Shown here piece by piece: positions 1 through 64,000 of a DNA stretch of 64,000 nt; position 1 is the first letter of the stretch; each line of letters opens with the position of its first letter. The stretch is from Marinobacter persicus. GTDB taxonomy: Bacteria; Pseudomonadota; Gammaproteobacteria; Pseudomonadales; Oleiphilaceae. The DNA is taken from NCBI RefSeq assembly GCF_002934325.1, contig NZ_PTIV01000001.1:124001-188000 (forward strand), given 5' to 3'. Made by a program: the position numbers and the translations under genes. Below the pieces are notes generated by a model, which was not told the origin of the DNA, made no database searches, and saw only the letters and a program-made list of their open reading frames with translations.

Positions 1-1862
<1,862 letters not shown>

Positions 1863-1961
1863 TGAATCACTCCAATTTTCAAAGCTTTCTGAATTCTGTT
1901 CCGGAGCGATAAACCCCGGCTTTGTCTGTTTACAGGCTATATTGGCGCGTTAATTCGCTTT

Positions 1962-2561
1962 TCAAGCCTGCTCATCGATTTTTGGGCCATCTTCCGCCTT
2001 CGCGACCATGACCATGGCCGGACGAACCACGCGGCCGTTCAGCAGGTAGCCCTTCTGCACCACGGCCACCACGCTGTTCGGCTCGGCATTCGGTGCCGGC
2101 ACCATGGACATGGCTTCGTGCTGCTGGGGATCAAACGGCTCACCCACCGGGTTCAGCTCTTCAACGTTGAACTTGCCCAGACTCTTCTTGAACAGATCCA
2201 GCGTCATTTCAACGCCTTCGCGAATGGAGGTGACCACTTCGCTGGACTCCTTCTGGCCCTCGGTGCTTTCAACCGCCTTCTCGAGGCTGTCGGCAACCGG
2301 CAGAAGTTCCTTGACGAACTTTTCCAGCGCGAACTTGTGCGCCTTCTCCACATCGATCTCGGCCCGGCGGCGAACATTCTGCATTTCCGCCTGGAAGCGC
2401 AGCGACTGCTCCTGGGCCTCCTTCAGCTTGGCCTGAAGTGACTCCACTTCGGATTCTTCCTCAGTCGCCGGCTCGGCCTCGGTGGACACCTCTTCCGCTT
2501 CGGTCTCCACCGCTTCGTTCTGTTCTTCTACCTGCTCACTGCGTTTTTCATCCGCGCTCAT
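1962..2561 (-). CDS. grpE: Nucleotide exchange factor GrpE
   Basis: GrpE releases ADP from DnaK and acts as a thermosensor of the chaperone cycle. The 199-residue protein has an acidic, disordered first 40 residues and then a long helical region rich in Glu, Gln and Lys (about 40-110), the dimerising coiled coil. The C-terminal beta domain carries the family stretch near NPVGEPFDPQQHEAMSMVP and ends in GYLLNGRVVRPAMVMVA. The length fits the family. The start has GGAG 7 bases upstream. It lies directly upstream of dnaK in the same orientation, the usual grpE-dnaK(-dnaJ) order. Confidence 0.98.
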   Translation of the reverse strand: MSADEKRSEQVEEQNEAVETEAEEVSTEAEPATEEESEVESLQAKLKEAQEQSLRFQAEMQNVRRRAEIDVEKAHKFALEKFVKELLPVADSLEKAVESTEGQKESSEVVTSIREGVEMTLDLFKKSLGKFNVEELNPVGEPFDPQQHEAMSMVPAPNAEPNSVVAVVQKGYLLNGRVVRPAMVMVAKAEDGPKIDEQA

Positions 2562-2615
2562 GACAACTCCTGATACCTGTTCTCACGGCCCCAACCGGGC
2601 CTGGACTGAATGAGA

Positions 2616-2635
2616 CCTGTCTGTCGGAAGACAGG
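2616..2635. repeat. Short inverted repeat in the grpE leader
   Basis: CCTGTCT and AGACAGG form a perfect 7-bp dyad around a 6-base loop between the heat-shock promoter and the grpE start. It would form a small hairpin in the grpE 5' leader. No run of T follows, so it is not an obvious terminator. Function unknown. Confidence 0.4.
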
Positions 2636-2655
2636 AAAATTGGCGTTGCGAACGG

Positions 2656-2683
2656 ATATGGGGCTGCCCTCTTCGGTTTCAAC
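2656..2683 (-). promoter_or_regulatory. Sigma-32 (heat-shock) type promoter of grpE-dnaK
   Basis: On the minus strand GTTGAAA (2683-2677) is followed after 13 bases by CCCCATAT (2663-2656). This is almost the consensus CTTGAAA-N11-16-CCCCATNT for the heat-shock sigma factor RpoH. It lies about 95 bases upstream of grpE in the correct orientation. The match is read directly from the sequence; its use by RpoH is inferred. Confidence 0.75.
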
Positions 2684-2724
2684 CTCCCCCACCGACAATC
2701 TTTGTGCATTTCCTGCACTCTCGT

Positions 2725-2777
2725 TTGCAAACAGCAAAAACCCTGTATATATTCACAGTCACTGTATGAACGAACAG
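2725..2777 (+). promoter_or_regulatory. recN promoter with two LexA (SOS) boxes
   Basis: TTGCAA (2725-2730) and TATATT (2748-2753) are spaced by 17 bases. Two 16-base LexA boxes of the form CTG-N10-CAG follow: CTGTATATATTCACAG at 2743-2758, covering the -10 element, and CTGTATGAACGAACAG at 2762-2777, close to the transcription start. Tandem SOS boxes upstream of recN are also known in E. coli, which predicts tight LexA repression and strong induction by DNA damage. Confidence 0.88.
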
Positions 2778-2801
2778 TGCGAAAGAGCGGAGGTCTCAGG
2801 C

Positions 2802-4481
2802 ATGCTCACCGAACTTACGGTTTCCAACTACGCCATTGCCGAAAAAGTGGAATTGCACTTCAGCCGGGGCATGACCGCCCTCACCGGCGAAACCGGTGCC
2901 GGCAAATCGATTGTTCTTGATGCCCTGGGGCTGGCCATGGGTGGTCGCGCGGATGCCGGCGCGGTACGCCACGGCGCCAAGCGGGCCGACATTACTGCAA
3001 GCTTTGACGTTTCTCGCATTCCCGAGGCCCGGCACTGGCTGGAAGAGCAGGAACTGGATGACGCCGAGCACTGTATCCTGCGCCGCAGCATCAGCAAGGA
3101 GGGCCGCTCCAGGGCCTTCATTAACGGCCAGCCCTGCCCACTGTCCCAGCTCAAGGAACTGGGGGGCATGCTGATGGACATTCACAGCCAGCACCAGCAC
3201 CAGTCCCTGTTGCGCAAGGAGACCCACCGAAAACTGCTGGACGAGTTTGCCGGCGCGGAAACCCTTGCCGACGATACCCGGGCAGCCTGGAAAACCTGGC
3301 GCCAGACCCACCAGAAACTGGAACAGCGTCGCCAAAACGCGGATGAGGCCGAAGCCCGCATTCAGTTACTGCGTTATCAGGTGGAAGAGCTGGACCGACT
3401 TGCCCTGCAGGACGGCGAGCAGGAAGCCCTGGAGCAGGAGCAGGCTCAACTGAGCCAGGCCGATGAGGTGCTTCACAGTAGCCACCAGGCCGTCCTGTTA
3501 TGCACCGAAGACGACAACAGTGCCGCCAGCCTGGTGCGCCAGGCCCTGCACCAACTGGAACAGCTGCCGGTTGAAGTCCCCGCACTTGCCGATACCCTGC
3601 AGATGCTGGGGGACGCCCAGATCCAGATTTCGGAAGCAGGCGACAACCTGCGCCGGTTTGTCGAAGATTACGAAGCCGATCCGGCACGACTGGCCGAAGT
3701 GGAAGAACGCCTGAGCAGCATCTACCAGATGGCCCGCAAACACCGCATCACCCCGGAAGAGTTGCCGGACTTCCACCAGAAACTGAGCGAAGAGCTGGCC
3801 GAGCTGGATGGTGGCGAAGGCAGCCTGGAAAAGCTGGAAGCCGAGCTCGAAGAACACCGCACCCACTTTGACGAGTTGGCCGGACAACTGACCGACAAAC
3901 GCCAGCAGGCCGCAGCCAACCTGGACCAGCGCATTGCCGAGGAACTTGCGCAACTGAGCATGCCGTCGGTGCAGTTTGTTACTCACCTGAACCGAAACGA
4001 CGCCGGCGAACCCGCGCCCCATGGCCTGGAAGACATTGAATTCCTGGTCAGCGCCAACCCGGGCCAACCCGCCCGTTCCCTGGCGAAAGTGGCCTCCGGC
4101 GGCGAACTGTCGCGCATCAGCCTGGCCATCCAGGTGGTAGTGGCTCAAACCTCCACCACCCCCACGCTGGTATTCGACGAGGTGGACGTCGGTATTGGCG
4201 GTGGCACGGCCGAGGTGGTCGGCCGACTTCTGAGATCCCTGGGCGATAACGGACAGGTATTGTGCGTAACGCACCTGCCGCAAGTAGCCGCGCAATCCCA
4301 TCAACACCTGTTTGTCAGTAAGTTCACCGAGTCAGACGCAACCTACTCGCGCATAGAGACACTGGACGACCAGGGAAGAATTGATGAAGTGGCGAGAATG
4401 CTGGGAGGCATGGACATGACCAAGCAGACACTGGCCCATGCAAGGGAAATGTTTACCAAGGGCCAGGCGACGCATCATTGA
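2802..4481 (+). CDS. recN: DNA repair protein RecN
   Basis: SMC-like ATPase that acts early in repair of double-strand breaks. The chosen ATG at 2802 gives a 559-residue protein starting MLTELTVSNYAIAEKV, close to the 553 residues of E. coli RecN. The longer open frame back to 2610 would run through the promoter and LexA boxes. Walker A is GETGAGKS (residues 29-36). A long coiled-coil middle follows, then the ABC signature ASGGELSRISLA near residue 430 and Walker B LVFDEVDVGIGG near 455. The gene is a single unit, LexA-controlled upstream and ended by a strong intrinsic terminator. Confidence 0.97.
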   Translation: MLTELTVSNYAIAEKVELHFSRGMTALTGETGAGKSIVLDALGLAMGGRADAGAVRHGAKRADITASFDVSRIPEARHWLEEQELDDAEHCILRRSISKEGRSRAFINGQPCPLSQLKELGGMLMDIHSQHQHQSLLRKETHRKLLDEFAGAETLADDTRAAWKTWRQTHQKLEQRRQNADEAEARIQLLRYQVEELDRLALQDGEQEALEQEQAQLSQADEVLHSSHQAVLLCTEDDNSAASLVRQALHQLEQLPVEVPALADTLQMLGDAQIQISEAGDNLRRFVEDYEADPARLAEVEERLSSIYQMARKHRITPEELPDFHQKLSEELAELDGGEGSLEKLEAELEEHRTHFDELAGQLTDKRQQAAANLDQRIAEELAQLSMPSVQFVTHLNRNDAGEPAPHGLEDIEFLVSANPGQPARSLAKVASGGELSRISLAIQVVVAQTSTTPTLVFDEVDVGIGGGTAEVVGRLLRSLGDNGQVLCVTHLPQVAAQSHQHLFVSKFTESDATYSRIETLDDQGRIDEVARMLGGMDMTKQTLAHAREMFTKGQATHH

Positions 4482-4507
4482 CCCCTACTCTTCGTTGCGA
4501 AGAGCTT

Positions 4508-4541
4508 GCGGGGCTGCCATGTTGGCAAGCCCCGCTTTTTT
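4508..4541 (+). terminator. Intrinsic terminator of recN
   Basis: GCGGGGCT-GCCA / TGGC-A-AGCCCCGC forms a GC-rich hairpin with one bulge and a 3-base loop, followed by six T residues. It lies 27 bases after the recN stop and just before the end of the convergent fur gene. Confidence 0.9.
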
Positions 4542-4549
4542 AGCCGGTA

Positions 4550-4966
4550 TTACTTCTTGGAATCGACGGGCTTCACGTAGAGGATCAGGCTGTGATCCAC
4601 AATCTCGTAGCCGTGCTCTTCCGCAATCTTCTTCTGGCGCTCTTCGATTACTTCATCGACAAACTCAATGACCTCGCCGGTCTGTGTGCAGACCATATGA
4701 TCGTGGTGGTCATCGCCCGCCATTTCGAAAACAGCGTGCCCGCCTTCAAAATTGTGCCGCAGAACAAGTCCGGCTGCCTCAAACTGGGTCAGCACCCGGT
4801 AGACTGTCGCCAGGCCCACGTCATCTCCCTGGTCAAGCAGCTTCTTGTAAACGTCTTCCGCACTGAGATGGTGCTCTTCGGCGTTTTCCAGAATATTGAA
4901 GATTTTCACTCTTGGCAGAGTAACCTTCAGACCGACTTTTCGTAATTCGGTGTTTTCAGATGACAT
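4550..4966 (-). CDS. fur: Ferric uptake regulator Fur
   Basis: Iron-responsive DNA-binding repressor. The 138-residue protein has the N-terminal winged helix (LKVTLPRVKIFNIL, then GLATVYRVLTQFEAAGLV as recognition region) and the metal site HHDHMVC at residues 87-93. Only one Cys is present in the place where E. coli Fur has a CxxC pair (here CTQTGEVIEF); my recollection is that Pseudomonas Fur is similar. It is transcribed divergently from bamE, a pairing common in gammaproteobacteria. I could not see a clear Fur box in the intergenic region. Confidence 0.96.
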   Translation of the reverse strand: MSSENTELRKVGLKVTLPRVKIFNILENAEEHHLSAEDVYKKLLDQGDDVGLATVYRVLTQFEAAGLVLRHNFEGGHAVFEMAGDDHHDHMVCTQTGEVIEFVDEVIEERQKKIAEEHGYEIVDHSLILYVKPVDSKK

Positions 4967-5089
4967 GTTACTATTCGCTCTTTGGTGTGCCTTGCGGCTT
5001 CGGGTATGATGAAGCCGTTTTCAACGGGTAACGTAACCGTTTCACTCCTGCCACGCAGGCGATGTCAAGATAGAGGAATTCCCCCGGCG

Positions 5090-5422
5090 ATGCAAAAGCT
5101 CTCCGCTATCGTTTTTATTAGCATTTTATTCTTGTCTGGCTGCTCTTTCCCGGGCGTCTACAAAATCAATGTGCAGCAGGGCAACATTGTCACTGATGCA
5201 GAGCTAGCCGAACTGTCGGAGGGCATGCCCAAGAGCCAAGTGCGGGCCATTCTTGGCACACCACTGGTCATCAATCCGCTGGACTCTGACCAGGACTACT
5301 ATGTTTATACCTTTCAGCGCCGGGGCGGTGAAGTGAAGGAGCAACGCATCGTCGTCTACTACCAGGATGACCGCTACACGCGCCATCAAGCGAAACTGCT
5401 TGAAGAGACCCCTGCGTACTGA
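5090..5422 (+). CDS. bamE: Outer membrane protein assembly factor BamE (SmpA/OmlA lipoprotein)
   Basis: Small lipoprotein of the BAM complex that inserts beta-barrel proteins into the outer membrane. The ATG at 5090 gives 110 residues with a lipoprotein signal ending LSGC (Cys18 is the predicted lipid attachment site). The SmpA/OmlA fold stretches follow: GNIVTDAELAELSEGMPKSQ, then ILGTPLV and YYVYTFQRRGG. A longer frame upstream to 4982 is not supported because it would bury the signal peptide. Divergent from fur. Confidence 0.94.
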   Translation: MQKLSAIVFISILFLSGCSFPGVYKINVQQGNIVTDAELAELSEGMPKSQVRAILGTPLVINPLDSDQDYYVYTFQRRGGEVKEQRIVVYYQDDRYTRHQAKLLEETPAY

Positions 5423-5425
5423 ATT

Positions 5426-5704
5426 TTAACCCTTCTTCTTGGCCCGGTTCAGCCGGGCCTGCTTGGGATCAATCTTCAACGGCCGGTACAGCTCAACCCG
5501 ATCCCCCTCGCGAAGCTGGTGCTCCGCCGGCTTCTTCACCACTTTTCCGAAAATTCCCATGTCGATCGTCTCCAGATCAATCTCGGGAAATAATTCGGTA
5601 ATGCCTGACTGCTTTACCGCCTCAAGCATGGTGGCATCGTCCGGCACCTGAACGGTCACGATGCGCTGCTTCTCTGGGCGGGCGTAGGCGATTTCCACTT
5701 CCAT
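5426..5704 (-). CDS. rnfH: RnfH family ubiquitin-like protein (UPF0125)
   Basis: A 92-residue protein of the RnfH/UPF0125 family, which has a ubiquitin-like beta-grasp fold. The start MEVEIAYARPEKQ, the middle stretch IDMGIFGKVVKK and the end DRVELYRPLKIDPKQARLNR are family hallmarks. The biochemical role is not firmly known; the name comes from linkage to Rnf electron-transport genes in other bacteria. The start overlaps the ratA stop by one base (TAATG), the conserved ratA-rnfH pair. It converges on bamE with a 3-base gap. Confidence 0.9.
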   Translation of the reverse strand: MEVEIAYARPEKQRIVTVQVPDDATMLEAVKQSGITELFPEIDLETIDMGIFGKVVKKPAEHQLREGDRVELYRPLKIDPKQARLNRAKKKG

Positions 5705-6150
5705 TACACACTCCCCCGGCCATACAACTCATCGGCGCGACGACAGAACGCATCCACCATGGTGTTGGCCACATATTTAAACACCGGCCCAAACGCCATG
5801 CGGGACAGGGAGCCTGAAAATTCGAAGTCCAGCGTCAGGATCACCTTGCAGGCGTTGTCATCCAGCGAATGGAATTGCCATCGCCCGGTCAGACTCTTGA
5901 GCGGACCGTCCGCCAGGCTGATTTCGATACTTTCCGGCTCCTGCACCTGGTTGCGAGTGGTCAGCTTGTGGTGCATGCCGCCTTTGGCAATATCGAGAGA
6001 GGCCACGCGGTAGCCTTCGCCCTCTTCAACCACTTCAGCGCCAGCGCACCAGGGCAAAAACTCCGGGTAGCGAGGCACATCGTTAACCAAGTGGAACATG
6101 CGCTCGGCCGAGTGCATGACAAGTGCGGTTTTATGAATCTGGTGAGCCAT
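5704..6150 (-). CDS. ratA: RatA / START-domain (polyketide cyclase-like) protein
   Basis: Member of the RatA/COQ10 family with the START-like lipid-binding fold. In E. coli it was reported as a toxin blocking 70S ribosome assembly, while related COQ10 proteins bind ubiquinone, so the role is debated. The ATG at 6150 gives MAHQIHKTALVMHSAERMF and 148 residues, the usual family length. The longer frame to 6213 adds an unlikely N-terminus. Family motif VPRYPEFLPWC is present. The reverse-strand smpB partner gene lies beyond an intervening transporter. Confidence 0.9.
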   Translation of the reverse strand: MAHQIHKTALVMHSAERMFHLVNDVPRYPEFLPWCAGAEVVEEGEGYRVASLDIAKGGMHHKLTTRNQVQEPESIEISLADGPLKSLTGRWQFHSLDDNACKVILTLDFEFSGSLSRMAFGPVFKYVANTMVDAFCRRADELYGRGSV

Positions 6151-6209
6151 GTAAATCTGGGTTCCTACACTTTGCATGACGCAGGCTGCCTGGCAGCCTT
6201 CAGTATTTT

Positions 6210-7697
6210 TCACTCGTTATCATACTGGATATCGCCCCCACGTGGCTCATCCTGAACCGGCTGATCCTCTATGACGGACTGGTCGCGGCCACACCAGATG
6301 GCGGAATGACTGGTTTCGCACACATTTGCCAATGAAAAGACGGTGTACTGCAAACCAATCCAGGCCACCACCAAAGGCACCACAAATCGGAGTACCCAGT
6401 ACCAGTACTTCCGAAGCGGCGCAGTTGCGTGTCCCAGCAGCAGGTTGGCGTACTTGCGGGTGAGGCACCAACCGGTAAACGCGGAAATCAGGATACCAAC
6501 CAGCGGAATCAGGATGCCACCGGAGATCAGCTCGAGCCAGCGAAACAGCGATGCACCGGCAGGATGATACTCCGACCAGAGATTGAAAGAAAAAAGCGTT
6601 GCCAACCCGGCAAGCCAGACGCCAATCGCCATCACCCCAACCGAGAAGCGTCTTGGAGCGCCCACCCACTCTCGGAACCAGCCAACCAGGGGCTCCAGCA
6701 AGGCAATCGAGGTGGCCCAGACAATCAAGACAACAAGCAGAAACACAGCGGCAATAATCGCCTGGCTATAAGGCAGAACAGACAAGGTGTCAGGCAGGGA
6801 AACAAACAGCAGCCCAAAGCCCCGCTCACTGTCCAGACCACCACCAGCGACCGAAAACATCATTAAACCGGCGCCGATCGCGAACAGGGTGTCCATCAGC
6901 ACAACGGCCAGAATGGAACGTTTCAGGCGGGTGCCCGGAGCCGCGTAGGCGCCAAATATTGCCCAGACGCCCATTCCCAGCCCGAGCGTGTAAAACGCAT
7001 GGAAAAAGGCCGCCCGAATACTGCCAAACCCCAACTGCTCCGGGCGCGATTCCAGAATCTGCTCCACGCCAGCGCCAACCTGCCCGCCAGCCACCGATAG
7101 CAGGAAAAGCCCAACCATCAACATCAAGGTGAACGGCACCAGGATCCTGACCGAACGTTCAACGCCGCTCACCACACCCCGGACCGACACCAGAACCACC
7201 AGCAACAGGAAAAACACATGCCAGGCCATAAACTCCCGGTAGTTACCGGGATCCGCGACCAGGTTTGTCAATACTCGACCGGCGCTGTGCTCCCCGGAGC
7301 CACCGAATTGGCCCGTCGCCCCGTAGAAGATGTACGCCAGTACGATACCGCCAAACACCACCGTGAACGACAACACCAAGAACGCTGCCACAATGCTCAA
7401 TGGGCCAGCCAGGCGCCACAGCGGGTGACTGCCTGCGGTTTTCACATAACCGGCCATCGCCAGCACAATGCCATGCCGGGCATGGCGACCAAACACGGTT
7501 TCGGTCACCATCAGCGGGAGTGTGACCAGCAGCAGGCACGCCAGATACAGGAGAATAAACAAGCCACCGCCGTGCTGGCTGGCCAGATAGGGGAACTGCC
7601 AGAGGTTCGCCAGCCCAACGGTGGCACCCAACGCAGCCCAAAAGAAGGAGGATTTACGGGTAAACGACCCGATAGAGGTTTGGTACTTTCGCGGCAT
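6210..7697 (-). CDS. Sodium-dependent transporter of the NSS/SNF family
   Basis: Inner-membrane sodium symporter of the neurotransmitter:sodium symporter family, likely for an amino acid or amine; the substrate cannot be read. The ATG at 7697 gives 495 residues beginning MPRKYQTSIGSFTRKSS, with a GGGG site 6-7 bases upstream; ATG at 7712 is an alternative. The TM1 hallmark GATVGLANLWQFPYLASQHG is clear, with Gln where most members have Arg (NxWRFPY). About 11-12 hydrophobic segments follow. The longer frame to 7979 overlaps smpB and is rejected. It runs divergently from smpB. Confidence 0.9.
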   Translation of the reverse strand: MPRKYQTSIGSFTRKSSFFWAALGATVGLANLWQFPYLASQHGGGLFILLYLACLLLVTLPLMVTETVFGRHARHGIVLAMAGYVKTAGSHPLWRLAGPLSIVAAFLVLSFTVVFGGIVLAYIFYGATGQFGGSGEHSAGRVLTNLVADPGNYREFMAWHVFFLLLVVLVSVRGVVSGVERSVRILVPFTLMLMVGLFLLSVAGGQVGAGVEQILESRPEQLGFGSIRAAFFHAFYTLGLGMGVWAIFGAYAAPGTRLKRSILAVVLMDTLFAIGAGLMMFSVAGGGLDSERGFGLLFVSLPDTLSVLPYSQAIIAAVFLLVVLIVWATSIALLEPLVGWFREWVGAPRRFSVGVMAIGVWLAGLATLFSFNLWSEYHPAGASLFRWLELISGGILIPLVGILISAFTGWCLTRKYANLLLGHATAPLRKYWYWVLRFVVPLVVAWIGLQYTVFSLANVCETSHSAIWCGRDQSVIEDQPVQDEPRGGDIQYDNE

Positions 7698-7842
7698 TCC
7701 GGCCCCTGGCATCCATGAGTCCGTTATTGTAGCTGAACCCACCGCAGGACCGTTAATACCCAACCGGTTGATACCGTGACCCGCGCCACGGTCCTGGGCT
7801 ACAATGGTCGCTTCGCCATTCTTCCGATCCCGGACAGGATTC

Positions 7843-8319
7843 ATGAGCAAGAAGAAAGCACCGACCAACAACACCATTGCCTTGAACAAAAAGGCCAAGC
7901 ACGAGTACCACATCGAGGAACGCTTCGAGGCGGGCCTGTCGTTACTCGGCTGGGAAGTAAAATCCCTGCGGGCGGGCAAGGCCCAGCTGGTGGATGCCTA
8001 CGTGCTTTTGAAAGGCGGCGAAGCCTGGCTGCTGGGGGCGCACATCACGCCACTGAGCACCGCTTCGACCCACGTTATTGCGGACCCAACGCGAACCCGC
8101 AAACTGCTGCTGCATGCCAAGGAAATTGCCAAGATCATCGGCAAGGTGAACCAGGCAGGCCACACCTGCATTCCCCTGGCGCTTTACTGGAAGAACAACA
8201 AGGTCAAGTGCGAAATCGCCCTGGCCAAAGGCAAACAGAAGCACGACAAGCGCGCCGCCGAGAAGGAAAAAGACTGGAACCGCCAGAAGCAGCGCATCCT
8301 GCGTGAAGTGAACAACTAG
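7843..8319 (+). CDS. smpB: SsrA-binding protein SmpB
   Basis: Small basic protein that binds tmRNA and brings it to stalled ribosomes for trans-translation. The ATG at 7843 ([20 protein letters not shown]) with AGGA 6 bases upstream gives 158 residues, the family length. Core motifs are [41 protein letters not shown] and a Lys/Arg-rich C-terminal tail. The tmRNA gene lies immediately downstream, so the two parts of the rescue system are adjacent. Confidence 0.97.
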
Positions 8320-8354
8320 GGCGAGCGGATAGGTACAAGCCACGCAACCAGCAC

Positions 8355-8384
8355 TTGAAGTTGCTCAAACGATACCCATATACT
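8355..8384 (+). promoter_or_regulatory. Promoter of tmRNA
   Basis: TTGAAG (8355-8360), an 18-base spacer and TATACT (8379-8384) end 11 bases before the predicted first base of tmRNA at 8395. The same stretch also reads CTTGAAG-N14-CCCATAT, close to a sigma-32 element, so heat induction is possible. Confidence 0.65.
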
Positions 8385-8394
8385 GAAGACAAGA

Positions 8395-8758
8395 GGGGAC
8401 GACATGGCTTCGACGCTGGTGACGAACCCTTGGGTGCATGTCGAGATGGCAGCGAATCTCGTTAATCCAAAGCTGCTTTAAAATAGTCGCAAACGACGAA
8501 AACTACGCACTGGCAGCGTAAGCTGCCGGTCGTCCTGGCTGGGGCGCCTATAACCCAGTAGCAACATCCCAGGACGTCATCGCTTATAGGCTGCTCCGTT
8601 AGTCAGAGCTCACTGTCTAACGGCTAAGATCAAAGAGCTCGGTTCTTGCACCCTGACTCTCGGGTCGCTTGAACTTAAAAAAATAGAGAGACACTAAGCA
8701 TGTAGACCTCAAGGCTGAGTGCTGGCGGACGCGGGTTCAATTCCCGCCGTCTCCACCA
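8395..8758 (+). ncRNA. ssrA: Transfer-messenger RNA (ssrA)
   Basis: The 5' end GGGGACGACATGGCTTCGACG and the 3' end GGGTTCAATTCCCGCCGTCTCCACCA are the classic tmRNA ends. GGGGACG pairs with CGTCTCC in the acceptor stem (one G-U), and the T arm is intact. The tag frame at 8489-8521 reads ANDENYALAA followed by TAA. Length is 364 bases including CCA, like the 363 bases of E. coli. It directly follows smpB. No integrase or att duplication follows the 3' end, so this common island site looks empty here. Confidence 0.98.
8489..8521 (+). other. tmRNA proteolysis tag reading frame
   Basis: The internal frame encodes ANDENYALAA plus a TAA stop. The end ALAA is the ClpXP/ClpAP degradation signal. The tag is close to those known from Pseudomonas and Marinobacter relatives, supporting placement of the genome among Pseudomonadales-type gammaproteobacteria. 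Confidence 0.95.
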
Positions 8759-8767
8759 AACACCAAG

Positions 8768-8797
8768 AAAAAAGCCCCTGATTTCAGGGGCTTTTTT
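8768..8797 (+). terminator. Intrinsic terminator of tmRNA
   Basis: AAAAAAGCCCCTG-ATTT-CAGGGGCTTTTTT is a perfect hairpin with T run, starting 10 bases after the CCA end of tmRNA. Confidence 0.93.
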
Positions 8798-8867
8798 CGT
8801 TTATGGCCAGCCCCCAACACATAGACTGAGACCAGCACCAACACTCGTTCATCGGAATTGAGATTCA

Positions 8868-9464
8868 ATGACACAACCAGGCGATCCATGCAATCTGCAA
8901 GAGCTGCTTGATCGTATACGGGCTCGCGCCCTGACCAAGGATCACGTGTCTGCCCAGGATATTCTGCAATCAGTGGGTGAACGCTCCTTTGGTCCGCTGA
9001 TTCTGGTGGCAGGGCTCATTACCGTCGCACCGCTGATCGGGGATATACCCGGTGTGCCTACACTGCTGGCCATTATCGTGTTACTGACACTGAGTCAGCG
9101 CCTGTGCCAGCGGCGGAGTATCTGGCTGCCCCAGAAGCTGGCGCGCCGGTCGCTGCCCCAGGGAAAGCTGCTGACGGGTCTGGACTGGGCCGAAAAGCCG
9201 GCCAGGTTTATTGACGGATGCACCCGGCAACGCATGCCCTGGCTGGTGACTGGCGTGGGGCAATACCTGATGGTTTTTGCTTGTATCCTGGTCGCCTTGG
9301 CCATGCCCCTGATGGAACTGATTCCTTTCAGTGCCAATGGCGGCGGACTGGCCTTGATGGCTTTCGGCCTGGCGATTGTCGCGAGGGACGGTTTACTGGC
9401 GCTTATTGCCATCGCGGCGACAACCGGTACAGGTTGGTTCATCGTGACTAACCTGCCCTGGTAA
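8868..9464 (+). CDS. ExoD-family membrane protein
   Basis: A 198-residue integral membrane protein of the exopolysaccharide-synthesis ExoD family. A soluble N-terminus with LLDRIRARALTKDHVSAQDI comes first, then the family stretch ERSFGPLILVAGLITVAPLI and IPGVPTLLAIIVLL. Later hydrophobic segments lie at about residues 125-150 and 155-195. ExoD was named from a rhizobial exopolysaccharide/alkaline-tolerance phenotype, but its reaction is unknown. It stands alone between tmRNA and cheV. Confidence 0.85.
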   Translation: MTQPGDPCNLQELLDRIRARALTKDHVSAQDILQSVGERSFGPLILVAGLITVAPLIGDIPGVPTLLAIIVLLTLSQRLCQRRSIWLPQKLARRSLPQGKLLTGLDWAEKPARFIDGCTRQRMPWLVTGVGQYLMVFACILVALAMPLMELIPFSANGGGLALMAFGLAIVARDGLLALIAIAATTGTGWFIVTNLPW

Positions 9465-9600
9465 TGCCACTCTTTATGGAGCAGACAAAGCTGCTACTAT
9501 AGTAGGGTGCTTACATCCGCCATTGTCGGCACCCAGACAACTTTGGGTTCCCTATTTTTTAAACAGGCGTCAACAACTGACAGACCTCAAGGATTTATTT

Positions 9601-10491
9601 ATGTCGAGCAAAGCGAAACAGACCCAGAAACTGCTACTGTTCCGTCTTTTCGGGTCACGCCTGTTCGGCCTTGGCACTCTGAAGATTCGGGAAATCCTGC
9701 CCTTCCAGCGTCTTACCCATCTGCCCAAGAGCCATCACGCGGTAATTGGTACTGCCACCTTTCGCGGGGCAGCCGTGCCCGTGATCGATATGGCTGCAGC
9801 CGTGGGTTACCCACCCATGTCCAAGGAAGAGCAACAGCAGGGCTCGATTATCATCACCGACATCCAGCGTCGTGAAATCGGTTTCATGGTGCGTAGTGTG
9901 CACCGCATCATCGAAACCGACTGGAAATCGGTCATGCCGCCACCCAAGGCCCTCGGCACCAATGCCTTTGTGACCGGGCTGCTGGATCTGGACGGAGATA
10001 TCATCCAGTTGTTGGATGTGGAGCTGCTACTGTCGAAGGTGTATCCGGAATCTGTGGATGCCAGGGAAGTGCTACTCTCGCCCATGGAAATCGAAACCCT
10101 GCGCAACCTGAACATTCTTCTGGTGGACGACTCCATGGTCGCTCGCAAACAGCTTTCCGATGTACTGGACGCCAAGGACATTTCCTATCACGTTACCAGC
10201 AATGGTAACGAGGCCATGGAGACGCTTGTACGGGAAAACGATTCGGGGCAACCCATCGATATTCTGGTCAGCGACATTGAAATGCCGGGGCTGGATGGCT
10301 ACGAACTGGCGTTCAATATTCGCGATAACAAGAGCCTGAAGCAGCCCTACATCATCCTGCACACCTCCCTGAACAGCGAGATGAGCCTGAGCTATGCCAA
10401 CCAAGTGGGGGCCAACGAGGCGCTGACCAAGTTCGATGCCGACGAACTGCTGCACGCCATGCTTCGGGCTGCCGGAGAACAAGCCGGCTGA
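9601..10491 (+). CDS. cheV: Chemotaxis coupling protein CheV (CheW-receiver fusion)
   Basis: Couples chemoreceptors to the CheA kinase and tunes signalling by phosphorylation. The ATG at 9601 with AAGGA upstream gives 296 residues. A CheW-like domain spans about residues 10-160 (FRGAAVPVIDM, FVTGLLDLDGDIIQLLDVE). A receiver domain follows from 170 (NILLVDDSMVARKQL). The acidic pair is D176-D177, the phosphoacceptor D225 in VSDIEMPGLDGYEL, the switch Thr in ILHTS, and Lys in LTKFD. It is a lone gene with no other chemotaxis genes in the window. A small palindrome CTACTATAGTAG (9494-9505) lies in its promoter region. Confidence 0.95.
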   Translation: MSSKAKQTQKLLLFRLFGSRLFGLGTLKIREILPFQRLTHLPKSHHAVIGTATFRGAAVPVIDMAAAVGYPPMSKEEQQQGSIIITDIQRREIGFMVRSVHRIIETDWKSVMPPPKALGTNAFVTGLLDLDGDIIQLLDVELLLSKVYPESVDAREVLLSPMEIETLRNLNILLVDDSMVARKQLSDVLDAKDISYHVTSNGNEAMETLVRENDSGQPIDILVSDIEMPGLDGYELAFNIRDNKSLKQPYIILHTSLNSEMSLSYANQVGANEALTKFDADELLHAMLRAAGEQAG

Positions 10492-10499
10492 ACCAGTTA

Positions 10500-10537
10500 G
10501 TGTCCCGTCTGGTTAATTCATTAACCAGACGGGACAC
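10500..10537. terminator. Perfect 18-bp inverted repeat between convergent genes (probable bidirectional terminator)
   Basis: GTGTCCCGTCTGGTTAAT (10500-10517) and ATTAACCAGACGGGACAC (10520-10537) are exact inverses around a TC loop. The element lies 9 bases after the cheV stop and 13 before the end of the facing gene. There is no T tract on either side, so a classic terminator is not certain; it could also block read-through or stabilise mRNA ends. Confidence 0.7.
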
Positions 10538-10549
10538 CAGCGGCAGGCG

Positions 10550-12574
10550 TTACTCGCCTGCCGGCGGCTGAGCCTGCAAGCTGTCAGCGGGCACGCGGTT
10601 CTTACCCCAGCTGCGATGCACCATCCCAATCACCTGTTGCAATTCTTCTTCGCAAACATCGGCCGGCTCACCGCGCTCCAGTGGGTCGAAATGATAGATG
10701 TACAGGCGGGAGGTAAACTGCCCAAACGGCAGTGACGATTCCCCGAAACGCTCACCATTGCCCGAGGTACTCACCTGCACGCCATCGCCCCAGTTCTGGC
10801 CGCTGTCGTTGTTGGGGTTAAAGAAATACAACCGCATTTCCCCATCCGGATCCAGGGCGGCACGCAGGATGGTGATGGCATGCCAGCCAATAAAGCGCGC
10901 GGCGCTGTCGGTCACCGCCACGCCAGCCGGCTGGGGGTGGATCAGCGGCTGGTTGCCGTTGTAATAAGGATGGTAGGAGGCGTAAAAGTGGCGGATAAAG
11001 GTTTCAAGGTCCACCAGCTGCCCTGTTTCCACATCCACGTTGATGGCAAACCCCCGACCGGCTGCCCAGCCGTGGAACTCGGGATTCACCCAACGATGAG
11101 GGTCGCCTTCACGGCCGACACAGAGCCGCCCCATTTCCGCGTAAATCCGGTCCAGGTGCGGCACGACGACCAGTGAAACGGGATCCAGGTCGAGGGTTAC
11201 GGCTGCGGCAACACCACCGGCACTCGTGGCCGAAGACACCGGCTGGCCTTCAAAGTGCATGATGATCTCGTTGTCGCGCACCGCCCAAGCTACCATCTGC
11301 AGCAGGTAATCCGGGTCATTGTACGCCCACATGGACAAAGCCCGGGCCGATTGGCACGTCGGGTTATTACCCTGGCCAACACCCAACGGCTGGCCAAGCA
11401 TGTTCAGCACCCCCTGTAACAACCAGGCCGACGGCGCGGGCTGGTAGCCAAAGGCCAACTCCAGCCGCTCACGGGCCTGCGGGCATACCGACAGGCGAAC
11501 CTGGCGCCACAGTGCCGGGGCCACCGGTGGCTGATACAGAATACCCCGCTCCAGCAGCAGCGCCAGGCCATAAATACCCTGGCAGGTTTCCGGAAAAATA
11601 GCCTCGCGCATCAGCTGATGCACCAGGTCCTGGTAACAGAGGAAGCAATCCCGACCGGTACTGGACAGGCCCAGGGTTTCGGTTATCAGGGAATCCTGCC
11701 CTTCCAGTACGAACCGAAGAAACGTTGCGTGGTAGGGAGAGACCAGCCCGGTATCGTGCATGGAGCGGGCAAAACCGGTGGCCTCATTGTGAAGTGCCTG
11801 ACCATCCATGCTTTCCAGCCGCTGCTGATAAACCACCACGCCAGGGTCTTCACTGCAGGCCCGGGTTGGCCCGTACAGGCTGGAAATCAGGCGGTCCGCG
11901 CCAAGGCCCGCACCGCCCAGATCAGTATTCGGGTCTGCCCGGCACATGGCAATCTGGACAATCATTTTACGGACATGATCGACCTGTATCGGGCGCTGCT
12001 CCAGGATACGCCAGATTTCTTCGATCAGGCTGTCGATGACGTGCTCATAGCCAATGTGGGCAGCAACATACTGCACCAGTCCCTGGCTAATCAGCGCCAA
12101 CTTACCCTGTTCGCGCTCGGCCTCGCCGCCCAGACCAAACAGCAGCCCAAGATTGATCGCCAACACCTGGGTGAGATAGTGGTGCGCCTGTTCGGCTGAG
12201 AAAGATGGGTGAAAATAAAGCCCACGGACGATGGCCAACAGACGTAGCTCACTGAAAGCCTCGATCACCACGGTGTCGGAGTTGGGACTCTGCAGCGACG
12301 ACGTACTCAAGGCCGGCAGCAGTATTGCTGGGTCGGCCCAGTCAGTTCCCTCGAACACACCGGCGCGTTCCAGTCGCTCGGCACGCGCTTCGACGGCCTC
12401 AAATCCGCCGGGTTGTAAAAGCACCCGCCGAGCGATGCTGAACAGTTTGGGCAATTTGCCAGCCTTGGCAAACGACCGGCTTTCCTCCAGCGCCTGTATG
12501 GCGTCATCCAGCCTGTCCAACAGCTTATCCAGGTTGGCGTCCGCCACGTGGGTCGCCGCTTGCTCATCACTCAA
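10550..12574 (-). CDS. Uncharacterised 674-residue protein with a possible papain-like Cys/His/Asn triad
   Basis: I do not recognise a named family. The first 400 residues are mainly helical and rich in Leu and Ala, with no signal peptide, so it is probably cytoplasmic. The C-terminal third has a suggestive arrangement: Cys407 in QGNNPTCQSARALSMWA, His565 in FIGWHAITILRA and Asn586 in LYFFNPNNDSGQNWG. The spacing and local sequence recall papain-fold or transglutaminase-like enzymes. This is pattern reading, not a proven assignment. It lies 52 bases downstream of an ATP-grasp gene on the same strand, so the two are likely co-transcribed. Such pairs occur in peptide-modifying or peptide-ligating systems. 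Confidence 0.8.
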   Translation of the reverse strand: MSDEQAATHVADANLDKLLDRLDDAIQALEESRSFAKAGKLPKLFSIARRVLLQPGGFEAVEARAERLERAGVFEGTDWADPAILLPALSTSSLQSPNSDTVVIEAFSELRLLAIVRGLYFHPSFSAEQAHHYLTQVLAINLGLLFGLGGEAEREQGKLALISQGLVQYVAAHIGYEHVIDSLIEEIWRILEQRPIQVDHVRKMIVQIAMCRADPNTDLGGAGLGADRLISSLYGPTRACSEDPGVVVYQQRLESMDGQALHNEATGFARSMHDTGLVSPYHATFLRFVLEGQDSLITETLGLSSTGRDCFLCYQDLVHQLMREAIFPETCQGIYGLALLLERGILYQPPVAPALWRQVRLSVCPQARERLELAFGYQPAPSAWLLQGVLNMLGQPLGVGQGNNPTCQSARALSMWAYNDPDYLLQMVAWAVRDNEIIMHFEGQPVSSATSAGGVAAAVTLDLDPVSLVVVPHLDRIYAEMGRLCVGREGDPHRWVNPEFHGWAAGRGFAINVDVETGQLVDLETFIRHFYASYHPYYNGNQPLIHPQPAGVAVTDSAARFIGWHAITILRAALDPDGEMRLYFFNPNNDSGQNWGDGVQVSTSGNGERFGESSLPFGQFTSRLYIYHFDPLERGEPADVCEEELQQVIGMVHRSWGKNRVPADSLQAQPPAGE

Positions 12575-12626
12575 AGTCAGGTCTCCAGAGCCCGAACCGG
12601 GCTCTTGCCGCTAATATAGACCCCGA

Positions 12627-13859
12627 TTATACATAGAAATCGAGATCTTCCTGATGCTTGAGCAAATCACGCATGGTGTAAGGATCGTCGCCGAAGAAAT
12701 AGATCAGGCCCCAGTGGGTACCAAACGCGGTCCGTTTGGTGACCGTCTCTTCCAGCGGCGGCGTTAACTCGTGGGATTCGAAGTACTCGTGATCTTCCGT
12801 TTCCTCGGGCATTTCCAGGCGACTGACCACCCGACGACGCGGATAGACGCCGAAACAGCCGGCATACCCTTTGGCATCCACCACCTCTTTCGGGAAGAAC
12901 GCGGTGATTTCTTCTTCCGTGGTTTTCGGGTCAAAGGCCAGAATCAGGCCCTGATAGGCGTTGAAGCCATAGGCGCGTTCCAGCAGCTCGAATACCTTGA
13001 AGCCCGGCGGACGGTAGGCCACCTCACCGAAATACATGGTGCCGTCGCTGGTGACAAAGTATTCGGGATGGACAAAACCAAAATCGATATCAAAGGTTTT
13101 GATGAGCTTTTCAATCTCAGCAGTGATCTGTGCCCGATACTTTTCCAGGTCCGGCGTTGCCGGTACGAACACCGAGTAGCCCAGAGTGACGTACTCGGAG
13201 ATATTCAGGAAGCGGATCTTGCCATTGTGAATCCAGGCCTCGACAGCGAACTCCCAGCCATCCAGGTGGGACTCCATCAACGCCGGGAATTCCTCATCGG
13301 GGATGGCATCCACGTCATCCGGGGTACGGATAACCCGGTGCCCCAGGCACCCGGCCTTGTCGAACGCCTTCAGGTGAATGGGGTCGTTGGGGTCACCGTC
13401 GAGCTTAAGCAAGGTCTGGTTCACCCGCTTGAGGAAACGGATCACGTCTTCCTTGTCGTGGGCTTCCTCGAAAATACCAACCCGGATGCCGCCAAGCTGA
13501 GCCCGGCGCTTCATCAGCGCCTTGTCACGCAGCAACATGGCCTGACCCAGCAACCTCGGGTTATTCATCAACACCGAGTTAATGGCCCCCGCCCATTCCA
13601 CCGTCTCCTCAAACAGCGGAATGGCGACATCCACACCCATATCCTTCAGGGTTTGGGCAATTTCTATGGAGCGGTCGTTCAGGCGCTCGAAATTCCAGGG
13701 CACGTAGGGAATATTATGCTTTTCGCAGTATTCCTCGGCCCAGTCCGGGGCCACCACCACGTAACGGCGATCAAACTTGTCCGCCGCTTCCACGGCATTG
13801 AGACTCCAGCCAAGAAGCGCCACATAACCTTTGTTGGGGTCGTACTTTTGCTCCGTCAC
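12627..13859 (-). CDS. ATP-grasp domain protein
   Basis: Probable ATP-dependent carboxylate-amine (or thiol) ligase; substrate unknown. GTG at 13859 is the best start, with GGAG 7 bases upstream, giving 410 residues. An N-terminal Rossmann-like segment (YVALLGWSLNAVEAA) is followed by the ATP-grasp core: RDKALMKRRAQLGGIRVG (111-128), the hinge MESHLDGWEFAVEAWI with E203, and the metal site HPEYFV (264-269) and FGEVAYRPPG with E279 and R283. Shape is like biotin-carboxylase-type ATP-grasps, but there is no biotin or purine context. It is followed by the 674-residue protein. A dyad at 13872-13893 next to its ribosome site may be an operator. Confidence 0.9.
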   Translation of the reverse strand: MTEQKYDPNKGYVALLGWSLNAVEAADKFDRRYVVVAPDWAEEYCEKHNIPYVPWNFERLNDRSIEIAQTLKDMGVDVAIPLFEETVEWAGAINSVLMNNPRLLGQAMLLRDKALMKRRAQLGGIRVGIFEEAHDKEDVIRFLKRVNQTLLKLDGDPNDPIHLKAFDKAGCLGHRVIRTPDDVDAIPDEEFPALMESHLDGWEFAVEAWIHNGKIRFLNISEYVTLGYSVFVPATPDLEKYRAQITAEIEKLIKTFDIDFGFVHPEYFVTSDGTMYFGEVAYRPPGFKVFELLERAYGFNAYQGLILAFDPKTTEEEITAFFPKEVVDAKGYAGCFGVYPRRRVVSRLEMPEETEDHEYFESHELTPPLEETVTKRTAFGTHWGLIYFFGDDPYTMRDLLKHQEDLDFYV

Positions 13860-13871
13860 GATCAGTCTCCT

Positions 13872-13893
13872 TTTTTAAGAGTATTCTTAAAAA
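13872..13893. promoter_or_regulatory. Dyad upstream of the ATP-grasp operon (candidate operator)
   Basis: TTTTTAAGA-GTAT-TCTTAAAAA is a perfect 9-bp inverted repeat that touches the ribosome-binding site of the ATP-grasp gene. It could be an operator or a leader hairpin that hides the ribosome site. No regulator gene is adjacent. Confidence 0.4.
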
Positions 13894-13942
13894 GTGGACC
13901 GGATATCGGGAAATAGCAACTGCTCACTTTTCGAACATTCAT

Positions 13943-13980
13943 AAAAAAACGGGCGCTGGATTTTTTCCAGCGCCCGTTTT
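13943..13980 (-). terminator. Intrinsic terminator of mqo
   Basis: AACGGGCGCTGGA / TCCAGCGCCCGTT forms a 13-bp hairpin with a short A/T loop. On the minus strand a run of seven T follows. It sits about 50 bases after the mqo stop and separates mqo from the ATP-grasp operon. Confidence 0.92.
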
Positions 13981-14026
13981 GAGCCTTCCTGCTCGTTCCT
14001 CGGTCAACAACCGGGAACTTACAGAA

Positions 14027-15508
14027 TTACCGCAGCTTGAGAGTCGAAAGCGTTCTCTCACGTACCTTGTGCAGCAGCTCGGCATCGTCTACCAGTGACT
14101 GGCCGTAGGACGGAACCAGCTCACGCATGCGCTCCTGCCACTGCTCGGTCTTGACCTTCTCGGGGAAGCAACGCTCAAGCACGTCGATCATTGCGTTCAC
14201 GGCAGTGGAAGCACCCGGAGACGCACCCAGCAGGGCTGCCAGGGAACCATCTTTGGCTGCCACAATCTCGGTGCCGAACTCAAGCTTGCCACCGCCACCC
14301 GGGGCTTCCTTGATGATCTGCACACGCTGGCCGGCCATCTGCAGCGTCCAATCCTCTTCCTTGGCATCCGGGAAGAAGTTGCGCAGCGCGTTTACGCGGG
14401 CCTTGTGAGACTGGAACACTTCGCCGATCAGGTAGCGGGTCAGGTCCATGTTGTTCTTGCTCACCGACAGCATCGGCTTGAGGTTGTTGGCCTTCACAGA
14501 GCCGAACAGGTCAAAGATGGAACCCTGCTTCAGGAAACGAGTGGTGAAGCCTGCAAACGGGCCGAACAGCAGGGCCGGTTTGCCGTTGATGATACGGGTA
14601 TCCAGGTGTGGAACCGACATCGGGGGTGCACCAATCGGAGCCTTACCGTAAACCTTGGAGTTGTGGGCCTTCACGATCTCGGGCTTCTGGCAGACCAGCC
14701 ACTGGCCGCTCACCGGGAAGCCGCCATAGCCGCGGGCCTCATCAATGCCGGACTTCTGCAGCAGCGGAAGGGCACCACCACCGGCACCCAGGAACACGAA
14801 ATTGGCTTCCAGCTTGGTGGTTTCACCGGTCTTCTGGTTCTTCACACGCAACGCCCAGCTGCCGTTGTCCAGCTGGTCCAGGTAAGTCACCGGGGAGTTG
14901 AGCATCAGTTCGAAGTTCGGCTGGGTTTCCAGCCACTTGACCATGCTGCGAGTCAGCGAGCCAAAATCCACGTCGGCGCCGTGCTGGATGCGGGTTGCAG
15001 CCACTTTCTGGCCGTGGTCACGGTTCTGAACCACCAGCGGCATCCACTCTTCCAGCTTCTCAAAGCTTTCGGTGTATTCCATTTCCTGGAACAGGTGATG
15101 GGCTTTCAGGCGCTCCCAGCGACGCTTGAGGAACTTGACGTTGTCCTCACCCCAGACAAAACTCTGGTGCGGGGTCTGGTTAATGAAGTTGTTGGGCTCG
15201 GGCAGAATGCCCTGCTCCACCAGGTACGACCACAGCTGCAAGGAAAGCTCGAACTGGGCGTTGATGTTCAGCGCCCGCTCAATGGCCACATCGCCATCGT
15301 CGGTTTCCGGCGTGTAGTTCAGTTCGCAGTAGCCGGCATGACCGGTGCCTGCGTTGTTCCATCCATCGGTACTTTCGTGGGCAACGTGGTCCAAACGCTC
15401 CACCATTACGATGTCGAGGGACGGATCCAGCTGCCTGAGCATCATGCCGAGGGTAGCGCTCATGACGCCCCCGCCGACCAGCACTACGTCTGCCTGTCTA
15501 ACGGCCAT
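14027..15508 (-). CDS. mqo: Malate:quinone oxidoreductase
   Basis: FAD-dependent, membrane-associated enzyme that oxidises malate to oxaloacetate and passes electrons to quinone, a bypass of NAD-malate dehydrogenase in the citric acid cycle. The 493-residue protein starts MAVRQADVVLVGGGVMSATLG, the FAD-binding GxGxxS/G loop. Family stretches follow: STDGWNNAGTGHAGYCELNY, RIQHGADVDFGSLTR, KPALLFGPFAGFTTRFLK and LLGASPGASTAVNAM near the C-terminus. The length is normal. It ends in its own terminator and has a 399-base upstream gap, so it is a single-gene unit. Confidence 0.96.
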   Translation of the reverse strand: MAVRQADVVLVGGGVMSATLGMMLRQLDPSLDIVMVERLDHVAHESTDGWNNAGTGHAGYCELNYTPETDDGDVAIERALNINAQFELSLQLWSYLVEQGILPEPNNFINQTPHQSFVWGEDNVKFLKRRWERLKAHHLFQEMEYTESFEKLEEWMPLVVQNRDHGQKVAATRIQHGADVDFGSLTRSMVKWLETQPNFELMLNSPVTYLDQLDNGSWALRVKNQKTGETTKLEANFVFLGAGGGALPLLQKSGIDEARGYGGFPVSGQWLVCQKPEIVKAHNSKVYGKAPIGAPPMSVPHLDTRIINGKPALLFGPFAGFTTRFLKQGSIFDLFGSVKANNLKPMLSVSKNNMDLTRYLIGEVFQSHKARVNALRNFFPDAKEEDWTLQMAGQRVQIIKEAPGGGGKLEFGTEIVAAKDGSLAALLGASPGASTAVNAMIDVLERCFPEKVKTEQWQERMRELVPSYGQSLVDDAELLHKVRERTLSTLKLR

Positions 15509-15907
15509 TGGTTTTCACCCTAGCTAGTGTTGAGCCTGTTATTGCCACCCCACGATCAGCAAGGCGGCCTGTCGGGAACCGGCGGGGCGCGAGGTTAAAG
15601 GGCGCTGCCGAATGCTCCCGGTCTGAAAGTGGACGCAATTATCCAGATTTTGACGGGAATGTTAAATTGCGTTTGCTAACTGATGTGTTTCGGGCCAACA
15701 ATTGTGGTTTGCCGCAATTCTCCCTACTTTTGTTTACAATATCAGCGCCACTTTAGTCTGATACTCGGTAAACCTGCCCCCGGATCAGAGCTTATGTACG
15801 ATCCACAACACCCCTGGTACTGACCGCAAACGGAACATGCGGTATCTTACGGGCCGCCTGATCCCGCCGGGGCAGGCGCATTCAACGCATTGAAGGTGAG
15901 GTTTTCT
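15509..15907. other. Intergenic region with divergent promoters and a structured leader
   Basis: 399 bases without a gene between mqo and the CaCA antiporter. The left part must hold the mqo promoter, but I see no clear element. TACAAT at 15735-15740 may be the -10 box for the antiporter. From 15773 to 15876 there is a long stem-loop, listed separately. Inside it is a nine-codon open frame (MYDPQHPWY, 15794-15823) without a good ribosome site; I do not call it a gene. Confidence 0.5.
15773..15876 (+). promoter_or_regulatory. Long stem-loop in the 5' leader of the CaCA antiporter
   Basis: CCTGCCCC (15773-15780) pairs with GGGGCAGG (15869-15876) and GGATCAG (15782-15788) pairs with CTGATCC (15858-15864), giving a 15-bp interrupted stem that closes a 69-base loop. 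It ends 15 bases before the GAAGGTGAGG ribosome site of the antiporter. A ligand- or ion-sensing leader is possible, but I could not match it to a known riboswitch. Confidence 0.45.
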
Positions 15908-16894
15908 ATGTTGATGGCGATCGGAGCCATAATCGTCGGTCTAATTCTGCTGGTATGGAGCGCGGACCGCTTTGTCGAGGGCGCCGCCGCCACCGCCAAG
16001 CACCTGGGCATGCCCACCCTGCTGATTGGCATGGTGATCATTGGTTTTGGCACCTCGGCCCCGGAACTGGCTGTCTCCGCCATGGCCGCCGCCGATGGCA
16101 ACCCGGGCCTGGCCCTGGGCAACGGCTACGGCTCGAACATCACCAATATCGCGTTGATTGTTGGCCTGACGGCCATTATCGCCCCGATTGCCGTGCACTC
16201 TCAGGTCATCCGGAAAGAACTGCCCCTGCTCATTGTTCTGACCGCGATTGCCGGGGCACAACTGCTTGACGGAGAACTCAGCCGCCTGGATGGCTGGATA
16301 CTGCTGGCGGTATTTGCCGCGGTGATGGGCTGGTCTATCTACATGGGCATCAAGGGCAAGGGCGACCCGCTCGGGGGGGAAACCGAAGCTGAGATCATTG
16401 CCCACCCCATGCCGCTGAAAACAGCCATCATGTGGCTGGTGATTGGCCTGGTGCTCCTGATTGTCAGCTCCAGGCTGCTGGTCTGGGGCGCCGTCACTAT
16501 CGCTCAAAGCCTGGGGGTCAGCGATCTGGTGATCGGCCTGACCATCGTTGCCATAGGCACTTCCCTGCCCGAGCTTGCCTCCGCCATTGCTGCGGTGAAG
16601 AAAAACGAGCACGACCTGATTCTTGGCAACATCCTCGGTTCGGGCATTTTCAACACCCTGGCGGTGGTTGGCCTGGCCGCCGCCATTGAACCACTGAAGG
16701 TTGACCCTGAAGTCCTTTACCGGGACTGGACGCTGATGCTGGCGCTGACCGTTGGCCTGCTGCTCATGGGCTATGGGCTGACCGGCGGCCGCCGGACCAT
16801 CACCCGGCTCGACGGCGGCGGCCTGTTAGCAGTATACGTCGCCTACACCGGCTACCTGTTCTACACCGTGGTCGCGGCCTCCACCGGCGCCTGA
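15908..16894 (+). CDS. Calcium/sodium antiporter (CaCA family, YrbG-like)
   Basis: Inner-membrane cation exchanger. ATG at 15908, with GAGG 7 bases upstream, gives 328 residues; the TTG frame start at 15890 is inside the ribosome site. The two inverted alpha repeats are complete: alpha-1 IIGFGTSAPELAVSAM with LGNGYGSNITNIAL, and alpha-2 AIGTSLPELASAIAAV with LGNILGSGIFNTLA. Ten or so hydrophobic segments are visible. The acidic residue of each GTSxPEL motif is the ion site in this family. Whether calcium is the true substrate is inferred. It has a structured leader and no operon partner. Confidence 0.92.
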   Translation: MLMAIGAIIVGLILLVWSADRFVEGAAATAKHLGMPTLLIGMVIIGFGTSAPELAVSAMAAADGNPGLALGNGYGSNITNIALIVGLTAIIAPIAVHSQVIRKELPLLIVLTAIAGAQLLDGELSRLDGWILLAVFAAVMGWSIYMGIKGKGDPLGGETEAEIIAHPMPLKTAIMWLVIGLVLLIVSSRLLVWGAVTIAQSLGVSDLVIGLTIVAIGTSLPELASAIAAVKKNEHDLILGNILGSGIFNTLAVVGLAAAIEPLKVDPEVLYRDWTLMLALTVGLLLMGYGLTGGRRTITRLDGGGLLAVYVAYTGYLFYTVVAASTGA

Positions 16895-16941
16895 GGGATT
16901 CCCTGGGAGGCTTATGGGGCCTCCTTCAGGCGTTTCGGTGA

Positions 16942-17373
16942 CTACTGCGGCTCCCTGGGATGGAACACCATTGCCACGGAATTCAGGCAATAGCGCTGGC
17001 CGGTAGGCGGAGGCCCATCCGGAAAAACATGCCCCAGGTGACTGTCACAACGGGGGCAACGAATCTCCGTCCGAGCCATGCCCAGGCTGCTGTCTTCCAG
17101 GTACCGGATATGGTCCGGATCAAATGGCTGAAAGAAGCTGGGCCAACCCGTGCCGGAATCGAACTTGGCATTGGAACTGAACAACGGCAGGTCGCACAGC
17201 CGGCAGTGATAATCTCCGGTCTGCTTGTTGTCCAGAAGCGTGCCGCAGAAAGGATGCTCAGTGCCATGGTCCAGCAGGATCCGTCGCTCTTCCGGCGTCA
17301 GGTCGGCCGCCTTTTCGGCAACCTCAGCCTCACTGAGTGGTGTCAGGTCGTAACCGGCAGCGGATAATGTCAT
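16942..17373 (-). CDS. msrB: Peptide-methionine (R)-S-oxide reductase MsrB
   Basis: Repairs the R form of methionine sulfoxide in proteins. The 143-residue protein has two zinc CxxC pairs (C57/C60 in CRLC, C106/C109 in CPRC), the SGTGWPSF motif, [16 protein letters not shown] and catalytic C129 followed by LNSVAMVF. It starts 10 bases after the msrA stop, with GAGGAGG as a strong ribosome site, so msrA-msrB is an operon. Confidence 0.96.
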
Positions 17374-17383
17374 TGGAACCTCC

Positions 17384-18037
17384 TCACGACACGTCGGGAT
17401 CGTTCTGGCTGAATTCAGGCTTCAACTGCTCCGGCCAGGTACTGGCCAGCTTCTCCATTTTCGGCGCGGCCACTGCCATGACATAGGGCTGCCACGGGTT
17501 GCGGGCGGCGAAGTTCTGATGGTGCTCTTCGGCCGGATAAAAGGCCGTCAGTGGCTCCAGGGTAGTCACTATCGGGTCCGAAAAAACCCCGGCTTCATTC
17601 AACTGCGCGATATAGGCCGCCACCACGTCTTTCTGCTCCGGCGTTTCGTAGAACACCGCCGAGCGGTACTGTGTTCCCACATCATTACCCTGCCGGTTGA
17701 GCTGCGTCGGGTCATGGGCCACGGAAAAAAATACCCGCAGCAATTCACCAAAGCTGACTTTCGAGGGCTCGTAGCGTACCTCCACCGCCTCGGCGTGCCC
17801 GGTGGTACCGGTGCAAACGGCTTCGTAATTGGCCGTCTCCGCAGCCCCTCCGGCATAACCGGAAACCACCTGGGTTACGCCGTCAACAGCCAGGAAAACC
17901 GCCTCCACGCACCAGAAACAGCCGCCAGCCAGCACCAACCGCGCCTCAGCGCCAGTATTGCCGGAGGGCTCTCGTTCGGGTACGGGAAAACGGCTGCGTG
18001 GAACGTTCAAACCCGGAATATTGCAGGCATCAGTCAT
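17384..18037 (-). CDS. msrA: Peptide-methionine (S)-S-oxide reductase MsrA
   Basis: Repairs the S form of methionine sulfoxide. ATG at 18037 with GGAGGG upstream gives 217 residues; the open frame continues to 18475 but overlaps the phosphoesterase gene on the other strand. The active site is [13 protein letters not shown] with catalytic C40. Other family stretches are [36 protein letters not shown] and [11 protein letters not shown]. The N-terminal about 30 residues extend beyond the minimal enzyme, as in E. coli MsrA. First gene of the msrAB operon. Confidence 0.96.
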
Positions 18038-18145
18038 AGAGCCCTCCATCGTCGGTTGAGCCAGCGTTGGCATGTGTGGAATGAGGATACCATACTGACA
18101 ACCGAGGCCGCTTAACGGTTCCCGCTCGGCATCAGGGGTTAGACC

Positions 18146-19120
18146 ATGACCGCAAAAGCCCGCACACCGGACACACACAACGAGGCCCTGCAGTATCGCC
18201 TGAGCCTGCGACTGGGGCCCGTGCACGCACGCCAGCGCCTGGGCATTGAGCAGGAAACCGAAGCCCAGGTATTCGGGCGCAACCATCGCTCCTTCCATCT
18301 GGAGAACCTGGCCAATGCGCCACGCCTGATCCGCTTTTGCCTGCAGGCCACGGGTCTGCTGGACCGGGCCCGGGCCAACAGCCGGAGGCTCACCACCACC
18401 CATCACCGGTTTGTCCTCCCCGACTTGCCTGAGGCCTTCGAGGGCTTCCGGATACTGCACCTCACCGACCTCCATGTGGATATGGACGAAAAAAACCTGG
18501 AGGCCGTTATCCGGCAGATAGAGCCTTTAAGCTACGATCTTTGCGTGCTGACCGGCGACTACCGCAAGAACACCTGGGGCCCCGTGGATGATGCGCTGAA
18601 CGGCATGGCACGGTTACGGGAAGCCATACGGGGTGAGGCCTATGCCGTGCTGGGCAATCACGACAGTGTCCGCATGGTCCCGGCCATGGAGGATATGGGT
18701 TACCGGCTGTTGATGAATGAAATGGTGCCCCTGCAAAAGGAGACGGAGCAGATCTACCTGGCCGGTGTTGACGACGCCCACTATTACAAGGTGCACAACC
18801 TGCACCGGGCTGGCGATGAAATCCCGGTTGGCGGGCTCAGCATCCTATTGAGCCATACCCCGGAGATCTGGCGCGAAGCGGCCCACGCGGGCCACGACAT
18901 TTTCCTGTGCGGCCACACCCACGGCGGACAACTCTGCCTGCCCGGCGGCATTCCGCTGACCCTCGATTCCCGCTGCCCCCGTCGCTTGGGCAGAGGAGCC
19001 TGGCAGGTCAACGGCATGCAGGGATACACCTCGCCCGGGGCGGGAACGTCGGTGTTGAATGTACGTTTGAACTGCCCACCGGAAGTGACCATTCACACAC
19101 TCACTCGCGGGCCGGAGTAA
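18146..19120 (+). CDS. Calcineurin-like metallophosphoesterase
   Basis: Two-metal phosphoesterase of the YkuE/UDP-diacylglucosamine-hydrolase-like group; the substrate is not clear. The 324-residue protein has an N-terminal 90 residues of unknown role. The metal motifs then come in order: [28 protein letters not shown] and [10 protein letters not shown]. No signal peptide or transmembrane anchor is obvious, unlike typical YkuE. It is divergent from msrAB and convergent with a CarS-like gene, where phospholipid-related work is possible but not shown. Confidence 0.85.
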
Positions 19121-19139
19121 GACGCTCTGTTCTGATGGG

Positions 19140-19622
19140 TCAGTGGGGATGGCTGCGAATGCCCAGACGATACAGCAAAGGTGAGATCAGAATGTTCGAC
19201 AGCGCGAACAACACCGCCACGGCCAGCGCCTGTCCACCGGAAACGGGTAACCAGCTCCACGCCAGCAGCATGGGCAGCAGGCTCTCGGGCACCTGATCCA
19301 ACCCAAGGGCCCGGGCGCTGGATTTCAACCCCAGCCGGCGCTTCACGAAACTACTGAGCAGGTCTCCCATCAAGGCCAGAAGCCCAAACAGGGCCCCAAA
19401 CAGCCATTCCAGGCCGATCCACGCCGAGAACAAAGAGCAGGCCAGGATTCCAGCCAGCAATCCCCGCCAGGTTTTGCTACGGCCAAACAGGGGCCGGCCA
19501 TCACGCCAACTCCGCCCGCCATCCACCGGCCAGTTGCCCAGACGACCGAACAGCCGGGCTGCCACCACCGGCGTACCGTTGGCCAGCACCAGCATGACAA
19601 ACAGCTCCAGTGGCAGCAGCAA
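19140..19622 (-). CDS. CarS-like (CDP-archaeol synthase family) CTP-transferase membrane protein
   Basis: A 160-residue protein with about five hydrophobic segments. It matches the CarS/DUF46 family related to CDP-diacylglycerol synthase: GRSKTWRGLLAGI and then GDLLSSFVKRRLGLKSSARA followed by LGLDQVPESLLPML. The S-x-V-K-R-R-x3-K and DQVPES parts are the catalytic signature, with bacterial changes. In archaea the enzyme activates archaetidic acid with CTP. Bacteria have no archaeol, so the substrate here is open. It has no close operon partner. Confidence 0.75.
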   Translation of the reverse strand: MLLPLELFVMLVLANGTPVVAARLFGRLGNWPVDGGRSWRDGRPLFGRSKTWRGLLAGILACSLFSAWIGLEWLFGALFGLLALMGDLLSSFVKRRLGLKSSARALGLDQVPESLLPMLLAWSWLPVSGGQALAVAVLFALSNILISPLLYRLGIRSHPH

Positions 19623-19664
19623 ACAACACTCTCCCTGTTAGACCTTCGGCCTCCCGAGGAAGGC

Positions 19665-21044
19665 TTACTCCATCAGCCCGCCGCGGGTCAGCTTCAACGG
19701 GTCCATCAACTGCTCCAGGCGCTCGCGGCTGAGGTCGCTGCGCTCTTCGGCCACATCGATCACCGCCCGGCCACTGGCATAGGCCTCCTTGGCAATGTCC
19801 GAGGCCAGGTTATAGCCAATCACCGGATTCAGGGCCGTGACCAGTACCGGGTTACGGTCCACACCTTCATTCAGGTTATCGGCGTTCACGGTGAAACCGG
19901 TGATGGCCTTATCGGCCAGGACATTGATGGCGTTTGACAGCAGTGACGTCATCTCCAGCAGGTTCGCGCCCACCATCGGCAGCATCACGTTAAGCTGGAA
20001 ATTACCCGACTGCCCGGCAATGGCCACCGCACTGTCCAGCCCCATAACCTGGGCGGCCACCATGGCCACGGATTCCGGAATCACCGGGTTCACCTTGCCC
20101 GGCATGATACTGCTACCCGGCTGCAGCGCCGGCAGACTGATTTCCGCCAGCCCATGGATTGGGCCACTGTTCATCCAGCGCAGATCGTTGGCAATCTTGG
20201 TCAACACCACGGCCGTGCCACGCAGCTGGGCCGACAGGGCCACCGGGCCATCAATGGCGCTCTGCCCGACGAACTTGTGACCGAGGGAGCGGAAAGACTT
20301 GCCGGTATTGATTTTCAGAAACTTGATGAACTGCCCGGCAAATTCCTCGTCCGCATTCACGCCGGTGCCCACGGCTGTGCCGCCCTGGGGTACAGCGGCA
20401 AGCTCGTCGCATACCTGTTCCAGCCGGCGCTCAACAGCGACGAGCTGCTCGCGCCAGGTTCTCAGCTCCTGCGCCATGGTTACCGGCATAGCGTCCATCA
20501 GGTGAGTACGGCCGGTCTTCACCTGGCTCTTGAGTTCGCCTTCACGCTCGTAGATCGCACCACGCAGGTGATCAATGGCGGGCAGTAATTGCTCCTTCAC
20601 CGCCAACAGGGAGCTAACGTGGATCGCTGTGGGAATCACATCGTTGGAACTCTGGCTCATGTTGACGTGATCGTTCGGGTGCACCTCCACACCCTGCTCC
20701 CGGCAAATGGACGCCACCACCTCGTTCACGTTCATGTTGGTGCTGGTGCCGGAGCCGGTCTGGTACCGATCCACCGGGAACTGGTCAGCGAACTCGCCAT
20801 TCACAATACGCTGGCAGGCGTGAACAATGGCATCCCGCAGTTTCGGGTCCAGAATTCCCAGGGCACTGTTCGCCTGGGCTGCCGAGCACTTCACCTGCGC
20901 AACCGCGCTGATAAAAGCCGGCGGCATTGGCTGGCCACTGACCGGGAAATTATCCACCGCGCGCTGGGTCTGTGCGCCCCATAGCGCGTTCTTGGGCACT
21001 TTCACTTCACCCAGACTGTCCTGTTCGGTTCTGAATTCGCTCAT
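19665..21044 (-). CDS. fumC: Class II fumarate hydratase
   Basis: Interconverts fumarate and malate in the citric acid cycle, without an iron-sulfur cluster. The 459-residue length is typical. Motifs are SGTSTNMNVNEV, NDHVNMSQSSNDVIPTAIH, the substrate loop TGRTHLMDAMPVTMAQEL and the signature GSSIMPGKVNPVIPES. A product of this enzyme is the substrate of Mqo, which lies 5 kb away. Confidence 0.97.
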   Translation of the reverse strand: MSEFRTEQDSLGEVKVPKNALWGAQTQRAVDNFPVSGQPMPPAFISAVAQVKCSAAQANSALGILDPKLRDAIVHACQRIVNGEFADQFPVDRYQTGSGTSTNMNVNEVVASICREQGVEVHPNDHVNMSQSSNDVIPTAIHVSSLLAVKEQLLPAIDHLRGAIYEREGELKSQVKTGRTHLMDAMPVTMAQELRTWREQLVAVERRLEQVCDELAAVPQGGTAVGTGVNADEEFAGQFIKFLKINTGKSFRSLGHKFVGQSAIDGPVALSAQLRGTAVVLTKIANDLRWMNSGPIHGLAEISLPALQPGSSIMPGKVNPVIPESVAMVAAQVMGLDSAVAIAGQSGNFQLNVMLPMVGANLLEMTSLLSNAINVLADKAITGFTVNADNLNEGVDRNPVLVTALNPVIGYNLASDIAKEAYASGRAVIDVAEERSDLSRERLEQLMDPLKLTRGGLME

Positions 21045-21166
21045 GGTGCCTCCTGTCTGAAGATTTTCTTCACCGTACTACGAATTAGTACAGCCTCCCT
21101 ATCAAACAATATCAACCGACACCATGGATTCAGACAATCACGTTTCAAGGGTATCGGCCACCCAAC

Positions 21167-21192
21167 CAAAAACGGGCCCCGGAGGGCCCGTA
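21167..21192 (-). terminator. Intrinsic terminator of the aldehyde dehydrogenase gene
   Basis: ACGGGCCC-CGGA-GGGCCCGT hairpin followed on the minus strand by TTTTTGG. It lies 15 bases after the stop of the aldehyde dehydrogenase gene. Confidence 0.85.
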
Positions 21193-21206
21193 AAGGATCA
21201 GCAAAA

Positions 21207-22727
21207 TCAGAAGAACCCGAGGGGGTTGGTGTCGTAACTCACCAGCATGCACTTGGTCTGCTGGTAATGCTCCAACGCCATCTTGTGGGTTTCCCGCCCC
21301 ACGCCGGATTTCTTGTAACCACCGAAGGCCGCGTGGGCCGGATAGGCGTGGTAACAGTTCATCCAAACCCGACCGGCCTGGATATTGCGTCCCATGCGGT
21401 ACGCCAGGTTGGTGTCGCGGGTCCATACGCCGGCGCCCAGGCCAAACTCGGTATCGTTGGCAATCGCCAGGGCTTCGGCTTCGGTCTTGAAGGTGGTCAC
21501 ACCCACCACCGGGCCAAAGATCTCTTCCTGGAACACCCGCATTTTGTTGTCGCCCTTGAACAGGGTGGGCTGAATGTAGAAACCGTTATTGAATTCCACA
21601 CCCAGGTCTTCCTTGTCGCCGCCGGTCAGCACCACCGCGCCTTCCTGCTTGCCTATTTCCAGGTACGACATGATCTTGTCGAACTGCTCCTTCGAGGCCT
21701 GGGCACCCACCTGCACATCGGTATCCAGTGGGTTACCGCGCTTGATGGCCTTGGTGCGCTGGACGACCTTGTGCATGAATTCCTCGAACATGTCTTCCTG
21801 CACCAGGGCCCGGGACGGACAGGTACACACTTCGCCCTGGTTGAAGAACGCCAGTACCAGGCCCTCCACGCACTTGTCGACGAATTCCGGCTCGGCCTTC
21901 ATCACATCCGAGAAGTAGATGTTGGGCGACTTGCCACCCAGCTCCACCGTGGAGGGAATGATGTTGTCGGCCGCGCATTTGAGGATGTGCGAGCCCACCG
22001 GGGTGGAACCGGTAAAGGCAATCTTGGCGATGCGGGTACTGGTGGCCAGCGCCTGGCCAGCCTCGGGGCCATAACCGTTAACAATGTTGATCACACCCGG
22101 CGGCAGCAGATCACCAATCAGTTCCATCAGTATCAGGATGCTGGCTGGTGTCTGTTCCGCCGGCTTCAGCACCGTGCAGTTGCCGGCTGCCAGGCAGGGG
22201 CCCAGCTTCCAGGACGCCATCAACAGCGGGAAATTCCAGGGAATGATCTGGCCCACCACGCCCAGCGGTTCGTGGAAATGGTAGGCCACGGTGTTGTGGT
22301 CAATCTCGCCGGTATGGCCCTCCTGGGCGCGAATACAGCCGGCAAAATAGCGGAAGTGGTCGGCTGCCAGCGGGATGTCGGCGTTCAGGGTTTCGCGCAC
22401 TGCCTTGCCGTTGTCCCAGGTTTCCGCCACCGCCAGCAGTTCCAGGTTGGCTTCAATGCGATCGGCAATTTTCAGCAGGATGTTGGAACGCTCGGTCGCG
22501 GAGGTAGTGCCCCACGCCGGGGCAGCCTTGTGGGCAGCGTCCAGCGCCAGCTCAATATCCTCGGCACTGGAACGGGGAATCTCACAAATCACCTCACCGG
22601 TGACAGGAGTGATGTTCTCAAAATATTCGCCCTTGACCGGGGCCACCCACTTACCACCAATGTAATTTTCATAGCGGGATTTGAATGAAACGATGGCGCC
22701 TTCTTTTCCGGGTTGTGCGTAAATCAT
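21207..22727 (-). CDS. exaC: NAD-dependent aldehyde dehydrogenase, ExaC/AcoD type
   Basis: Oxidises acetaldehyde or related aldehydes to acids; in Pseudomonas ExaC serves ethanol breakdown. The 506-residue protein carries the NAD-site GSTPVGSHI, the Glu motif [13 protein letters not shown] and the catalytic Cys in [16 protein letters not shown]. The stretch [13 protein letters not shown] is also present. The [20 protein letters not shown] and end NPLGFF match the ExaC/acetaldehyde dehydrogenase II group in my memory. It has its own terminator and no alcohol dehydrogenase gene nearby. The symbol is assigned by likeness. Confidence 0.88.
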
Positions 22728-22854
22728 GCGTCCGACCTCTTGTTCTGGTTATCGTTAGACATTAACCCTTTCAATATAGACGGTATTTCGTCACCGTGAA
22801 TGAAAAAATCGTAGGGTCAGCGAGACAACCAGAGAGGCCGGGAACAAAGGCAAA

Positions 22855-23133
22855 TCAGGCGGCGATCACCCGGTCCAGCCGAGCCTGGATTTCCTCTTCA
22901 ATCTTCGGCTTGAACGGGCGCAACATCATGCCCAGCTCGACACGGATGTGCAGATCGGTTTCGGCGATATCCACCAACCCTTTCACGCCGCTGCGCTCAA
23001 ATTTCAGGGAATCGCCCTCCCAGTGGTAATGCATGTCGAATTTACTGGCCAGATTCTTCGCCAGGCCTTCGGCGGCGGAACGTGCTTCTTCTTTATTGAG
23101 GGAATGAGTACGGTGGATATCAATGACAGACAT
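22855..23133 (-). CDS. Polyhydroxyalkanoic acid system family protein
   Basis: A 92-residue protein of the PHA_gran_rgn family, seen near PHA metabolism or ubiE in many proteobacteria. The start MSVIDIHRTHSLNKEEARSA and the middle stretch MHYHWEGDSLKFERSGVKG are characteristic. The exact role is unknown; a polyhydroxyalkanoate granule link is inferred from family context. It is divergent from ubiE. A dyad TTTAC-AGT-GTAAA (23165-23177) lies 32 bases before its start. Confidence 0.8.
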   Translation of the reverse strand: MSVIDIHRTHSLNKEEARSAAEGLAKNLASKFDMHYHWEGDSLKFERSGVKGLVDIAETDLHIRVELGMMLRPFKPKIEEEIQARLDRVIAA

Positions 23134-23189
23134 GGATCAGTTTTCTCGGTGATTTGAAAAAGGTTTTACAGTGTAAAGTCGCTTTGAAC

Positions 23190-23217
23190 TTGTAGCCAAC
23201 CCCCGAGCGGTTAGAAT
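23190..23217 (+). promoter_or_regulatory. Possible promoter of the ubiE operon
   Basis: TTGTAG (23190-23195) and TAGAAT (23212-23217) are separated by 16 bases and end 32 bases before the ubiE start. The -35 match is weak. Confidence 0.4.
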
Positions 23218-23248
23218 ACGGGTTCAGATTCTGACAGGACCATCCCTC

Positions 23249-24031
23249 ATGAGCGAGCAGCAGACGCCGGGCACCCCCGGCAACGGCCAGGACGATGTCA
23301 CCCACTTCGGCTTCCGAAACGTGCCGAAAAGCCAGAAAGCCGGCCAGGTGGCCCAGGTTTTTCACAGTGTGGCCGGCAAATACGACCTCATGAACGACTT
23401 GATGTCCATGGGCATCCACCGCCTGTGGAAGCGCTTCACCATTGAGCTGTCCGGTGTGCGCCCGGGCCACAAGGTGTTGGACATCGCCGGTGGCACCGGC
23501 GATCTGACCATGAAGTTCTCGGATCTGGTGGGCCCCTCCGGCCAGGTCGTGTTGGCCGACATCAACGCCTCCATGCTGCAGGTGGGCCGCAGCCGTCTGA
23601 CCGACCGTGGCTACGCCGGCAACATTGAATACGTGCAGGCCGACGCCGAACACCTGCCGTTCCCGGACAACAACTTCCAGGCCGTATCCATCGCCTTCGG
23701 CCTGCGCAATGTGACCGACAAGGACCAGGCGCTGCGCGACATGGCCCGCGTGCTCAAGCCCGGCGGCAAACTGATGGTGCTGGAATTTTCCAAGCCCACC
23801 AATCCGTTGCTGAGTAAGGTCTATGATCAGTATTCCTTCCGGGCACTGCCACTGATGGGCAAGCTGATCGCCAACGACAGCGAAAGCTACAAGTACCTGG
23901 CCGAGTCCATTCGCATGCACCCGGACCAGGAAACCCTCAAGGGCATGATGGAAGACGCCGGCCTGGTCAACTGCAAGTACTACAATATGACCGGCGGCGT
24001 AGTGGCCCTGCACGTGGGAATCAAGCCCTGA
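23249..24031 (+). CDS. ubiE: Ubiquinone/menaquinone methyltransferase UbiE
   Basis: SAM-dependent C-methyltransferase of quinone synthesis. The 260-residue protein starts [11 protein letters not shown] and has [32 protein letters not shown], split here across residues 19-50. The SAM motif [12 protein letters not shown] and the late motifs [30 protein letters not shown] and [14 protein letters not shown] are also present. First gene of the ubiE-ubiJ-ubiB run; its stop overlaps the ubiJ start (TGATG). Confidence 0.97.
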
Positions 24032-24657
24032 TGTTTGGCTCAGACCTGGCCGCCATCCTCCAGACCGGACTGAACCGGGCCCTGGCGCTGGACCCGGCAG
24101 GCCGCGCCGCGCTGATGCAGAGCCTGGCGCAACCGGTCTGCATTCGGCTTACAACACCGCTGGAGGCGGTGGTGACCCTGAGCATTGACGAGCCGCTGGT
24201 GCGGGTGAAAAACGAGGCCTGCGAGAACGCCGTCGCAACCATCATCGGTGGCCCGATAGCTTTGGCCTCACTGGCTCTGGGCGATCCCCGGGTGATCCGT
24301 GATGGTCGCCTGACGGTGGAAGGTAACCAGGACAAAGCCCTTCAACTGCAACACGCCATCGCCCAACTGGCTCCCGACTGGGAAGCCGCCATGGCCCGAC
24401 ACCTGGGCGATGTGCCAGCCCACCTGCTGGGCAAAGCCCTGCGTAATGCCGTGCAGTGGAGCCGCCAGGCCATGGCCAGCGTTACCGCCAACCTGGAAGA
24501 ATACATCCACGAGGAAACCCGGACCCTGCCCGGCCGGCGCGAACTCGCTGCCCGGACCCAGGCCATCGCCGATCTGCAACAACGCACCGCTACCCTGGAA
24601 GCCAAACTGGCGAAACTCGGTAGCAGCGACAGCGACCACCAAACGGAGAAGCCGTGA
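24031..24657 (+). CDS. ubiJ: Ubiquinone biosynthesis accessory factor UbiJ (SCP2 domain)
   Basis: Lipid-binding accessory protein thought to hold quinone intermediates for the Ubi enzyme complex. The 208-residue protein has an SCP2-like fold ([50 protein letters not shown]) and a C-terminal coiled coil ([20 protein letters not shown]). Its place between ubiE and ubiB, with overlapping ends, confirms the call. Confidence 0.93.
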
Positions 24658-26297
24658 ACCGCTTGCGACGCCTGTTTCGAATTGCCTGGGTATTCTGCCG
24701 CTACCGGCTCGACACCTTCCTGCCGTTGGAGGAATTGCCGGCACCGCTGAAACTGTTTTTCCTGCTGGCGCCCTGGCACCTGTTCCCGAAACCCAAAGTC
24801 AGCCGGGGGGATCGCCTGCGCCTGGCCCTGGAAGAACTCGGGCCAGTATTCGTCAAATTCGGCCAGATCCTTTCCACCCGCCGGGACCTGATGCCGGACG
24901 ACATGGCCGCCGCCCTGAAAAACCTGCAGGACCGCGTCCCGCCCTTCCCCAGCGACCAGGCCCGAAGCATCATTGAACAATCCCTGGGCGCGCCGGTATC
25001 CGAGCTGTTCGCCGAATTCAGCTCCGACCCGATGGCTTCGGCCTCCGTGGCCCAGGTGCATGCAGCGACACTCCTGAACGGTCAGAAAGTCGTGGTGAAA
25101 GTGGTCCGCCCGGGTATCGAGCGGGTGATCCACCAGGACCTGGCCCTGATGTACCTGATGGCCGGCCTGCTGGAACAATACTGGTCCGAGGGCAAGCGCC
25201 TGCGCCCGGTGGACGTGGTGGCCGATTACGACGCCACCATCCACGACGAGCTGGACCTGCAGCGCGAGGCCGCCAACGCCAGCCAACTGCGCCGCAACTT
25301 CGAGAACTCACCGCTGATCTACATCCCCTTTATTGACTGGGACTACACCACCCAGTCGGTCATGGTAATGGAGCGCATCCAGGGCATTCCCATTGCCGAC
25401 GTGCCCGCCCTGCGAGCCGCTGGCGTGAACATGAAGGTACTGGCCGAGAAAGGCGTGGAAATCTTCTTCACCCAGGTGTTCCGGGACAGCTTCTTCCACG
25501 CCGACATGCACCCGGGCAACATCTTCGTGGACGCCAGCAACCCGGAGGACCCAAAGTACATCGCCATTGATTTCGGCATCGTCGGCACCCTGGCCCCGGA
25601 CGACCAGAGCTACCTGGCCCGCAACCTGCTCGCCTTTTTCCGCCGGGATTACCGCCAGGTGGCCGAGCTACACATCCGCTCGGGCTGGGTGCCACCGGAA
25701 ACCCGGGTGAATGAATTCGAGGCCGCCATCCGCACGGTGTGCGAGCCCATTTTCGAGCGCCCGCTGAAAGACATTTCGTTCGGCCACTTCCTGTTGCGAC
25801 TGTTCCAGACCGCCCGGCGCTTCAACATGGAAGTCCAGCCGCAACTGGTGCTGCTGCAGAAAACCCTGCTGAACGTGGAAGGCCTCGGCCGCCAGTTGTA
25901 CCCGGAACTGGACCTGTGGAGCACCGCCCAGCCGTTCCTGGAAAAGTGGATGCGCCAGCGCATTGGCCCCACCGGCCTGTACAAATCCCTGCAGAGCCAC
26001 CTGCCGGCCTGGCTGGAGCAGGCTCCGGAAATGCCACAACTGGTGCACGATGCCCTGTTGCGCCTGCGCAGCACCGGCACCACCGAGCATCAGAACCGCA
26101 AGGCCCTGGCCCTGATGAAAGAACAGAACAAACGCAGCGAGCGCCGCTGGCGCCGGGGCTTTGTCGCCGCCGCGCTGGCCGCGACTGCCGTTGCCAGCAC
26201 CCAGGCGGAAACCCAACAACTGGCGGCCAACATGCCCGCCTGGGGCTGGGCCCTGCTGGCCGTTGCCGCCGCCCTCATGCTTCGGGGCGGCCGTTAA
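24654..26297 (+). CDS. ubiB: Ubiquinone biosynthesis protein UbiB (ADCK/ABC1-like atypical kinase)
   Basis: Membrane-bound ATPase/kinase-like protein needed for ubiquinone synthesis. It starts with GTG at 24654, overlapping the ubiJ stop. The 547-residue protein carries the family KxGQ motif ([18 protein letters not shown]), the Ala-rich nucleotide loop [14 protein letters not shown], the Lys in [10 protein letters not shown] and the catalytic [11 protein letters not shown] and IDFGIVGTL. Two hydrophobic segments close the C-terminus (about 490-545), as in UbiB. Confidence 0.96.
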
Positions 26298-26324
26298 ATC
26301 ACCCGATAGTCAGGATTCAAAAAC

Positions 26325-26741
26325 ATGCAAGAGTCCCCTACCGAAAACAACCAGCCATCGTGGCTCGATGAGATCTGCTGGACTGAAGACGGCCTGGTTC
26401 CCGCCATCGCCCAGGACGCCGAGACCGGCGAGATCCTGATGATGGCCTGGATGAACCGGGAGTCCCTGGCGCTGACCGTCCAGGAAGATCAAGCCGTGTA
26501 CTGGTCCCGCTCAAGGGGCAAGCTCTGGCGCAAGGGCGAAAGCTCGGGCCACCAGCAGGTGCTTAAAGACATCCGGCTGGACTGCGATGCCGATGTTATC
26601 CTGCTGAAAGTCGAGCAGAAAGGCGGCATTGCCTGCCACACCGGTCGGCGCAGTTGCTTCTACCGATCATTACAGGATGGCGAATGGGTCAGCACCGACC
26701 CCGTTTTGAAAGACCCGGACAGCATTTACGGCAAACACTGA
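26325..26741 (+). CDS. hisI: Phosphoribosyl-AMP cyclohydrolase
   Basis: Third step of histidine synthesis. A 138-residue single-domain protein with [38 protein letters not shown] and the metal ligands in [13 protein letters not shown] and [11 protein letters not shown]. hisE follows 12 bases later. In Pseudomonas relatives hisI and hisE are also separate genes beside ubiB and tat. Confidence 0.97.
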
Positions 26742-26753
26742 GGAAACCCGATC

Positions 26754-27086
26754 ATGAGCGACGTACTCGAACAGCTGGCCCAGGTCCTGGAAGAGCGCAA
26801 ACAGGCCGACCCGGAGAAATCCTACGTGGCCAGCCTGCACGCCAAGGGGCTGAACAAGATCCTGGAAAAAGTGGGCGAGGAGTGCACCGAAACCCTGCTG
26901 GCAGCGAAAGACGCCGAACACTCCGGCCAGACCCGCGAGCTGGTCTGTGAAACCGCTGACCTGTGGTTCCACAGCATGGTCATGCTCTCACGCCTGGGCT
27001 TGAGTCCCCAGGATGTGCTGGATGAACTGGCCAACCGTTTTAACCTGTCCGGCCTGGAAGAAAAAGCCGCCCGGCCCAACAAATAA
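26754..27086 (+). CDS. hisE: Phosphoribosyl-ATP diphosphatase
   Basis: Second step of histidine synthesis; hydrolyses PR-ATP to PR-AMP. The 110-residue all-helical MazG-like protein has [20 protein letters not shown] and [17 protein letters not shown], with the acidic EExxE/D metal-binding pattern in [13 protein letters not shown]. Co-transcribed with hisI. Confidence 0.96.
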
Positions 27087-27214
27087 GAACGCCCCGGACA
27101 GGCCGTTCCAACACCGCACAAGGCCACGAATGGCGGCTCCGAGATGGATTTCCTCAAAGCCCCCACCGTGGCGTACAATAGCCTGCAACTGTAACGAGTC
27201 AACGAGGATTGCTC

Positions 27215-27460
27215 ATGATTAGTCCCTGGCAACTTCTGATTATCCTGGTCATTGTTGTGCTGTTGTTTGGCACCAAAAAGCTGCGCAACATGGGCAGCGA
27301 TCTGGGCGGCGCCGTTCGTGGATTCAAGAAGTCCATGAGTGAAGAGGAAAACAAATCCAAGGACGAGGATTCCGAGTTCAAGCCAGACCAGCTGGAAGAG
27401 AACAAATCCGGGAAGGCCGGTACCGAAACCGAGGAGAAATCCCGGGAAAAACAGGACTGA
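27215..27460 (+). CDS. tatA: Sec-independent protein translocase subunit TatA
   Basis: Pore-forming subunit of the twin-arginine translocase for folded proteins. ATG at 27215 with GAGGA 6 bases upstream gives 81 residues; TTG at 27209 is inside the ribosome site. One N-terminal helix ([19 protein letters not shown]) is followed by an amphipathic helix ([17 protein letters not shown]) and an acidic tail. tatB and tatC follow directly. Confidence 0.96.
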
Positions 27461-27471
27461 GCGCATACTGA

Positions 27472-27831
27472 ATGTTCGATATCGGTTTTGTAGAGATCCT
27501 GCTCTGCGCCGTGATCGCCCTGCTGATTCTCGGCCCTGAACGCCTGCCCACGGCGGCCCGGGCAGCGGGTCGCTGGGTTGGCGGTGCGAAACGCATGGTC
27601 AGCCAGTTCAACAGCGAGCTGGACCGGCAACTGAAAGCCGACGAACTGCGCGAAGAACTCCGCAAGGCCGGCGATGTCAGCCTTGAGGATGTTCAAAAAA
27701 CGGTCCGGGATGCACTTGCGGAGGCCGAAAAGCAGGAACACATCATCAAATCCGGCAAACCATCCAGCAAACAGGGCAACGATGCGCCACCCGGGCCCCC
27801 GTCAGAGAAGTCATCGGATAACCGCTCATGA
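27472..27831 (+). CDS. tatB: Sec-independent protein translocase subunit TatB
   Basis: Part of the TatBC receptor for twin-arginine signal peptides. The 119-residue protein starts MFDIGFVEILLCAVIALLIL with Glu in the helix, then GPERLPTAARAAGRWVGG and a charged amphipathic region. It overlaps tatC by 4 bases (ATGA). Confidence 0.96.
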   Translation: MFDIGFVEILLCAVIALLILGPERLPTAARAAGRWVGGAKRMVSQFNSELDRQLKADELREELRKAGDVSLEDVQKTVRDALAEAEKQEHIIKSGKPSSKQGNDAPPGPPSEKSSDNRS

Positions 27832-28613
27832 GCGCCACCCCAGACGGTCACCAGACACCCCCTGAACAGGGCGATATGCCATTGATCGAGCACCTGCTCG
27901 AGCTCCGTAGTCGACTGCTGAAAATGGTATTGGCGGTTGCGGTATGTTTTGTCGTCCTGTACCCGTTTGCCAATGAACTGTACCTGCTGATCTCCGAGCC
28001 GCTGCGCGAGCTGCTGCCGGTGGGCCAGACCATGATCGCCACCGACATCACCTCGCCGTTTTTCGCACCCCTGAAGCTGTCCCTGGTACTGGCCCTGTTC
28101 ATTGCCATTCCGGTGGTTCTCTATCAGCTCTGGAGCTTTATCGCGCCCGGGCTCTACGCCCACGAAAAACGGCTGGCGTTCCCACTGCTGTTCACCTCGG
28201 TGCTGCTGTTCTACGCCGGCGCAGCCTTTGCCTACTTCGTCGTATTCCCGCTGGTATTCGGCTTTTTCACGGCGATTGGTCCGGAAGGGATTGTCGAGCT
28301 ACCCGACATCAACAGTTACCTGAACTTCGTACTGAAGATGTTCTTCGCCTTTGGCGTGGCCTTCGAGATCCCCATTGCCACGGTTCTGCTGGTCCTGACC
28401 GGCGCCACCACACCGGAGAATCTGGCCGCCAAACGCCCGTACGTGATCGTGGGCTGCTTCGTCATTGGCATGCTGCTGACCCCGCCGGACATCATCTCCC
28501 AGACCCTGCTGGCCGTGCCCATGTGGATTCTGTTCGAATTCGGAATCCTGGCCAGCCGCTTCGCGCGGCGCGACCTTGAACAAGCCTCCGAGAGCGAGCA
28601 AACCGGCGAATGA
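27828..28613 (+). CDS. tatC: Sec-independent protein translocase subunit TatC
   Basis: Six-helix membrane core of the Tat receptor. The 261-residue protein has the conserved N-terminus MPLIEHLLELRSRLLK, the first periplasmic region with TDITSPFFAPLKLSL, YQLWSFIAPGLYAHEKR, and FGVAFEIPIATVLLV. Overlap of 4 bases with rsmE shows tight coupling. Confidence 0.97.
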   Translation: MSATPDGHQTPPEQGDMPLIEHLLELRSRLLKMVLAVAVCFVVLYPFANELYLLISEPLRELLPVGQTMIATDITSPFFAPLKLSLVLALFIAIPVVLYQLWSFIAPGLYAHEKRLAFPLLFTSVLLFYAGAAFAYFVVFPLVFGFFTAIGPEGIVELPDINSYLNFVLKMFFAFGVAFEIPIATVLLVLTGATTPENLAAKRPYVIVGCFVIGMLLTPPDIISQTLLAVPMWILFEFGILASRFARRDLEQASESEQTGE

Positions 28614-29329
28614 ACCTGGCCCTGCTGAGCGATGAAGATTTCACCGCCAATCACCACGTACGGTTGACCGGCAGGCGCCTGGAGCACCTCAGAACCGTGC
28701 TTCGGGCCACCGAGGGCCGGCGCATCCCGGTCGGCCGGGAGAACGGTTTGATGGGCGAAGGTGAAGTGCTGAGCCTGACCGACACCCACGCCGAGCTTCG
28801 AGTCACCCTGGATCAAAGCCCGCCCGCGCCGCTGCCACTGACCCTGATCCTCGCCATGCCCCGCCCAAAGATGCTTCGGCGGGTCCTGCAGACCTGCGCC
28901 TCTCTGGGCGTGAAGGACATCTGGCTGATCAACAGCTACAAGGTGGAAAAGAGCTTCTGGCAGACGCCGTGGCTGCAGGAAGAGCACTTAAGGGAAAACC
29001 TGACCCTTGGGCTGGAGCAGGCCCGGGACACGCAGATGCCGAAAGTACACATCCGCAAGCTGTTCAAACCTTTCGTGGAAGATGAGTTGCCTCAACTGCT
29101 GGCCGGCACCCGGGCGCTGGTCGCCCATCCCGGGCGAGCCGAGCCCTGCCCGGTGCACCTGTCTGAACCAGCCACTCTGTGCATTGGCCCGGAAGGAGGA
29201 TTCACGGAGTACGAGGTCAGTAAACTGGAGGAAGCCGGATGCACCAGCGTGCATCTGGGGCCACGCATTCTGCGGGTGGAAACGGCGGTGCCGGTATTAA
29301 TCAGCCGGCTGTTCGACGCCTGTGGCTAA
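28610..29329 (+). CDS. rsmE: 16S rRNA (uracil-1498-N3)-methyltransferase RsmE
   Basis: SPOUT-class methyltransferase acting on helix 44 of the small subunit. The 239-residue protein starts MNLALLSDEDFTANHHVRLTG and has the knot region LCIGPEGGFTEYEVSKLEEA and LGPRILRVETA, the SAM pocket of the family. Last gene of the rightward ubiE-to-rsmE run; it converges on the DUF808 gene 8 bases away. Confidence 0.95.
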   Translation: MNLALLSDEDFTANHHVRLTGRRLEHLRTVLRATEGRRIPVGRENGLMGEGEVLSLTDTHAELRVTLDQSPPAPLPLTLILAMPRPKMLRRVLQTCASLGVKDIWLINSYKVEKSFWQTPWLQEEHLRENLTLGLEQARDTQMPKVHIRKLFKPFVEDELPQLLAGTRALVAHPGRAEPCPVHLSEPATLCIGPEGGFTEYEVSKLEEAGCTSVHLGPRILRVETAVPVLISRLFDACG

Positions 29330-29337
29330 AACCGGTC

Positions 29338-30255
29338 TTATCCGGCCCGGTAACGCTGCCACCAAGCGATCAGAGGTGTAAGCACCAACACCAGTACCGC
29401 ACCGGCAACCAGCCCAACAACGCCATCCAGCGCCATAGACACCAACCCCGCCACGATCCCGTCAAACGCGCCTGCCAGGCGCTCAATCAGGTGGTGCAAG
29501 GGCCCCACCCCGTGACTGATGATGCCACCACCGACCAGGAACATGGCAATGGTTCCCAGGATGGACAGGCCTTTCATCAGGTACGGCGCCAGCGACAATA
29601 GGCCCTGCCCCAACGTCTGGGCATTGGAATTGGATGTTTTGCTGAGATAAAGGCCAAGATCATCGAGTTTCACGATACCAGCCACCAACCCGTACACGAA
29701 CACCGTGACCATCACGGCAACCACCGACAGGACAACCACCTGCATGCCAAAGGCCGCGCCGGCAATGGTTCCCAGCGTGATCGCGATAATTTCCGCGGAC
29801 AATATGAAGTCGGTCCGGATCGCGCCCCGGATTTTGTCCTTTTCCAACGCTTTCAGGTCTATATCGGGATTCCTTACCGCTTCCCGAAGAGCCTCTTTAT
29901 GGCCATCATTCCGGTCACGGTGCAGCACGCGATGGGCCACTTTCTCGAAACCTTCGTAGCACAGGAACGCCCCACCCAGCATGAGTAGAGGGATGATCAA
30001 CCAGGGCATCAGCCAACTGATAAGCAATGCCGCCGGCACCAGAATTGCCTTGTTCTTCAGAGACCCCACTGCCACGGCCCAGACCACCGGCAGCTCCCTG
30101 GCGGGGTTTACACCCGTCACCTGCTGCGCGTTGAGCGCAAGGTCATCGCCCAGCACCCCAGCCGTCTTCTTGGTGGCAGCCTTGGTCAGCAGTGCCATGT
30201 CGTCCAGCACGGTCGCGATATCGTCAATCAGGGCAAGCAGGCTAACACCCGCCAT
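29338..30255 (-). CDS. DUF808 family membrane protein (YedI-like)
   Basis: A 305-residue membrane protein of the DUF808/YedI family; function unknown. It begins MAGVSLLALIDDIATVLDDMA and carries the family stretches TKKTAGVLGDDLALNAQQV and LGGAFLCYEGFEKVAHRV. Six or so hydrophobic segments follow. It is the last gene of the leftward pepP-ubiH-ubiI run; its start overlaps the ubiI stop by one base. Confidence 0.88.
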   Translation of the reverse strand: MAGVSLLALIDDIATVLDDMALLTKAATKKTAGVLGDDLALNAQQVTGVNPARELPVVWAVAVGSLKNKAILVPAALLISWLMPWLIIPLLMLGGAFLCYEGFEKVAHRVLHRDRNDGHKEALREAVRNPDIDLKALEKDKIRGAIRTDFILSAEIIAITLGTIAGAAFGMQVVVLSVVAVMVTVFVYGLVAGIVKLDDLGLYLSKTSNSNAQTLGQGLLSLAPYLMKGLSILGTIAMFLVGGGIISHGVGPLHHLIERLAGAFDGIVAGLVSMALDGVVGLVAGAVLVLVLTPLIAWWQRYRAG

Positions 30256-31475
30256 CAGAGATCTCCCATGGCCATGGCCGCGACTTTGTTCTTGATACCA
30301 TCCATCCGGTCCAGCACTCGCATGCCGGCATTGCGCATCCAGCGCACGGGCAACTCATCCCGGGCAAACAACTGTTTGAAGCCCTCCATGGCCGCCATCA
30401 TGGTCAGGTTATCGCCCTTGCGACGACGCTGATAACGGGCCAGGACCAGGGCATCCCCTGCGGGCAGGCCGGCTTTATGTGCCTTGGCCAGTTCGTCCAG
30501 CAACACCTGGACATCGCCGTACCCCAGGTTGGCGCCCTGGCCGGCCAGCGGGTGAATGGTATGGGCGGCATCGCCCACCAGGGCCAGGCCTTCGGCAGTG
30601 TAATCCTTGGCGTGGCGTTGGCGCAGGGGGAAGGCAAACCGACGCGAAACCGCCTCCAGCTCGCCCAACTGCCCTTCAAAGGCACGGGAAAGTTCCGCAT
30701 CGAACGCATCGTCGTCCAGCGCCATCAACCGCCGTGCCTCGTCGGTCTGCTGGGACCAGACAATAGAGCAGAAATGCTCGCTGCGTTGTTCATTGGTCAA
30801 GGGCAGGAAGGCCAACGGCCCGGTCTGGGAGAACCGCTGCCAGGCGGTAAACTCATGGCTGTGCGCCGTTTTGACGGTACAGACAATGGCCTGGTGATCG
30901 TAATCCCATTCCCGGGTGGCCAGTCCGGCCCACTGGCGCAGGCGCGAATGGCCGCCATCAGCGCCCACCACCAGATCGGCGGTGATCACCCGCTGGTCCT
31001 CCAGCTCCACGCCCCGACCCCGAAGCCAACGGCTGACACGCACGCCGTCAAACACCGTAACCGAACTGTCCGCCAGGGCCTGGAATAGCCCCCGCACAAT
31101 GTGACGATTCTCGATGATGGTACCGAGGGAGGTGGCGTATAGCTCGGCCGCATCGAAATGAATCCGACCGGTGCCATCGCCATCCCACACCGTCATTTTC
31201 CGGTAATCGCAGTGCCGCTGCGCCGCAATGCGGGACCAGGCACCCACGCTCTCCAGCAGGCGCTGGCTGGCCAGGGAAATCGCGCTGACACGGGGCTCGA
31301 AGTCCTCGACGTTGTCTGCCGGCTTTGCTGGCTGCAACAGGGTCTCGACGGTCTCGCTTTCCACCAGGGCCACCTGCCAGCCCTGATGGGCCAGCCCCAG
31401 GGCCACGGCGGAACCGATCATGCCGCCACCGGCAATCACCACGTCAAAGTGCGAAAGATTGGACGTACAGGTCAT
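30255..31475 (-). CDS. ubiI: FAD-dependent ubiquinone-pathway hydroxylase (UbiI-like)
   Basis: Flavoprotein monooxygenase of ubiquinone ring hydroxylation. The 406-residue protein has the N-terminal dinucleotide motif VVIAGGGMIGSAVALGLA, the second FAD motif LVVGADGGHSRLRQWAG, and GLALVGDAAHTIHPLAGQGANLGYGDV, all family hallmarks. Position just downstream of ubiH suggests UbiI (C5 hydroxylase), but UbiF/UbiM-like activity cannot be excluded by eye. It overlaps ubiH by 4 bases. Confidence 0.88.
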   Translation of the reverse strand: MTCTSNLSHFDVVIAGGGMIGSAVALGLAHQGWQVALVESETVETLLQPAKPADNVEDFEPRVSAISLASQRLLESVGAWSRIAAQRHCDYRKMTVWDGDGTGRIHFDAAELYATSLGTIIENRHIVRGLFQALADSSVTVFDGVRVSRWLRGRGVELEDQRVITADLVVGADGGHSRLRQWAGLATREWDYDHQAIVCTVKTAHSHEFTAWQRFSQTGPLAFLPLTNEQRSEHFCSIVWSQQTDEARRLMALDDDAFDAELSRAFEGQLGELEAVSRRFAFPLRQRHAKDYTAEGLALVGDAAHTIHPLAGQGANLGYGDVQVLLDELAKAHKAGLPAGDALVLARYQRRRKGDNLTMMAAMEGFKQLFARDELPVRWMRNAGMRVLDRMDGIKNKVAAMAMGDL

Positions 31476-32752
31476 TTCGAACGGGCCTCCCCGACATTGG
31501 CTGACAACGGAAGCACCGGACGGCGCCCGCCAGTGCCCATGGCCTTGCGGGCGAACCAGCGTTTGGCGCCGGGCACCAGATCCAGCCCCATCAGGCCCGC
31601 ATCCCGGGCCAGGGTCACCGGAGCCAGGGGCTGGCCAAACAGGCGAATCAGTGAATCCGAGAACTGCACGGTCTGGCGCCAGTCCTGGCGGTGCAGGCGC
31701 TGGTATTCGCCCAGCACCGACAGATTGCCAATGGCCACGCCCCGGTCCACGCCCTGGCGGAACTGTTCCACCAGCGTGACCAGGCCCCGCAGCGCCAGGT
31801 TGAAGCCCTGCCCGGCCACCGGGTGAAGGGCGTGAGCAGCGTTGCCCACCAACGCGACTCCCGGCCGCACTGCTTCATCCACGGTGCTGAGCTTGAGTGG
31901 GTAGTGGTAACACTCGCCAATGCGAGTAAAGGCCCCCAACCGCCAGCCAAAGCGCTCCTGCAGCTTGCGGCACTTCTGCTCATCGGACAGTGACAATATG
32001 TCATGCAGAGCGGTGTCACTGAGGGTCCAGACCAGCGCCGACTGGTTGCCCGGCTGCTTCGGTGATCCGTGGGGCAGCAGCGCCATGGGGCCGGTATCGG
32101 TAAAGCGTTCGTAGGCGACAAACTGGTGCGACTCGCCGGTGGAGACATTGGCGATCAACGCATTCTGGCCATAGTCCTCCGTCCGGGCCTGGAAACCGAG
32201 CTTTTCCCGCAGGCCGGAACGACCACCATCAGCCACCACCAAACACTGACCGGTCAGGGTCAGCGGTTCGCCGTCTTTCAGGACATTCACGCAGACACCC
32301 TGCTCGGTGGGAGTCATCCCGGTCACTTCCGCCGGTGCCTGCCATTCTACCCCGGTGTCCAGCAGCGCCCGCATCAGGCAAAGCCCCATCCAGCGGTTAT
32401 CCACCACGTAACCCAGGGCCTCCTGGCCATGGTCCTGCGCGTGTAAACGGGTGGCGCCAAAATGGCCGCGGTCCGAGACGTGGATATGGCGGATCGGGGT
32501 GGCGTGCTCAGAGACCGCAGACCACAGTCCCAATTCCTCAAAAATCAGCCGCGAGCCCCACGCCAGTGCCGTTGAGCGAGCGTCGTAACTGGGCTGGTAG
32601 TCTTCGGGCAGGGCATCCGGAGCCAGCGGCACGGTTTCCACAACCGTCACCCGCAACTCGGGCACCACCCGGGCCATCGCCAAGGCCAACGTGGCGCCGG
32701 CCAGGCCGCCGCCGGCAATGATCAGATCGGTATCCAGCTGGTTTTGATTCAC
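31472..32752 (-). CDS. ubiH: 2-octaprenyl-6-methoxyphenol hydroxylase UbiH
   Basis: FAD-dependent hydroxylase of ubiquinone synthesis. The 426-residue protein has LIIAGGGLAGATLALAMA, CLVVADGGRSGLREKLGF and GVALVGNAAHALHPVAGQGFNLALRG; Asn replaces the usual Asp in GNAAH, which is common in UbiH. It follows pepP by 4 bases, the classic pepP-ubiH order. Confidence 0.94.
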   Translation of the reverse strand: MNQNQLDTDLIIAGGGLAGATLALAMARVVPELRVTVVETVPLAPDALPEDYQPSYDARSTALAWGSRLIFEELGLWSAVSEHATPIRHIHVSDRGHFGATRLHAQDHGQEALGYVVDNRWMGLCLMRALLDTGVEWQAPAEVTGMTPTEQGVCVNVLKDGEPLTLTGQCLVVADGGRSGLREKLGFQARTEDYGQNALIANVSTGESHQFVAYERFTDTGPMALLPHGSPKQPGNQSALVWTLSDTALHDILSLSDEQKCRKLQERFGWRLGAFTRIGECYHYPLKLSTVDEAVRPGVALVGNAAHALHPVAGQGFNLALRGLVTLVEQFRQGVDRGVAIGNLSVLGEYQRLHRQDWRQTVQFSDSLIRLFGQPLAPVTLARDAGLMGLDLVPGAKRWFARKAMGTGGRRPVLPLSANVGEARSK

Positions 32753-32756
32753 GGTC

Positions 32757-34076
32757 TCAGTCCGCCATCAGAGCTTCAATCTCGGAAATGGTTTTCGGCA
32801 CGTCATCGGTCAGGATGCGGCAGCCGTCCTTGGTGACCACCACGTCGTCTTCGATGCGGATGCCGATGCCCCGCCATTTTTCGTCCACGTTGGTGTTGTC
32901 CGGGGCCACATACAAGCCCGGTTCCACAGTCAGGGCCATGCCCGGCTCCAGCTGGCGCCAGGCATCGCCAATCTTGTAGTCCCCCACGTCATGCACGTCC
33001 ATGCCCAGCCAGTGGCCGGTGCGGTGCATGAAGAACGGCCGGTAGGCGCCGGCCTCGATGGCCTCTTCCACGGTGCCGGACAGCAGGCCAAGATCAATCA
33101 GGCCCTGGGTCAGCACGTTCAGGGCCGCTTCGTGGGGCTGGTTCCAGTGGTTACCCGGTTTCACCGCGTCAATGGCAGCGTACTGGGCCGCCAGCACCAC
33201 CTCATACAGGGCTTTCTGTTCGTCGCTGAACTTGCCGCTCACCGGGAAGGTGCGGGTAATATCAGAGGCGTAGCACTCCAGCTCACAGCCGGCATCAATC
33301 AGTACCAGGTCGCCCTCTTTCAGTGGCGCCGAATTCTCGATGTAATGCAGGATGCAGGCGTTGGCGCCACTGCCGACAATCGATGGATAGGCGGTATCCC
33401 GGGCGCCGTGCTCCATGAAGGTGTGGATCAGCTCGGCTTCCAGCTGGTATTCGAAACCACCCCGGCGCGCCCGTTTCATGGCCCGGCGGTGCGCCTCGGC
33501 GCTGATCTTGCCAGCCTTCGCCATCACCTTCACTTCCGCCGCGCTCTTATACAGGCGCAGGTCATGGAGCAGGTGCTCCAGGGCCACGAACTCGCCCGGT
33601 GGGTGTGCGCCGGCGCGCACCTTGCTGCGAATAGTCTTGACCCAATCCATTACCCGGGTATCGAACGCCGGGTCTTTGCCCAGGGGGTAATACACCCGGC
33701 TTCGACCCTCAATCATGCCCGGCAGGATGTCGTCGATGTCGGTAATCGGGAAGGCATCGTCCAGGCCATACTGTTCAATGGCACCGTCCTGGCCCACCAG
33801 GAAGCCGTCCCACAGTTCCTTCTCCGGATTGCGCTCCTTGCAGAACAGCACCGCCTCGCCATGCTCGCGCCCGGGAATCAGTGCCAGTACTGCTTCGGGC
33901 TCGCCAAAGCCGGTCAGGTATTGGAAATCACTGTCCTGGCGGAACGGATGCAGTACATCCCGGTTGCGAACCCGCTCGGGCGCGGCCGGGAGAATGGCGA
34001 TGCTGTCCGGCGCCATCCGTTCCATCAGTTTGCGGCGGCGTTCGGCAAATTCTTTCATCGGAATCATTGAAGCCAT
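32757..34076 (-). CDS. pepP: Xaa-Pro aminopeptidase PepP
   Basis: Metallopeptidase that removes N-terminal residues next to proline. The 439-residue protein has an N-terminal domain (LPAAPERVRNRDVLHPFRQD) and the pita-bread catalytic domain. The metal ligands are in LIDAGCELECYASDITRTFP, the His in FFMHRTGHWLGMDVHDVG, and the two Glu in TVEPGLYV and GIRIEDDVVVT. Lies in the UPF0149-pepP-ubiH-ubiI operon. Confidence 0.96.
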   Translation of the reverse strand: MASMIPMKEFAERRRKLMERMAPDSIAILPAAPERVRNRDVLHPFRQDSDFQYLTGFGEPEAVLALIPGREHGEAVLFCKERNPEKELWDGFLVGQDGAIEQYGLDDAFPITDIDDILPGMIEGRSRVYYPLGKDPAFDTRVMDWVKTIRSKVRAGAHPPGEFVALEHLLHDLRLYKSAAEVKVMAKAGKISAEAHRRAMKRARRGGFEYQLEAELIHTFMEHGARDTAYPSIVGSGANACILHYIENSAPLKEGDLVLIDAGCELECYASDITRTFPVSGKFSDEQKALYEVVLAAQYAAIDAVKPGNHWNQPHEAALNVLTQGLIDLGLLSGTVEEAIEAGAYRPFFMHRTGHWLGMDVHDVGDYKIGDAWRQLEPGMALTVEPGLYVAPDNTNVDEKWRGIGIRIEDDVVVTKDGCRILTDDVPKTISEIEALMAD

Positions 34077-34088
34077 GCGGTCTCCTGA

Positions 34089-34688
34089 TCAGTGCAGCGT
34101 CGGCCCTTTACTCGCCGGTTTTTCCGGCTCGTTGAACTCGGTAAAGACGGTCAGGGCACCCAGACGCACGTATTCGGTGATTTCCAGCAACTGCTGTTCG
34201 CTTTCGTCGTCGGCCTCTTCGTCTTCCGACAACTGACTGATGGCCACCATGTCCTCAATCAGTTCACGGATCTCGTCCGGAGCCTGACCCAGGGATTCGC
34301 CCGCCGCCAGTGCCATGCCTTCAAGGAACCCACGAACCCAGGTCACCAAGGCCTCCAGGCGCTGGTCCATGGCGTAATCCTCATCCGGCAGAAGCAGGTG
34401 GAAGTCCATGTCGCTGGACTGCAGCTGCTGCAGGGTCTGCTCATAGGCGTGATACATGAATGGCGCCAGATCATCAGACTCTTCCATGGCCGCCTCGGCC
34501 AGCCCCATGTATTCACACACCATGGCAAGCCATTCCTGCTCTTCCATACGTGCTCCGGCCGCCAGTCGACCACACAGTACGCCATGCAGCTCGGAGGGAT
34601 GACTGAACGCCTTGTGCGCGGTAAAAACGTTGGCCCAGCGTTCAAATTCAGCGGCGCGGGTGGCGCCGGAAGTGTCGATATCAGACAT
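34089..34688 (-). CDS. UPF0149 family protein (YgfB-like)
   Basis: A 199-residue acidic, all-helical protein of the UPF0149 family. ATG at 34688 is the likely start (MSDIDTSGATRAAEFERWAN); the frame runs upstream to 35180 through unrelated genes. Family stretches are SHPSELHGVLCGRLAAG and LVTWVRGFLEGMALA. In Pseudomonas the YgfB homologue modulates beta-lactamase expression, but a general role is not known. First gene before pepP, the conserved ygfB-pepP-ubiH arrangement. Confidence 0.92.
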   Translation of the reverse strand: MSDIDTSGATRAAEFERWANVFTAHKAFSHPSELHGVLCGRLAAGARMEEQEWLAMVCEYMGLAEAAMEESDDLAPFMYHAYEQTLQQLQSSDMDFHLLLPDEDYAMDQRLEALVTWVRGFLEGMALAAGESLGQAPDEIRELIEDMVAISQLSEDEEADDESEQQLLEITEYVRLGALTVFTEFNEPEKPASKGPTLH

Positions 34689-34859
34689 GAAACAAGGTGT
34701 TCCTGCGTGTTGGGGATTCGTTGGACTCACTATCGTAGCATCCTGGCGAAGACAGTGGCACTGACGCGGATCATCAGAGCGACTAAGCCCATCTGTATGC
34801 CCGGCTATTAAACGACGGCAATCAATTTCACGGTTAATCCGGCATGACAGCCCGGTAAA

Positions 34860-34888
34860 TTGACCGGTCTGGCATCGGCACTTATAGT
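34860..34888 (+). promoter_or_regulatory. Sigma-70 promoter of the zapB-like/zapA operon
   Basis: TTGACC (34860-34865), 17-base spacer and TATAGT (34883-34888), 70 bases before the first gene. A good match to the housekeeping consensus. Confidence 0.6.
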
Positions 34889-34958
34889 TACTGGCACTTA
34901 AAGGTGCGTTCACGGAGCAGTGAATGCCCGATATCCACTCATCAATGTTGGGCAGGCC

Positions 34959-35165
34959 ATGGAACAGTCCGAAGTACAGGCGCTGGCAGACAAGCTGGAC
35001 AAACTGATCGAACGCTGCGAAAAGCTCGAGCAGGACAACGCTCTGCTGCGGGAACTTCAGGATGACTGGAACCGTGAACGGGCCCAGCTGATGCACAAGA
35101 ACGACCTTGCCAAAAACAAGATCGAAGCCATGATCGGCCGCCTCAGAGCGCTGGAGCACCACTGA
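34959..35165 (+). CDS. TIGR02449-family (ZapB-like) coiled-coil protein
   Basis: A small 68-residue coiled-coil protein starting at ATG 34959 (MEQSEVQALADKLDKLIERC). Heptad-like Leu/Ile spacing runs through LEQDNALLRELQDDWNRERA. The family is found immediately upstream of zapA in many gammaproteobacteria and is likely a division-associated partner. A GTG frame start at 34920 would add 13 residues and lacks a ribosome site. It overlaps zapA by one base (TGATG). Confidence 0.8.
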   Translation: MEQSEVQALADKLDKLIERCEKLEQDNALLRELQDDWNRERAQLMHKNDLAKNKIEAMIGRLRALEHH

Positions 35166-35461
35166 TGTCAGAGCAGTCAACCACCGTTTCCGTCCGCATC
35201 CTCGACAAGGAATACCTGGTGGCCTGTCCGGAAGAGCAGCAGGAAGCCCTGTTGCGTGCGGCCAAATACCTGGACAACAACATGCGGGAGATCCGCGCCA
35301 GCGGCAAGGTTTTCGGTACCGAGCGCATAGCAGTCATGGCCGCCCTGAACATTACCAATGACCTGCTGGAGCGGGACACGATGTCGGACGCCACCAGCAG
35401 CATCCTCGAGGCCATGGACAACCGGCTGGACGAAGCCCTGGGTAAATCCTCAGGTCACTGA
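35165..35461 (+). CDS. zapA: Cell division protein ZapA
   Basis: Binds and cross-links FtsZ filaments. The 98-residue protein has the N-terminal stretch TVSVRILDKEYLVACPEEQ and the coiled-coil ALLRAAKYLDNNMREIRA followed by RIAVMAALNITNDLL. Directly upstream of 6S RNA and fthC, a conserved gammaproteobacterial block. Confidence 0.95.
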   Translation: MSEQSTTVSVRILDKEYLVACPEEQQEALLRAAKYLDNNMREIRASGKVFGTERIAVMAALNITNDLLERDTMSDATSSILEAMDNRLDEALGKSSGH

Positions 35462-35474
35462 TTGCAAAACAGGG

Positions 35475-35505
35475 TTGCAATCGCCCCCGTAACTGCCCCT
35501 ATAAT
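35475..35505 (+). promoter_or_regulatory. Promoter of 6S RNA
   Basis: TTGCAA (35475-35480) and TATAAT (35500-35505). The 19-base spacer is long, but the -10 is perfect and lies 9 bases before the predicted RNA start. Confidence 0.55.
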
Positions 35506-35513
35506 GAAACCAA

Positions 35514-35689
35514 CTTCCTGGGCTGTACGGGGTGTCGGATACGTCCTCGAGCCGATGCGCACTACCCAGGTGGCTACTTCAGGGCATTGTGAGCATGCCT
35601 CCTTCGGGAGGAAGCCTAATATGCTACAGCGGCCACCGACCTTGAACTCTGGGTTCAAGGGCCACATCCGATAACGGCAGCCCGGGAAG
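35514..35689 (+). ncRNA. ssrS: 6S RNA (ssrS)
   Basis: Global regulator that mimics an open promoter and binds sigma-70 RNA polymerase. The conserved pieces GTGAGCATGC, GAAGCCT and CACCGACCTTGAACTCTGGG with TTCAAGGGCCAC agree with E. coli 6S RNA. The ends CTTCCTGGGCTG and CAGCCCGGGAAG pair over 12 bases with one G-U. This gives a rod-like RNA of about 176 bases. Exact ends are set from pairing. It sits between zapA and fthC, the classic ssrS-ygfA position. Confidence 0.93.
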
Positions 35690-35696
35690 CTTTATT

Positions 35697-36332
35697 TTGA
35701 CTGAGTACCAATCCCCCCAACCGTTTGAATCCGAACCAGATACCCCCACACGAGACGCCCTGCGCAGGCAGATGCGGCGACAACGTCGGGCGCTGTCGTA
35801 CGAGCAGCAACAGCAGGCCTCCGAGAACCTGGCCCTGAACCTGCTGAAACACCCTTCCCTGCATCGCGCCCGACACATTGGCATTTACCTGGCCAACGAC
35901 GGCGAAATCGACCCACACCTGTACATTGATCTGGCCCGGCGAAAAGGCATTCAGTTTTACCTGCCCATCCTGCATCCGATTTACCCGGGCAAGCTGGTAT
36001 TCAGCCCCTATTTCGACGGCGTCGAGCTGACCGCCAACCGTTTTGGCATACCCGAGCCGCCCTTTCCGCGTTCAAGGCGCAGGCCGCCCTGGGCGCTGGA
36101 CGCGGTATTGTTTCCGTTGGTGAGCTTTGACGAGGAAGGGGGCCGACTGGGCATGGGCGGTGGTTTTTATGACCGCACGTTTGAATTCAGCTGTATTCGA
36201 CCGGCGATGGCACCAAAGCTGATCGGCCTGGCGCATGATTTTCAGAAGGTGGCATCATTACCCACAAAACCCTGGGACGTGCCATTACACGGGGTGGTGA
36301 CGGACAGGCGTTGCTACCGTTTTCGGCGTTAA
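35697..36332 (+). CDS. fthC: 5-formyltetrahydrofolate cyclo-ligase
   Basis: Converts 5-formyl-THF to 5,10-methenyl-THF with ATP. The best start is TTG at 35697, with GGGAAG of the 6S RNA 3' end as ribosome site; ATG at 35772 is an alternative but shortens the N-terminal helix. The 211-residue protein has RRQRRALSYEQQQQASENL, VLFPLVSFDEEGGRLGMGGG (ATP loop) and YDRTFEF. Co-transcription with 6S RNA is typical (E. coli ssrS-ygfA). Confidence 0.92.
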   Translation: MTEYQSPQPFESEPDTPTRDALRRQMRRQRRALSYEQQQQASENLALNLLKHPSLHRARHIGIYLANDGEIDPHLYIDLARRKGIQFYLPILHPIYPGKLVFSPYFDGVELTANRFGIPEPPFPRSRRRPPWALDAVLFPLVSFDEEGGRLGMGGGFYDRTFEFSCIRPAMAPKLIGLAHDFQKVASLPTKPWDVPLHGVVTDRRCYRFRR

Positions 36333-36475
36333 TCCGCCGACTGGGCCATTTCAACAACCGACGCCGGCAGCGGACGGTTGTCCTCAGAGGCCTGCAGGGA
36401 TGTAAAACCGGTAATCACAAGGCCAACTGCAAATATCAGAAGGACAGTACGCAGAATATCAGGCTTGCGTGCCAT
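36329..36475 (-). CDS. Small exported or membrane protein, 48 residues
   Basis: Below the usual size cut-off. Reading leftward from ATG 36475 it begins MARKPDILRTVLLIFAVGLV and continues ITGFTSLQASEDNRPL to the stop at 36329. It has a positively charged start, a 17-residue hydrophobic core and a possible signal cleavage after LQA. GGAAAG lies 10 bases upstream. The stop overlaps the fthC stop by 3-4 bases, so the genes converge. No family recognised; confidence rests on the ribosome site and the signal-like shape. Confidence 0.5.
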   Translation of the reverse strand: MARKPDILRTVLLIFAVGLVITGFTSLQASEDNRPLPASVVEMAQSAD

Positions 36476-36829
36476 GGGCGTTGCTTTCCGTTTCTCTAAC
36501 CAGAAGTGGATGAAAGGTCATTAGCAATAATTTATGTCAATGACCAGCATAGGATCCTAACATGAAACGGCCGTTTTACAATTTTTGACGTCTTAAAATT
36601 GCGTAAGGGTTCCGATTTCTGAAACTTTCAGCTCAGAGTCACCCGACCGAAACCGAGCCGGAGGGCCTTGCCGGGAACCGCTACAAGCACATCCATGTGC
36701 GCTTATCTCAGGCCATCCATGGCCTTCGAAATTCCCGGCAAGGCCCTCCGGCCCGGCTTCTAACTCTGAAATAACTGCCAAGTTCCCGGAAAGCGGTACC
36801 AGCCCCGTTTCGGGCGATTTACTGCTCTT
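36476..36829. other. Intergenic region with a nested inverted-repeat element
   Basis: 354 bases without a gene between the small protein and the end of ilvA. The left part is AT-rich and likely contains the promoter for the leftward small gene. The right part holds the structured element at 36658-36751. No other gene visible. Confidence 0.6.
36658..36751. repeat. Nested inverted-repeat element (20-bp outer stem, two inner hairpins)
   Basis: Outer arms CCGGAGGGCCTTGCCGGGAA (36658-36677) and its exact inverse (36732-36751) enclose 54 bases with two more perfect palindromes: GCACAT-CC-ATGTGC (36687-36700) and AGGCCAT-CC-ATGGCCT (36710-36725). Both inner hairpins share the apex CATCCATG. The whole folds into a three-way, cloverleaf-like form. 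It may be a REP/MITE-like repeat, a terminator for ilvA, or a structured RNA. Only one copy is in the window. Confidence 0.8.
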
Positions 36830-38365
36830 TTAGGACGAGACTGAATTCCCAGCCCCAAGAAACAACCGATACGCTTGGTTATCGGTCATGTTCTCGTACT
36901 CGAAGCCGACCTTGTCGAGCATCTTCTCGAAATCAGCCACCTCGCCCTCGTTCACTTGGGCACCCAACAGCACCCGGCTGTACGCCGCACCGTGGTTGCG
37001 GTAGTGGAACAGGGAGATGTTCCAACGGGTACCCAGCGACATCAGGAACTTGAGCAAGGCGCCCGGGCGCTCCGGGAACTGGAACTGGTACACCACCTCG
37101 TTGTTCACCGAGGGCGCATGGCCGCCCACCATGTGCCGGATGTGCTGCTTGGCCAGGTCGCTGTCGGTCAGGTCGATCACCGAGTAGCCGTCTTCACGCA
37201 GTTCCTGAACCAGCTCGTCGCGGCCATGGCCGCCAGCCTGGATCTGGATACCCACGAAGATCACCGCTTCGCGGTCGTCGGCGTAGCGGTAATTGAATTC
37301 AGTGATGCTGCGCTTGTGCAAGGCATTGATAAAGGTTTTGAACGCCCCCGGCTTTTCCGGAATGGTCACCGCCAGGATGGCTTCGCGTTTCTCGCCAATC
37401 TCGGTGCGCTCGGAGATGTAGCGCAGACGATCGAAGTTCATGTTGGCGCCACTAAGAACACCGGCGAGGTTTTCGCCTTCGATGCTCTCCCGCTCAACGT
37501 ACTTCTTCATGCCAGCCACCGCCAGTGCACCGGCTGGCTCCGCAATGGATCGGGTATCCCCGAACACGTCCTTGATGGCGGCGCAGATCTCGTCGGTGGA
37601 CACGGTGATCACCTCATCCACGCTGTCTTTGCAGATTTCCCAGGGCGCTTCACCGATCTGCCTTACAGCCACACCGTCGGCAAAGATGCCCACCTGCTCC
37701 AGCACTACACGTTCACCGGCCTCCAGTGCCGCTTGAAGACAGTTGGAATCTTCCGGCTCGACACCAATCACCTTGATCTCTGGACGCAGGTACTTGATGT
37801 AGGCCGCCATGCCAGCGATCAGGCCGCCGCCGCCCACGGGGATGAACACCGCGTGCAGGGGCTTGGAGAACTGCCACATCAGCTCCATGGCCACGGTGCC
37901 CTGGCCGGCGATAACGTCCGGATCATCATACGGCGGGATGTAGGTATAACCGTGCTTCTGGATCAGCTCCTGGGCATGGGCAGCGGCTTCATCAAACGCG
38001 TCGCCCTTGAGCACCACTTTGGCGCCCCGGTCGCGTACCGACTGCACTTTGATATCCGGCGTGGTCTGGGGCATGACAATCACCGCTTTGATACCCAGCT
38101 GTTTGGCCGACATCGCCACACCCTGGGCGTGGTTGCCGGCGGACGCGCAGATCACGCCTTTGGCTTTCTGTTCTTCCGAGAGCTGGGCAATCCGGTTATA
38201 GGCACCGCGAATCTTGAAGGAAAACACCGGCTGAAGGTCTTCGCGCTTAATCAGAATGTTATTGCCAAGGCGCTTGGACAGGCTACGGGCTTCAGTCAGG
38301 GGTGTTTCGATGGCCACGTCATAAACGCGGGCATCGAGGATCTTCTTGATATAGCGTTGCGGCAT
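36830..38365 (-). CDS. ilvA: Threonine ammonia-lyase, biosynthetic
   Basis: PLP enzyme that makes 2-oxobutanoate from threonine for isoleucine synthesis. ATG at 38365 gives 511 residues (MPQRYIKKILDARVYDVAIE). The PLP Lys is in FSFKIRGAYNR, the phosphate loop is PVGGGGLIAGMA, and two ACT-like regulatory regions occupy the C-terminus (about 335-510; FPERPGALLKFLMSLG). The two regulatory domains mark the allosteric, isoleucine-inhibited form. Divergent from rpiA, a common gammaproteobacterial pair. Confidence 0.97.
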   Translation of the reverse strand: MPQRYIKKILDARVYDVAIETPLTEARSLSKRLGNNILIKREDLQPVFSFKIRGAYNRIAQLSEEQKAKGVICASAGNHAQGVAMSAKQLGIKAVIVMPQTTPDIKVQSVRDRGAKVVLKGDAFDEAAAHAQELIQKHGYTYIPPYDDPDVIAGQGTVAMELMWQFSKPLHAVFIPVGGGGLIAGMAAYIKYLRPEIKVIGVEPEDSNCLQAALEAGERVVLEQVGIFADGVAVRQIGEAPWEICKDSVDEVITVSTDEICAAIKDVFGDTRSIAEPAGALAVAGMKKYVERESIEGENLAGVLSGANMNFDRLRYISERTEIGEKREAILAVTIPEKPGAFKTFINALHKRSITEFNYRYADDREAVIFVGIQIQAGGHGRDELVQELREDGYSVIDLTDSDLAKQHIRHMVGGHAPSVNNEVVYQFQFPERPGALLKFLMSLGTRWNISLFHYRNHGAAYSRVLLGAQVNEGEVADFEKMLDKVGFEYENMTDNQAYRLFLGAGNSVSS

Positions 38366-38499
38366 GATGGTTCCGGTTGCTGGTGAATGTCGGCATGAAA
38401 ACCAACAGTGTAGGAAGTTTGCACGGTTGCCGTCTATAAGCACAGGCCTTGCGGGCGTATAATAAACTTAAACTTACCAAGATCTCGGGGAGCGTTCCC

Positions 38500-39180
38500 A
38501 TGACTCAGGACGAACTGAAAAAAGCCGTGGCCCAGGCAGCCGTGGATTACATCGTGCCTCACCTGGATGACAACAGCGTTGTCGGCGTGGGAACCGGCAG
38601 CACCGCCAACTTCTTCATCGACCTGCTGGCCCAGCACAAGAACGATTTCGACGGCGCTGTCGCCAGCTCCGAAGCCACCGCTGAGCGTCTCAAGAAGCAC
38701 GGCATCCCGGTGTACGACCTGAACGCCGTGAACGGCATCGAGTTTTATGTGGACGGCGCCGACGAAACCAACGAACACCTTGAACTGATCAAAGGTGGCG
38801 GCGGCGCGCTGACCCGGGAAAAAATCGTGGCGGCGGTCGCGAAGACCTTCATCTGCATCGCCGATGAATCCAAGAAAGTGGACATCCTGGGCGACTTCCC
38901 CCTGCCGGTAGAGGTCATCCCCATGGCCCGTAGCCACGTGGGTCGCGAGATCGTGAGACTCGGCGGCGATCCGGTTTACCGGGACGGTTTCACCACCGAC
39001 AACGGCAACATCATCATCGATATTCACAATCTGGACATTTCCCGCCCGATTGCCATTGAAGAGAAACTCAACAACATTGTCGGCGTGGTCACCAACGGCC
39101 TGTTCGCCCGCCGTCCGGCAGACGTGCTACTGCTGGGCACCGGGGATGGCGTCAAGCGTATCGATCGCGACCATCAGTAA
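38500..39180 (+). CDS. rpiA: Ribose-5-phosphate isomerase A
   Basis: Pentose-phosphate pathway isomerase. ATG at 38500 with GGGGAG upstream gives 226 residues. Hallmarks are [53 protein letters not shown] with catalytic Asp/Glu, and [20 protein letters not shown] (38458-38463) is a likely -10 element. Divergent from ilvA. Confidence 0.97.
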
Positions 39181-39288
39181 GACGGATATCTCGCCCGGCT
39201 CTGGTTTCTAACCAATCCGGGCTTCCGTATAATTCCGACGACTGTTTATCTGCAGGCACACCTGCCCAACTATCACAAAGGATCGCAC

Positions 39289-39816
39289 ATGCAATTCGAT
39301 AACATTCCCGCTGGCAAGAATCCGCCTGAAGACATCTACGTTGCCATCGAAATCCCGGCCAACAGCTCTCCGGTCAAGTACGAACTGGACAAGGACATGG
39401 GCGCCCTGCTGGTTGACCGCTTCATGGCCACCCCGATGTTCTACCCGGCCAACTATGGCTTCATTCCGCACACGCTGGCCGACGACGGTGACCCGCTGGA
39501 CGTGCTGGTGGTCACCCCCTACCCGATCCAGGCCGGCTGTGTGATTCGCTGCCGTCCGGTCGGCGTCCTGAACATGGAAGACGAAGCCGGCGGGGATGCC
39601 AAGCTGGTTGCCGTTCCGCACGACAAGCTGACCCAGACCTACCACAACGTCAGGGAAATCGAAGATCTGCCGGAACTGCTCCGCGACCAGATCCACCACT
39701 TCTTCGAGAACTACAAGACGCTGGAACCCGGCAAGTGGGTGAAGGTTCAGGGCTGGGCAAACGCCGACGCAGCCCGCAAGGCCATCGAAGAGGCGGTTGC
39801 CGCCTACAAGGGCTAA
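39289..39816 (+). CDS. ppa: Inorganic pyrophosphatase
   Basis: Hydrolyses pyrophosphate to drive biosynthesis. The 175-residue protein has [40 protein letters not shown] with the metal-binding Asp cluster, and the [19 protein letters not shown] region. Family I soluble enzyme of normal length. TATAAT at 39228-39233 is a likely -10 box. Ended by a strong bidirectional terminator. Confidence 0.97.
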
Positions 39817-39831
39817 GCTTTTCGCAGACAC

Positions 39832-39870
39832 AAAAAAGCCGGGCGGTTACCTCAACCGCCCGGCTTTTTT
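39832..39870. terminator. Bidirectional intrinsic terminator (ppa and DUF2333 gene)
   Basis: AAAAAAGCCGGGCGGTT-ACCTC-AACCGCCCGGCTTTTTT: 17-bp perfect stem with A run on one side and T run on the other. It serves both the rightward ppa and the leftward gene ending at 39892. Confidence 0.95.
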
Positions 39871-39891
39871 ATTTCTGAAATCCGTCTTGCG

Positions 39892-40944
39892 TTAACCGCG
39901 GGACAGCAGATCCCGAAGATCACTGATCGCAGCATTGGCCCGCGACAGGTACGAAGCCATGGTCAGGGAGTGGTTGGCCAGCACCCCGAAGCCGCTGCCA
40001 TTGAGGATCACCGGGCTCCACATGGTTTTCTGGGTGCCTTCGAGCTCGATAATGATCTGCTTCACACTGGCCATGGCGTTCTTGTCCTGCAACACACTCC
40101 GGAAATCCACCTCGATGGCCTTGAAGATGTGCAACAACGCCCAGGCGCTGCCCCTTGCCTCATAAAACACATCGTCGATCTCGGTCCACGGTGTCTTGAC
40201 GTCTTCACCGCCGGTCTCCTCGGCCAGGGGATCGTCCGGATTCACGTTAGCCACGGCGTCCGGGACGGAGGCCTTACCCACACTCTCACTCAGGGTGCGG
40301 GACAGGCTGCCCAGGCGGGTTTCCAGGTCCGCCAGCCAGTTGTTCAGATTATCCGCGCGGGCAAAGAACTGGGCATCACCCTGGCCCGGGGCGGACAGGC
40401 GATCCAGGTAGCGCTTGAGCGCAGTGATGCCCCGACGGTATTCGTTCTCGGTGGACGGTATCGCCCAGCTGCCGTTATCAAAATGGAATTGCGGCTCGGC
40501 AATCACCAGGTCCGGATCTTCCGCGGACTGGCTCTGGGACCGGCTGATGTCTTTACGCATGGCCCGCGACAGGTCCCGGAGCTGCACCAGCGCTCCGAAC
40601 TCCCAGTGCGGCATGTTGTCCAGCCAGAGGCCCGGAGGCGCAATATCGTTGGTGATGTAGCCACCCGGCTTTTCCAGCAGGGTTTCGGCAATGCGAATCA
40701 TGGTGGCGGTGGTGGCAAACCCCACCACCGGTTCCCGGTTCATCTCTGTGGCCAGGGTGCGGGTGTGTTCACGCACCGAGTAGGTGTCGGGCTCACTGCT
40801 CCAGTACATTCCCAGGACAACGGCCACCAGCAGGTAAATGACCAGCACAGCCAGCAAAAACTTTACAATCACGCCACTGCCGCCGGTGTAGTCCTTCACA
40901 TCTTCTTTCTTGTCTCTGAAAAACTGTCTGATTTTGCCCGACAT
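39892..40944 (-). CDS. DUF2333 family protein
   Basis: A 350-residue protein with a single N-terminal membrane helix (VIVKFLLAVLVIYLLVAVVL, about residues 25-45) and a large, probably periplasmic, domain. The family is conserved in marine gammaproteobacteria and pseudomonads with unknown function. Stretches like GFATTATMIRIAETLLEKPGG and WTEIDDVFYEARGSAWALLH are typical. ATG at 40944 is chosen because the upstream part of the frame overlaps the LapD-like gene. It follows that gene by 7 bases, so the two form an operon and may share a role at the cell envelope. Confidence 0.8.
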   Translation of the reverse strand: MSGKIRQFFRDKKEDVKDYTGGSGVIVKFLLAVLVIYLLVAVVLGMYWSSEPDTYSVREHTRTLATEMNREPVVGFATTATMIRIAETLLEKPGGYITNDIAPPGLWLDNMPHWEFGALVQLRDLSRAMRKDISRSQSQSAEDPDLVIAEPQFHFDNGSWAIPSTENEYRRGITALKRYLDRLSAPGQGDAQFFARADNLNNWLADLETRLGSLSRTLSESVGKASVPDAVANVNPDDPLAEETGGEDVKTPWTEIDDVFYEARGSAWALLHIFKAIEVDFRSVLQDKNAMASVKQIIIELEGTQKTMWSPVILNGSGFGVLANHSLTMASYLSRANAAISDLRDLLSRG

Positions 40945-40951
40945 AAGAGGT

Positions 40952-42952
40952 TCATTCTCCCGTTGATGACTGGTCAGCCGCAAAAGGCCGTCCAAGATGG
41001 TATCCCATTGCCCCATCAATACCCAGCTCACAGAGTACCGAGTATTCGGCCGCGGTTTCCACTCCCGTGGCGAAAACACGCACGCCACGGCTCCGGGCAA
41101 TACCAATGACCGATTCCAGCCAGAATCGGTTGTCGGCATGGCGATCCAGTTCATGGATGAAACTGTTGTCGATACGCATGCCGCCAAAGGGCAGATTCTT
41201 CAGATAACTGAAAGGTACGCCGCCCACACCAAAGCGGTCCACCAGCACCGGCACGCCCGACCGATACAACGCCATCACCAGCGCCGTCGCGGCATTACGG
41301 TGGTAACTCATCGCCAATTCCGGCACACCCACCCACAGCCGCCTGGCGGTGTAACCGGCACCGTCCAGCATGGACAAAAGATCGTCCCGAAAGCCTGCGT
41401 CCGCCACCGAACCCCGACCCAGGGAAATGGCCAACACCACGCCCGGATGCTCGCGCAGGTAATCCAGGGCACTGGCGACCAGAAGCCGGTCCACATCTTT
41501 CACCAGACCCAGGCGCTCCGCCACCGGCAGGAACAAGCCCGCCCTAAAGTCGCCCTCAGGCGTGCGAATGCGGGAAAAGACCTGGTAATGTACCAACTGA
41601 CGATCCTCTCCCCGCACCATGGGCTGCAGCCACATCGACAGGTTCCGGTGGCGAATGGCATCCACGATGATCTTGCGCCAGGCCTCCATATCATGATGCT
41701 GGCCATCACCGGCATCGGCCGCCTTCACGCCGGATTCTCCCTGCTCCCGAGCATCAACCAACGCCTCGTCCGCCGCCGCTAACAGCTCGCGAATGGTTTC
41801 ACTGGGGCGCGCCGGGGCCAGGCCAACCCACACCATGGTGTCCATGGGGGCCGCCAGGGCCGCGTATCGCTGCTCCAGCTCCTGGACCAATGCCGATGCC
41901 CAGCCGTGGGCATCGTGCAAGGACGCGCCGGGCAGGAAAACCGCAAACTCAGCCCCGGTCCGTCGTCCGGCGAAAGACTCCACGTGGTGACTGACAAAAG
42001 CTTCGAGAATGCCAGCCACTTCCTGCAGCAATTCGTCACTTTCCTGCTGACCGTAGGCGTGGCTGTAATCGGCAAAATATCCCAGCTGGATCAGCATCAG
42101 CACGCCGGGTGCGGCCTTTTCTTCCGACTCCACCTCGACCTTCAGTCGCTGGTCAAACGCCAGCCGACTGGCCAGGCCGGTCACCGGGTCTTCGTTGTTT
42201 ACCTTACGCAAGTGCTGGATGAGCTTGCCCTGCCCCAGAAACAGACGCCCCAGGTCATCGGCCATCTGGTTCATGGCGGCAGTGACCCGGTTCAGCTCCC
42301 GGGTCGAGCGCATATGAATGCGCTGACTGAAATTTCGTTGGCTCAGGGCGTGGGCCTGGGCTTCCAGCGCCTTGAGCGGGCGCAGCAGCCAGCGAAGCAT
42401 GATAAAGAGCGAAAGCAGCCCGATACCGCCAATCACCACCAACCCCATGAACAGGCCCATGGTGATGCGCCAGAGGTTGTCGTAGGCTCGCCCGGGATGA
42501 CTGACCACTCGCACCTTGCCAAGCCGTGACCAGCCCCGGACCACTTCTGCCTCGGCCATGGGCAGGGGCAGCTCCGCTATGGCCAGAAACCATTCCGGCG
42601 CGACTTGCGTGCGAAGCGCCATGGTTCTGCCAGCGATCACCGCGCCGTCATGGTCAACGTACTCAACCATCAGGTACTGGCCGCTATCGAAGACCGCATC
42701 AATCAGCGAAGAAGAGGCAACCGGATCGGTCCCATCAATCGCGTTGGACAACGAAAGCCCGGTCGCCGTTGCGCCATCCTGCGCATGCGCCTTCAACTGG
42801 TCCGCCACGTAGTCCCGGAAATACCCGTAACTGGTGACAAAAGCCGCCAGAAGCAGGGCCACCAGCAAGGTGCCTGTAAACAGCAATAACAATGTTTGAA
42901 GGGTAATGGCCCCCTGCTGCGCGCTCGCGCGTCCGCCACGTTTCCCTGCCAT
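40952..42952 (-). CDS. LapD-like c-di-GMP receptor (HAMP, degenerate GGDEF and EAL)
   Basis: Inner-membrane protein of 666 residues from ATG 42952 (GGGG site 9 bases upstream). Order: TM helix (about 15-40), a periplasmic LapD/MoxY-type domain with GQYLMVEYVDHDG, a second TM (about 160-190), HAMP (LLRPLKALEAQAHALSQRNF), a GGDEF domain and an EAL domain. Both catalytic motifs are lost: GGDEF reads RTGAEF and EAL reads YQVFSRI. DRFGVGGVPFSYLKNLPFGG keeps the fold. This matches LapD, which binds c-di-GMP and controls the LapG protease that frees adhesins. No lapG or large adhesin is in the window. Confidence 0.85.
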   Translation of the reverse strand: MAGKRGGRASAQQGAITLQTLLLLFTGTLLVALLLAAFVTSYGYFRDYVADQLKAHAQDGATATGLSLSNAIDGTDPVASSSLIDAVFDSGQYLMVEYVDHDGAVIAGRTMALRTQVAPEWFLAIAELPLPMAEAEVVRGWSRLGKVRVVSHPGRAYDNLWRITMGLFMGLVVIGGIGLLSLFIMLRWLLRPLKALEAQAHALSQRNFSQRIHMRSTRELNRVTAAMNQMADDLGRLFLGQGKLIQHLRKVNNEDPVTGLASRLAFDQRLKVEVESEEKAAPGVLMLIQLGYFADYSHAYGQQESDELLQEVAGILEAFVSHHVESFAGRRTGAEFAVFLPGASLHDAHGWASALVQELEQRYAALAAPMDTMVWVGLAPARPSETIRELLAAADEALVDAREQGESGVKAADAGDGQHHDMEAWRKIIVDAIRHRNLSMWLQPMVRGEDRQLVHYQVFSRIRTPEGDFRAGLFLPVAERLGLVKDVDRLLVASALDYLREHPGVVLAISLGRGSVADAGFRDDLLSMLDGAGYTARRLWVGVPELAMSYHRNAATALVMALYRSGVPVLVDRFGVGGVPFSYLKNLPFGGMRIDNSFIHELDRHADNRFWLESVIGIARSRGVRVFATGVETAAEYSVLCELGIDGAMGYHLGRPFAADQSSTGE

Positions 42953-43189
42953 GGCATTGTGCCCCGGATCAAGAAATGAGCAATTGCACACACAATTGAC
43001 AAACATTTACAGTCTTCAGCCTGCGCCGACACCACTAAACACTATAGACTCTACGCAGGAATAGCGGGAGCTTCTGAATCAGCCGAGAGTCAGCCAGAGG
43101 GTCCCCGAGTCTCTTACAACGTTCAACAACCAAAGACTCGTCCCCGGCCAACCGGTGACCAGTAGTGAAAGGAGGCAAGCTGGAGCGCA

Positions 43190-44803
43190 ATGAACGAGGA
43201 AAGCCAAAACGAAAAGCTCAGGCAGCATTTTGCCCGACGCGTCACGGCACAGGCCCGCGTAGTGCTCGATAGCTGGCAGAAGATCCACGACAACCCGGAC
43301 CAGGCGACTCTCTGGCGGGAGGAACTTGGCGGCGCCTGCGACAAACTCGTCCGCTACGCCAGGCGATTCGAGATGAAGGAGCACGCCAGTGCCGGCGAGC
43401 AGATCCTTCAGACCATCGCCGAGTGGCAACCGGATGCCCCGCTGACGGACACGCTGATCGAGCAACTCGAAGCAGGCTTTACCGCCTTGCGCAGCACCAC
43501 CCGCCGCAGCACCGACCCCGAGCAGGGCGCCGAGCCACAGCAGTACCGGCGCACTCCGGTGTATATTGCCCTGCCCAACGGCGAACTGACCGCCCGCCTG
43601 ATCCGTCAACTGGAATTCTTTGGCTTTCGCGCCTCCGCCTTCTGTTCCGCGGACGAACTGATTGAAGCCTGCGCCCTGAACAAACCCGAAACCATCCTCA
43701 TGGATGTGACATTTGGCGGTGAACCCAACAGCGGCATCGCAACCATTGAGCGCCTCCAGGCCCAGCACGAAACCCCCATTCCCATTATCTTTGTCAGCGA
43801 AGAGGACGGGACCATAGAAACCCGCCTGCGTGCGTCACGATGCGGTGGCGAAGAATTCTTCTTTCCCGCCGTGGACCCGGGGCAACTGATCGAGAAGATC
43901 GAAGCCTACACCCACGGCAACAACATCGAGCCTTATAAGGTATTGGTGCTGGATGACTCCAAGGCCCAGGCAAAGTACATGGAAACGGTGCTGAAAAAAG
44001 CCGGCATGATTGCCCACATCATCACCGACCCCATGGACATCATCCGTGCGTTGGAATCGTTTTCCCCGGAAATTATTATCCTGGACATGTACATGCCGGG
44101 CTGCACAGGGATGGAGATTGCCCGGGTGATCCGCCAGCAGGACAAGTTTCACAGCGTGCCAATCATCTACCTCTCCGCCGAGGAGGACCTGACCAAACAA
44201 CTTCAGGCCATGAGCCTGGGCGGCGACGACTTCCTGACCAAGCCGATCGACCCCAAACACCTGATTGCCACCCTGCACAACCGGGGGCGCCGGGCACGAT
44301 CCCTGCTGGCCCTGATGATCCGTGACAGCCTGACCGGCCTTTACAACCACACCCATACCCTGCACCTGCTTGAACAGGAAATTGTCCGGGCCCGGCAGAA
44401 AGACCAGCCCCTGTGCTTTGCCATGCTGGACATCGACTACTTCAAGAAGGTCAACGACACCTACGGCCACCCCATTGGCGACCGGATACTGCGAAGCCTG
44501 TCCATGTTTCTCAAGCAGCGACTGCGCAAAACCGACTACATTGGCCGCTACGGCGGCGAGGAATTTGCCATCATTCTTACCGGCACTGACCAGGACGGCG
44601 CCCGCCAGGTGCTGGACAGCATTCGCGAGAGTTTTTCCAACCTGCAGCATCAGGCCGGCGATCAGGAATTCACCGTCACCTTCAGCTGCGGCGTTGCCTG
44701 CTGGCAGGGTGAAAACTCCCAGGCGCTTTGTGAACGAGCCGACCGTGTGCTATACGCGTCCAAGGAGAAAGGACGGAACCAGGTCACCGTTGCCTGCGAT
44801 TGA
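43190..44803 (+). CDS. Diguanylate cyclase with two receiver domains
   Basis: Makes the second messenger c-di-GMP. The 537-residue protein has an N-terminal helical region (about 1-115) that may be Hpt-like, a degenerate receiver (about 122-233), and a second receiver with VLVLDDSKAQ, the phospho-Asp in IIILDMYMPGCTGMEIA and Lys in LTKPID. A GGDEF domain with the active GGEEF (455-459) follows. The product-inhibition site RKTD lies 5 residues before GGEEF, so feedback control by c-di-GMP is likely. It is divergent from the LapD-like receptor, so enzyme and sensor are neighbours. Confidence 0.92.
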   Translation: MNEESQNEKLRQHFARRVTAQARVVLDSWQKIHDNPDQATLWREELGGACDKLVRYARRFEMKEHASAGEQILQTIAEWQPDAPLTDTLIEQLEAGFTALRSTTRRSTDPEQGAEPQQYRRTPVYIALPNGELTARLIRQLEFFGFRASAFCSADELIEACALNKPETILMDVTFGGEPNSGIATIERLQAQHETPIPIIFVSEEDGTIETRLRASRCGGEEFFFPAVDPGQLIEKIEAYTHGNNIEPYKVLVLDDSKAQAKYMETVLKKAGMIAHIITDPMDIIRALESFSPEIIILDMYMPGCTGMEIARVIRQQDKFHSVPIIYLSAEEDLTKQLQAMSLGGDDFLTKPIDPKHLIATLHNRGRRARSLLALMIRDSLTGLYNHTHTLHLLEQEIVRARQKDQPLCFAMLDIDYFKKVNDTYGHPIGDRILRSLSMFLKQRLRKTDYIGRYGGEEFAIILTGTDQDGARQVLDSIRESFSNLQHQAGDQEFTVTFSCGVACWQGENSQALCERADRVLYASKEKGRNQVTVACD

Positions 44804-44833
44804 CCGGAAATCGTAAAAAGGGAGGTAAAATTC

Positions 44834-44926
44834 ATGAAACCAATGTCGAATATCGACATCGCGCAGCATCGACGACAATGCCAGCGTCAACGAAATGTCA
44901 TCGCACAGGCTCTTATTGCTGTGTAA
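44834..44926 (+). CDS. Possible 30-residue leader or small protein upstream of aroQ
   Basis: A short frame starting MKPMSNIDIAQHRRQCQRQR and ending NVIAQALIAV, with a near-perfect GGGAGGT ribosome site 7 bases before its ATG. It ends 36 bases before aroQ. The peptide is Gln/Arg-rich, has no membrane helix, and matches no family I know. It may be a regulatory leader for the aroQ-accB-accC genes or a chance frame. The strong ribosome site is the main support. Confidence 0.35.
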   Translation: MKPMSNIDIAQHRRQCQRQRNVIAQALIAV

Positions 44927-44962
44927 CCTCGCGCTTGGACACCAACAAAAACAGGCTTCGTC

Positions 44963-45403
44963 ATGTCGACCATCCTTGTACTACATGGTCCCAATCTCAA
45001 CATGCTCGGCACCCGGGAACCGGAGGTCTACGGCTATGAGACCCTGGCTGACATTGACGACCGCCTGCGCAGCAAGGCTGCCGAATCCGGCCACCACCTG
45101 CTGCACCTGCAATCCAACGCAGAATACGAATTAATTGAAAGAGTGCATGAAGCCCGGGCCGAAGGCGTGGATTTCCTGATCATTAATCCAGCTGCGTTCA
45201 CCCACACCAGCATCGCACTTCGTGACGCTGTTCTCGCTTCAGACATTCCGTTTATTGAAGTTCATCTTTCCAACGTGCATGCGCGGGAGTCTTTCCGCCA
45301 TCATTCCTACTTTTCCGATATCGCCGAGGGCGTTATCTGCGGGCTGGGCAGCCAGGGCTATGACCTTGCCCTGCAGGCGGCCCTGCAACGAATTCACCGA
45401 TAG
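44963..45403 (+). CDS. aroQ: 3-dehydroquinate dehydratase, type II
   Basis: Third step of the shikimate pathway. The 146-residue protein starts [20 protein letters not shown], with the flexible active-site loop, then [18 protein letters not shown] and [20 protein letters not shown] with the conserved Asn, His and Arg. The aroQ-accB-accC order is common in proteobacteria. Confidence 0.97.
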
Positions 45404-45430
45404 ACCAGAGACAAAGAGACTGGAAACGCT

Positions 45431-45892
45431 ATGGATATTCGCAAAATCAAGAAACTGATCGAACTGCTGGAAGAGTCAGACGTCGAAGAGCTGGAAATCC
45501 AGGAAGGCGACGACTCGGTACGTATTTCCCGTCGCCGTGAGCAAGTTGCCGCGCCTGCACCGCAGGTGGCCCACTATGCCGCTCCGGCCGCCCCGGCACC
45601 GGCGCCCGCTCCGGCCGCTGAAGCCGCTCCGGCTGAAGCTGCACCGGCGGCCCCGTCTGGCCACGCCGTGAAATCTCCGATGGTTGGCACCTTCTACCGT
45701 GCTCCGTCCCCGACTTCCTCCCCGTTCGTGGAAGTTGGCCAGACCGTCAAGGAAGGTGACGTTGTCTGCATCGTTGAAGCCATGAAGATGATGAACCAGA
45801 TCGAAGCCGACAAGTCCGGCACGGTCACCGAAATTCTGGTCGAGAACGGCCAGCCGGTTGAATTTGACCAGCCTATGGTCGTCATTTCCTGA
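45431..45892 (+). CDS. accB: Biotin carboxyl carrier protein of acetyl-CoA carboxylase
   Basis: Carries the biotin between the two half-reactions of acetyl-CoA carboxylase. The 153-residue protein has an N-terminal domain ([20 protein letters not shown]), an Ala/Pro linker (about 40-75) and the biotinyl domain with [13 protein letters not shown], where Lys119 is biotinylated. Co-transcribed with accC 18 bases later. Confidence 0.97.
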
Positions 45893-45910
45893 ACTCGGTA
45901 AACGTAAATC

Positions 45911-47257
45911 ATGGCCATGTTAGATAAAGTTCTGATCGCAAACCGTGGTGAAATCGCTCTGCGTATTCTCCGCGCGTGCAAGGAACTGGGCATCAAGACC
46001 GTTGCCGTTCATTCCCAGGTCGACCGTGAACTCATGCACGTTCGTCTGGCGGATGAATCCGTGTGTATCGGCCCGAACAGCCCGGTTGACAGTTACCTGA
46101 ACATCCCGACCATCATCAGCGCGGCGGAAGTGACCGACTCCATGGGTATCCACCCGGGTTACGGCTTCCTGGCGGAAAACGCCGACTTCGCCGAGCAGGT
46201 CGAGAAAAGCGGCTTCCGATTCATTGGCCCGCGCGCCGAAACCATTCGCCTGATGGGCAACAAGGTTTCCGCCATTGAAGCCATGAAAGAAGCCGGTGTC
46301 CCCACCGTGCCTGGCTCCGACGGCCCGCTGACCGACGACGACGAGCGCACCCTGAAGATCGCCCGTGAAATCGGCTACCCGGTAATGATCAAGGCCGCCT
46401 CCGGCGGTGGTGGTCGCGGCATGCAGGTGGTGCATTCCGAAGCTGCCCTGCTTAAAGCCGTCCAGATCACCCAGACCGAAGCCAAGAATGCCTTCGGCGA
46501 TCCGACCGTGTACCTGGAGAAGTTCCTGGAGAAGCCACGCCACGTGGAAGTCCAGGTACTGGCCGACATGCACGGCAACGTCATTCACCTGGGTGACCGC
46601 GACTGCTCCATGCAGCGTCGTAACCAGAAGGTAATCGAGGAAGCGCCGGCACCGAACATCAACGAGGAATCCCGTCAGCGCACCTTCCAGGCCTGCGTGG
46701 ATGCCTGTAAGAAGATCGGTTACGTGGGCGCGGGTACCTTCGAGTTCCTGTACCAGGACGGCGAGTTCTACTTCATCGAGATGAACACCCGGGTACAGGT
46801 GGAGCATCCGGTGTCCGAAATGGTCACCGGCGTGGACATCGTTCGCGAGCAACTGCGCATCGCCAGCGGCGAGAAGCTGCAGTACAGCCAGGACGAGATC
46901 ACCATCTCCGGTCACGCCATGGAATGCCGGATCAACGCCGAAGATCCGAAAACCTTCGTGCCCAGCCCCGGCAAGATCAGCCACTTCCATGCCCCCGGCG
47001 GCAATGGTGTGCGCGTGGATTCGCACATGTACAGCGGCTACTCAGTGCCTCCGTACTACGACTCCCTGATCGCCAAGCTGATCACCTGGGGTGACGATCG
47101 TGAAATCGCCCGTCGTCGCATGAAGATCGCCCTGGACGAGATGCTGGTTGAAGGCATCAAGACCAACCAGGCCCTGCATCGGCAACTGCTGCGTGATGGC
47201 GGCTTCAAGCAAGTCGACTTCACCATCCATCACCTCGAAAACCTGATGCGGGACTGA
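45911..47257 (+). CDS. accC: Biotin carboxylase of acetyl-CoA carboxylase
   Basis: ATP-grasp enzyme that carboxylates the biotin of AccB. The 448-residue protein has [40 protein letters not shown], the glycine loop [14 protein letters not shown] and the metal/bicarbonate region [20 protein letters not shown]. The actual start may be the ATG two codons later. prmA follows after one base. Confidence 0.98.
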
Positions 47258-47258
47258 T

Positions 47259-48155
47259 ATGCCCTGGGTGCAACTCCAGATTCCAGCTGATCCGGACACC
47301 GCGGATCAGCTGGAGGACCTGTTAATGGAAATGGGTTCCGACGCCGTTTCAATGGAAGACGCCGCCGACCAGCCCCTGTTCGAGCCGGACCCTGGCACCA
47401 CGCCCCTGTGGAACCAGACCACGGTCACCGGGCTGTTCCAGTCAGACCGCGATATTGAGCAGCTGTGCGCTGACATTCGCGATGCCTGGCACCAGCAGAC
47501 CCAGCAGGCGTTACCGGAAATCGACGTAACCCTGGTGGAGGACAAGGACTGGGAGCGGGCCTGGATGGACGATTTCCAGCCCATCAAATTCGGTGAACGT
47601 CTCTGGATTGTGCCCAGCTGGCACCAGGCGCCGGACCCGGAGGCCGCCAACCTGATGCTGGACCCCGGGTTGGCCTTCGGCACCGGCACCCATTCCACCA
47701 CGGCCCTCTGCCTGGAATGGCTGGACGGCCAGGAGATCGCCGGCAAACAGGTCACCGACTACGGTTGTGGTTCCGGTATTCTCGGCCTGGCGGCCCTGCT
47801 GCTGGGTGCCGAGCACGTCATTGGCGTGGACACCGATCCCCAGGCACTGGAAGCCAGCCGGGAGAACGCCCGCCGCAACAACGTCTCGGAGCACCGTCTG
47901 GATCTGTACCTGCCGGGCGACGATCCGGACACCCAGGCGGACATCATGCTGGCCAACATCCTGGCCCAGCCCTTGATCGGCCTGGCACCACGCCTGGCGG
48001 AGCTGACCCGCCCCGGCGGCGACCTGGTGCTCTCCGGCATACTGTTCAACCAGGCCCGGGAAGTAATGGACGCCTACGAGCCCTGGTTCATCATGGACGA
48101 GCCCGAACAGAAGGAAGATTGGATACGCCTCACAGGACGCCGCAAAATCGGGTGA
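47259..48155 (+). CDS. prmA: Ribosomal protein L11 methyltransferase PrmA
   Basis: Trimethylates L11. The 298-residue protein has the N-terminal substrate domain (MPWVQLQIPADPDTADQLED), MLDPGLAFGTGTHSTTALC and the SAM motif VTDYGCGSGILGLAALLLGA, and DIMLANILAQPL. The accC-prmA linkage supports the name. Confidence 0.96.
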   Translation: MPWVQLQIPADPDTADQLEDLLMEMGSDAVSMEDAADQPLFEPDPGTTPLWNQTTVTGLFQSDRDIEQLCADIRDAWHQQTQQALPEIDVTLVEDKDWERAWMDDFQPIKFGERLWIVPSWHQAPDPEAANLMLDPGLAFGTGTHSTTALCLEWLDGQEIAGKQVTDYGCGSGILGLAALLLGAEHVIGVDTDPQALEASRENARRNNVSEHRLDLYLPGDDPDTQADIMLANILAQPLIGLAPRLAELTRPGGDLVLSGILFNQAREVMDAYEPWFIMDEPEQKEDWIRLTGRRKIG

Positions 48156-48217
48156 CGAAACAGCCGGTTATGACTAAACTGCTGAGGGAGTGACAATCAC
48201 GCTTTCAGGACAGAAGC

Positions 48218-49315
48218 ATGACCCAGAGCAGCCTGCAGACCCAATGCCCCCAATGTGAGACCCGTTTCCGGGTCACGGACGAACAGCTTGGCATTGCCGG
48301 GGGCAAAGTCCGTTGTGGCAACTGCATGCATGTTTTCAACGCCATTGACCACCAGGTGTTACCTGAACGCCCCCCAGCTCAACCCGAAACCACCCCAACG
48401 CCTTCTGACGATACAGCATCCGACCAGACAGAAGACGAGGAAGATCTGCTCTTCGAGGACAACCCCGAAGAAGATGCCACCGAGAGCCGCTATACCGGCA
48501 GCGCGCTGACTTTCTCCGACGACGAGCTTAGCGACAGCTTCCGCAACTTCGACCAGGACGACGATTCCAGCCATCCAGAGCACGACCTGGAACCCGGCTC
48601 CAAAGACCAGGACGAGAGCTGGGCCGAAGCCATACTGGAAGAGGATGATGAGCTCGAGCACGCGCCGGAGCCTGAACAAACCCCGAACTCCCCGGAAGAA
48701 TTGCACCTGACAGCCGGAGACGACGACCGGGTGACTGAGCCCGAGCCCCGCGCCTCCAAACCTTCTCCCGAGCCCGACAACCTTTACCAGGGCCTACGCC
48801 ACGAACCGGTGTCGGTTCGCCGCAGCGGGGGTGGCTTGCGCAAGGCTTTCTGGGCACTGGTGGTTCTCGCCCTGATCGGCGGGCTCGCGGCCCAGGTGGC
48901 CTGGTTCCAGTTCGACCGGTTGGCAGCCATCCCCCAACTGCGCCCCTTTTATGAACAGGCGTGCCAGTGGGCCGGCTGCACCCTCAAACCCCTGATCAAC
49001 GTGGAAGCCGTGGAAAGCCGGAAGCTGGTGGTACGCACCAACCCGGACAACCGCAACCAGTTGATTGTCGATGCGGTCATCGTCAACACGGCGGGCTTCG
49101 AGCAACCTTTCCCGGCCATTGCCTTGACGTTCTCCAACCTCAATGGCGACGTGGTGGCGCAGAGCACGTTCACGCCGGATGAATACCTGGCGGAGGGCGA
49201 AGGGGACAAGCAGATCATGCCCCGGCAAACACCGGTCCGCATCTCCATCGACATCCGGGATCCCGGGCGCGATGCAGTGAACTATAACCTCAGCTTTGTT
49301 CCCTGGGAGGGCTGA
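48218..49315 (+). CDS. Zinc-ribbon and DUF3426 domain protein
   Basis: A 365-residue protein. An N-terminal MJ0042-type zinc finger (TQCPQCETRFRVTDEQLG ... VRCGNCMHVF) with four Cys is followed by a long acidic disordered region (about 50-200), a membrane helix (AFWALVVLALIGGLAAQVAW) and a DUF3426 domain ending NYNLSFVPWEG. Function unknown; the layout suggests an inner-membrane protein with a cytoplasmic zinc ribbon. It lies between prmA and dusB, as in Pseudomonas. Confidence 0.88.
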   Translation: MTQSSLQTQCPQCETRFRVTDEQLGIAGGKVRCGNCMHVFNAIDHQVLPERPPAQPETTPTPSDDTASDQTEDEEDLLFEDNPEEDATESRYTGSALTFSDDELSDSFRNFDQDDDSSHPEHDLEPGSKDQDESWAEAILEEDDELEHAPEPEQTPNSPEELHLTAGDDDRVTEPEPRASKPSPEPDNLYQGLRHEPVSVRRSGGGLRKAFWALVVLALIGGLAAQVAWFQFDRLAAIPQLRPFYEQACQWAGCTLKPLINVEAVESRKLVVRTNPDNRNQLIVDAVIVNTAGFEQPFPAIALTFSNLNGDVVAQSTFTPDEYLAEGEGDKQIMPRQTPVRISIDIRDPGRDAVNYNLSFVPWEG

Positions 49316-49525
49316 GCGCTAACCACCCGACTCCCGGCCAATGGTTGACAGCGCAAAAGTCAACCAGAAAGCGCGAAAAATAATCAATTTTTTCAGCCCC
49401 CTGCCCCTTCAATCGGCTGGCCCCCAGCGGTATTATTAGCGCCCTTCGGATCCGGAAGCGGTTATTAATTAACCAATCGCTTCATTCCGATGCTTGCTCA
49501 ATCTCCTGTGACACGGACTCAGATC

Positions 49526-50524
49526 ATGTTGCCAACGGCAAAAATCGGGCCGTACACCCTGCCCAATCCATTGATCGTTGCGCCCATGGCTGGCGTTACT
49601 GATCGCCCCTTCCGGCTACTGTGCCGAAAAATGGGGGCGGGCCTGGCGGTGTCGGAAATGGTGATCGCAGACAGCAAGCTCTGGCACACGCGCAAATCCC
49701 AAACCCGCCTGAACCACCAGGGCGAACCAGAGCCCCGCTCGGTCCAGATTGCCGGTGGCGACCCCGCCATGCTGGCGGACGCGGCCCGGCAGAATGCCGC
49801 ATTCGGGGCACAGATCATCGACATCAACATGGGCTGTCCGGCGAAAAAGGTCTGCAACAAGGCTGCCGGCTCCGCGCTGATGAAAGACGAGGCTCTGGTT
49901 CGGGAGATACTCGAAACCGTGGTCAAGGCTGTCGATATCCCGGTGACCCTGAAAATGCGGACCGGCTGGGACAGGGAGCACCGCAATGCCCCGGTTATCG
50001 CTCGCATGGCTGAAGACGCCGGCATCCAGGCCATTGCCGTACATGGTCGTACCCGCGCGGACAAATACAACGGTGAAGCGGAGTACGACACCATTGCCGA
50101 GGTCAAAGCCAGCGTCGGCATCCCGGTGTTTGCCAACGGCGACATCACGTCACCGGAAAAAGCCCGACGAGTACTCACCCACACAGGGGCAGATGGCCTG
50201 CTAATTGGCCGTGGAGCCCAGGGGCGACCGTGGATCTTCCGGGAAATCCTGCATTATCTGGAGACCGGGAAACACTTGGCGACACCGGCACTGGATGAAG
50301 TGGAGCAAATCCTGACAGAGCACCTGTCTGCACTGCATGGCTTCTATGGCGAGAAAATGGGTGTGCGCATAGCCAGAAAACACGTGGGCTGGTACCTGCA
50401 GGCTCACGATGAGAGCAAACAATTCCGCAAACGCTTCAACGCTATTGATAATGCGATGGAGCAGCAAGACAGCATCGAACATTACTTTGCACGCTTACGT
50501 AAAGAAGAGGAATTCGCAGCATGA
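49526..50524 (+). CDS. dusB: tRNA-dihydrouridine synthase DusB
   Basis: FMN enzyme reducing a specific uridine in tRNA. ATG 49526 gives [20 protein letters not shown] and 332 residues; an upstream ATG at 49490 is possible but lacks a ribosome site. Hallmarks are [40 protein letters not shown] with the catalytic Cys, and [18 protein letters not shown]. Co-transcribed with fis, whose start overlaps its end by 4 bases; dusB-fis is an old operon. Confidence 0.95.
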
Positions 50525-50838
50525 CCGCTGAGACTTTGACGAATGAGAACATGGGCACCCCGGCCAACGACGACATGCATCAGCTGCACACCGTCAATGG
50601 CAGTGGCAACAGCGTCACCCTGCGCGACAGCGTGGAAGTTGCCCTGAAAAACTATTTCGAGCAACTCGATGGCGCACCGGTCTCCGATGTGTACCAGTTG
50701 GTACTCTCAGAGGTTGAAGCCCCTCTGCTCGAACAGGTCATGGCTTACACCCGTAACAACCAGACCAAGGCCTCAACCATGCTGGGGCTGAACCGCGGCA
50801 CATTGCGCAAGAAACTCAAGCAGTACGGTCTGCTATAA
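50521..50838 (+). CDS. fis: DNA-binding protein Fis
   Basis: Nucleoid protein and regulator of growth-phase genes. The 105-residue protein has a diverse N-terminus and the conserved C-terminal helix-turn-helix [18 protein letters not shown] with [16 protein letters not shown]. coli Fis is 98 residues. Downstream of dusB in the usual operon. Confidence 0.96.
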
Positions 50839-50942
50839 TCTGCACGGCTTTCCCTGGGCCTCCCGGATGACACTCTGGCGAGGCCCTTGCTACTTTATAC
50901 CCGAGCAAAATTCAGCGTATCCGACCAGCGAAGAAAGTGACC

Positions 50943-52523
50943 ATGGCAAATCAGGCAAACACCCCCGTCCGTCGCGCTCTGATCAGCGTGAGTGATAAAA
51001 CCGGCATCGTCGACTTTGGCCGTGCCCTGACCGAACGCGGCATCGAGCTGTTGTCCACTGGCGGCACCTTCCGCCTGCTCCAGGAAAACAACGTACCGGT
51101 TACCGAAGTGTCCGACTACACCGGTTTCCCGGAAATGATGGACGGTCGGGTCAAGACCCTGCACCCGAAAATCCACGGCGGCATCCTGGGCCGTCGCGGC
51201 ACCGACGACACCGTAATGGGCGAACACGGGATTAACCCGATCGACATGGTCGTGGTGAATCTCTACCCGTTCGAAGACACCGTCGCCAACCCGGATTGCG
51301 ACCTGGCCACCGCCATTGAAAACATCGACATCGGTGGCCCGACCATGGTCCGTGCAGCTGCCAAGAACCACAACGATGTCGCCATCGTGGTTAACGCCTC
51401 CGATTACAGCCGGGTACTCAAGGAACTGAACGACAACGACGGCGAGCTGACCTACAGCACCCGCTTCGATCTGGCCGTAAAAGCGTTCGAGCACACCGCA
51501 GGTTACGACGGTGCTATTGCCAACTACCTGGGTGGCCGCACCCCGGACAACGACAACGCCGACTTCCCCCGCACCTTCAACGCCCAGTTCGTGAAGGTCC
51601 AGGACATGCGTTACGGCGAGAATCCTCACCAGCGCGCCGCCTTCTACGCCGAGCGCAACCCGCGCGAAGCCTGCGTGGCCACCGCGAAGCAGCTGCAGGG
51701 CAAGGAACTGAGCTTCAACAACGTGGCCGACACCGACGCCGCGCTGGAATGCGTGAAGCCCTTCGCCGATCCGGCGTGTGTCATCGTCAAGCACGCCAAC
51801 CCCTGCGGCGTGGCCATTGGCGCCGACATTGAACAGGCCTACGACCTGGCCTTTGCCACCGACCCGACGTCCGCCTTCGGCGGCATCATCGCCTTCAACC
51901 GCGAGCTGGATGCCAAAACCGCCAAGGCCATCGTTGACCGCCAGTTCGTGGAAGTGATCATCGCCCCGACCATCGCGCCGGAAGCCGTAGAGATTGTCTC
52001 CGCCAAGAAGAACGTGCGCCTGCTGGCCTGTGGCGAGTTCGACGGCGAGCGCGCCAAGTCCCTGGACTACAAGCGTGTGACCGGCGGCCTGCTGGTGCAG
52101 GATCGCGACCTGGGCATGGTCGCCATGGAAGACGTGAAAGTGGTTACCGAGCGCCAGCCCACCGAGCAGGAACTCAATGACCTCTTGTTCGCCTGGGAAG
52201 TGGCCAAGTACGTGAAGTCCAATGCCATCGTGTACGCCAAGGCCGGCCGCACCATTGGCGTGGGCGCAGGCCAGATGAGCCGCGTCTACAGCGCCAAGAT
52301 CGCCGGTATCAAGGCTGCCGATGAAAACCTGGAAGTGAAAGGTTCGGTGATGTCTTCCGACGCCTTCTTCCCGTTCCGGGACGGCATCGACGCCGCCGCC
52401 GAAGCCGGCATTACCGCTGTGATCCAGCCGGGCGGCTCCATGCGCGACCAGGAAGTAATCGATGCCGCCAACGAGCATGGCATCGCCATGGTCTTCACCG
52501 GCATGCGCCACTTCCGCCACTGA
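50943..52523 (+). CDS. purH: Bifunctional AICAR transformylase/IMP cyclohydrolase PurH
   Basis: Last two steps of IMP synthesis. ATG 50943 gives 526 residues; a GTG two codons earlier is less likely. The N-terminal IMP cyclohydrolase region has [20 protein letters not shown], and the transformylase region has [29 protein letters not shown] and [15 protein letters not shown]. purD follows 21 bases later. A 1046-codon open frame on the opposite strand is a shadow of purH-purD codon use. Confidence 0.98.
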
Positions 52524-52544
52524 TACGGATTCAAGGAGAACACG

Positions 52545-53831
52545 ATGAACATTCTGGTTATCGGCGGCGGTGGTCGCGAACATGCACTGGCCTGGAAAGC
52601 GGCCCAATCCCCCCAAGCGGACAAGGTTTTCGTGGCGCCCGGCAACGCCGGCACCGCCCGCGAGCCGAACCTGGAGAACGTCGACCTGGACGTGATGGAC
52701 CTGGACGGCCTGGCCGACTTTGCCGAACAGAACCACGTGGGTCTGACCATCGTCGGCCCGGAAGCGCCCCTGGTGGCCGGTGTGGTCGACAAATTCGAGG
52801 AACGCGGCCTGCGCATCTTCGGCCCCAGCGCCGGCGCCGCCCAGCTCGAAGGCTCCAAGGCCTTCACCAAGGACTTCCTGGCCCGCCAGCAGATTCCCAC
52901 CGCCGACTACGCCAATTTCACCGATGTGGACGAGGCCCTGGCCTACGTGCGTGAGAAAGGCGCGCCCATCGTCGTCAAAGCCGATGGCTTGGCCGCCGGC
53001 AAGGGCGTGATTGTCGCCATGACCCAGGAAGAAGCCGAAGATGCCATCCGCGATATGCTCGCGGGTAACGCCTTTGGTGACGCCGGCAGCCGCGTGGTGG
53101 TCGAGGAATTCCTGGACGGCGAAGAAGCCTCCTTCATCGTGATGGTGGACGGCAAGAACGTACTGGCCATGGCCACCTCCCAGGACCACAAGCGCGTGGG
53201 CGACGGCGATACCGGCCCGAACACCGGTGGCATGGGCGCCTACTCCCCCGCACCCGTAGTCACCGCCGACGTGCACCAGCGCATCATGGACGAGGTAATC
53301 ATGCCCACGGTTAACGGCATGGCCGCCGAAGGCCATGCCTACAAAGGCTTTTTGTACGCCGGCCTGATGATCGACACCAATGGTGCCCCCAAGGTGATCG
53401 AATTCAACTGCCGTTTCGGCGACCCGGAGACCCAGCCGATCATGCTGCGCATGAAATCCGACCTGGTGGAACTGTGCCAGGCCGCCGTGGACGGCAAGCT
53501 GGACCAGTGCGACTCCGAATGGGACGACCGTGCATCCGTGGGCATTGTCCTCGCCGCCGGGGGCTACCCGGGCAGCTACAACAAGGGCGATGTCATCTCT
53601 GGGTTGCCCGAAACCGAGGTGGACGGCAAGAAGGTCTTCCACGCCGGCACCAAGCTGGATGGCGATGAGGTGGTCACCGCCGGCGGTCGCGTGCTTTGCG
53701 CCACGGCTCTGGGCAATACCGTCACCGAGGCCCAACAGCGCGCCTACGAGCTGGCTGCGAAAGTCACCTGGGATGGCGTGTTCTACCGTAAGGATATCGC
53801 CTACCGGGCGATTGCCCGCGAGCAGGGCTAG
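52545..53831 (+). CDS. purD: Phosphoribosylamine-glycine ligase PurD
   Basis: ATP-grasp enzyme of purine synthesis. The 428-residue protein starts [20 protein letters not shown] and has [28 protein letters not shown] and the metal site [19 protein letters not shown]. Operon with purH. Confidence 0.98.
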
Positions 53832-53864
53832 CCCCTCAAACGGACCTGACAGGGCCTGCTGCTG

Positions 53865-55451
53865 ATGCCTGAAGCCATCTGGATTACGTTTGCCTTTGTG
53901 CTGGGCCTGGGCGTGAAAGCCGTGGGCCTGCCACCACTGGTGGGGTATCTGGCCGCAGGCTTTGTCCTCAGCGGGCTGTCGTCGTTTACCGGGCTGGCGG
54001 TTGAACAAACCGGTGTGCTGGAGCATGTCGCCCATCTGGGTGTACTGCTACTACTGTTCACCGTTGGCCTGAAACTCAAGCTCAAATCCATCGTCAGCCC
54101 GGAAGTCATCGGCGGCGGCCTCCTGCATTTTGGCATCACCTGCCTGGTGTTTACCCCCGGCCTGTACTGGCTACTGGAGCTAGACTGGGCGACCGCACTT
54201 CTGCTGGCCATCGCGCTCTCCTTCTCCAGCACGGTTCTCGCCGCCAAGGTGCTGGAAGGCAAACGGGAAATCCGAGCCTTCCATGGCAGGGTCGCCATCG
54301 GCATCCTGATCATGCAGGACCTCATCGCCCTGGTGGTGATGAGCCTGGCAGCCGGCAAGACGCCCTCGCAATGGGCACTGCTGGTGTTCGGCCTGCCCCT
54401 GTTACGTCCCCTGCTCTACCGCCTGCTGGATGCCAGTGGCCACGACGAACTGCTGGTTCTGCTTGGCCTGTTACTGGCCCTGGTTCTGGGCGGATTGGGC
54501 TTCGAGGCCGTCGGTCTGAGTTCGGAACTCGGCGCCCTGATCTTTGGCGCCATGCTGGCCAACCATCCGCGTTCACAGGAACTCTCCAAGTCGCTTTGGA
54601 GCGTGAAGGAAATGTTCCTGGTAGGCTTCTTCCTGCAAATCGGGATTGGAGGCCTTCCGGACCAGCAAGCTTTGATGTTTGCCGTGGTGGCGGCCCTGGT
54701 GTTGCCGCTCAAGGGCATACTGTTCTACTTCCTGCTGCTGGCTTTCCGCCTGCGTGCCCGCAGTAGCTTCCTGACTTCCCTGTCACTGACCAATTACAGC
54801 GAATTCGGCCTGATCGTGGCCAGCGTGGCATTGCCGGAGTGGCTGGTGCCCCTGGCGATCACCGTGTCACTGTCGTTTGTCTTTTCGGCACCGATCAACC
54901 GCTTCGCCCACAGCATTTACGAACGTGTCTGCCATCGCATCGACCGGTTTGAGAGCCACAAGCGCCATCCGGACGAGCAGCCGATTTCCCTGGGCGACAC
55001 CAAAGTGCTGGTGATGGGCATGGGGCGGACTGGCACCGCCGCCTATGACTGGTTAAGTGCCAATGAAGAACGCATCATGGGCCTGGATTCAGACCCGGCG
55101 AAGACGGAGAAGCACCAGAAAGAAGGACGCCACGTGGTGTTTGCCGATGCCGAGGACATCACTTTCTGGGAGGGACTGCACATGCCTTCCGTGGAATCGG
55201 TGGTGCTGGCCATGAGCGATATCGAAGGCAAGCTCATTGCCGCCCGAATGTTGCGCAAGCTGGGCTTCACCGGCTATATCGTGGCCCACACCATGTATGC
55301 CGATGAAGCTGAGCGCATTCGGGAAGCCGGTGCCAACCAGGCCTACCTGACCATGAGCGAAACCGGTGTGGCCCTGGCCAGCCACCTGGCGGAGCACCAT
55401 CAGCGGATAGAAGATGTCCGGGCGCTGGAACAGGCCAAACTGCCGAAATAG
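53865..55451 (+). CDS. CPA2-type cation:proton antiporter with TrkA-N domain (Kef/YbaL-like)
   Basis: A 528-residue inner-membrane protein. The Na/H exchanger domain with about 11-12 helices spans residues 5-360 (PLVGYLAAGFVLSG, LLLLFTVGLKLKLKSI, SFSSTVLAAKVLEGK). A nucleotide-binding TrkA-N domain follows (KVLVMGMGRTGTAAYDWLSA, about 385-510). It resembles E. coli YbaL/KefB-type potassium efflux systems; the ion is not certain. The C-terminal AEHHQRIEDVRALEQAKLPK is charged. It follows purD by 33 bases and may share its transcript. Confidence 0.88.
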   Translation: MPEAIWITFAFVLGLGVKAVGLPPLVGYLAAGFVLSGLSSFTGLAVEQTGVLEHVAHLGVLLLLFTVGLKLKLKSIVSPEVIGGGLLHFGITCLVFTPGLYWLLELDWATALLLAIALSFSSTVLAAKVLEGKREIRAFHGRVAIGILIMQDLIALVVMSLAAGKTPSQWALLVFGLPLLRPLLYRLLDASGHDELLVLLGLLLALVLGGLGFEAVGLSSELGALIFGAMLANHPRSQELSKSLWSVKEMFLVGFFLQIGIGGLPDQQALMFAVVAALVLPLKGILFYFLLLAFRLRARSSFLTSLSLTNYSEFGLIVASVALPEWLVPLAITVSLSFVFSAPINRFAHSIYERVCHRIDRFESHKRHPDEQPISLGDTKVLVMGMGRTGTAAYDWLSANEERIMGLDSDPAKTEKHQKEGRHVVFADAEDITFWEGLHMPSVESVVLAMSDIEGKLIAARMLRKLGFTGYIVAHTMYADEAERIREAGANQAYLTMSETGVALASHLAEHHQRIEDVRALEQAKLPK

Positions 55452-55458
55452 CCTGGCC

Positions 55459-56805
55459 TTACCGGGCACAGCTCCTGAAACCGGTGTAGACATCGTTCCT
55501 GGTCGGGAAGTACGCCTGTCGATAGGTGCCGCGAATGAGGTTCGATGAGGTGGCACAACTGCCGCCCTTGGTGACCTTGTGGGTGGCAAACTGCAGGGTG
55601 GACATGAACGGGTACATATCCACCTTGAAGCCGTCATAGGGCAGGAACTGGTTGCTGGTCCATTCCCAGACCGTGCCCACCATCTGGCGGCAGCCGAACG
55701 GACTGTCACCCGCCGGATAATCCCAGACCGGATTCTGTGCCATGCTGCGCCCATCCAGATCCGCTTTTGAGGCATCCGGTGCTTGATTACCCCAAGGGTA
55801 CCGCCGGAACGGCTCACCGGCTTTGTTCGCCAATGCCGCCACTTCCCACTCATATTCGGTCGGTAACCGCCGGCCCGCCCATTGGCACCAGGCCTCCGCT
55901 TCCCAGTAGGTAATATGGGTCACTGGCGCGTCCGGATTCAACGGCCGCCACCGATCAAACACCCGCTCCTGCCATTCGTTGTTCTGCCAACGCCAATACA
56001 GCGGATGCCGGGGCGCTCGCATCAAAGCCTCGTCCAGACCGTGCACCAGGGCCACGTCCTGCTCGGCCTCCAGCCACTTTCGCCCACCGAATGACCACAG
56101 CTCCGGGCGTTGGTAACCACCGTCATCCACGAACGCCTGAAATTCGCGATTGGACACCAGGGTTCGGCTGATCCGAAACGCCTCCAGCTCAATCTCAAAT
56201 CCGGGCTTCTCGTTATCAAAGGCAAAATCTTCCCTGGCAAACGCTTCAGAGTCGCCGGGCATACCAATGCGCCAGCGCCCGGCCGGAATCTCCACATCAC
56301 CGGAAACCAGCTCACCCGGCGCGGGCCGGTCGCCCTGCAAATCCGGCGGAGCGGGATACCCCACGGTTTGCCGACACCAGATCAGCGATTCGATGTGCAT
56401 GTTCTGGTGGAAGATGGCGTAGCGGTACAGGTACAGCTCTTCATCGGTCAGGGGACGGCTCTGGATGCGCTCGGCAACCCGGTCGTAGATCGTATTGAAA
56501 TACGCCAGCGTGGCTTCCCGCCCCGGGAAGAGATCACTGCGCCAGCGGTCCTGGTGCTCGACGTGGAAGGAATCCCAGAGGTCGTCCATGGACGGATCAT
56601 AGCTGGGGGTTCCGTCCAGCAGGTTGAAGACAAACACTTCGTAGAAAAACGCCGAGTGGCCCATTTCCCACAGCGGTGGATTTACGCCGGGATGATAGGG
56701 GACATCCAGCTTTTCAGCCGGCAGTGACTCAATCAGTCTCAGTGTCCGGCTGCGGGCCAGTTCCAGTTCACCGAGCAATTGTTCTTTATAGTCTTCAGCC
56801 ACCAT
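55459..56805 (-). CDS. EgtB/SenA-like nonheme iron enzyme (DinB plus FGE-sulfatase domains)
   Basis: A 448-residue protein of the family that forms carbon-sulfur or carbon-selenium bonds on histidine betaine (EgtB, OvoA N-terminus, SenA). The DinB domain holds the three probable iron ligands: H50 in LWEMGHSAFF, and H133 and H137 in the motif HQNMHIES. These numbers are very close to H51/H134/H138 of mycobacterial EgtB. The FGE-sulfatase domain has EIPAGRWRIGMPGD, LPTEYEWEVAAL, TVWEWTSNQF and KVTKGGSCATSSNLIRGTYR. No EgtD methyltransferase or senB/senC partner is adjacent, so substrate and product are open. Confidence 0.82.
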   Translation of the reverse strand: MVAEDYKEQLLGELELARSRTLRLIESLPAEKLDVPYHPGVNPPLWEMGHSAFFYEVFVFNLLDGTPSYDPSMDDLWDSFHVEHQDRWRSDLFPGREATLAYFNTIYDRVAERIQSRPLTDEELYLYRYAIFHQNMHIESLIWCRQTVGYPAPPDLQGDRPAPGELVSGDVEIPAGRWRIGMPGDSEAFAREDFAFDNEKPGFEIELEAFRISRTLVSNREFQAFVDDGGYQRPELWSFGGRKWLEAEQDVALVHGLDEALMRAPRHPLYWRWQNNEWQERVFDRWRPLNPDAPVTHITYWEAEAWCQWAGRRLPTEYEWEVAALANKAGEPFRRYPWGNQAPDASKADLDGRSMAQNPVWDYPAGDSPFGCRQMVGTVWEWTSNQFLPYDGFKVDMYPFMSTLQFATHKVTKGGSCATSSNLIRGTYRQAYFPTRNDVYTGFRSCAR

Positions 56806-56853
56806 GAATTCTGCCCTCTCAGCGTTCAGCTTTATGTTTGCAGCATATCAGAA

Positions 56854-58683
56854 TCAGCCCCACACCCAGAGAATCACCGGCACAGCCACGACGGTTACCA
56901 CCACCGAAAGTGGCAGGCCCAGACGCCAGTAATCACCGAAGCGATAGCCACCCGGCTCCATCACCAAGGCATTGGACTGGTGGCCGATGGGCGTCAGGAA
57001 GGCACAGGAGGCACCCACGGCCACCGCCATCAAGGCGGCATCCGGCGCCAGGCCCAGTTGTTCCGAGAGGCCCAGGGCGATGGGGGCCACCAGGACCGCT
57101 GCCGCCGCATTGTTCACCACATTGGACAGCGCCATAGCGCCTACCAGAATGATACCCAGGGCCAGCCAACTCGGCTGTCCCTGCGCCACGGCCAGTATCT
57201 GGGCCGCAATCGAGTCGGCGCCACCGGTGGTTTCCAGCGCCTGGCCCACCGGGATCATGGCGGCCAGGAGAACAATCACGGACCAGTCAATGGCCCGGTA
57301 GGCCTCTGCCGGTTCCAGCAGGCGAGCCAGCACCATGGCCACAGCACAACCAATCAGGGCAACCGGTGGTCCCAGCCATCCAAGCAGAATAACGGCGATG
57401 GCTGCCAGAAACAGCCCGCCCGCCAGCCAGAGCTTTTTCGGGCGGCCCAGTTTAAGTTCCCGCTCGGCCAGGGGCAGGCAGCCCAGGGTCTGGAGCGTCG
57501 CCATCAGCGAGTCTTCTTCCCCCTGCACCAGGAGAATGTCTCCCGAGCGGAAACGAATATCCGCCAGTCGCTCTTTCAACCGATGCCCCTGACGGGCCAC
57601 CGCCACAATGTTAAGTTCATACCTTTCCCGCAGATTCAGACGGTTGGCCGAACGCCCGGTCAGTTGGGAGTTTGGGGTAATCACGGCCTCGATTAACCGG
57701 ACATCGCCGCTGGCAATCCTTTTTTCGGCCTCTTTTTCATCCGGCCGACGGCTCTCGGGTGAACCGTCTTCGTCCTCTTCTTCCTTTTGCTCTTCAACCG
57801 CGTGAGCCAAAGCCAGCCCGGTGTGGTCCAGAAATTCCTCCAGGGTCTGGGTATCCGCCTGCACCAGAAGGACATCGCCTTCACGCAATACGGTAAACGT
57901 GGACGGAGCCGGCGCACTTTCCTCGTCCCTGATCAACGCCAGGACCACCAGGCTCTGTGCGTTGTCACCGGATGTCAGAAGCTTATGCAGGGTGCCACCG
58001 GCGTAGTCCGAATCCTCCGGCACCCGCAACTCGGTTACGTAGTCGCCGACACTGAACAAGCTCTCCCCGTTGGCAGCCTCTTCCCGTTTCGGGGTCAGAC
58101 GCCAGCCGATGAGCCCGATGAACACGATACCGGCCGCAGTGATAGCCAGGCCTGCCGGGGCAAAATCCAGCAACCCGAAGGCGCCGGTTTCCCGGTAGCT
58201 GGCGATGATGATGTTGGGCGGCGTGCCGATCAGGGTGATGGTACCGCCCAGGAGAGAACCGAAAGCGAGGGGCATTAACAGCAGGGAGGGTGAGCGGCCG
58301 GATTGCCGGGACATCCAGATCGCCACCGGCATCAATAAGGCCAGTGCCCCGACGTTATTGATGAACGCCGAGCACAGGGCAACCACCAAACTCAGGGTCA
58401 CCACCTGCAGCACGGCGTTATGCCCAACCCTTGCCAGTAGCCGGGCCACCGCATCCACCACACCACCGTTCACCAGGCCCTGGCTGATCACCAATACAGC
58501 TGCCACCGTAATCACAGCGGGGTGGCTAAAGCCGGAGAACAGTTGGTCACCCGGCACCAGGCCGGTGACCGACACCGCCAGCAAGGCCAGCATCGCGACG
58601 ACATCAAATCGGATCCGGTTCCAGACAAACAGGACAAGCGTGACGCCCAGAATCAGAAATATCATCCATTGATCAGACAACAT
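56854..58683 (-). CDS. SLC13/DASS-type sodium:anion symporter with two TrkA-C domains
   Basis: A 609-residue inner-membrane protein from ATG 58683 (GGGGCC upstream). Two membrane halves flank a soluble insert with two TrkA-C/RCK_C domains (about 205-290 and 330-420). The repeated motifs SAFINNVGALALLMPVAI with LIGTPPNIIIASY, and SNVVNNAAAAVLVAPIAL with TPIGHQSNALVM, are the clamshell motifs of the divalent-anion symporter group. Substrate (sulfate, dicarboxylate or other) unknown. The acidic linker EEQKEEEDEDGSPESRRPDE between the soluble domains is unusual. Confidence 0.87.
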   Translation of the reverse strand: MLSDQWMIFLILGVTLVLFVWNRIRFDVVAMLALLAVSVTGLVPGDQLFSGFSHPAVITVAAVLVISQGLVNGGVVDAVARLLARVGHNAVLQVVTLSLVVALCSAFINNVGALALLMPVAIWMSRQSGRSPSLLLMPLAFGSLLGGTITLIGTPPNIIIASYRETGAFGLLDFAPAGLAITAAGIVFIGLIGWRLTPKREEAANGESLFSVGDYVTELRVPEDSDYAGGTLHKLLTSGDNAQSLVVLALIRDEESAPAPSTFTVLREGDVLLVQADTQTLEEFLDHTGLALAHAVEEQKEEEDEDGSPESRRPDEKEAEKRIASGDVRLIEAVITPNSQLTGRSANRLNLRERYELNIVAVARQGHRLKERLADIRFRSGDILLVQGEEDSLMATLQTLGCLPLAERELKLGRPKKLWLAGGLFLAAIAVILLGWLGPPVALIGCAVAMVLARLLEPAEAYRAIDWSVIVLLAAMIPVGQALETTGGADSIAAQILAVAQGQPSWLALGIILVGAMALSNVVNNAAAAVLVAPIALGLSEQLGLAPDAALMAVAVGASCAFLTPIGHQSNALVMEPGGYRFGDYWRLGLPLSVVVTVVAVPVILWVWG

Positions 58684-58828
58684 CGACCGGCCCCTACTCC
58701 AAACAACGTCGATTATATTTACAGGCCAACCCTTTGGCCCGGGCGTCCATGACGGCAAGGTGCTGATATTCCGCCAGCTTCAGGAACTGGCCCGAGACCT
58801 GCTTTTCGGTGGTCCGAGGAAACGGATC

Positions 58829-60220
58829 ATGGAACAGAAACCAAAATTGCTCTGGCTTTCGGCCGACAGGCGTCAGAACAACATCCATCAGCTGCTCACA
58901 AACCAGTGGCAGCTGAACCGGATTCACCCGGGCGAGCCTCTGCATACCCAAGAACCGGAGTGCCGCGGCAGACCTATCGGTGTTTGCGATCTGGCCAGCC
59001 TGACACAGGGTCAGTATGCCCACATTGACCAGTGGCTGGAACACCTGCCAGCCAGCTCGTGGCTGGCCATTGTGCAGACCGGCCAGCTGGATCACCCCCA
59101 GGTTCGACGCCTGATTCAGGACTACTGCCAGGACTACCACACCCTCCCCGTTGACTGGCGACGCCTGCGTTACAGTCTAGGGCATATGTGGGGAATGGCC
59201 TGTCTGGGCAACCTGGAGGTCGACCACAATCGCGCCAGCTATCAACACTTTGCCTTGAAGGGGCCTTCGCAGGCCATTCGCCGGACCCGTACCCTGCTGA
59301 GGCGGTTTGCAGCCACTAATGAGCCGGTGCTGATTTACGGCGAGAATGGCACCGGCCGGGACGCGGCAGCCCACTTTGTTCATCGGGAATCGCGCCGACG
59401 CCACCAGCCGCTGGTCACGGTAAACTGTGCAGCCCTTCCCCCTTCCCTGACCCAGAGCGAACTGTTTGGCCATGAACGCGGCGCGTTCACCCATGCCCTC
59501 AAGGCCCGCAAGGGCCGGATAGAGGCAGCCGATGGCGGCACCCTGGTGTTGGCCGGGGCTGATGAGCTCTGCCCGGAACAGCAATCGGCCATTCTTCGTT
59601 TTCTCCAGGACGGGCAGGTGGAGCCCATTGGCGCCAACCACTCCACCCAGGTAGACGTACGCATTATCGCCACCTGCAATACCCCCCTGGAAGACCTGGT
59701 GCACGCCGGTCATTTCCGGGAGGACGTGATGTATCGGCTGGGCAACCTGACAGTCACCATGCCGCCCCTTAGGGATCGGCTGGAAGACCTGCCCGGCCTG
59801 GTACAGCGCATGCTGGACAACACCACCAACCAGAAACACTGGATCGACAACGCCACATTGCTGGCCATGGCCCGCCATAACTGGCCCGGCAACCTCCGGG
59901 AACTCCAGAACCGGCTGAGCCAGGCGGTGCTGCTGTCCCGAAGCCTCCGTATACAGCCGGAGGACATGGGGCTACTGCAAACCACGCCACCAATGCAGAC
60001 AGATCGTTATTCCCTCCAGGCCTTCCGGGCCCGGGCGGACCGGGAAGCGATCACCACCAGTCTGTCGCTCACGCACCAGAACATTTCAGCCGCGGCCCGG
60101 CTACTGAAGATTTCCCGGGTGTCGTTTTACCGGCTACTGGACAAGCACCGGCTGACGCCACCTTCCGCAAAAACCCACAACAACGCCGACCCCGACCGGG
60201 GTCAAGGAGAGACCTCATGA
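58829..60220 (+). CDS. VpsR-like transcription regulator with degenerate AAA+ motifs
   Basis: A 463-residue protein of the NtrC/VpsR group. ATG 58829 has GAGGA 8 bases upstream. The N-terminus (1-130) is receiver-like with a possible phospho-Asp D54 in PIGVCDLASL. The central AAA+ domain is decayed: Walker A reads GENGTGRD (Lys to Arg at 177), the sigma-54 loop reads GAFTHA instead of GAFTGA, and Walker B reads GGTLVLAGADEL without its Asp-Glu. A C-terminal Fis-type helix-turn-helix (ISAAARLLKISRVSFYRLLD) is intact. Like VpsR of Vibrio it may act with sigma-70 and c-di-GMP; that is inferred. It overlaps the next gene by 4 bases and faces the matrix-protein operon. Confidence 0.85.
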   Translation: MEQKPKLLWLSADRRQNNIHQLLTNQWQLNRIHPGEPLHTQEPECRGRPIGVCDLASLTQGQYAHIDQWLEHLPASSWLAIVQTGQLDHPQVRRLIQDYCQDYHTLPVDWRRLRYSLGHMWGMACLGNLEVDHNRASYQHFALKGPSQAIRRTRTLLRRFAATNEPVLIYGENGTGRDAAAHFVHRESRRRHQPLVTVNCAALPPSLTQSELFGHERGAFTHALKARKGRIEAADGGTLVLAGADELCPEQQSAILRFLQDGQVEPIGANHSTQVDVRIIATCNTPLEDLVHAGHFREDVMYRLGNLTVTMPPLRDRLEDLPGLVQRMLDNTTNQKHWIDNATLLAMARHNWPGNLRELQNRLSQAVLLSRSLRIQPEDMGLLQTTPPMQTDRYSLQAFRARADREAITTSLSLTHQNISAAARLLKISRVSFYRLLDKHRLTPPSAKTHNNADPDRGQGETS

Positions 60221-61248
60221 AACAGCTTGCCACTCTGGGACTGGCCGCCTGCCTCGCCCCCTTTGCCCACGCCGAACCCAACGACACTGCCACCGAGATT
60301 GCCTCAATCACCGCCGACCGGGGCATTGTCACGCAACCGGGACGTTTCACTTTTGAACCGTCGTTTTCCTATGCCCACAGCAGTGCAACCAAGGTGGCGG
60401 TGGAAGGCTATACGGTGATCCCCGCCCTGCTGGTGGGGCTCATCAATATTTCCGAAATCCAGCGCGATGTGTTCGTCGGCGCGTTAACCACCAAGTACGG
60501 ATTCACCAGCCGATTCGAAGCCGGGCTTCGGGTTCCCTATCTCAGCATCGAAGAGGATATTCGTGCCCGAGAGGCCTTTAGCGGCACCCCCATTGACACG
60601 TTGGAAGAGTCTTCGGGCGAAGGCCTGGGGGATGTGGAACTGGCGCTACGCTACCAGCTCAATGATGGTCTGGACGGCTGGCCTTACCTGATCGGCACGT
60701 TCCGGGCCAAGGCGCCGACCGGTGATGGGCCCTATGACGTTGACCGGGACCCAATTACCGGTACGGATGGAGAAGTGGTGAGGGACAAAGACGGCAATCC
60801 CATTGGCTACGAGCTGGCCGAACGCCCCACCGGCTCAGGCTTCTGGTCGGTGGAGCCAGGCTTGTCGTTCATCTACCCTTCCGATCCCGCTGTGCTGTTC
60901 GGCAACCTGAGCTACGTGTGGACCATTGAGGACGACCAGGGGCCCGAGAATGGCGGCACGGTGGATCCCGGGGATGTCGTCCGGTTTGGCTTTGGCATGG
61001 GCTTCGCCTTCAACGAACGCACCTCGTTCAGCCTGGGGTACGATCACTCTGTCATTGGCGAGACCACCTACGAGCTGGGAAATGACTTGTTTGCCGCCAA
61101 CTTCAGCCGTACCCAGGTCGCCTCGCTCGCCTTTGGACTGTCTCACCGGGTAACCAGTGACACCCTGCTGAGCCTGACCGTTGCCATCGGGGTCACCGAT
61201 GCCGCACCCGACACGGAGATTACCCTGAAGCTGCCGATCAACCTGTAA
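60217..61248 (+). CDS. Outer-membrane beta-barrel-like protein of the matrix locus
   Basis: A 343-residue exported protein with a clear signal peptide (MKQLATLGLAACLAPFAHA, cut before EPN). The mature part is rich in alternating aromatic/small strands (RFTFEPSFSYAHS, SRFEAGLRVPYLS, LAFGLSHRVTSDTLLSLTVA) and ends in LKLPINL, like an outer-membrane barrel. It resembles proteins called MetA-pathway or putative transporter (PF13557-like). FapF, the export pore of the Fap amyloid system, has a comparable form in my memory. Starts inside the end of the VpsR-like gene and converges on the matrix operon 6 bases away. Confidence 0.7.
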   Translation: MKQLATLGLAACLAPFAHAEPNDTATEIASITADRGIVTQPGRFTFEPSFSYAHSSATKVAVEGYTVIPALLVGLINISEIQRDVFVGALTTKYGFTSRFEAGLRVPYLSIEEDIRAREAFSGTPIDTLEESSGEGLGDVELALRYQLNDGLDGWPYLIGTFRAKAPTGDGPYDVDRDPITGTDGEVVRDKDGNPIGYELAERPTGSGFWSVEPGLSFIYPSDPAVLFGNLSYVWTIEDDQGPENGGTVDPGDVVRFGFGMGFAFNERTSFSLGYDHSVIGETTYELGNDLFAANFSRTQVASLAFGLSHRVTSDTLLSLTVAIGVTDAAPDTEITLKLPINL

Positions 61249-61254
61249 GCAGCG

Positions 61255-61716
61255 TCACGGCAACATCGGCAGGCCGGCATCCTGTGGCAGACGATAGACG
61301 TTGCCGATATTGTTCAGCTCAATATCCAGCTGGCGAATTTGCTGGATGGTGACGCTATTGAGACTGTTCTGAAGCACCGTCATCCAGCCACCATCGCCCG
61401 CAGCGCCGGTGGTCAGCCTCAGGCCGTCCGAGCCAATGCTCTGGGCCACCAAGGACTCCATTTGCAGCGACAGCCCATCACCGGTCAGTCGCTGGTTCAG
61501 GTTGGGAATGCGCAGGTGATTGATGACCTGGGTCTCGCCGTTCACGGCCACTACCTGCTCAAGCCCGATGGCAATCTCCAGTCCGTCCAGAAAGAAGCCA
61601 CCCCGCAGGGTTGCCAGTTCGGCATCCGACAGGGGAGTTTCACTCAGCCGCATCTCCGCCTGAACGCTCATGGCAACCAGAGTCATTGCCCAGAAAACGC
61701 CCATGTGTCGTTTCAT
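61255..61716 (-). CDS. Exported protein with double-glycine leader motif (153 residues)
   Basis: Starts at ATG 61716 with GGAG upstream. A Sec signal peptide (MKRHMGVFWAMTLVAMSVQA) is followed by LSDAELATLRGG (residues 29-40), a textbook double-glycine leader (LSxxELxxxxGG) of the kind cut by C39 peptidases. The next gene upstream encodes a C39-type peptidase, which starts the suspicion that this is its substrate. The C-terminal part has WMTVLQNSLNSVTIQQIRQL, matching the Q-N-x-Q module of the two other exported proteins of the operon. Function unknown; a matrix or amyloid component is proposed. Confidence 0.75.
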   Translation of the reverse strand: MKRHMGVFWAMTLVAMSVQAEMRLSETPLSDAELATLRGGFFLDGLEIAIGLEQVVAVNGETQVINHLRIPNLNQRLTGDGLSLQMESLVAQSIGSDGLRLTTGAAGDGGWMTVLQNSLNSVTIQQIRQLDIELNNIGNVYRLPQDAGLPMLP

Positions 61717-61720
61717 GGCA

Positions 61721-62413
61721 TCACCACTCCTGTGTACTGGGCCAATAAGGCAGAGTATGTCCCACGGACGGCCCCTCCAGCCCCTTGAACAGAGGCGCCC
61801 TCGCCAGCCCCGGCCAGTCGTCCCGGGCCAGAAAACTCGACCGGCCCTGCTCCAGATGGCTGCGAATGACAAATGCCGCGCCATCCCAATGCTGGTTGAA
61901 CTCTGCCCAGGAATAGGCCTTCAGGCCCCGGGCCGGATCACCCACCAGCACTTCGCGTTGGCTAATACCCTTGATCACCACAAAATGCCGGTAACCACCC
62001 AGGGTGACCAGTGCAATCACCGGCACCCGCACCCGCTCACGCAGGCCTTCCAATGGCATCCGGAATCCATCCGCCTGGTAACCATTGGCTTCGAGATATC
62101 GCTTCATATCCAGCATGGAGAAACCGTCCCGAAGCACCTTTTCCTTATCCGCCAGGGCCAGCATCTCGCTGAAAACATCCTGCTCTGTCACTGGCCAGTC
62201 GTAATGGTAGGAAAGCAGGGAAGCCAGAGCAGCAGAACCACAGCTGAAATCGTACTGTTGCTGATACAGCTGGGCAAAACGCTGATCCTGAAAGCTGGTG
62301 ACCGAAACCTCTACATGGCCACCGGCACCCGGGACCAGCACCGTTCCGGAAAAGGCGGTGGACCAGAGCAGGCAACCCAGTGCTCCTGCCAGCCACTGTG
62401 CTTTACCAACCAT
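61721..62413 (-). CDS. Exported C39-type cysteine peptidase (FapD-like)
   Basis: A 230-residue protein with an N-terminal signal or anchor (AQWLAGALGCLLWSTAFSG). The catalytic parts are QQQYDFSCGSAALASLL with Cys58, GGYRHFVVIKG with His143 and LVGDPARG with Asp159, the C39 triad with the oxyanion Gln five to six residues before the Cys. It has no ABC-transporter domains, so it is a stand-alone periplasmic peptidase as in the Fap amyloid system (FapD). GGAGGTG is a strong ribosome site. Its probable substrate is the double-glycine protein 4 bases downstream. Confidence 0.85.
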   Translation of the reverse strand: MVGKAQWLAGALGCLLWSTAFSGTVLVPGAGGHVEVSVTSFQDQRFAQLYQQQYDFSCGSAALASLLSYHYDWPVTEQDVFSEMLALADKEKVLRDGFSMLDMKRYLEANGYQADGFRMPLEGLRERVRVPVIALVTLGGYRHFVVIKGISQREVLVGDPARGLKAYSWAEFNQHWDGAAFVIRSHLEQGRSSFLARDDWPGLARAPLFKGLEGPSVGHTLPYWPSTQEW

Positions 62414-62427
62414 GATCCACCTCCGGC

Positions 62428-62766
62428 TCAGTGATTGATGAGAATGTTGATCTGGGTACTGTCCTGGATCACCACCTGATTACCCGTGTTCTGAATCACC
62501 GTGGCGATGCCGCTCATATTTTCGAACGCCTGGTCCGCGATCCAGTTGTCGCCGGTGTTTACCGGTCCTGACAACACATTGCCGCTCACCTCGGCATTCT
62601 GCTGGGCCTCATTCAGCTGCCACTGAATGGGAACGCCCTGACGGCCACTGGCCGCATCCAGCTGCTTAAGGCTCATGGGCTGTGCATCGGCCCAGTCCTC
62701 AGCAACAGCAACTCCGGGCATAACGGCGACCACAAGCATCAGTACCCTGTTCATGACTTTGGCCAT
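62428..62766 (-). CDS. Small exported protein with AE-SG and QN modules (112 residues)
   Basis: A signal peptide (MNRVLMLVVAVMPGVAVA) is followed by PMSLKQLDAASGRQG, which aligns with the double-glycine leader of the 153-residue protein (PLSDAELATLRGG) but has lost the second Gly. The C-terminus has NAEVSGNVLSGPV and IATVIQNTGNQVVIQ then INILIN. These align with NDAELSGTVSGTNV and GAFAQNAGVGSVTQ of the 320-residue protein. So it is a short paralogue, perhaps a nucleator or minor subunit. GGGAG lies 8 bases upstream of ATG 62766. Confidence 0.7.
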   Translation of the reverse strand: MAKVMNRVLMLVVAVMPGVAVAEDWADAQPMSLKQLDAASGRQGVPIQWQLNEAQQNAEVSGNVLSGPVNTGDNWIADQAFENMSGIATVIQNTGNQVVIQDSTQINILINH

Positions 62767-62825
62767 GACACAACTCCCGACAAGGGAAGCTGCCCCCGTT
62801 GGAGGCAGCTCGCCCTGTCTCAGCC

Positions 62826-63788
62826 TCAGTTACCGCCGCCTGCGCTCAGGTTCGACATCACGCTGACGTTGGCCTGGGTCACGCTACCCACACCGGCGTT
62901 CTGGGCGAAGGCGCCGACACCGGTGAAGTTCGCGGAGCCACCGGAGATCTCGTTGGAGGTCCGGGTATCAACCATGGAGCGTTTGCCGTTGGCATCGCCA
63001 TAGGTGACGTTGGTTCCAGACACGGTGCCGCTCAGCTCAGCATCGTTCATGAACACTTCCATCGACAGGTTCATGGTGTTCGAGCTGTTGTCTGAACTGT
63101 CGCTATTGTCGGTGTTGTTCGAATCACTGTTGCTGATCGAGCTGTCAGAGCTGTCACTGTTGCCGCTGTTGGCAATCTTGTAGGAGTCAGTGACGGTGGT
63201 GCTGTTATCAGAACTGTCGGAGTTATCCGAGTTGTCTGAGTTGTCCGAGTTATTCGTATTCGAATTATCGGAGTTGTTGGTATTGGAGTTATCAGTGTTT
63301 CCGCTGTCAGCCACCTTGTAGGAATCGTTCACACTGGTGCTGTTGTCGGAACTGTCACTGTTATCCGAGTTATCCACGGAGGAATTATCGGAGTTGTCCG
63401 ACGCGTCGGTATTGCCACTGTCGGCAATCTTGAACGCATCGTTCAGGCTGGTGCTGTTGTCTGAGCTGTCGGAGTTGTCCGAATTGTCAGTGCTTGAGTT
63501 ATCGGAATTATCCGTACTCGAATTATCCGACATGTCATTACCGCTATCGGCAATCTTGAACGAATCAGCAACGCTGGTGCTGTCGTCGGAATTGTCGGTG
63601 TTATCGGTATTGGTGGTTGAGTTGTCATTACCGGAGTCAGTATTTCCGGAATAGTTGGTGTTGGCTGCGGAGCTGTCATCCGCATTGGTGTTGGGGCTGC
63701 CATCGCCCCCCTGTTCCGCCATTGCATACCCGGAGATACCCAGACTCATTGCAATTGCAGCTGCCAGCAGGCTTTTTTTGGTATTCAT
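62826..63788 (-). CDS. Asn/Asp/Ser-rich repeat protein, probable matrix or amyloid subunit (320 residues)
   Basis: Exported protein with signal peptide ending AMA before EQGG. Residues 30-240 are very rich in Asn, Asp and Ser. Four copies of a 15-residue module (STSVNDSYKIADSGN type) occur at about 70, 112, 150 and 196, separated by DNSDNS tracts. The C-terminal 80 residues are less simple and carry NDAELSGTVSGTNV and GVGAFAQNAGVGSVTQ. No Cys, high acidity, low complexity: features of secreted amyloids and biofilm proteins. AAGGAC lies 8 bases upstream. First gene of the leftward operon. Confidence 0.8.
   Translation of the reverse strand: MNTKKSLLAAAIAMSLGISGYAMAEQGGDGSPNTNADDSSAANTNYSGNTDSGNDNSTTNTDNTDNSDDSTSVADSFKIADSGNDMSDNSSTDNSDNSSTDNSDNSDSSDNSTSLNDAFKIADSGNTDASDNSDNSSVDNSDNSDSSDNSTSVNDSYKVADSGNTDNSNTNNSDNSNTNNSDNSDNSDNSDSSDNSTTVTDSYKIANSGNSDSSDSSISNSDSNNTDNSDSSDNSSNTMNLSMEVFMNDAELSGTVSGTNVTYGDANGKRSMVDTRTSNEISGGSANFTGVGAFAQNAGVGSVTQANVSVMSNLSAGGGN
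63100..63640. repeat. Tandem degenerate repeats inside the matrix-protein gene
   Basis: DNA coding for the DNS/SDN tracts repeats units like GAGTTGTCCGA and GTTATCCGA on the plus strand, with four larger units (about 115-140 bases) that each end in the module for KIADSGN. The arrangement can change length by recombination or slippage, so copy number may vary between strains. Confidence 0.75.
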
Positions 63789-63887
63789 GATTCATGTCCT
63801 TTTGATGATATTGGCTTAACGGGAATCCGTCCCATCCCGCCGCCAGTGAGCGGGGGCGCCAGGGCACAGATCCGTAGGAATCAAAAG

Positions 63888-63904
63888 AGCGATTAGTATG
63901 CCAA
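63888..63904 (-). promoter_or_regulatory. Possible sigma-54-like promoter of the matrix operon
   Basis: The minus strand reads TTGGCATACTAATCGCT, with GG and GC 12 bases apart as in -24/-12 elements (TTGGCACG-N4-TTGCT). Two or three positions differ from consensus. It would give a leader of about 90 bases before the 320-residue gene. Weak; the neighbouring regulator has lost the loop needed for sigma-54. Confidence 0.3.
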
Positions 63905-64000
63905 CCCCACCAATGAACTTTTAAGCTTATGAATACCTGAACTATTTTCAACAACGTCCCGAATCCGAAGGAAAGCCAAAAAGCCTGAACCTGTATCACC

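What the first reader, a model, noticed from the sequence alone, without database searches (positions are those of the whole stretch)
58829..63904. Putative new Fap-like amyloid or matrix export locus
A VpsR-like regulator and an outer-membrane barrel-like protein converge on an operon of an Asn/Asp/Ser repeat protein, a small paralogue, a free periplasmic C39 peptidase and a double-glycine protein. Fap loci in Pseudomonas also combine a C39-like peptidase (FapD), a barrel pore (FapF), a main repeat amyloid (FapC), a nucleator (FapB) and further small exported proteins. The proteins here do not look like direct FapA-F copies, the order differs, and a dedicated VpsR-like regulator is added. It may be a separate amyloid/biofilm system in marine bacteria.
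Basis: partly seen in the sequence, partly recalled or inferred. Interest (0 to 1): 0.85.

Follow-up and report, generated by a model that had tools for sequence, protein, structure and literature searches.

The report
A second Fap-like amyloid export system
Marinobacter and 11 other bacterial genera carry a conserved gene set, related to the Pseudomonas Fap amyloid exporter but on its own branch, that likely secretes a different fibre-forming protein and whose free protease is predicted to trim a partner protein at a bacteriocin-style double-glycine tag.

Summary
The six genes are real and belong together. The barrel is FapF-family (profile E about 8e-51 to 5o65; its model matches FapF best) and the C39 peptidase FapD-family. 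The 153-aa double-glycine protein has a Sec signal (by eye) plus a leader with the C39 consensus L-12, E-8, L-7, GG; RGGF is invariant in 25 of 25 Marinobacter rows. FapE of fap operons shows the same register with Gly-Arg/Lys, so the open question 'what does FapD cut?' becomes testable. The repeat protein and its small paralogue share a C-terminal module resembling the FapB/C repeat but are not FapB/C. All six genes stand together in 24 of 25 relative loci (the 25th is decayed); four core genes lie together in 12 genomes of 11 other genera. Peptidase and barrel branch apart from FapD/FapF; one genome has both systems. Upstream lie a sigma54-type element and a palindrome found once in the genome, with a VpsR-like activator whose GAFTGA loop reads GAFT[H/N/S]A in Marinobacter. 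Best reading: a separate Fap-type secretion and assembly system. Export, cleavage and fibres are untested.

The parts
58829..60220 (+). REG: VpsR domain, AAA+ sigma54-activator domain with loop GAFTHA, Fis-type HTH
   Evidence: Pfam VpsR 1.8e-14, Sigma54_activat 1.4e-53; loop aligned over 33 regulators
60217..61248 (+). BAR: FapF-family outer-membrane barrel without FapF's N-terminal coiled coil
   Evidence: NCBIfam FapF 5e-45, positions 113-417 of 420; PDB FapF profile hits; Foldseek
61255..61716 (-). GGP: FapE-like exported protein with double-glycine leader
   Evidence: alignment A1; FapE N-terminus 8e-4
61597..61656 (-). GGP leader EMRLSETPLSDAELATLRGG; predicted cut after Gly40
   Evidence: leader profile; consensus of C39 substrates (PMC6363468 passages)
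61721..62413 (-). free C39 peptidase, FapD-family
   Evidence: Pfam C39 3.5e-20; FapD 3e-44; Cys, His and Asp motifs in the window protein
62428..62766 (-). SML: small exported protein, leader MSLKQLDAASGR at residues 31-42, C-terminal Fap-repeat-type module
   Evidence: alignment A2
62767..62825 (-). REP-SML spacer with predicted strong hairpin
   Evidence: z -3.8 here; 26 of 26 copies at z -2.1 or lower
62826..63788 (-). REP: signal peptide, 216-residue stretch 70% Asn/Asp/Ser, 80-residue C-terminal domain (about 62829-63068)
   Evidence: composition; module
63888..63903 (-). sigma54-type element TGGCATACTAATCGCT
63992..64000 (-). palindrome TGTTTCAGGGGTGATACA, likely activator site; it runs 9 nt past the window end
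   Evidence: only match of its pattern in the genome; like sites in 26 of 26 copies

Best explanation
This is an export locus related to FapD/FapF on its own branch of the tree, and it most likely builds a surface amyloid-like fibre from a repeat protein that is not FapC. Shown by sequence: barrel and peptidase are FapF- and FapD-family; GGP has a leader with the C39 double-glycine consensus and SML one like it; REP and SML share a C-terminal module resembling the Fap repeat; the genes travel together. Inferred: REP, SML and GGP would cross the inner membrane by Sec; the periplasmic C39 enzyme would cut GGP after Gly-Gly (SML perhaps too), which would license the barrel; the unfolded subunits would pass it; the modules would stack into a cross-beta core, SML probably as seed, with the Asn/Asp/Ser stretch left as a hydrated acidic brush. 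The VpsR-like activator would bind the palindrome and drive sigma54 polymerase; the hairpin behind REP would help keep REP the major product.
For: FapF and FapD families. Six genes together in 24 of 25 relative loci; SML-C39-GGP-BAR together in 12 of 12 genomes of 11 other genera, 10 of them chosen by GGP and 2 by SML. RGGF invariant in 25 of 25, RGG plus L/M at -7 in 38 of 38. REP and SML modules against each other and against the FapB/C repeat each above all 60 shuffles. In L139 two REP-type proteins are four copies of the module each. FapD activity is needed for FapC secretion (PMC5557850 passages). Conserved promoter element and palindrome.
Against: No experiment. NCBIfam cut-offs for FapD, FapE, FapF are not reached and FapB/FapC give no match. 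With Marinobacter rows alone the REP module did not match the Fap repeat (9 of 60 shuffles as high), nor the GGP body FapE's (7 of 60). SML against the Fap repeat is close to its highest shuffle (21.5 against 19.5). One module per subunit is few for a Fap- or curli-like fibre. Position -4 of the GGP leader is often not hydrophobic (Q 7, R 2, H 1 of 38), and SML and FapE have Arg/Lys at -1, unlike Gly/Ala/Ser of known substrates.
Confidence: 0.65

Rival explanations
1. Same exporter, other product: REP is secreted as a disordered acidic matrix or adhesin protein, held by its C-terminal module, and forms no amyloid fibre.
For: REP is 54-81% Asn/Asp/Ser over 142-316 residues in 26 copies; it carries one module only; the stretch is Gly-rich in L140.
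Against: The module resembles the Fap repeat and is repeated four times without such a stretch in L139; the whole Fap-type machine is kept.
Confidence: 0.25
2. It is simply a diverged fap operon (FapBCDEF) with a regulator added.
For: Homologues of FapD, FapF and, in the N-terminus, FapE; a Fap-repeat-type module in two subunits.
Against: Separate branches for peptidase (SH-aLRT 99) and barrel (98); G069 has both systems; no FapB/FapC match though the models work on L098; two convergent units.
Confidence: 0.1
3. A peptide bacteriocin or signal system: C39 matures a small secreted effector, GGP or SML.
For: Textbook double-glycine leader; C39 peptidase.
Against: The peptidase has no ABC part (230 aa); both proteins look Sec-exported; mature GGP is about 113 residues and carries an IQN...IQN motif shared with SML (29.2 against a shuffled maximum of 18.5). 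I did not search for an immunity gene.
Confidence: 0.04
4. The barrel is an uptake channel for hydrophobic compounds and the other genes are unrelated neighbours.
For: Pfam Phenol_MetA_deg 8.5e-9; the COG4313 channel 4rl8 is the next-best fold.
Against: FapF chains fill the first 18 places; the barrel stays with C39, SML and GGP in 24 of 25 and 12 of 12 loci.
Confidence: 0.03

Closest known systems
Fap (fapABCDEF, functional amyloid of Pseudomonas)
   Same: FapF-family barrel, periplasmic FapD-family C39 peptidase, FapE-type N-terminus, repeat-type module in two subunits
   Different: REP and SML are not FapB/FapC by NCBIfam; Asn/Asp/Ser stretch; barrel without coiled coil; two convergent units with a VpsR-like regulator; own branch in both trees
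Fil system (FilB-FilC-FilD, 'putative pilus' in NCBIfam)
   Same: C39 peptidase plus related barrel
   Different: lower scores than to Fap; no FadL-type FilD beside it, as there is in L061
Peptidase-containing ABC transporters (PCAT, LahT, ComA)
   Same: C39 fold and the leader consensus L-12, E-8, L-7, GG
   Different: free peptidase, no ABC part; substrate behind a Sec signal
VpsR (Vibrio cholerae) and BerB (Burkholderia cenocepacia)
   Same: VpsR domain (VpsR) and bEBP build; biofilm-matrix targets
   Different: VpsR acts without RpoN, BerB with it and with GAFTGA (PMC5552954 passages); here a sigma54-type element with loop GAFT[H/N/S]A
Curli (Csg)
   Same: idea of major repeat subunit plus minor paralogue (recalled)
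   Different: no csg-type exporter seen; Pfam gives no curlin repeat for window REP/SML

Membership tests
Fap system | FapF barrel at NCBI's equivalog cut-off | tested here: not met
   154 bits against 700, though E 5e-45
Fap system | FapD peptidase at NCBI's equivalog cut-off | tested here: not met
   151 bits against 330, though E 3e-44; L098, a fap operon by its gene set, also stays below (282.5), so the cut-off is strict
Fap system | FapB and FapC with about three imperfect repeats each | tested here: not met
   no FapB/FapC match at E up to 1; one repeat-type module each in REP and SML
Fap system | FapE | tested here: inconclusive
   N-terminus only: 8e-4, leader 33.6 against shuffled maximum 24.4; body not significant, 7 of 60
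Fap system | FapF N-terminal coiled coil | tested here: not met
   match starts at model position 113; by eye 6 of 12 barrels of other genera with this system do have such a stretch
Fap system | single fapABCDEF-type operon | tested here: not met
   two convergent units
Fap system | extracellular amyloid fibre | not testable with these tools
   needs staining, EM and deletion strains
Fil system | FilB/FilC as best family and FilD beside them | tested here: not met
   Fap models score higher; no FilD-like ORF seen by eye next to the locus in L004
Peptidase-containing ABC transporter | C39 domain fused to membrane and ATPase domains | tested here: not met
   230 aa, C39 only
Double-glycine leader substrate | L-12, E-8, L-7 and Gly-Gly | tested here: met
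   GGP: window LSDAELATLRGG; 38 rows
Double-glycine leader substrate | cleavage by the C39 enzyme | not testable with these tools
   needs N-terminal sequencing
VpsR-type regulator | VpsR domain | tested here: met
   E 1.8e-14
VpsR-type regulator | RpoN-independent action, c-di-GMP binding | tested here: inconclusive
   a conserved sigma54-type element speaks for RpoN; c-di-GMP binding not tested

The most novel reading that the evidence does not exclude
A separate family of amyloid secretion systems in which a periplasmic C39 peptidase matures Sec-exported subunits at bacteriocin-type double-glycine leaders, FapE being the Fap counterpart and hence FapD's substrate; its fibre is made of one-module subunits with an Asn/Asp/Ser bristle, and its dedicated activator has changed the GAFTGA loop along with a base of its own sigma54 promoter.
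Probability: 0.4. Interest if true: 0.8.

Novelty: new variant of a known kind. Interest (0 to 1): 0.68.

Why it matters
FapD activity is needed for FapC secretion, yet PMC5557850 and PMC6173800 (passages) leave its substrate open (FapE is their suspect) and say Fap proteins lack canonical C39 sequences. Here a related peptidase sits beside a subunit with the textbook leader, and the same register with Gly-Arg/Lys is found in FapE, 7 sequences above NCBI's cut-off among them. That turns the question into a short mutant experiment. It also adds a second family of Fap-type systems with subunits of another build, one module plus a long disordered acidic stretch, for asking which parts of a functional amyloid are needed.

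Tried and rejected
FapB/FapC membership of REP and SML: no match at E up to 1, although the models work on the control L098. REP module from Marinobacter alone against Fap repeats: 9 of 60 shuffles as high. GGP body against FapE body: 7 of 60. Model of GGP: mean pLDDT 55, not interpreted. Pfam on relatives of REP/SML/GGP: nothing useful. Reading REG as sigma54-independent because of GAFTHA: dropped when the upstream alignment showed a conserved sigma54-type element; my patterns had missed it in Marinobacter because they demanded a usual second half. The element alone is not special in the genome: TGGCAYR-N4-TCGCW occurs 6 times, the TTGC form once; its conserved place is the evidence. Loop and promoter differ together, but in Marinobacter this is probably one inherited event, and L143/L144 (GAFTNA) keep T at that promoter position, so covariation is not claimed as shown. 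The His pattern was too strict (17 of 28 Marinobacter peptidases); its Cys pattern was met in 28 of 28. Not in the held library: searches; two recent FapC papers (PMC12392863, PMC12822426) were seen as listings only.
Full report
What is there. The window ends in six genes. Regulator REG (58829-60220) and barrel BAR (60217-61248) form one + strand unit. Repeat protein REP (62826-63788), small protein SML (62428-62766), C39 peptidase (61721-62413) and double-glycine protein GGP (61255-61716) form the opposite unit. These short names are mine. The window is bases 124001-188000 of contig C1 of G000; the four named relatives fetched are Marinobacter.

Family tests. BAR matches NCBIfam FapF (E 5e-45) ahead of FilC (1e-15); the peptidase matches FapD (3e-44) ahead of FilB (2e-30); GGP residues 2-53 match positions 1-52 of FapE (8e-4). 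None reaches its cut-off, and REP and SML match neither FapB nor FapC. A BAR profile (26 rows, one of them the barrel of L071) finds the four FapF sequences of the PDB at E 5e-51 to 4e-50. An AlphaFold2 model of BAR (51 rows, mean pLDDT 66, pTM 0.65) finds FapF chains in its first 18 places (best E 6.6e-23, TM 0.68/0.79), then the COG4313 channel. FapF's coiled-coil N-terminus is missing here; by eye 6 of 12 barrels of this system from other genera have a long charged N-terminal stretch of that kind.

Co-conservation. Relative loci were picked by their C39 match. All six genes are found together, in the same arrangement, in 24 of 25 (L036-L060); in L050 the REP frame lacks its signal-peptide end as I read it. 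In L060 barrel, peptidase, GGP, SML and REP are all short pieces while REG is full length. L052 has REP-SML-C39-GGP twice in tandem. In the same genus 21 of 36 genomes have a close C39 relative and 15 do not. A GGP profile hit 11 of 369 genomes of the class, our own included. The 10 others (9 genera) and two genomes found through SML were read: 12 genomes of 11 genera. SML, C39, GGP and BAR lie together in 12 of 12, REG in 6 of 12. A REP-type protein shows by profile in 8 of 12 and by eye in L138, L139 and L140; I saw none in L137. One further weak SML match, G432, was not read. A wider GGP profile hit 16 of 398 genomes of the phylum: 4 are of this genus, 2 (G069, G129) had been read, 10 were not read.

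A separate branch. fap operons for comparison came from a FapE-model search (15 of 369 genomes; 14 regions read). In the peptidase tree (68 rows) the 40 rows of this system are one side of a branch with SH-aLRT 99; 13 FapD rows are another with 93. In the barrel tree (65 rows) the figures are 98 (39 rows) and 95 (12 FapF rows). These are quick trees rooted at the midpoint; the join with FapD has support 59, and 'Fil' labels other than L061 are by position in the search, not by test. Genome G069 has both a fap operon (L100) and this system (L140).

The leader. GGP is a Sec signal (by eye, ending near Ala20) followed by EMRLSETPLSDAELATLRGG|F. RGGF and the leucine at -7 are invariant in 25 of 25 rows. 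Over 38 GGP rows (26 Marinobacter copies, 12 other genomes, aligned on RGG[FL] alone) -12 is L, V, M or I in 38, -8 is E in 29, -7 is L or M in 38; -4 is L in 16, Y in 9, Q in 7. The known recognition sequence is Leu(-12), Glu(-8), Leu(-7) before Gly-Gly/Ala/Ser, with Val, Leu or Ile usual at -4 (PMC6363468, passages). So -4 fits only in part. SML has the same register but Gly-Arg. In the six-frame translation of the window (127,996 codons) a loose pattern, written after seeing the two proteins, occurs twice: in SML and GGP. FapE shows the register too: 14 of 14 rows of the class and 16 of 18 loci of a second draw (398 genomes, 20 with a match), 7 of 7 above NCBI's cut-off among them. The pattern already demanded -7 and -4 to +1; the free evidence is -12 L/I/V 16 of 16, -10 D/E 16 of 16, -8 E 15 of 16. 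FapE and SML have Arg/Lys at -1, unusual for C39. GGP and FapE leaders align above all 60 column shuffles (33.6 against 24.4 at most). PMC5557850 reports that a FapD active-site mutant abolishes FapC secretion, that FapE alone seems N-terminally processed (no peptides in about its first 70 residues) and that FapD's target is unclear (passages). The leader offers a site; it would account for only part of those 70 residues. That GGP or FapE is cut there is inferred.

The cargo. Over 26 copies REP has a stretch of 142-316 residues, 54-81% Asn/Asp/Ser, and a C-terminal domain of 78-85 residues. In L140 the stretch is Gly-rich; in L139 two REP-type proteins hold four module copies each. With cross-genus rows the REP module matches SML's (35.8, shuffled maximum 12.7) and the FapB/C repeat (24.8, maximum 12.5), and SML matches the FapB/C repeat (21.5, maximum 19.5), each 0 of 60 (7 of 26 Marinobacter rows used, one row of another genus cut wrongly). 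Without other genera REP against the Fap repeat was not significant. I take this as good evidence for one Fap-repeat-type module per subunit and moderate evidence for amyloid.

Control. Upstream of REP, 24 of 26 Marinobacter copies have TGGCAYR-N4-TCGC[AT], 107-130 nt before the start codon (L050, with a guessed start, excepted); L042 and L046 read TGGC in the second half. About 105 nt further up lies TGTTTCA-N4-TGAAACA, met at 12 or more of 14 bases in 26 of 26 (the consensus comes from these same sequences). In G000 the pattern TGTTTCA-N3-6-TGAWACA occurs once, here. Of the six other-genus loci with REG, five have a REP start I could use and all five show a sigma54-type site by a loose pattern; of five loci without REG one does. 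REG's loop has H, N or S in place of the second G of GAFTGA in 25 of 25 Marinobacter regulators, G in 4 of 6 from other genera, N in 2. VpsR acts without RpoN and BerB with it (PMC5552954, passages); a bEBP lacking GAFTGA is reported to act on sigma70 promoters, VpsR being named as another (PMC10274813, passages); the loop contacts sigma54 and promoter DNA near -12 (PMC9770992, passages). Here the element speaks for sigma54. Between REP and SML a hairpin is predicted in 26 of 26 copies (z -2.1 or lower, mean -3.4, against 100 single-base shuffles each), which fits REP as major product (inferred).

Verdict. A Fap-type secretion and assembly system, related to Fap but not filed as a member: repeat subunits, arrangement and regulator differ and the Fap cut-offs tested are not met. 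PMC6173800 already notes fapD-fapF pairs in five more phyla (passages), so the pair as such is not new; this system's cargo, leader and control are what is added. No description of it turned up in the held library. Export, cleavage and fibres are predictions.

Noticed in passing
L071:7431-12542 (genome G003): A further C39-barrel operon: FapF-like barrel with coiled-coil N-terminus (E 8.5e-38), C39 peptidase, and three exported proteins (398, 517, 151 aa) without NCBIfam match whose starts also read like leaders (e.g. PLDDATLHTITAG).
   Followed up: partly
L061:8144-12734 and similar loci L062-L069: Fil-like locus: L061 has FilB (5e-81), FilC (2e-102) and a FadL-type FilD (4e-162) relative; C39-barrel pairs like it stand in L062-L069 of the same genus, not tested with those models.
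   Followed up: partly
L052:5988-11370 (genome G014): Tandem duplication of REP-SML-C39-GGP with differing REP copies, each with its own promoter-type element and palindrome.
   Followed up: no
L060 (genome G006): Decayed copy: barrel, peptidase, GGP, SML and REP are short pieces, REG is full length.
   Followed up: no
window 58829-60220 and 63888-63903: Activator loop GAFT[H/N/S]A together with TCGC in place of TTGC in the conserved sigma54-type element of Marinobacter; possibly a matched change of activator and promoter.
   Followed up: partly
P0135 (relative of SML): One source names this SML relative with words beginning 'Curlin associated repea', although Pfam finds no curlin repeat in the window's SML.
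   Followed up: no
G000:C24:25485-25862 (L003) and G000:C48:7708-8103 (L002): Two other C39-type matches in the own genome: a 364-aa frame (E 9e-9) and a 736-aa frame (E 5.5e-18) of ABC-transporter length.
   Followed up: no
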